A stretch of DNA of 20,200 nt from a virus, in the IMG/VR virus record IMGVR_UViG_3300037493_001133, positions 1-20,200 of that record; one strand, 5' to 3'. The position numbers and the translations under genes were made by a program. Shown here one piece after another: positions 1 to 20,200 of this stretch; position 1 is the stretch's first letter, and each line of letters starts with the position of its first letter. Below the pieces are notes generated by a model. The model was not told where the DNA came from and did no database searches. It saw only the letters and a program-made list of their open reading frames with translations.

Positions 1-596
1 CGAGACGAGGTTTCTTTGCGCTGCTGAACATCAGCACCCAGCGCGGCTGCACGCGGGTCTGCGGATACGGAAGCAAGGTCGCCACCAAGTATCTTTGATG
101 CCCTGTCATAGTTGCCGACTCGGTACTGTGACACGGTTTTTCCGGCTTCAGCATCCAAGAACATTTGTGCAAACGCCGCATCCCAGTCGGGGCTTCCCTT
201 CGGGGCAACCGCGCCTGCGCGGGCTTCGAGGTTCAAGAACAATTGGTTGTCATCAACAGCCATGTCCTTGTTGATCTTGGCCTCAAGACCAAGGATCTTG
301 ATGTACGCATCCAGCGCATCCTTGGGGTTTACGTTCCCCGCGCTAGCGATCTTGTAGTAGTCCCTGCTCAAGTCTGCGAGTTCAATGAACGTGTCCTGAC
401 CCAGCTTGCCAAGCTCGCCTCGCGTAGACGTGACGGACTTGTAGAGTTGAAGCAGTTCTTTCGACATGATGTCGCGAGACTGCCCGTAGATCTTCACGAT
501 TGCATCAAGGCTCGTTTCGGTAAGTGCGGAGCTAGCACGGATCTGAGCGGACATAACCGCAGCGGACTGGGAGGCGGGAACAGTAGGGGTAGCCAT
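1..596 (-). CDS. Unknown phage protein, C-terminus beyond the window
   Basis: The frame opens at an ATG at 596 and stays open to the left edge, giving 198 codons without a stop. An AAGGAG site sits 5 bases upstream of the ATG, so the start is well supported. The product begins MATPTVPASQSAAVMSAQ and continues as mostly polar, probably helical sequence with alternating acidic and basic residues. I see no signal peptide or membrane segment. It is the last gene visible in the minus-strand structural block, directly after the glycine-zipper protein, where short-tailed phages often keep internal-core or ejection proteins. That placement is the only hint of function, and I do not recognise the family. 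The true length is unknown. Confidence 0.75.
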   Translation of the reverse strand, partial: MATPTVPASQSAAVMSAQIRASSALTETSLDAIVKIYGQSRDIMSKELLQLYKSVTSTRGELGKLGQDTFIELADLSRDYYKIASAGNVNPKDALDAYIKILGLEAKINKDMAVDDNQLFLNLEARAGAVAPKGSPDWDAAFAQMFLDAEAGKTVSQYRVGNYDRASKILGGDLASVSADPRAAALGADVQQRKETSS

Positions 597-605
597 GATG
601 TCTCC

Positions 606-1217
606 TTATCCGTTGAACAAGCCGTAGACGGAACCCTTACTACCGGCAGGAAGCTCATCCGCCATGTACTGGGAGAACTTGTCTGCTTCAGGCGTTTCCT
701 GCACGGTCATCTCGCCTTCCTTGCCACGGATACCACGCTTCTGCTGCTCTTCCATCGCACGCTGGCGAAGCATGGCCGAGTACTCGCGGTTGCGCCGCTC
801 AGCAATGGACTGAGACTGCTGCTCAGCCTGCATGCGGCCCTGGGCAACGGCATCCTGCGCCAGCTTACCCTGCATCTGCTGAGCCTGGAACACGGCAGCG
901 GGGCTCACGGTACCGGATGCGGCGAGGCGTTCGCTCTGTGCAGCCGTCTGCTGCTGGAGGGCGGCAGCGTTCTGCTGAGTGCCCATCGTCATCGAGGACT
1001 TCTCAGCCTGCGACAGACCAAGGTTGTCGCCACGCTTCAGCTTGGCAAACTGCGCCTTCTGCATAGCCTCAAGCTGCTTCTCTTCGGGAGACTTGTCGAA
1101 GTACTCGCCAGCCTTCTTGCCAGCGATGCCACCGGCCATTCCACCAATAGGACCACCAATAGCGGTCCCAGCGGCGGTTCCAAGCGTGCCACCAATCTGA
1201 CTATACATCCCGGCCAT
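606..1217 (-). CDS. Glycine-zipper protein, putative internal virion/ejection protein
   Basis: 203 aa. Residues about 9-37 are a run of GxxxG-type glycine-zipper repeats (GGTLGTAAGTAIGG then GGMAGG), a pattern able to pack as a membrane-inserting helix pair. The remainder is Gln-, Ala- and Glu-rich and strongly helical (many QQ and EEQ steps, about 60-170), and it ends in a short hydrophobic tail. Small proteins with an N-terminal glycine zipper and a Gln/Ala-rich helical body occur among phage internal or ejection proteins that cross the host envelope during DNA entry. The comparison is by general character, not by a recognised signature. An AGGTGA site lies just before the ATG. The gene starts 8 bases after the upstream stop and ends 9 bases before the next start. 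The role is inferred from the zipper and gene position. Confidence 0.7.
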   Translation of the reverse strand: MAGMYSQIGGTLGTAAGTAIGGPIGGMAGGIAGKKAGEYFDKSPEEKQLEAMQKAQFAKLKRGDNLGLSQAEKSSMTMGTQQNAAALQQQTAAQSERLAASGTVSPAAVFQAQQMQGKLAQDAVAQGRMQAEQQSQSIAERRNREYSAMLRQRAMEEQQKRGIRGKEGEMTVQETPEADKFSQYMADELPAGSKGSVYGLFNG

Positions 1218-1225
1218 CGGTCACC

Positions 1226-1966
1226 TCACCACAGAGAAAGGACGGTCGCGTTTCGTACTCGCATCCTAACGCGATGCTGCGCTTGGATGATGGAATCTGG
1301 CTGTGCGTAGAGCGGACTAGCCGTCGGCATGTTCTGGCTGTTCTGCGTCACGCGGATACGCAGCGATGCGGTATGCCACCCTGCCGTAAGATCTTTGATG
1401 CTGAAGTGCAGGTTCTGGTGGCGAGCCAGCACAGCCTCGTTGATGCCCCATGCCGTAATGGGTGAGCCACCGTAGGGAGACGGAAGTACGGACATCGGGC
1501 ACCGTCGCGTCATGCCAGCGACGGGTGTAGCGTTGTCATCGAGGAACAGGTCGGTGAAGATGCTAGGACCGACAATATCAACGCCACCAGCGACACCTTC
1601 GCGCGTGCGCCACCACGACATATGGTAGCCGATGTTGATCACCGTCACCGATGCAGGCTCGCGCTGGTACCAAGTGATGCACGCTCCAGGCACGTTGCGC
1701 TGCTTGTCGCCCACGCCCCATACTTGGTCGATGAAGTCCTGCGACTGCACAACCCCGATGCTCTGCGCGTACGCCACATCCATTGGTCGCAACATGCCGT
1801 TGAACACAAAGAACAAGGGGTTGAAGTTGGTCAATGCCTCCAAGTTCCCGTTGCTCACCTCGTACACGCTCTCACCAGCCGTAGCTGAGTAGAAGTCGCG
1901 GTTGAGCTGGTCAGCGTCTAGCGCAGCTCCATCGGAAGGGACGTAGGGCAGAGTGACGGTAGGCAT
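1226..1966 (-). CDS. Unknown virion-type protein, 246 aa
   Basis: The start is set at the ATG at 1966 (MPTVTLPYVPSDG). A GTG at 1987 would add seven residues, but it lies inside the upstream gene and lacks an SD site. The ATG has AGGAG 8 bases upstream and begins 2 bases after the upstream stop (TAG at 1969-1971). The protein alternates beta-prone stretches with aromatic residues (WYQREPASVTVINIGYHMSWW), contains a Pro/Gly-rich centre and ends in a basic segment (HRVRMRVRN). No membrane helix or catalytic motif is visible. Its place between nozzle-like and ejection-like genes suggests a tail or virion component. I do not recognise the family. Confidence 0.75.
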   Translation of the reverse strand: MPTVTLPYVPSDGAALDADQLNRDFYSATAGESVYEVSNGNLEALTNFNPLFFVFNGMLRPMDVAYAQSIGVVQSQDFIDQVWGVGDKQRNVPGACITWYQREPASVTVINIGYHMSWWRTREGVAGGVDIVGPSIFTDLFLDDNATPVAGMTRRCPMSVLPSPYGGSPITAWGINEAVLARHQNLHFSIKDLTAGWHTASLRIRVTQNSQNMPTASPLYAQPDSIIQAQHRVRMRVRNATVLSLW

Positions 1967-1968
1967 CT

Positions 1969-3522
1969 CTATCGCTCCTGAATCCACGCAGTAAGGAAGC
2001 CGCCGTTAGTCTTCAAGTCGGCAAAGCCGCTGTTTTTGCCACGCCAACCAGCGACGGAGACTTCAATGTACTGAATGACGTTGCCACCAATGTCGCCTGC
2101 AAGCGCAGCGGTATCAACCGCGAGGAAGAGCGGGACATCCTCAAAAGCAAAGTCCGTTTCTTTCTTTGCAGGTACACCACCTGGTCCGCTCAGGTAGAAG
2201 GCGTCGTTGGTGCAGAAGACCTCAGTCAGACCGTTCATCACGTTGTGGTACGCAGCCCCGTCGTACACGCGGATGGTGAAGCAGCCCATGACTGATGAAC
2301 GCAGAAGACCCGCTATCTGGCGGATGTCCCAGAGCTGCACGTTCGCCATAATGATCATCCAACCGGGGTTGGTGGCGAGGTTCCAGCCAGCACCGGAATT
2401 GGTGATGCGAAGCAGCGTACCGCTACCGGTCTGCACCGTCTCCCAGTTTCCGTTGTCGTTGAAGTTGTCGTAGATCTGCGTGTAGGTCTTAGGGTCATCA
2501 TCGCTGATGGACTTGAGGTCCAGCGTGTTGACCGCTCGCGGCAGATGCGTGCGCCGCAAAGCTCCACGCTCCAAGCTCTGGGAAGGCAGGATGTTCATGC
2601 GGTTGGCTACGACCGAGAGGCGGTTGGTGAACAGGCTTGCCTGCGACAACACCTCGTTCTCATCAAAGGACTTCACACCGCTTGCCGACATCGTTGATAC
2701 GGTGTCGCCATAGGCGTTGCACGCTAGTACGAAGATCTGCCTGTTGTAGAGGCGAACTTCGCTGCCGATGCCTGGTTGACCAGAAGAAGGCTGGTTGTCT
2801 AGGTTGCCGTCGCTCTGAGGCAGGCGTCGAACAACGACCTCGATAAGGTGGTCGCCTTCCACAACCGGTGCAGAGTACGTCAGCCTCACCGGCTTAGCAG
2901 CACCACCAATGCCCTCGGTGTTCTGCACTGTCCGCAGATGACGGTAGTCGTAGTTGTCGGTGTCCGCTGTGCCCTTGTAAAGCATCTGGTTGGTCGGGTC
3001 AGGGTAGATGTTCGACCCCGTGATGGTTTCCTCAACGACGGAACCGTCGATGCGGATAGCAAACTGTACGCGAGCCTCGTCCTCAGACGGAGTAGTTGGC
3101 GTGACCAACGAGGTTCCAGTGCCCTTAAACGTCGCGTACTGCGTCATCCCAACGATCCAGAGCACATCCTCCCCAGTCGTAATGTCTACCTTCATAGACG
3201 AGATGGGTTGCCACGCGATGCTGTAGTCCACCGAAGTGCCGTTCTCAAACCACCCGCTAGGCGAGGCAGCACTGACCGCAGCACCGAAGCCAGGGTCTAC
3301 TGTCCCTGCGTTCAGCCACTTGTTTGTGTACGCACCCTTGTCGTAGGAGTAAGTGCCGTTCGCCACGTACACCTTGGCAATGGGGAACGCACCGCTACGG
3401 ATGTCCTGCTCGTTGATGCGGCCAAAGATCTTCTCAGCGATGGGCTGGTACGTCTTGTCGAGCCACGCAGGATCAACGATCTCGGAACCCTTAAACGCAC
3501 GCGGAGGGAAGACGGTGGACAT
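1969..3522 (-). CDS. Unknown structural protein, 517 aa
   Basis: Begins MSTVFPPRAFKGSEIVDPAW at an ATG 2 bases beyond the stop of the nozzle-like gene. The SD is weak (GGGGC), so translation may be coupled to the gene before it. The sequence is rich in Gly, Ser, Thr, Asn and Asp with short hydrophobic strands throughout, consistent with a mainly beta virion protein. The middle (about 285-340) is more helical and basic. There are no transmembrane segments and no recognisable enzymatic motif. The context (directly after adaptor- and nozzle-like genes, before the ejection-like protein) favours a tail component. A fibre or head-spike role cannot be excluded from sequence alone. Confidence 0.75.
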   Translation of the reverse strand: MSTVFPPRAFKGSEIVDPAWLDKTYQPIAEKIFGRINEQDIRSGAFPIAKVYVANGTYSYDKGAYTNKWLNAGTVDPGFGAAVSAASPSGWFENGTSVDYSIAWQPISSMKVDITTGEDVLWIVGMTQYATFKGTGTSLVTPTTPSEDEARVQFAIRIDGSVVEETITGSNIYPDPTNQMLYKGTADTDNYDYRHLRTVQNTEGIGGAAKPVRLTYSAPVVEGDHLIEVVVRRLPQSDGNLDNQPSSGQPGIGSEVRLYNRQIFVLACNAYGDTVSTMSASGVKSFDENEVLSQASLFTNRLSVVANRMNILPSQSLERGALRRTHLPRAVNTLDLKSISDDDPKTYTQIYDNFNDNGNWETVQTGSGTLLRITNSGAGWNLATNPGWMIIMANVQLWDIRQIAGLLRSSVMGCFTIRVYDGAAYHNVMNGLTEVFCTNDAFYLSGPGGVPAKKETDFAFEDVPLFLAVDTAALAGDIGGNVIQYIEVSVAGWRGKNSGFADLKTNGGFLTAWIQER

Positions 3523-3524
3523 GC

Positions 3525-5627
3525 TCAGCCCCGACTAATGCGTGCGCCACGGTCGGCGGCAACAACACCGTCGAACGCAAACGCAGCGATGTTGATGTAC
3601 TCAGCATCAGTCGGCGTACCGACCAGCTCAAACGCGAAGCTATCGACGCTGCGGAGCTGCATGTCAAACCGCTTCCAGTAGAGGCGAGGGCTTGCCGTCT
3701 TAGCCGTGCCCAAGATGCTGGTGGAGAAGACCGCAGCCCTGTCGTCAGCCACTAGCGTCAGTTCACCGTTGGCAACCACCTCGTCCCATCGACCGTTGCG
3801 GTAGCAGTTCACCACGATGGTTGCGCTACTGCTCTCAAGAAAGCCGACGTAGAGCGTGGCAGCGTTAAAGCGCGTGAGGCCCGCACCGTCAATCTTCAGC
3901 CACCGGCTCTTGTAGGAGAACGTCGTGATGGGCGAGGCGTAGGTGCGGTTCTCATGGTCGAGCACAACCAGCTTCTGGCCTGCCGCCTCCGACGTATGCG
4001 AGGCACCGATGATGTACTCACGCACATCCTTGGTCGCGCAGATGCTGTTGTAGAGCAGGTTGTGCCGCTGCTCGCGCCAGCCTTCACCGTCCCAGCACAG
4101 CAGGAGGTTGGGAGACGACTGGCCTGCCTCGGTCACCGCACAGAGGTACTCGCGCGTGAGCTTGTTGTAGACCGCCACGCTGCGGGATGCTCGCTGCCAA
4201 GAGAGCCTGCGGATGCTGGGCTCGATGGCATCGCTGATGTACTTCACACCGCTGCCATCAAAGGCGTAGAACCCGTCACGACCAAGCCACACAAGGACAC
4301 CAGCCCCGGTCGCAGCGATGCTCGATGGAGCCACGCACCCGATGCCGTTGGTCAACGGGTTGGAGGTAAGGACGCCGTTTGCTTCCTCGATGATGTAGAC
4401 GTTCCGCTCAGTAAACGCAAGCAGCTTCCCGTTGAACGCTGCAAGGCCGGTGACCTCGCTGCCGTTGGGGTCTGGGTAGATGTACTTGTCGGTGCGGAAC
4501 GAACCAGGGAAGCCGGGGTCGCTAATCCACACGACGCCCTGGTTCGCTGTCGTGTTGCCGATGGCAAGCCCACCCTGCCACGGGCACATCACCTTGAACG
4601 TCGGCACCGTGATGTAGTCAACCGCAGGCGCACCCAGCAGCCCGTCAGATACCTCGTCGGGCCACGAGGTCGTCTCGTTGTCAGGGATGCGGCACAGGAA
4701 GCGCGGTGTGCTGTCCCGGTGCAGCGTGTCGGGCGTGCGGTACATGATGCGCGCGACCGTGCCTGTTGGTCCCGTGGAGATGTTGTCCACCCAGAACTGT
4801 CGCGTCAGGTCATCAGCGTTGACTGCGTTGACACCAAGATCCTTGATGTCTTCCTTGTTCAGCAAGATGGTGATGTTCTCGACGTACATCGGTCGCGTCT
4901 GCTCTTGCTGGATGCGGACGGAGCCTTCTGCCGAGAGCTTGCTGCGGTTGCCGAAGCAGTCCTCGTACTGAACGTGGTAGTTCCAGTTCCCGGCAAGCAT
5001 GAGCTGAATGGCAGCGTCGTTGGCATCCGCTGCTTCAGGGACGGCTGCGGTCATGTTGCTGGAGATCGTACCGATGCCACCCGGATGGGAGTACCCAGAG
5101 TAGTTCGTTGCGCGGTTCAAGTTGCTGCTACCTGCCTGTGGGCCAATGACGGTGGGGCTACTTGGCGCACGGTCGTAGCCAAGCGTCATCAACAGCGGGT
5201 CTGTCCCAACCGTTTGGTTGCGCCGGATGTACCCGTCGTAGACAAGCGGACTGTCGTACCCGTTCGCCCATACGATGCGTCCACCCACATCGCAGAACTG
5301 GTCCGGGTACTTGTAGTTCCCAGAGTTTGTCAGCCCTTCGTGGAGCTTGGTAAACGTCAATGCCGCAAAGCCGCTCTGCTCAAACAGGGCGGTGCCAGCG
5401 CGCACCAACAGGATGTCGCGCGTGCCCTGGTCGAGCAGGGAGTGGTAGACCCCGTAGAGCCTACCACTCCATTCAAGGTTCAAGTACGGACAAGGACCAC
5501 GTACTGCCGAGAGGGTGCCGTCAGGCGAGTGCTGGAAGTTCACGATTTGGTACGCGAACGCATCCGGGGCATACGTCTTGTTGCTTTCGATGGTCGGAAG
5601 CCCGACTACCTCGCGGTTGTACGGCAT
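3525..5627 (-). CDS. Beta-propeller structural protein, putative tail nozzle/tubular protein
   Basis: 700 aa, ATG at 5627, with a weak GAGAAG ribosome site. The sequence is made of repeated short blades with hydrophobic strands and Gly/Asp turns. Examples are SGRLYGVYHSLLDQGTRDIL near 54-73 and, around residues 360-480, WISDPGFPGSF, VTGLAAFNGKLLAFTERNVYII and LVWLGRDGFYAFDGSGVKYI. This blade pattern is seen in propeller-bearing tail proteins of short-tailed phages: T7 gp12 nozzle and P22 gp10 fill the same place between adaptor and tip. Length is comparable to gp12 (about 800 aa) and greater than gp10 (about 470 aa). The adaptor-like gene lies two genes upstream. The propeller reading is fairly firm. 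Assignment as nozzle is inference, and a receptor-contact protein is an alternative. Confidence 0.65.
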   Translation of the reverse strand: MPYNREVVGLPTIESNKTYAPDAFAYQIVNFQHSPDGTLSAVRGPCPYLNLEWSGRLYGVYHSLLDQGTRDILLVRAGTALFEQSGFAALTFTKLHEGLTNSGNYKYPDQFCDVGGRIVWANGYDSPLVYDGYIRRNQTVGTDPLLMTLGYDRAPSSPTVIGPQAGSSNLNRATNYSGYSHPGGIGTISSNMTAAVPEAADANDAAIQLMLAGNWNYHVQYEDCFGNRSKLSAEGSVRIQQEQTRPMYVENITILLNKEDIKDLGVNAVNADDLTRQFWVDNISTGPTGTVARIMYRTPDTLHRDSTPRFLCRIPDNETTSWPDEVSDGLLGAPAVDYITVPTFKVMCPWQGGLAIGNTTANQGVVWISDPGFPGSFRTDKYIYPDPNGSEVTGLAAFNGKLLAFTERNVYIIEEANGVLTSNPLTNGIGCVAPSSIAATGAGVLVWLGRDGFYAFDGSGVKYISDAIEPSIRRLSWQRASRSVAVYNKLTREYLCAVTEAGQSSPNLLLCWDGEGWREQRHNLLYNSICATKDVREYIIGASHTSEAAGQKLVVLDHENRTYASPITTFSYKSRWLKIDGAGLTRFNAATLYVGFLESSSATIVVNCYRNGRWDEVVANGELTLVADDRAAVFSTSILGTAKTASPRLYWKRFDMQLRSVDSFAFELVGTPTDAEYINIAAFAFDGVVAADRGARISRG

Positions 5628-5635
5628 GGGTCTTC

Positions 5636-5989
5636 TCAGTCTCCGCTATTGGAGAAGGTAGCCTTGCGCGCCTTCTTGCTGTCAACGACTGCCGGAATCG
5701 CGTCGAGGATGGCTTCACCGTCGAACGGAGCGGATGGCTCCACCTCGACGTTCGTAGGCCAGAGAAGGTTGTCGATGTCCACCGGATGCCAGTGGCTCCG
5801 GTCGGTCCACGTATCGCCGCTGCCGACGCGGTGGTTGTTGCGGAAGCCGCTGCTGACGACGGCGTTCCACTGACCGTCCGACGCAGTCTTGACGCCAATG
5901 ACGAACCCTTCTTCGGTTTCGCCGCTGGGCCAGACGCTGATGAAGCGGTCGCCGGGAACCGGCTTCTCGTACTTCTGAGGTGAGGACAT
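5636..5989 (-). CDS. Unknown small protein between adaptor and nozzle, 117 aa
   Basis: ATG at 5989 with AGGAG 5 bases upstream, and only 8 bases separate its stop from the nozzle-like start. The N-terminal 75 residues are Trp-, Gly- and Asp-rich with a likely beta fold (SVWPSGETEEGFVIGV, TWTDRSHWHPVDIDNLLW). The C-terminus turns acidic, then Lys/Ala-rich. No membrane helix, no Cys pairs and no known motif were found. Its position between adaptor and nozzle genes suggests a tail-assembly or virion role, but the function is not recognised. Confidence 0.7.
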   Translation of the reverse strand: MSSPQKYEKPVPGDRFISVWPSGETEEGFVIGVKTASDGQWNAVVSSGFRNNHRVGSGDTWTDRSHWHPVDIDNLLWPTNVEVEPSAPFDGEAILDAIPAVVDSKKARKATFSNSGD

Positions 5990-6012
5990 GCTTCTCCTGT
6001 TGTGACTACGGG

Positions 6013-7458
6013 TCAGCTAGACATCGGCCCGAACCGCAGACCCGTAAAGCGACGGTTGGGGTAGTTCTGCACGAACCAAGGAATACCAGGGATAATGCGT
6101 GCAGGGTTTGCGTACTGCGCCTTGATCTTGGGAAGGTGCAGCGTCAGGTACCGCTGGAGATGCGTGTCCGCATCCGTCTGCTGGCGGTCCATGAGCGAGA
6201 GGTAGTAGAGGCCAAGCTCGATAAGCGCATCGTGGCAGTCAACGTGGATGGGCGGCACATCCTGGTCGTTGACAAGCTTCTTCGGGCGACGACGCACCCG
6301 CCAGTCCATCTCGTATCGACGGTCCTGGTGCGGGAAGTTCCGGTAGGCGTAGTACCCGTGGCTCTCAGGTAGACGCTTGCTGTAGTCCGGGATGACCGTA
6401 CCGTTGTCCGTGAACGAGGTAATCTCGCCGCTGACATCGGTCATCATCTGGTAGATGGACGGAGCCTCAATCGTCGGGTGCGAAGGGGTGGCTCCCGTCA
6501 CCGACCGGCGACGGTACACGCGCTTGTAGATGCCGCTGCGACCGTAGCGGAGCGTCGTGTTGTCACCGAAGTTGAGCTGCCAGTCAATCTCGGGCAGCGT
6601 CAAGATGACGGAGCCAGCGGTCACGGTGGCAGCAACCGACACGGGAGACGGTGCCGACTCCCAGAGCGGGTCGAAGCGACCGAAGTCGCTCTGTCGCTCG
6701 TCGTCCCGATAGCCCCAGCAGTACGTGAACACGTACTCAAACGTGCCGATGGGCTCTGGTCCTATCCAAGTATTCTGCAATCCTGCCGCCACGACCGGGG
6801 CACGCATGGGTGCCTCAAGGTGGTAGTGCCTGCTGCGAGCCACGTACTGCGGGCGACCAACGACGCTGCCACGGATGTTGTCGTGCTCCATGTAGCTGGA
6901 GAACGTCTCAGGCAGCGGGATGATCTGGCTAATCTCTGGGTCGTGGATCTGGCCGTAGACCACTTCCATTACGTCGTCATGGAAGAAGAACTCAGTCTGG
7001 CTCAGCCGGAAGTTCACGTTCGTGAAGCTGCCCAAGGACGACTGAATGGGACGGTCCAACGACACCAAGTACTGACCAAAGAATGGGCCTACAACCTGGT
7101 GCTCCCAGAACTCGCGGCACTTACGTCGATGCCATTCGCCACTAGAGTCCTGAAACTCGATGTCGTAGATGCCGTTCCACGTTCCATCAATGGTCGGGTT
7201 CAGCGTGCCGCTCAGCCCCAAGGTAAGGACGTAGGGGTCCGTTGTGGTCGAGATGCCGCGACCAAGGTCAGCCTGCGAGAAGTCCTTGTTTACAACCAAG
7301 TGGTCGATGTCGGGGATGATCGCAGCAGGCACATCGCTTGCCAGCCGGGAGAGCGCGAGGTTCAGAACGTCATCGAGTTCCGACGAGAAGTTCTTGGTCG
7401 TGTCCGCGTTCCACGCACGGATGGTAAGCAGACGGTCGCGCCATTCCTTCTTGTTCAT
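6013..7458 (-). CDS. Putative head-tail adaptor protein, enlarged form
   Basis: 481 aa, ATG at 7458 behind a perfect AGGAGGT site 5 bases away. The first 50 residues are helical (WRDRLLTIRAWNADTT, then LDDVLNLALSRLASDVPAAI), and residues about 405-455 form a second helical segment (DALIELGLYYLSLMDRQQTD). Between them lies a long beta-rich, aromatic-rich insert. Short-tailed phage adaptors (T7 gp11, P22 gp4) have a helical bundle that docks on the portal, but they are only about 170-200 aa. The LNLALSRLASDVP pattern and position after the capsid genes fit an adaptor, and the insert makes it unusually large. No nuclease or protease motif is seen. An alternative is another connector or tail protein. 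Confidence 0.55.
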   Translation of the reverse strand: MNKKEWRDRLLTIRAWNADTTKNFSSELDDVLNLALSRLASDVPAAIIPDIDHLVVNKDFSQADLGRGISTTTDPYVLTLGLSGTLNPTIDGTWNGIYDIEFQDSSGEWHRRKCREFWEHQVVGPFFGQYLVSLDRPIQSSLGSFTNVNFRLSQTEFFFHDDVMEVVYGQIHDPEISQIIPLPETFSSYMEHDNIRGSVVGRPQYVARSRHYHLEAPMRAPVVAAGLQNTWIGPEPIGTFEYVFTYCWGYRDDERQSDFGRFDPLWESAPSPVSVAATVTAGSVILTLPEIDWQLNFGDNTTLRYGRSGIYKRVYRRRSVTGATPSHPTIEAPSIYQMMTDVSGEITSFTDNGTVIPDYSKRLPESHGYYAYRNFPHQDRRYEMDWRVRRRPKKLVNDQDVPPIHVDCHDALIELGLYYLSLMDRQQTDADTHLQRYLTLHLPKIKAQYANPARIIPGIPWFVQNYPNRRFTGLRFGPMSS

Positions 7459-7477
7459 GCGAACCTCCTACGCCAAA

Positions 7478-7508
7478 GGGCACCGCAAGCATGTAGCCTA
7501 CGGTGCCC
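7478..7508 (-). terminator. Stem-loop between decoration and adaptor genes, possible attenuator
   Basis: On the minus strand GGGCACCG (7508-7501) pairs perfectly with CGGTGCCC (7485-7478) across a 15-base loop, and two G-U pairs could extend the stem. Only TTT follows (7477-7475) before GGCG, so the U-tract is weak. It lies wholly in the 69-base gap after the decoration gene and just ahead of the adaptor ribosome site. A partial terminator would reduce readthrough from capsid genes into tail genes. The structure is seen directly. The termination role is inferred. Confidence 0.45.
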
Positions 7509-7527
7509 CCGGTGTCGCCCCTAGAGA

Positions 7528-8013
7528 CTAGACGGACTTGATGTACGCCGAGCCAGCGACAACGCCCGCAGCGAGAGCCACAGGGTTGAACGCGACGAGG
7601 TCAACAGCACCGATGGTGCCAACGTCGAACTCGCCAGCGGCAACGCAGGAGAGAGAGCTGTTGATTGCAACGCCAGCAGCAATCCCCAACACCTTGCCAA
7701 AGCCCTCGCACTGCACGAAGCCGAAGTGCAGGTTGAGGAACAGGCTAGGCACGCTGTCAAGCGTGTACACCTGGGCCACGCCAAGGAAGCGAGCGTGAGA
7801 CGCTGCGGCCGTGGAAACGTCCGCTTCGTAGGTCGCGCTGCCGCTCTTGATCATCGTGCCCTGACCAACCTTGAAGCTGGCCCCGGAACCATTCTTGACG
7901 TAACGCCAGAACTTGGTGCCAGAAGCATCCCTGGTGGTGACCTTGTAGCCGAGCTTGTAGAGGGCGGTGGTACTGATGGCAGTGACCACATCTGCTTGAA
8001 ATTCGGGCATCAT
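7528..8013 (-). CDS. Putative capsid decoration/head-stabilising protein
   Basis: 161 aa from the ATG at 8013 (MMPEFQADVV); an ATG at 8010 is equally possible. AGGAGG lies 10 bases upstream. A longer in-frame reading to 8061 overlaps the capsid gene and starts ahead of this SD, so it is rejected. The chain is compact and beta-prone with many Gly, Ala, Ser and Val residues: KVTTRDASGTKFWRYV, FLGVAQVYTL, FGKVLGIAAGVAI, then an Ala/Gly/Val C-terminus. Small proteins of this size and character placed directly downstream of the major capsid gene are commonly decoration (cement) proteins on the outer shell. No motif proves it, so the call rests on position, size and composition. Confidence 0.6.
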   Translation of the reverse strand: MMPEFQADVVTAISTTALYKLGYKVTTRDASGTKFWRYVKNGSGASFKVGQGTMIKSGSATYEADVSTAAASHARFLGVAQVYTLDSVPSLFLNLHFGFVQCEGFGKVLGIAAGVAINSSLSCVAAGEFDVGTIGAVDLVAFNPVALAAGVVAGSAYIKSV

Positions 8014-8041
8014 GAGAGTATGACCTCCTAGTTGTTCAGGT

Positions 8042-9094
8042 TCAGATCGAGCCGCCAGCAACGCAGCCGTGGGCGGGGAACTTGGTGAGGACCATCTGGT
8101 GATGGAACTCGACCTTCGCCGTCACGGCATCCTGCTGCGCGATCTGGTCGGTGAAGTCCGAGATCGTCATCTTCTGGATGTACACCAGCTCAAGGAAGTC
8201 GGTGTTGATCATGTACGTCACGCCGTTCGCCGCAGCACTGGTGAAGTCCGTGCTGAGGTTGATGAGCGCAGAGGCGTACACGCCGCCAACGCCGATGACA
8301 TCCTGAAGAAGATTGCCCTTGTCCGTGCCCTGCGGGAGCGCAGTGAGGCGGACGAGGTCAAGCTTCGCGTCCTGGTAGTTGCCGAAGGTGTCGTCGTCCA
8401 TCACGATGATGTCCGGTCCACCGTTGGGCTTGCCAGCGAACTGCGCGCACTGACGGTACGTCTTGCGGAGCTTGCTGATGCCGTCGGTCGCAAACGCGGT
8501 GATGGTGTTGAACTGGTTGTAGTGGAAGTCCGCGAGCGACTTCGTCACGTTCTGGACGGGGTCGACCTGCGAGCCGGGGGCGAGGAAGTCGAGAAGACCG
8601 TTCGTCACGCCCGTGCCGACGCCCGCGCCGAACTGACCGTTGAAGGTCGTGAAGCCCGCAAGCTCAGGGCTGTCGATGGCGATGCCAGCGGACGAGCCGG
8701 TGAGGAGGTACTTCTCCATGTCAACGGACAGACCGTCCATCGTGACCTTCGGGTAGTTCTCGATGAGCTTGATGGCTCCGAGCTTGCCCTTGTTCTGGAG
8801 GAGTTCCTTCTTCGGGATGTTGATCGGCACCACAACGCGGTGGAACTCGACCTGGTACTTCTTGCTCCGCTTGTAGCGGGTCATGTCCAGCGTCTCGTCG
8901 CCGTTGAAGATACCGGTACCGCGAGCGGGCGAACCGCTCATGATCGGACGCTCGATGAAGGTACCACCATCAGAGGTGATGCGACCCTTCTTCTCAAGCG
9001 CGCGGAAGGTGGGGACGTTCTGGAGGAACGCGCTAACCAGCGGACCCTTGAGGTCAGCCAGCGTGGTGTTCAGAAGTTCAACAGAGACAGCCAT
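8042..9094 (-). CDS. Major capsid protein, HK97-fold type
   Basis: 350 aa from the ATG at 9094 (MAVSVELLNTTLADLKG), with GGAG 6 bases upstream. An upstream ORF extension to 9148 adds 18 residues that contain the SD region and is not used. Residues 1-35 form a helical arm. Residues about 38-75 (GRITSDGGTFIERPIM, ARGTGIFNGDE) match a capsid extended loop. Residues about 72-100 (YKRSKKYQVEFHRVVVPINI) resemble the spine strand region. Size, the scaffold gene upstream and the decoration gene downstream agree with the shell protein that assembles with scaffold into the procapsid. There is no N-terminal protease or delta-domain fusion. Family assignment is confident; the exact subfamily is not. Confidence 0.85.
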   Translation of the reverse strand: MAVSVELLNTTLADLKGPLVSAFLQNVPTFRALEKKGRITSDGGTFIERPIMSGSPARGTGIFNGDETLDMTRYKRSKKYQVEFHRVVVPINIPKKELLQNKGKLGAIKLIENYPKVTMDGLSVDMEKYLLTGSSAGIAIDSPELAGFTTFNGQFGAGVGTGVTNGLLDFLAPGSQVDPVQNVTKSLADFHYNQFNTITAFATDGISKLRKTYRQCAQFAGKPNGGPDIIVMDDDTFGNYQDAKLDLVRLTALPQGTDKGNLLQDVIGVGGVYASALINLSTDFTSAAANGVTYMINTDFLELVYIQKMTISDFTDQIAQQDAVTAKVEFHHQMVLTKFPAHGCVAGGSI

Positions 9095-9233
9095 TGTAGG
9101 CTCCGTAGTGGGTGAAGGGAGGAACGCTTGCTCGCCTTCCCTGCCCACTCATCTCGGTCGTGCCTCGCAGCCTACGACGCTTGTGGTGGGGGGTGCATGC
9201 TAGGACTACTTGCACCGGCCCCTACCTGCAAGG
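9095..9233 (-). other. 139-base gap between scaffold and capsid genes
   Basis: Contains the capsid SD (GGAG, about 9101-9104) and a 6-bp inverted repeat CTTGCA/TGCAAG at 9209-9232 with a 12-base loop just after the scaffold stop. There is no T-run after it on either strand, so a terminator is not supported. I see no convincing promoter or small gene. It is the longest gap inside the minus-strand block and precedes what is normally the most highly expressed gene. A promoter or processing site is possible but unproven. Confidence 0.4.
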
Positions 9234-10091
9234 CTATTCGTCGTCGGGTTCCGACCGAGCCATAGACTTCATCGCGCGGATGGCATCGTCAAACGAGGAG
9301 AACTCACGCTCACGCTTCATGGTCGAGGCAGGAGGTGCCTTCCCAGCAGGCTGCGAGAGCCTTACGGACGCAGGCAGCTCGACCGAACGTGGGCCTGGAG
9401 GCTGTGCCTTCTGGGGCATGACGGCTCGCACCATCTTTGCAGCCCGATCCGTCTCGTATCCGGCTTCCAACAACTTTAAGTACTCAGCGAATGCGCCCAT
9501 GGGAGCCCCATTCGCATCCTCGCTGTAGTCCTCGTAGATGTCGGGGTACTCAGACTTGAGCTTGTCCATCTCCGTTTCAGCTTCACGGTTGGCAATCTCC
9601 GTCTCAAGGGCTTCGTAGCGACCCTTCCAGTCGTTGATGCCAGCATCGCGTTCCTGCAAGGACCGCTCTAGCTCAGAGAGCTTGCCCTGCATCTCTGCGG
9701 TGGAGTCGTCGGCAGAGAGCATCCGCTCAAACCAGTCACGGTTCTGCTTGACCTTCTCCATCTCCGACCGCATCTGGGTGCGCTCTTGCTCCCAGGTCTG
9801 CTGTCCCTTCTTGAACTCGTCGAACTTGCTCTGGTAGCCGCGCTGCCAGTTGCCGTACTTGGACTTCAGTCCATTCTCCAGCACGGGACGCACATCTTCG
9901 GGGAGCTTTGCCCACCAATCAGCCCTGCTCAGGCTCTCAAACTCACCGTTCCATTCAAAGGGCGCAGCCTCTGACCCGCTAGCAGCAGCAGCAGGAGAAG
10001 CAAGACCAGCGACAGATGCAGCGTCAGAGACTGCGCCCCCTGTCGAGGTATCAACTTCTCCCGCCGATGCGGTCGTCGTATCGGTTTCCAT
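9234..10091 (-). CDS. Putative capsid scaffold protein
   Basis: 285 aa, ATG at 10091 with AGGAG 8 bases upstream. The N-terminal 45 residues are Ala/Ser/Thr/Gly-rich and disordered in character. Residues about 85-185 form a long charged coiled coil (FDEFKKGQQTWEQERTQM, LSELERSLQERDAGI). The C-terminus carries a Pro/Ala linker and a terminal helix (FSSFDDAIRAMKSMARS). Internal scaffolds of tailed phages are acidic, helical, located just upstream of the capsid gene, and use a terminal helix to bind the coat protein. The gene fits this by position, size and composition. No protease signature is present, so a protease-scaffold fusion is unlikely. Confidence 0.75.
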   Translation of the reverse strand: METDTTTASAGEVDTSTGGAVSDAASVAGLASPAAAASGSEAAPFEWNGEFESLSRADWWAKLPEDVRPVLENGLKSKYGNWQRGYQSKFDEFKKGQQTWEQERTQMRSEMEKVKQNRDWFERMLSADDSTAEMQGKLSELERSLQERDAGINDWKGRYEALETEIANREAETEMDKLKSEYPDIYEDYSEDANGAPMGAFAEYLKLLEAGYETDRAAKMVRAVMPQKAQPPGPRSVELPASVRLSQPAGKAPPASTMKREREFSSFDDAIRAMKSMARSEPDDE

Positions 10092-10121
10092 CGTGCTTCT
10101 CCTGCTTGTGGTCTGGTCTAG

Positions 10122-10547
10122 CTACATCATCATCTTGGACTTGTAGGACTTCGCCATCTCTTCGTCGGCCATGTCCTCTTCTTCCATGTCGGAAGCCTTC
10201 GCAGACTTCTTCATGGCGTCCATCTTGGTCTTCACGTTCTCGCCAGCGGGCATCTCTTCCTCGGTGCCCTCTTCCTCCATGTCCTCGCCCATAGGAGCGG
10301 TAGACAGGATGATGTTGATGACCGTGGGCTTCTCGCGCATCATCGAGGCAAGCTCGTCGGGCGTCTTGCCACGCATCTCGTCGCGGGTCTGGGCCGCGAG
10401 GAACAACGCCTTGGGCGTTGTCTGGAGCTTCATCTCGGAGATGAGCGCAGCGAGAGGAGCAAGCTTGCCCTCCGCTTCAGCCTTGTCCACGATGGTGCTG
10501 ATCGTGCTCTTGATGTCCTCTGCGGACGGCATCATTTCATCGGCCAT
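10122..10547 (-). CDS. Acidic, methionine-rich protein of unknown function
   Basis: 141 aa starting MADEMMPSAEDIKSTIS at the ATG at 10547. A GGGAGGA site lies about 9 bases upstream, inside the preceding gene, which overlaps this one by 11 bases. The first 80 residues look helical (ISTIVDKAEAEGKLAPLAAL). Residues from about 92 form a low-complexity tail of Glu, Met and Lys clusters (EDMEEEGTEEEMPAG, KSKMMM at the end). The longer reading from 10595 lacks its own SD and is not used. It sits between the zinc-ribbon and scaffold genes, so an assembly role is possible. The family is not recognised. The tail is probably disordered. Confidence 0.75.
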   Translation of the reverse strand: MADEMMPSAEDIKSTISTIVDKAEAEGKLAPLAALISEMKLQTTPKALFLAAQTRDEMRGKTPDELASMMREKPTVINIILSTAPMGEDMEEEGTEEEMPAGENVKTKMDAMKKSAKASDMEEEDMADEEMAKSYKSKMMM

Positions 10548-10968
10548 GACGAATAGTCCTCCCTGAAAGCGGGTCGTACCCACGTTGACGTTCACCTACG
10601 ATCTCGCGCCACTGAGTGGAGTCGAGACCATGCGCCTGCCGAGTCGCCCAGGCACGATGCCGGAACTCGTCTGCACGCACATGCTTATCGCTGTTGGTCG
10701 TTTCCACGATCTTCTGGCCCGTGTTGCGCTCAACTGCCGCCTTGTAGGCGGTCCAGTCCTCGCGAGACTCGTAGGTCACACCGTCGTGCTTCAACGGCTT
10801 CCACATCTGCGTGGTGTAGTTGACCGTTCGGACATCGACCGGGAGCCATCCAGCTACGCGAGAGCCACCGCACTCAGGGCAGGGAGTAGGTCCATCGTTG
10901 CGACGGTAGACTACGTCGCTCTCCCAATGGTCTGCGGTGCAGTGGAGGTCATGGGTCACGAAGCTCAT
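10537..10968 (-). CDS. Zinc-ribbon (FmdB-like) protein
   Basis: 143 aa, starting inside the portal stop (ATGA overlap), with AGGAG 8 bases upstream. C10 with H14, and C30-P-E-C33-G-G, make a plausible small zinc ribbon resembling FmdB-type N-termini, in which an N-terminal Cys and a CPxCG knuckle bracket about 20 residues. The rest (about 45-143) is a charged helical region rich in Arg, Trp and His with no known motif. Such small ribbon proteins recur between portal and scaffold genes of some phages, and their role there is unclear. Zinc binding is inferred from the Cys spacing. Regulation or an assembly-factor role are both possible. Confidence 0.65.
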   Translation of the reverse strand: MSFVTHDLHCTADHWESDVVYRRNDGPTPCPECGGSRVAGWLPVDVRTVNYTTQMWKPLKHDGVTYESREDWTAYKAAVERNTGQKIVETTNSDKHVRADEFRHRAWATRQAHGLDSTQWREIVGERQRGYDPLSGRTIRHGR

Positions 10969-12674
10969 GCGAGCGTCTCCTGAGAGGTGACGGGTTGAGC
11001 CGCACGCTCAGCCATCGCGGCCTGAACGGGTGGCATGTTCGATGCCTCGGTCGTGCCCATCCCAGCAGCTTGCGCCATAGCAGCCTCGTCCAGCGGGGGC
11101 GCGGCAGCGATACCGGTTGCAGCGTTTGCGGTCTGACCCGCCATCGCTTCAGGCGGCATCATGGGCGGGGGTGGTCCCTTGAACAGGCGCGGGCTTAGAG
11201 CGAAGACCTCGAGGAACTGCTTGGTGACCTCGACCTGGTCAATCATCGGGTTCGACATGAGGAACTGCATCGCAGCCTTGAACTGCTCCTGAAGGACAGC
11301 GCGGTTGCTCTCCATCGGGGAGTACGGCACGACCTTGAACTGAGCCTTCACACCGTCGAGGGTCTGCGGGTAGACCGTCTTCGGCTCGCCATAGCCGGTG
11401 AGCTGCACGACCTTCTCGGTCTGCATGTACTTGGCAACGAGCAACGCCATCTTCTGCGCTACGTCGATGGTGACCGTGTCGATGCGCCGCTGGCGAGAGG
11501 CAAGCCGGTTGCGGAGCTGGCCCTCGACCAAGGCCAACTCGGTCGCGGTACGTGCGCCTGTGACCTGTCCACGCTGAGCGTCGGCAAGGGCAGACACCGT
11601 AGCAATGCTCTTCTCCAGCGAGGACGCCATCTCAAAGAGCGCAGCCGGGGGCTCAGGCATAGGCCACGGGTGAAACACCGTCGAGAGCGGCTGACCATTG
11701 GTCGTGCGGATGCCGGTCAACGAACCGACCGGAGCCTCCTGCGCCATCGCCATGTCCTCGCTCTGTGCAGCCGTCGAGTCGTAGGCGACCTTCGGGATGC
11801 TCAAGCGGGCGATGTTGAGGAGGTAGGTGCGGATGTGGTTCAGCTCCTCCTGGTTGTCGGAGATGAGCGAGATCTCGCTGAGGCCACGACAGTCCTCCCC
11901 GTTGCTGTTCAGCGTGAGCAGGCTGAACGGCACGTAGACGAGCGCATCCTCCATGAGAGGCTGCGGGTTGTCCGGGTGGATGTGGACGACGCGACCAGCC
12001 TCGACATCGTAGACTTCGTACACCGTGATCCACGGCTGGAAGTTCTTGAGGTCTTGCCTGCTGACGCTGGTGCCCGTGTCCTGCATGAGCCACTTCGGGT
12101 ACGAGTCGCCACCAACGCTGTTGGCCCACGATGCGTACATGCCGCTGGCTACACGCTCGCGGAACTGCTCCTCACTGAGCAGCGTCGTCTCGATCCAGTA
12201 GCGGATGTCGGACGGACGCTTGGCGGCAAGGTCGTAGAAGACGCCGCGCACGTCGCAGACTTTTGCCATCGGAAGGTCAGACTCTACGTCCCACGTCGTC
12301 TTGACGACAGCGCGACCGTACAGGACTGCATCCTGAATGAGCATCGTCAGTTCAGAGTAGTAGTCGGCTGAGTCGAGAGCGAGGTTGACCACGCCTTCAA
12401 GGCCACGCACGCTATCGTCGGGGGACATGGCGCGGAGCATCGCAGTGACCTGCGGGTTGCGCGGGGTCATCGTGCTGACCGCAGTCTCAACGATGGCGAA
12501 CGTGAGGTTGATGCTGGTCGTGATCAGCTCGCTCTCGCTGGGACCGCCACCTTCTTTGTCCGAGTAGAACTTGCCCTGGTAGAACCGCAGGAGACGGTCG
12601 AAGGCGAGCTTCTCGGTGGACCGGAAGACCTCGATGTGTCGCTGGATGGTCGGGAGATACTCAGTTGCCTTCAT
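10965..12674 (-). CDS. Portal protein
   Basis: 569 aa. The ATG overlaps the TerL stop as ATGA, with AGGGA 8 bases upstream. The portal is the dodecameric ring at one capsid vertex through which TerL drives DNA and to which the adaptor docks. Visible features: an N-terminal helical region (LAFDRLLRFYQGKFY), INLTFAIVETAVSTMTPRNP around 55-74, a beta-rich wing (about 120-260), and a long helix with ARTATEL at 374-380 followed by LRNRLASRQRRID, a pattern typical of portal stem and crown helices. The C-terminal 80 residues are Ala-, Met- and Pro-rich (PPPPMMPPEAM), as in disordered barrel tails. Length fits portals of short-tailed phages (P22 about 725, T7 about 535). Position next to terL supports the call. 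Confidence 0.88.
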   Translation of the reverse strand: MKATEYLPTIQRHIEVFRSTEKLAFDRLLRFYQGKFYSDKEGGGPSESELITTSINLTFAIVETAVSTMTPRNPQVTAMLRAMSPDDSVRGLEGVVNLALDSADYYSELTMLIQDAVLYGRAVVKTTWDVESDLPMAKVCDVRGVFYDLAAKRPSDIRYWIETTLLSEEQFRERVASGMYASWANSVGGDSYPKWLMQDTGTSVSRQDLKNFQPWITVYEVYDVEAGRVVHIHPDNPQPLMEDALVYVPFSLLTLNSNGEDCRGLSEISLISDNQEELNHIRTYLLNIARLSIPKVAYDSTAAQSEDMAMAQEAPVGSLTGIRTTNGQPLSTVFHPWPMPEPPAALFEMASSLEKSIATVSALADAQRGQVTGARTATELALVEGQLRNRLASRQRRIDTVTIDVAQKMALLVAKYMQTEKVVQLTGYGEPKTVYPQTLDGVKAQFKVVPYSPMESNRAVLQEQFKAAMQFLMSNPMIDQVEVTKQFLEVFALSPRLFKGPPPPMMPPEAMAGQTANAATGIAAAPPLDEAAMAQAAGMGTTEASNMPPVQAAMAERAAQPVTSQETLA

Positions 12675-14260
12675 GGGTGTATCCCTAGCGTCTTGCGACG
12701 AGTCTGCTTGAAGTATGCGTCGAGGTCTACCGCGCTCATAACGGCGGTCTGGCCTGCCTTCATCTGCTTAGCGGGTCGAGTACCTGCTGGACGCAGCCCG
12801 TAACCACGCTTGCGGAACATCGCCGCAGCCATCAGCACCGTCATTGCACGGTCGAAGTGGTGCTTGCCGTGCTCGCCACGACCACGCTTCCGGCTCTCAC
12901 CATCCCACTGGAGAAGCTGGTGGACGGTGGGCTTGCTGCGGATCACGATCTCGTCGGCACGGAGCATCTCGACCAAGGTGACGATGGCGGCACTCTTCCC
13001 TACGCTGGTCGTGTAGAAGCCGGGGTGGCTTGCGCTGGTGTGGTAGAGCCTCGGGCAGCGCATGCCGACGAGAGCCTGCACGCATGCGGGAGCGTTGCTC
13101 TCGACCACTACGTCACAGTCCCACTGAGACTGGAGGCGCATGATGCGGTTGGCGAGACGGCCCGGATCCTCGCGGCCCGACCAGCAGAACGCCTCACTAT
13201 GGTCCCAGCAGTTCCAGATGGTGATGGCTGACGGGTCACCGTTGTCTCCGTAGCCAGCGGGGTCCACGGTCATAAGGTACGGGCACCCTGGCTCGCGAGG
13301 CTCAAAGGTGTACTCCTCCGCGTCGTTGACCGGGGTCGCAAGCGGGAGCATGACCAGCAGAGCCTCTGGCGGGAGAATGTTCCCTTCGTCGGTCGTCCAT
13401 CCGTCGTACTCCCCGTAGGGGTACTTGTGCCTGAACCTTCGGTCGTCACCCACGAACTCGGTATCGAGTCGCTGGCGACGGAACGCGAGGTGGGCGTGCG
13501 TGATGCCGGGGAGCTTGTCGATAAGACGTAGCTCCTCGTTGTCGGGGACAAAGCTGGAGTCGTGTCGTGTGCAGGAGTCGTCCAGCCACCACTTGAGGAA
13601 GATGGGATGGAACTGGCTCTTGCCCTCCAGAGCCTTGAGCCACATCGTATGCGAGGTGGTGCCCTGTCGTCCCGGCGTAGACTCCATCACGACGCGAGCG
13701 TTCTCACGCTTTGCGACCGATGGGAAGAAGTGCTCGTTGAAGTTGTCCTGGTCGGGGAACTCGTCGTACTCCGTGATGACGACACGGTCTGGAGAGTTGC
13801 CGATGGCAGGCGTACCGGTCGCAGCGGTGATTGCCTTGATGCGTCCACCGTGCGTGAACTCAAGCTCTCGCTTGGCAGGGTCACGACCAGAGCGCGAGGG
13901 GATCTTGATGGCGTCGGGCAGGTAGTCGTAGGCGTATCGAGCACGGCCCCACGCAGTCTCAGCCGTGTCGTACTTCTCCGCGATGAGCACGCCTTGTACA
14001 CCAGGGGAGTACATGCACTGACCAAGGAGGTCGAGGATCATCAGCGTGGTGATCTTGGCCTGCCGGTACTTCTTCACCATGACCCAGCGGTGGTCCATGC
14101 ACGCTTGCAGGACAAGCCTCTGGTTGGGCGTAATCTCTAGGCACCCGATGGTTTCGTTCTCGCGGACGATGCGGCAAATCTGCACGAAGCGGTCACGCTG
14201 CATAGCTGCGCGGACGGCTGCTCCGTCGATGATGCCTTGAGGCTCTGGTCTACGGGCCAT
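12671..14260 (-). CDS. terL: Terminase large subunit (packaging ATPase/nuclease)
   Basis: 529 aa. It drives ATP-dependent packaging of DNA into the procapsid and cuts the concatemer. The ATPase domain (about 40-250) has a P-loop-position segment KYRQAKITT (64-72), Walker B VVITEYDE (160-167, catalytic E167) and a coupling motif STP (194-196). The nuclease domain (about 325-490) has an RNase H-like set: D333 in TVDPAG, E387 in VVVESN and D470 in HHFDRAM. The P-loop lacks the usual glycines, noted as a finding. The start directly follows the TAG of the 44-aa gene (TAGATG), with only a weak GAAGAAG ribosome site, so coupling is likely. No small subunit is recognised in the window. Confidence 0.93.
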   Translation of the reverse strand: MARRPEPQGIIDGAAVRAAMQRDRFVQICRIVRENETIGCLEITPNQRLVLQACMDHRWVMVKKYRQAKITTLMILDLLGQCMYSPGVQGVLIAEKYDTAETAWGRARYAYDYLPDAIKIPSRSGRDPAKRELEFTHGGRIKAITAATGTPAIGNSPDRVVITEYDEFPDQDNFNEHFFPSVAKRENARVVMESTPGRQGTTSHTMWLKALEGKSQFHPIFLKWWLDDSCTRHDSSFVPDNEELRLIDKLPGITHAHLAFRRQRLDTEFVGDDRRFRHKYPYGEYDGWTTDEGNILPPEALLVMLPLATPVNDAEEYTFEPREPGCPYLMTVDPAGYGDNGDPSAITIWNCWDHSEAFCWSGREDPGRLANRIMRLQSQWDCDVVVESNAPACVQALVGMRCPRLYHTSASHPGFYTTSVGKSAAIVTLVEMLRADEIVIRSKPTVHQLLQWDGESRKRGRGEHGKHHFDRAMTVLMAAAMFRKRGYGLRPAGTRPAKQMKAGQTAVMSAVDLDAYFKQTRRKTLGIHP

Positions 14261-14395
14261 CTACTTCTTCTTCCCGCGAGCCTTTGAGAGAGCGATAGCG
14301 ATGCGCTGAGCGTGCGGCATCTTAGGTTTCTCGTTCGCCAGCTTGGAGATGTTTGCACTTATTGTCTTCTGGGATGTCCCTTCTTTCAACGGCAC
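14261..14395 (-). CDS. 44-aa basic phage protein upstream of terL
   Basis: The start is a GTG at 14395 with GGAG 5 bases upstream, giving 44 residues that begin VPLKEGTSQKTISANISK (V read as Met). Longer in-frame readings lack an SD and become the antisense shadow of the plus-strand gene. The P-L-K-x-G-x-S-x-K-x-I-S-x-N-I start and the HAQRIAIALSKARGKKK end match a small conserved phage protein type known from many tailed-phage genomes, which carries a repeated K/S-x-I motif and a basic tail; its function is unknown. Being first in the minus-strand block, it may be the leader gene for terL, since its TAG abuts the terL ATG. It is not a terminase small subunit by size. Confidence 0.7.
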   Translation of the reverse strand: MPLKEGTSQKTISANISKLANEKPKMPHAQRIAIALSKARGKKK

Positions 14396-14442
14396 TGCCT
14401 CTCCAAGCTCTTTGCTCAAGTAGCGCGACTTGACAATAAGTG
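14356..14442. repeat. Perfect 11-bp inverted repeat flanking a start codon
   Basis: CACTTATTGTC at 14356-14366 is exactly complementary to GACAATAAGTG at 14432-14442, with 65 bases between. The GTG at 14395 and its SD lie within the spacer. The arms are AT-richer than their surroundings. The right arm overlaps a TTGACA (14430-14435) with no acceptable -10. It could be a pair of operator half-sites or an RNA stem over the leader of the minus-strand block. By my rough count such a repeat with spacing up to 100 would arise by chance about 0.5 times per window, but rarely at this spot. Confidence 0.5.
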
Positions 14443-14542
14443 GTAGGTTTTTGCGACCCCGGTCTAGCGTGAGGAGTCGGATGGTCCGACCACCTTGGAG
14501 GGCTAGCAGCGCAGGCTGTGGCGGGGTTGAAAGAGAGGACTC
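14396..14542. promoter_or_regulatory. Divergent intergenic region between the two gene blocks
   Basis: The 44-aa gene reads left from here and the 154-aa gene reads right, so both need initiation in or near this 147-base stretch. The plus-strand gene has an AGAGGA SD just ahead of its ATG at 14543. TTGACA at 14430 is a good -35, but no TATAAT-like element follows at 15-18 bases. TATTGT on the minus strand near 14439-14434 is a partial -10 with no -35. Promoters may be phage-specific or depend on another sigma. The regulatory role is inferred from the divergent layout. Confidence 0.45.
14476..14490. repeat. Short hairpin in divergent region
   Basis: GTCGGA-TGG-TCCGAC forms a perfect 6-bp stem with a 3-base loop. 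No T-run follows on either strand, so a terminator is not supported. It could be a leader-RNA hairpin for the plus-strand block, or a protein site. It may also be a chance palindrome in GC-rich DNA. Confidence 0.35.
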
Positions 14543-15007
14543 ATGCCCTACATCCGTCGCCAGTTCATCCACAACGGTGAAGTTACTGCCCCCAAGCTGG
14601 AGGCCAACGCCTTCGACGGGGCCATCGTCGCGAACACCACGCCCGTCGCCCCTAGCGGAACGTCGGCTCCGGTGATGCCGCTCGTCGTCATCCTCAACAC
14701 GCCTGACGCTGCGGGCGACACGACCTACGTGCTCCCGTTCAAGTGCCGCATCGTCGGCGTAGCGGTGCAGAAGATCAACGCTGCGACCGGTGCGTTCATC
14801 AACACGGTCCAGCTCAAGAACGGTGCGAACGCCGTGTCGAACGCAATCAGCTTCAACAACAACGCGCGCGGTCATACGAACTACGCCAGCTCGATTGACG
14901 ACACCTACAGCACGTTCAACGCTGGGGTGAGTGCGACCCTCACCGTCGTCAAGGCTGGCGGCAACGCTGAGTTCGCGGTTGTCGTGACGCTCGTTCGGGT
15001 GGCCTAA
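14543..15007 (+). CDS. Putative virion surface protein, beta-rich, 154 aa
   Basis: ATG at 14543 (MPYIRRQFIHNGEVTAPKLE), with AGAGGA 6 bases upstream. After a short polar start, residues about 45-154 show alternating hydrophobic strands with Gly/Asn/Thr turns (TTYVLPFKCRIVGVAVQKIN, SATLTVVKAGGNAEFAVVVT). This resembles small jelly-roll or immunoglobulin-like phage decoration and fibre-base proteins. There is no membrane segment. It starts the plus-strand block that leads into fibres, and its TAA overlaps the next ATG (TAATG). The exact role (capsid decoration or fibre base) is not decided by sequence. Confidence 0.6.
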   Translation: MPYIRRQFIHNGEVTAPKLEANAFDGAIVANTTPVAPSGTSAPVMPLVVILNTPDAAGDTTYVLPFKCRIVGVAVQKINAATGAFINTVQLKNGANAVSNAISFNNNARGHTNYASSIDDTYSTFNAGVSATLTVVKAGGNAEFAVVVTLVRVA

Positions 15008-15378
15008 TGAGTGCCGTCGCCCCTCAGCCCGTCTCTCGGCTGACGGGCACGACGGGTGTGTCTGGGGCGACTACCCAGACCGACCTGGTCGTGTCTGACC
15101 GGCTCACCAAGATCGTCATCAAGCGCGTCAAGCTCAAGCGGACGGCTGGTGCTGGTGCCAACTTCACACCGCGCATCTTCAAGGTGAGCGGTGCGGCGAA
15201 CGGCAGCATCGACCAGGAGTTCGTGGGTACCGCAACTGCGGTAGCCGACTTGTTTGACGTGGTTGCTGAGGTCTACGTCTTCACGGATGCCACAGGGAAG
15301 CTGTACCTTCAGCCCTCCCCGGATGCTGGTGCAGACAACGTCTTCCAGTACGAAGTCTACTTCGACATCGTCCGCTAG
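15007..15378 (+). CDS. Putative virion surface protein, beta-rich, 123 aa
   Basis: The start overlaps the upstream stop by one base (TAATG), which implies translational coupling. Strand-like segments (TKIVIKRVKLKRTAG, LFDVVAEVYVFTDATGKLYL, FQYEVYFDIV) are separated by Gly/Ala/Asp turns. It is similar in size and character to the protein before it, and the two may form a pair, but I found no clear residue identity between them. No motif or membrane segment is seen. The role is inferred from position upstream of the adhesin. Confidence 0.55.
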   Translation: MSAVAPQPVSRLTGTTGVSGATTQTDLVVSDRLTKIVIKRVKLKRTAGAGANFTPRIFKVSGAANGSIDQEFVGTATAVADLFDVVAEVYVFTDATGKLYLQPSPDAGADNVFQYEVYFDIVR

Positions 15379-15386
15379 GAGGTAGC

Positions 15387-16298
15387 ATGGGCAGCTCTCA
15401 AGTACTTCCTACGCCGCTTAGCGGTGGTGGCGGCAGCGCGTATACTCCCACGGTTGATGGCTGGTTTGGCGATGGCATGGACGGAGATGCAGTCCTTGCC
15501 GTTCTGACCACGCTTAGCAGGGAGACGTACTATGGCAACCTGACGATTACGGGAACCGGCACGCTAAAGCCCGCTGGTTTCCGTCTCTTCGTCAAGGGGA
15601 CGCTGACCATCCAGGCGGGCGGCTCCATCAACGATGACTTCAACCCAATCACAGGCGCAGTTGGTGCTACCGGAGGTACGGGCCTCGCAGCACGGAATAC
15701 GCTGAACGCGCAGGCCGGTGGTGGCGGCGGCGGCGGGACAAACGCTGTTGGCGGGGCCGGTGTCACTTCCGGTGGCAACAGCTCCCTGAACGGTGCGGGT
15801 CTTGCTCCTGCCGGTTTAGCCGGAGGGGCGGGTGGAGCTAACCTCGGTGGCGTCGGTGGAGCTTGCACGCAGCCCACTCAGGGCCAGCGTTGGCACGGCA
15901 CGGCTTGGCCGCAGCAGGGACGCTTCAACAACGGTGGTGCCCAGCTCCCGTTCAACGGTGGCAGCGGTGGCGGCGGGGGCGGGTCCAACAATGTCCTGTG
16001 CTCAGGCGGCGGCGGCGGCGCGGGCGCAGGTCTTGTCTGGGTTGCGGCGAAGAATGTGGTGAACGCTGGTCGCATCTCAGCCAACGCTGGCGCAGGCGCG
16101 AACGGCGCAGGAACTGCGGGTGACGCAGGTGGTGGTGCAGGCGGCGGCGGCGGCGCGGTCCTTCTTGCCACCACCACAAGTGTGGCTTCTGTCGGGATTG
16201 TCCAAGCTCTTGGCGGGGCTGGCGGCACAGGCTTTGGGGCAGGCGGGGCTGGTACGGCAGGTAGGCCTGGTTCGGTTCAGGTGGTGGTGCTGGTATGA
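15387..16298 (+). CDS. Glycine-rich tail fibre adhesin/receptor-binding protein
   Basis: 303 aa behind a near-perfect AGGAGGT site 3 bases before the ATG. Residues about 26-78 (TYYGNLTITGTGTLKPAG, FRLFVKGTLTIQAGGSI) are a beta-strand head of a type commonly joined to a Gly-rich body. Residues about 80-300 are extremely rich in Gly, Ala and Asn, with repeated poly-Gly runs of 5-7 (111-117, GGSGGGGGGSNN near 190-202). Gly-rich sandwich domains are known in phage adhesins such as T4-like gp38 of S16, where polyglycine-II helices pack behind receptor-contacting loops. The non-Gly stretch TQPTQGQRWHGTAWPQQG (about 162-179) may be an exposed loop. Role: host recognition, by analogy. Confidence 0.7.
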   Translation: MGSSQVLPTPLSGGGGSAYTPTVDGWFGDGMDGDAVLAVLTTLSRETYYGNLTITGTGTLKPAGFRLFVKGTLTIQAGGSINDDFNPITGAVGATGGTGLAARNTLNAQAGGGGGGGTNAVGGAGVTSGGNSSLNGAGLAPAGLAGGAGGANLGGVGGACTQPTQGQRWHGTAWPQQGRFNNGGAQLPFNGGSGGGGGGSNNVLCSGGGGGAGAGLVWVAAKNVVNAGRISANAGAGANGAGTAGDAGGGAGGGGGAVLLATTTSVASVGIVQALGGAGGTGFGAGGAGTAGRPGSVQVVVLV

Positions 16299-16480
16299 AC
16301 ACCCAGACATGGCTCATCTTTGAGGCTGACGCGACTCAGTCCTACATTGACGCGCAGCTCGCCCAGCATCCAGATACGGGCAGATACTTCCTTGGGTGCC
16401 CGCCGTTCCTCCAACAGCAGGCGGCTGACGAGGGGTGGACGTTTGAACCGCCGCATGTCTGGGTGGAGATGCTGCCGTGA
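16295..16480 (+). CDS. 61-aa protein coupled to the adhesin gene
   Basis: The ATG overlaps the adhesin stop as ATGA, and the next gene's GTG overlaps this stop as GTGA, so it is translationally embedded in the fibre cassette. It begins MNTQTWLIFEADATQSYIDA and ends GWTFEPPHVWVEMLP. It is acidic, with five aromatic residues in the last half, and has no membrane helix or motif. Small proteins next to adhesin genes can be fibre-assembly chaperones, but nothing here identifies that. Function unknown. Confidence 0.6.
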   Translation: MNTQTWLIFEADATQSYIDAQLAQHPDTGRYFLGCPPFLQQQAADEGWTFEPPHVWVEMLP

Positions 16481-17004
16481 TCCGCGTTGCGCTGTACCGT
16501 AAACTCAACATGGTGCAGCGTGTCGCCTCTTTTTCGGCTGGTTCCGGCATCAGCCTGTCTGAGTCTGGGTCGATAAGCGCACCAGATGAGATTGTGCTCA
16601 CCATCGCTGCCACGGGTGGTGGTGGTGGCACGCCCTCGACTACGGTCGTGTCGGGGACCACGCCGGGCCTGTCGCCTGTCGTCGGCGTGTCCACGGACTT
16701 CGCGCGCGGGGACCACTCGCACGGTACGCCCACTGTGCCCGCGCACACGGCTCTCAGTGCCCTCGCGTGGGCGTCGGCAGGGCACACGGGCAGCTCGACT
16801 GCCGTTGCCGCGTGGAACGGCGGCGGGACGGCGGCGGTGGTGCAGGCCACGACCGACGAGACGATGCTTGTGCGTCGTGCTGGGACGCTCCAGTGGGTGC
16901 CGCTAGTGGCGGGCATGTTCCTCGTCACTAGCAGCGACCTCATCATCGACGGTACGGTTCCGACCATGAACGGTGCCGTCGTCTTCTCCGGGAGCATCCT
17001 GTGA
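16477..17004 (+). CDS. Tail fibre protein with DHSHGTP motif
   Basis: 175 aa, GTG start overlapping the previous stop (GTGA), with weak SD context. Residues 67-85 end in DFARGDHSHGTP, a motif recurring in phage tail fibre and collar-type repeats (variants of ARADHxHGTP). Residues about 92-142 (ALSALAWASAGHTGSST, LVRRAGTLQWVPLV) also resemble recurring fibre modules. A Gly run (GGGGG, 47-51) and Thr/Ser/Gly linkers lie near the N-terminus. No catalytic motif. It is short for a whole fibre, so it may be a fibre segment that joins the next gene product. The fibre assignment is good; the architecture is inferred. Confidence 0.7.
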   Translation: MIRVALYRKLNMVQRVASFSAGSGISLSESGSISAPDEIVLTIAATGGGGGTPSTTVVSGTTPGLSPVVGVSTDFARGDHSHGTPTVPAHTALSALAWASAGHTGSSTAVAAWNGGGTAAVVQATTDETMLVRRAGTLQWVPLVAGMFLVTSSDLIIDGTVPTMNGAVVFSGSIL

Positions 17005-17981
17005 GCCTCGTAGCCCTGACTCATCGTCGCCTCGCTACGGTGAGTGCCGGTAGCGCGACCATCGCGGCCCTCCTTGACGCCATCTGGACCGTTGTCGGAC
17101 CCACCGTGACAACCTACTCAGACGGTAGCGCACGCCTATTTACGGGCGCAGGCGCGACAGGCTGGACGTGGACGCGCTATCAGAACGCAGGCGTGACCGA
17201 GGCTCTCTACGCCACGCCCGCGAACGGAACGATGGCCCAGCGCGTCATCCTCGCGGGCAGGTCGGCTGCCCCCGCACCCTCGCCGACGATGATCTCGCCA
17301 GACTCGTTCTTGGCGAGTAGTCTGCTCATCAGTCACCAGCTAAGCGCGGGCGCGTTCACGACGTGGAACGGCGCGACCCCGTTCACGACCGCGCGGTTCA
17401 TGGGGTACACGCGGGCGATGGCGTCGGCTGCTGGCTTCACGACGTTGTCGGCATGTGTCTACGAGACGCAAGAAACCATCATCGTTGAGGTGTTGACCAA
17501 CGGTACGGGCGTGCAGTTCGCGCTGGCTGGGGCCATCTACGACCCGGAGACGACGGCAGCAGCAACGGCTGAGACAGACGGTCGTCGCTACGGTGTCGTC
17601 GTCTGCGGCGGCGCGCTCGTCAGTAACTTTCTCGGCTCTGCGAGTACCGGTGGGATGTGGGTGCATGGGACGGGCGCGGGAGTTGCTCACGGGTACGTTT
17701 GGCGTCCGGGTGTCAGCACCGTGGACACGGTAGCGCGTCAATGGCTCACGACGGGAACGCAGACCACATCGCAGATGACCGATCTCGCAGCACAGTTCCC
17801 AGGCCAGCCTCTGTTCATCTCTGCGTCAAGCGGGTGGGCTGGACGCGTCCGCGAAATGTTCTGGTCCCGCCCGATGCTCTACCACACGCGCGTGGAGTCC
17901 TCCCCTGGTGTCATCTCAGCCTACGGGGTCGGTGCCAGCACCTCCTCCGCGACGGGCGATGCCCTCTTCCTGAAGTATTGA
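17001..17981 (+). CDS. Probable virion/tail protein, 326 aa
   Basis: GTG start at 17001 overlapping the previous stop (GTGA). The sequence is Ala/Thr/Gly/Ser-rich with aromatic residues spaced as in beta structures (TWTRYQNAGVTEALYATPAN, LLISHQLSAGAFTTWNGATP). ACVYETQETIIVEVLTN and IYDPETTAAATAETDGRRYG recall blocks seen in uncharacterised phage virion proteins. There is no membrane helix, active-site pattern or signal peptide. Coupling to the fibre genes suggests a tail or fibre component. I do not recognise a named family. Confidence 0.65.
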   Translation: MSLVALTHRRLATVSAGSATIAALLDAIWTVVGPTVTTYSDGSARLFTGAGATGWTWTRYQNAGVTEALYATPANGTMAQRVILAGRSAAPAPSPTMISPDSFLASSLLISHQLSAGAFTTWNGATPFTTARFMGYTRAMASAAGFTTLSACVYETQETIIVEVLTNGTGVQFALAGAIYDPETTAAATAETDGRRYGVVVCGGALVSNFLGSASTGGMWVHGTGAGVAHGYVWRPGVSTVDTVARQWLTTGTQTTSQMTDLAAQFPGQPLFISASSGWAGRVREMFWSRPMLYHTRVESSPGVISAYGVGASTSSATGDALFLKY

Positions 17982-17988
17982 GGACGCT

Positions 17989-18183
17989 ATGACCTACCTA
18001 GAGCAGATCGAACAGTACGTCGGGTACTACCCGAAGACTGCGTTCGCCTCCGTGCCCGTGACCTGTGGCGTAACGACACTGCCCGCGTATCCGGGTGTGG
18101 TGGTGCATATCTGGGAAGAAGACTACTGCGAGCTGGAGGACGCGACCAAGCAAGAGATCGCGAGGTTTAAGCTTGTAGGTTAA
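17989..18183 (+). CDS. 64-aa protein of unknown function
   Basis: ATG at 17989, 8 bases after the preceding stop, with GAGGA ahead. It begins MTYLEQIEQYVGYYPKTAFA and has two cysteines (26 and 47) plus an acidic patch (IWEEDYCELEDATKQE). There is no membrane helix and no known motif. It sits between the virion genes and the membrane protein that begins the lysis block. Function unknown. The start and frame are supported by the SD and by tight packing with neighbours. Confidence 0.6.
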   Translation: MTYLEQIEQYVGYYPKTAFASVPVTCGVTTLPAYPGVVVHIWEEDYCELEDATKQEIARFKLVG

Positions 18184-18204
18184 GGAGGCTTACTAGGAGA
18201 GACG
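18182..18204 (+). promoter_or_regulatory. Tandem Shine-Dalgarno sites
   Basis: Two strong sites precede the ATG at 18205: AAGGAGG at 18182-18188 (overlapping the upstream TAA) and AGGAGA at 18195-18200, the latter 4 bases from the start. No second start codon lies between them. The doubled site could raise translation or offer competing ribosome docking ahead of the membrane protein. The sequence is seen; the effect is inferred. Confidence 0.5.
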
Positions 18205-18489
18205 ATGGCACTAGAGACTTTTGTTGCAGCAGTCACCGGACCTCTTGGCGCGCTTGCGCTCGCAATAGGTATCCTTTGGTGGCTTGCGACAAGGCTTGTC
18301 CCGGTCTTTCAGGCGTACCTTGAGTCTCAGGCTGTGAGCTTAAAGAACATGGTCGTCGCGCTAGAGAAGAACGTCGCCGCCCATGAGCGTGACCGAAAGA
18401 TGTTTGAGGCTGCGATTAGCCAGCTTGACACGCGACTAGACCGTGTCGAGTCCGACATCCACACCATCAAGAACAAGCTTGTACCGTAG
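18205..18489 (+). CDS. Membrane-anchored coiled-coil protein, BhlA/spanin-like candidate
   Basis: 94 aa with an N-terminal hydrophobic helix at about 8-29 (GPLGALALAIGILWWLAT), then a charged region whose hydrophobic residues fall in heptad steps from about 42 to 92 (LKNMVVALEKNVAAH, ISQLDTRLDRVESDIHTI). One helix plus a coiled coil is the layout of BhlA/UviB-type holin-like proteins and of inner-membrane spanin subunits. No lipobox gene follows, so spanin is not favoured over a holin-like role. It lies three genes upstream of the endolysin. Topology (N-out or N-in) cannot be told. Confidence 0.6.
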   Translation: MALETFVAAVTGPLGALALAIGILWWLATRLVPVFQAYLESQAVSLKNMVVALEKNVAAHERDRKMFEAAISQLDTRLDRVESDIHTIKNKLVP

Positions 18490-18497
18490 GAGCCACC

Positions 18498-18683
18498 ATG
18501 CCCATCGACACCAAGGAAGCCATCGCTCTGGCCGTGGAAGCGGAGGGACTGGTCGAGTTTATCGTCAAGTCCCTCAAGCCCGATAGCCAGGGGAACAAGC
18601 GTCTCGACAAGTCTGAGGTGCGCGAGCTGCTCCAGCGTCTCGGCCTGTTCACTGCTCACGTTGCACGCGACTACGTGGACTGA
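18498..18683 (+). CDS. 61-aa protein with EF-hand-like loop
   Basis: ATG at 18498 with AGGAG 5 bases upstream. Its TGA overlaps the holin ATG (TGATG). It is helical: MPIDTKEAIALAVEAEGLVE, then a turn, then VRELLQRLGLF. Residues 29-40 (DSQGNKRLDKSE) follow EF-hand loop spacing, with D29, N33, D37 and E40 in ligand positions, but Q31 and K34 replace the usual Asp/Asn and Gly. Calcium binding is therefore doubtful. A second 61-aa protein at 19738 aligns without gaps. Placement inside the lysis block suggests a lysis-timing or accessory role, which is unproven. Confidence 0.6.
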   Translation: MPIDTKEAIALAVEAEGLVEFIVKSLKPDSQGNKRLDKSEVRELLQRLGLFTAHVARDYVD

Positions 18684-19129
18684 TGGAACCCACAGATACC
18701 GCAAAGGATGCCATCGTCGCCCAGGTGGTGGACGATGCCGTCATCGTGGAGCAACCGACTGTGACGGTCGCAGAGGTTGCAACGGTAGAGGCCAGCGGTG
18801 TCTTCTCTTCCCTGTACGACACGCAGGGCGGCACCGTTGCCGCTATCTTATTCGGCCTCGCGGTCGTCGTCGTCGTCCAGCTCCTCGTCGCGCGGATCTT
18901 CTCGCGAACGAAGAGCATGGTTGAGTCTCTGACTTTCTTCGCGACCTCGATGGTAGCGTTTCTGGTCGCGGTCTATATCTGCGACCTGCTCATCGCTGGG
19001 CCCGACGTGCTCCTGCTCCGGGAAGGCGAACGGTCCTCCATCGTTTCGTTCATCGAGGACATTTGCCTTATGACGTTCGCGTACTTTTTCGGGACCAAGA
19101 ACGGGAGCGTGACGAATGACCCTGACTGA
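18683..19129 (+). CDS. Putative holin with three membrane helices
   Basis: 148 aa, starting in a TGATG overlap. An acidic, polar N-terminus (1-48) is followed by three hydrophobic segments: about 51-72 (TVAAILFGLAVVVVVQLLVA), about 84-105 (TFFATSMVAFLVAVYICDLL) and about 120-137 (IVSFIEDICLMTFAYFFGTK). Holins permeabilise the inner membrane so that the endolysin can reach the wall. Helix count, length and position directly ahead of the endolysin support the call. The long N-terminal extension (about 50 aa) is unusual for a class I holin. The ATG of the endolysin overlaps its 3-prime end by 14 bases. Confidence 0.7.
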   Translation: MEPTDTAKDAIVAQVVDDAVIVEQPTVTVAEVATVEASGVFSSLYDTQGGTVAAILFGLAVVVVVQLLVARIFSRTKSMVESLTFFATSMVAFLVAVYICDLLIAGPDVLLLREGERSSIVSFIEDICLMTFAYFFGTKNGSVTNDPD

Positions 19130-19565
19130 ACACTTCTCCTTCGAGGAGCTCACCCGCACGGGCAAGGCCGACCTCCAGGACGCCAACCGCCGCGAGGCCC
19201 GCGACTACTACGACCGGCTCAAGCTCGTTGCCCAGATGCTGGAAGTGATCCGCGCGAAGTTCGGGGCCGTGCGCGTCAACTCTGGCTTCCGAGGCCCCGC
19301 CGTCAACGCGGCAGTGGGCGGGAGCGCCACCTCCCAGCACTCCAAGGGCGAAGCCGCGGACATCGTGTGTCCCGCCGTCACGGTGGACGAGCTCCACCGC
19401 TGGATCGTGGTCGAGAGCGGGATCGCCTTCGGCCAGTGCATCCTGGAGAAGCCGCCTGGTAGCGCGTGGCTGCACATTAGCCTCGGTGCGCCCTACCGGG
19501 ACCCGAAGCGATGCGGCGAGAGCCTGTACTTCGATGGCAAGACCTACACGCCGAAGCGTTACTAG
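19116..19565 (+). CDS. Endolysin, M15-type zinc peptidase (D-Ala-D-Ala carboxypeptidase-like)
   Basis: 149 aa, ATG at 19116 with GGGAG 8 bases upstream. The M15 signature is complete: VNSGFRGPAVNAAVGG, then SQHSKGEAADI, giving zinc ligands H75 and D82, and WLHIS with H120 as the third ligand. The family cleaves peptide bonds in the peptidoglycan stem; here it acts as the lysis enzyme with the adjacent holin. No signal peptide is seen, so release through the holin is expected. It is a single-domain enzyme with no wall-binding domain. Its third-position GC is higher than in the membrane protein at 18205 (see findings). Confidence 0.9.
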   Translation: MTLTEHFSFEELTRTGKADLQDANRREARDYYDRLKLVAQMLEVIRAKFGAVRVNSGFRGPAVNAAVGGSATSQHSKGEAADIVCPAVTVDELHRWIVVESGIAFGQCILEKPPGSAWLHISLGAPYRDPKRCGESLYFDGKTYTPKRY

Positions 19566-19584
19566 GTCACCTAGGGGACCCCTA
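19562..19584. promoter_or_regulatory. Two overlapping odd palindromes after the endolysin gene
   Basis: CTAGGTCACCTAG at 19562-19574 and TAGGGGACCCCTA at 19572-19584 are each perfect 6-bp arms about a single central base. Their centres (19568 and 19578) lie exactly 10 bases apart, one helical turn. They overlap by TAG, and the first covers the endolysin stop codon. Such spacing suits tandem dimer binding. A one-base loop cannot form a tight hairpin, so a terminator is less likely. Role inferred. Confidence 0.4.
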
Positions 19585-19656
19585 CCCCAGAAAGGCGACG
19601 CGCTACCCCGGCATGGTGTCGAGGCGGCGCGTCGTCTCGCTATGGGGTACTCTGTG

Positions 19657-19678
19657 CGTGCGCTTAATCGGGCGCACG
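19657..19678 (+). repeat. GC-rich hairpin in the 172-base gap
   Basis: CGTGCGC (19657-19663) pairs with GCGCACG (19672-19678) across TTAATCGG, possibly with two G-U pairs. Only TT follows on the plus strand, so it is a poor terminator. It may be a leader structure for the 61-aa gene at 19738. The gap (19566-19737) otherwise shows no gene and no clear promoter. Confidence 0.35.
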
Positions 19679-19737
19679 TTGCCCTCGGCGTCCTCGGCAT
19701 AGTGTCGGGGCAGTCGGGGGCGACGAACAGGAGGCCC

Positions 19738-19923
19738 ATGCCCTACGACCCTGCCGAGCTAGTCGAGCTGCCCACTGAGGTGCTCGCCGTCATCACGGAA
19801 ATGCGCGCCGCGACCCGTGCGAGTAGCGACGGCGGGACCAAGGTCACGCGTGCCGAGCGCCGGCGCATCGTCCGCGCCGCGCTTCATCTGGCGTTTGTCC
19901 TGACGCGCGACGGGATCGACTAA
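19738..19923 (+). CDS. Second 61-aa small protein
   Basis: The start is the ATG at 19738, chosen for AGGAGG three bases upstream. An in-frame ATG at 19642 has no SD and the longer reading from 19486 overlaps the endolysin. The protein is MPYDPAELVELPTEVLAVIT, then SSDGGTKVTRAERRRIV, ending LTRDGID: two amphipathic helices around a polar Gly turn. It aligns end to end with the 61-aa protein at 18498 (13 identities, no gaps). Its TAA overlaps the next ATG (TAATG). Function unknown. No membrane segment. Confidence 0.65.
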   Translation: MPYDPAELVELPTEVLAVITEMRAATRASSDGGTKVTRAERRRIVRAALHLAFVLTRDGID

Positions 19924-20200
19924 TGGCCGTCACCCTCGCGCCCACCCACCTCCCGCATGTGCAGGTCATCACGACCGGCACCTCGAATGTCTGCACGCAG
20001 GTCAACCTGCCAGCTACCAGGCACCTCGCGCTCAACCTTCACAACCGAGACAACGCCACGAAAGAGGCGATGGTGTCCTTTGACCAGACCTTGACCGACG
20101 GCGGCGCAGCCCCGGCTACCGGGGGCTGGACCATCGACGCGTACCTCGCGTACAACGTCAACGGGAACGGCGCGAACGGGGTGGCTAGCATCACCAAGCT
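19923..20200 (+). CDS. Unknown protein, C-terminus beyond the window
   Basis: ATG at 19923 in a TAATG overlap with the preceding gene. The frame is open for 92 codons to the window edge, starting MAVTLAPTHLPHVQVITTGT. It is beta-prone, Asn/Gly/Thr/Ala-rich (FDQTLTDGGAAPATGGWTID), with no membrane helix and no motif. The composition suggests a virion surface protein, but this is weak evidence. Coupled translation with the 61-aa gene implies co-expression. Length and domains beyond the edge are unknown. Confidence 0.6.
   Translation, partial: MAVTLAPTHLPHVQVITTGTSNVCTQVNLPATRHLALNLHNRDNATKEAMVSFDQTLTDGGAAPATGGWTIDAYLAYNVNGNGANGVASITK

Follow-up and report, generated by a model that had tools for sequence, protein, structure and literature searches.

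A family of small, predicted helical-hairpin proteins beside an M15 endolysin in uncultured phages, and two divergent members around one lysis cassette

A close described counterpart of the proteins reported here is Gp1 of mycobacteriophage Ms6, a small lysis-cassette protein that partners an endolysin; according to PMC6116114, it binds and protects its endolysin, helps to keep it stable and is required for a full burst. A second counterpart comes from the virion. The alpha-claw of PhiM1 (gp44) is a helix-turn-helix dimer on the capsid and the alpha-paw (gp43) is related to it, according to PMC11440229. In the PhiM1 record, read with PDB matches, the alpha-claw and alpha-paw genes are followed by one more gene, the holin, the endolysin and the tailspike, and in PPWS1 a relative of the alpha-claw lies directly 5' of an Rz-like spanin. 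These gene orders indicate that a small hairpin gene can adjoin lysis genes without itself serving lysis.

We analysed 20,200 nucleotides of an uncultured virus (IMG/VR record IMGVR_UViG_3300037493_001133, positions 1 to 20,200; hereafter the window), in which two 61-codon genes, copies A and B, flank a putative holin gene and an M15 endolysin gene (Table 1). Related records carry L numbers. Our proteins are likened to Ms6 Gp1 by its described role, not by sequence; the partnership with an endolysin is proposed from our analysis, the binding is putative, and overlap with the endolysin gene is seen in two of our subtypes only, C and D. They may resemble the PhiM1 proteins in a length close to the ~62 residues of the alpha-claw, in two predicted helices joined by a loop, and in a gene close to holin, endolysin and tailspike. 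However, there is no profile similarity to them, and the present family also occurs in phages without the window's capsid gene.

Table 1. Features of the lysis region in the window
Feature	Position	Strand	Basis
64-aa gene 5' of the module	17989..18183	+	50-77% identical in A- and B-type loci holding it; no family
94-aa putative lysis-region membrane protein	18205..18489	+	single hydrophobic segment at the N-terminus, plus a coiled coil
Copy A, 61-aa helical-hairpin family (fold predicted)	18498..18683	+	sequence, profile, model and tree evidence
Putative holin, 148 aa, hybrid	18683..19129	+	N-terminus like A-lineage L024/L027, remainder of B-type class
Inferred recombination interval in the holin gene	18751..18803	.	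L027 similarity ends at 18751, B-type begins at 18803; protein scores
M15 peptidase endolysin, 149 aa	19116..19565	+	Peptidase_M15_3 E 3.7e-14; phrog_894 endolysin E 2e-29
Conserved 88-nt GC-rich hairpin between endolysin stop and copy B	19573..19660	+	alignment and model scans
Copy B, 61-aa helical-hairpin family (fold predicted)	19738..19923	+	sequence, profile, model and tree evidence
116-aa gene start, cut by record end	19923..20200	+	1-base overlap with copy B; 88% (L003), 87% (L004)

Homology and predicted fold of the 61-residue proteins

A preliminary description of the window had reported two products of 61 residues each, with 13 identities in an ungapped alignment and a one-base overlap of each gene with the next start; it read them as duplicates that could be an undescribed lysis accessory or regulator pair, with chance similarity as the alternative, and suggested profile comparison, structure prediction and a count of copies in related phages. 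The lengths, coordinates and all 13 identities were exact, and both overlaps are present (stop and ATG in TGATGG and TAATGG). The copies are only 21% identical and BLASTP of A against B alone gave no alignment, as would be expected of two unrelated helical proteins that resemble each other by chance. Every control contradicted this explanation, which we consider extremely improbable. The ungapped BLOSUM62 score of 53 lay about six standard deviations above shuffled sequences (mean -43, sd 16) and was matched by none of 20,000 shuffles, while at least 13 identities were reached in 0.12% of them. None of the non-family ORFs of 50-75 aa from the fetched loci (937 in all) reached the local score of 56, nor did any of the 813 61-aa pieces cut from the window's own gene products.

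The suggested profile comparison gave a significant similarity over the full length: in hhalign, profiles built from 2 A sequences and 9 B sequences gave a gap-free alignment of columns 1-60 (E 1.1e-5, probability 82%). Among the six-frame ORFs of the loci, the profile of the two A sequences matched the B members of L020 (E 2.8e-6) and L027 (E 3.6e-6), and its best reversed-ORF match among 7,682 ORFs had E 4.0. The best reversed-ORF match of the B profile reached E 0.01, and its matches near 0.001 to C-type members were for this reason not relied on alone. Furthermore, types A, B and C align nearly gap-free, and copies A and B share one predicted fold. Sequence comparison thus makes it nearly certain that A and B are homologous, if distant, relatives, and rejects the chance alternative of the preliminary description. 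Another 61-aa gene of the window (16295-16480), 79% identical in L048, was not matched in the family search and is unrelated as far as tested.

AlphaFold2 predicted matching hairpins for the two copies, with helices at residues 5-25 and 38-60 in each (pLDDT 89.8 for A and 80.9 for B, the weaker of the five models in each job being at ~60); both were built on one joint alignment and are not independent. Both helices are amphipathic, and no long hydrophobic segment was found in the family (highest 19-residue mean hydropathy 0.9-1.4). The family protein is modelled as a two-helix hairpin of ~61 residues without a transmembrane segment, which we infer probably dimerises. Its acidic inter-helix loop, which contains D-x-D-G in many members of types A and C, resembles an EF-hand. 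This candidate was rejected: A scored 12.3 bits against the Pfam EF-hand_6 cut-off of 25, B was unmatched, and the best PDB profile had E 0.069. The usual residues at positions 5-6 of an EF-hand are absent from the family loop, and the loop is degenerate in type B.

To define the family, IMG/VR was scanned with five of its members (A, B, a second A-type, one C-type and one D-type) as well as the endolysin, and every six-frame ORF of the loci was searched with profiles. Together these gave 32 distinct rows. These fall into four subtypes, A (7), B (15), C (8) and D (2, with a shortened loop), and E7, G32, E40 and D61 are invariant across the 32-row alignment. Coding selection acts on the family and is purifying, with dN/dS between 0.08 and 0.35 in all 11 pairs that yielded a ratio; for copy B of the window and that of L003, dN was 0.06 and dS 0.82. 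In the 61-column tree, where most forks are without resolution, A and B are separated by a fork supported at 89/88 (not starred, midpoint rooting). The divergence of subfamilies A and B is ancient.

None of the 32 members had a credible match in Pfam, PHROGs or NCBIfam, where E values were 0.016 at best. Six members compared with 50,697 phage records found nothing, or partial matches with E 0.8 or worse; an alignment-based viral scan confirmed nothing for the family, and Foldseek matches had E 1.1 or higher in PDB and E 0.19 or higher among viral models. All VIA-align rows were below Z 8, a level that excludes nothing. Among the titles listed for small proteins of lysis cassettes and for duplicates flanking such cassettes, none describes the family, which leaves its unpublished status unproven. 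The 61-aa family is without a name in the libraries searched, and small orphan families are a common kind in phage late regions. What began as an odd resemblance has become a defined family with clear subtypes, near-constant length and a characteristic position. What is new here is probably this family itself, small proteins as yet without a name that are encoded after one kind of endolysin.

Origin of the two copies in the window

Of 38 records searched by profile, most of which may be fragments, 32 contained the family, with 33 copies in all; the set comprised one MAG and 37 virus records, among them the window's. The count of copies was exactly one in 31 of the 32 family-bearing records and two only in the window. 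The six records without a family match (L028, L033, L036, L037, L038 and L039) have endolysins 38-59% identical to the window's.

We found that the window changes its relatives within the lysis region. To the left, the A-type records L002 and L048 match gene 14543-15007 at 82-83% identity and gene 15007-15378 at 89-96%; in B-type loci with the family gene in the lysin slot, the former is unmatched and the latter 42-52% identical. The 94-aa coiled-coil gene is 63-85% identical in the A-types L002, L024, L025 and L046 only, with no B-type match. The capsid protein and terminase of the window are 96% and 95% identical to those of L048, 88% and 90% to those of L027, and 87% and 88% to those of L002. 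To the right, the endolysin (95%), copy B (92%) and the 116-aa gene (88%) resemble those of the B-type record L003, and the endolysin is 62-73% identical in L002, L024, L025, L046 and L048. A 204-aa ORF on the minus strand at 14261-14875 matches phrog_2423 by its last 43 residues alone (E 1.8e-6); the true coding region is therefore probably a good deal shorter, and divergent from the gene at 14543.

The change could be placed within the gene called holin here, a name that rests on hydrophobic segments and the place before the endolysin, as 18683-19129 had no holin family match. DNA similarity to L002, L024, L046 and L048 stops at 18681-18689, and that to L025 already at 18644. A short similarity to L027 covers 18699-18751, and similarity to B-types with the window's holin class starts at 18803-18809. 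At the protein level, the first 40 residues scored 63 with L027 and 68 with L024, against 31-45 with seven holins of the B-type class, whereas the rest of the protein scored 423-431 with the B-type class and 22-24 with L024/L027. All holin N-termini look related (scores with other holin-like proteins were 48 for L004, 41 for L010 and 53 for L046), and the lineage of the N-terminus is thus assigned by score difference only. The switch in scores, together with the limits of DNA similarity, places the crossover most likely within the holin gene.

These results make it very probable that the two copies met by recombination inside the holin gene. There, an A-type phage would have recombined with a B-type phage and acquired everything from the holin C-terminus through the endolysin, the hairpin and copy B to the 116-aa gene, its own A being retained. 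Two other records show that subtype and place are exchangeable. In L027 the backbone is A-type (the two left genes are 68% and 89% identical) and the family member B-type, and in L021 an A-type member lies after the endolysin (endolysin 78%). Duplication in situ was rejected for the window, as A and B lie across the 89/88 fork and every other family-bearing record is single-copy. The window is a metagenome record that matches two lineages either side of ~18750, so that two phages of one sample might have been joined in assembly; however, the hybrid holin gene reads through as one complete frame and is tightly spaced from both its neighbours, and in L027, whose backbone is related, a family member likewise precedes the holin, which makes such a chimera quite improbable. 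In L024 (685-860), ~25 codons of a virion structural gene of the phrog_1645 type are left between A and the holin region, as if deleted, and L024 with this remnant is a plausible intermediate.

A recombination origin also bears on the duplicated pair around the lysis module that the preliminary description had envisaged. The link to lysis genes stood, in all 32 copies assessed, while the functional pair did not, given the single copy in nearly all records and the different lineages joined at the holin gene. Module swapping can thus leave two divergent versions of a one-copy gene flanking a lysis cassette, mimicking a designed pair.

Gene neighbourhood

The gene upstream of the family gene is a lysis-region gene in all these 32 copies, an M15 endolysin in 25 and a membrane/coiled-coil gene in 7; the copy of L049, cut by a contig end, is outside the count. 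Spacing depends on the type. In type C the family gene and the endolysin stop overlap by 4 bp (8/8) and in type D by 1 bp (2/2), the copy of L021 has no gap to the endolysin, and B-type copies after an endolysin lie 101-175 bp away (14/14). The membrane/coiled-coil gene is 8-11 bp from the family gene in its 7 copies; the window's 94-aa protein has weak PHROG matches to phrog_1009 (unknown; E 7e-5) and to an Rz-like spanin (E 0.002).

Downstream, a gene of the 116-aa type follows 14 copies, the phrog_1645 virion structural gene 4 plus one remnant, and a 123-127-aa gene 8, a count that leaves out L030 and L043, where the ORFs picked downstream were out of frame and of 66 aa, respectively; the holin comes next in 2 (window A and L027) and nothing in L006. 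The 116-aa gene overlaps the family gene by 1 bp, stop to start, in 13 of the 14 B-type copies after an endolysin, and its full-length relative gave no family. The gap to the phrog_1645 gene is 3 bp in 4 A-type copies.

All six records found by family queries only (L002, L042-L045 and L048) carry the same endolysin family, indicating that the link between family and endolysin is not an effect of endolysin-based searching. The window's capsid protein and terminase were found in 5 of the 37 virus records and the family in 31 of these 37, which suggests that the family tracks the lysis/appendage module and not one capsid, the records being possibly fragments. In L036, an endolysin is followed by a structural gene with no family gene between. 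Taken together, the family accompanies the M15 endolysin/appendage module in uncultured phages with differing capsid genes, normally as a single copy.

The strongly conserved 88-nt hairpin lies at the same place in 15 of 15 B-type records aligned, and an exact IMG/VR scan with its core returned 11 records with one match each, all already known B-types. Folding z-scores were -2.8 in the window and -5.4, -4.0 and -1.6 in others. The hairpin had no Rfam match, and none of 30 pairs had both sides changed; without such covariation we make no claim of a structured RNA. The hairpin may separate B from the endolysin message. Weak matches to the hairpin model lie just 3' of the endolysin in the A-types L023/L046, L024 and L025. 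A second, weaker match to the same model was seen at 19679-19725 of the window (E 0.076) and at 5939-5985 of L003 (E 0.012).

Candidate functions

From its gene order, we tentatively propose, as the likeliest function, that the family protein is soluble, stays in the cytosol and serves as an accessory to the endolysin or to lysis timing. The protein would act as a binding partner, chaperone or antagonist of the endolysin, in an action resembling that of Ms6 Gp1. The position after an endolysin in 25 of 32 copies and after a membrane/coiled-coil gene in the other 7 counts for this role, as do the stop overlaps of types C and D. Against it count the next gene, mostly a possible virion gene, with an appendage linkage nearly as strong; the hairpin and wide interval in the 14 B-type copies; the six endolysin-bearing records without the family, with the gene order of L036; and the precedent of a known 62-aa helical capsid decoration gene beside lysis genes.

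That precedent defines a virion role, in which a helix-turn-helix dimer would form a four-helix bundle on the capsid, like the PhiM1 alpha-claw, and the gene would lie among lysis genes merely through late-gene interleaving. The family agrees with gp44 (62 aa; PMC11440229) in size and predicted topology, and the PhiM1 and PPWS1 gene orders fit as well. VIA-align matched 56-residue capsid chains of HRP29 (8eld_H; Z 6.5, rmsd 2.8, 55 aligned) and PhiM1 (8vb0_K; Z 5.1, rmsd 3.7, 55 aligned), but these Z values are within the tool's noise for helical models. Furthermore, hhalign found no sequence relation to gp44/gp43 (probability 0.1, one aligned column), and the family is far more widespread than the window's capsid protein among these possibly fragmentary records. 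We regard decoration as unlikely, although it is the strongest rival. A variant, that the protein is a small chaperone or adaptor of the virion or appendage gene directly 3', would account for the close junctions with the 116-aa and phrog_1645 genes. However, the downstream partners are mutually unrelated in the searches made, the partner is absent in L006, a holin comes next in the window (A) and L027, and L036 has the structural gene without the family, so this variant is unlikely. Jointly, decoration and the appendage chaperone are possible, at well under an even chance.

The endolysin accessory is kept as a tentative reading, and the whole explanation, comprising the family, its mosaic arrangement in the window and an accessory role, falls a little short of an even chance. 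The window pair is a mosaic by-product, and the specific part is formed by the endolysin-coupled C and D types. If the endolysin were bound, the idea of an endolysin chaperone or antagonist would extend beyond the mycobacteriophage case. It is a doubtful extension that endolysin-coupled small helical proteins, as chaperones or antagonists of M15 endolysins, move as a lysis/appendage cassette among phages with unrelated capsids, and that the two divergent versions in the window could tune different partners.

A genome scan with the endolysin also found L049 (JAEMRB010000095.1), a 3.5-kb contig in a Chloroflexi MAG bin that holds the lysis region, the hairpin and the truncated B-type copy. This contig may be a hint to the host or a misbinned phage contig.
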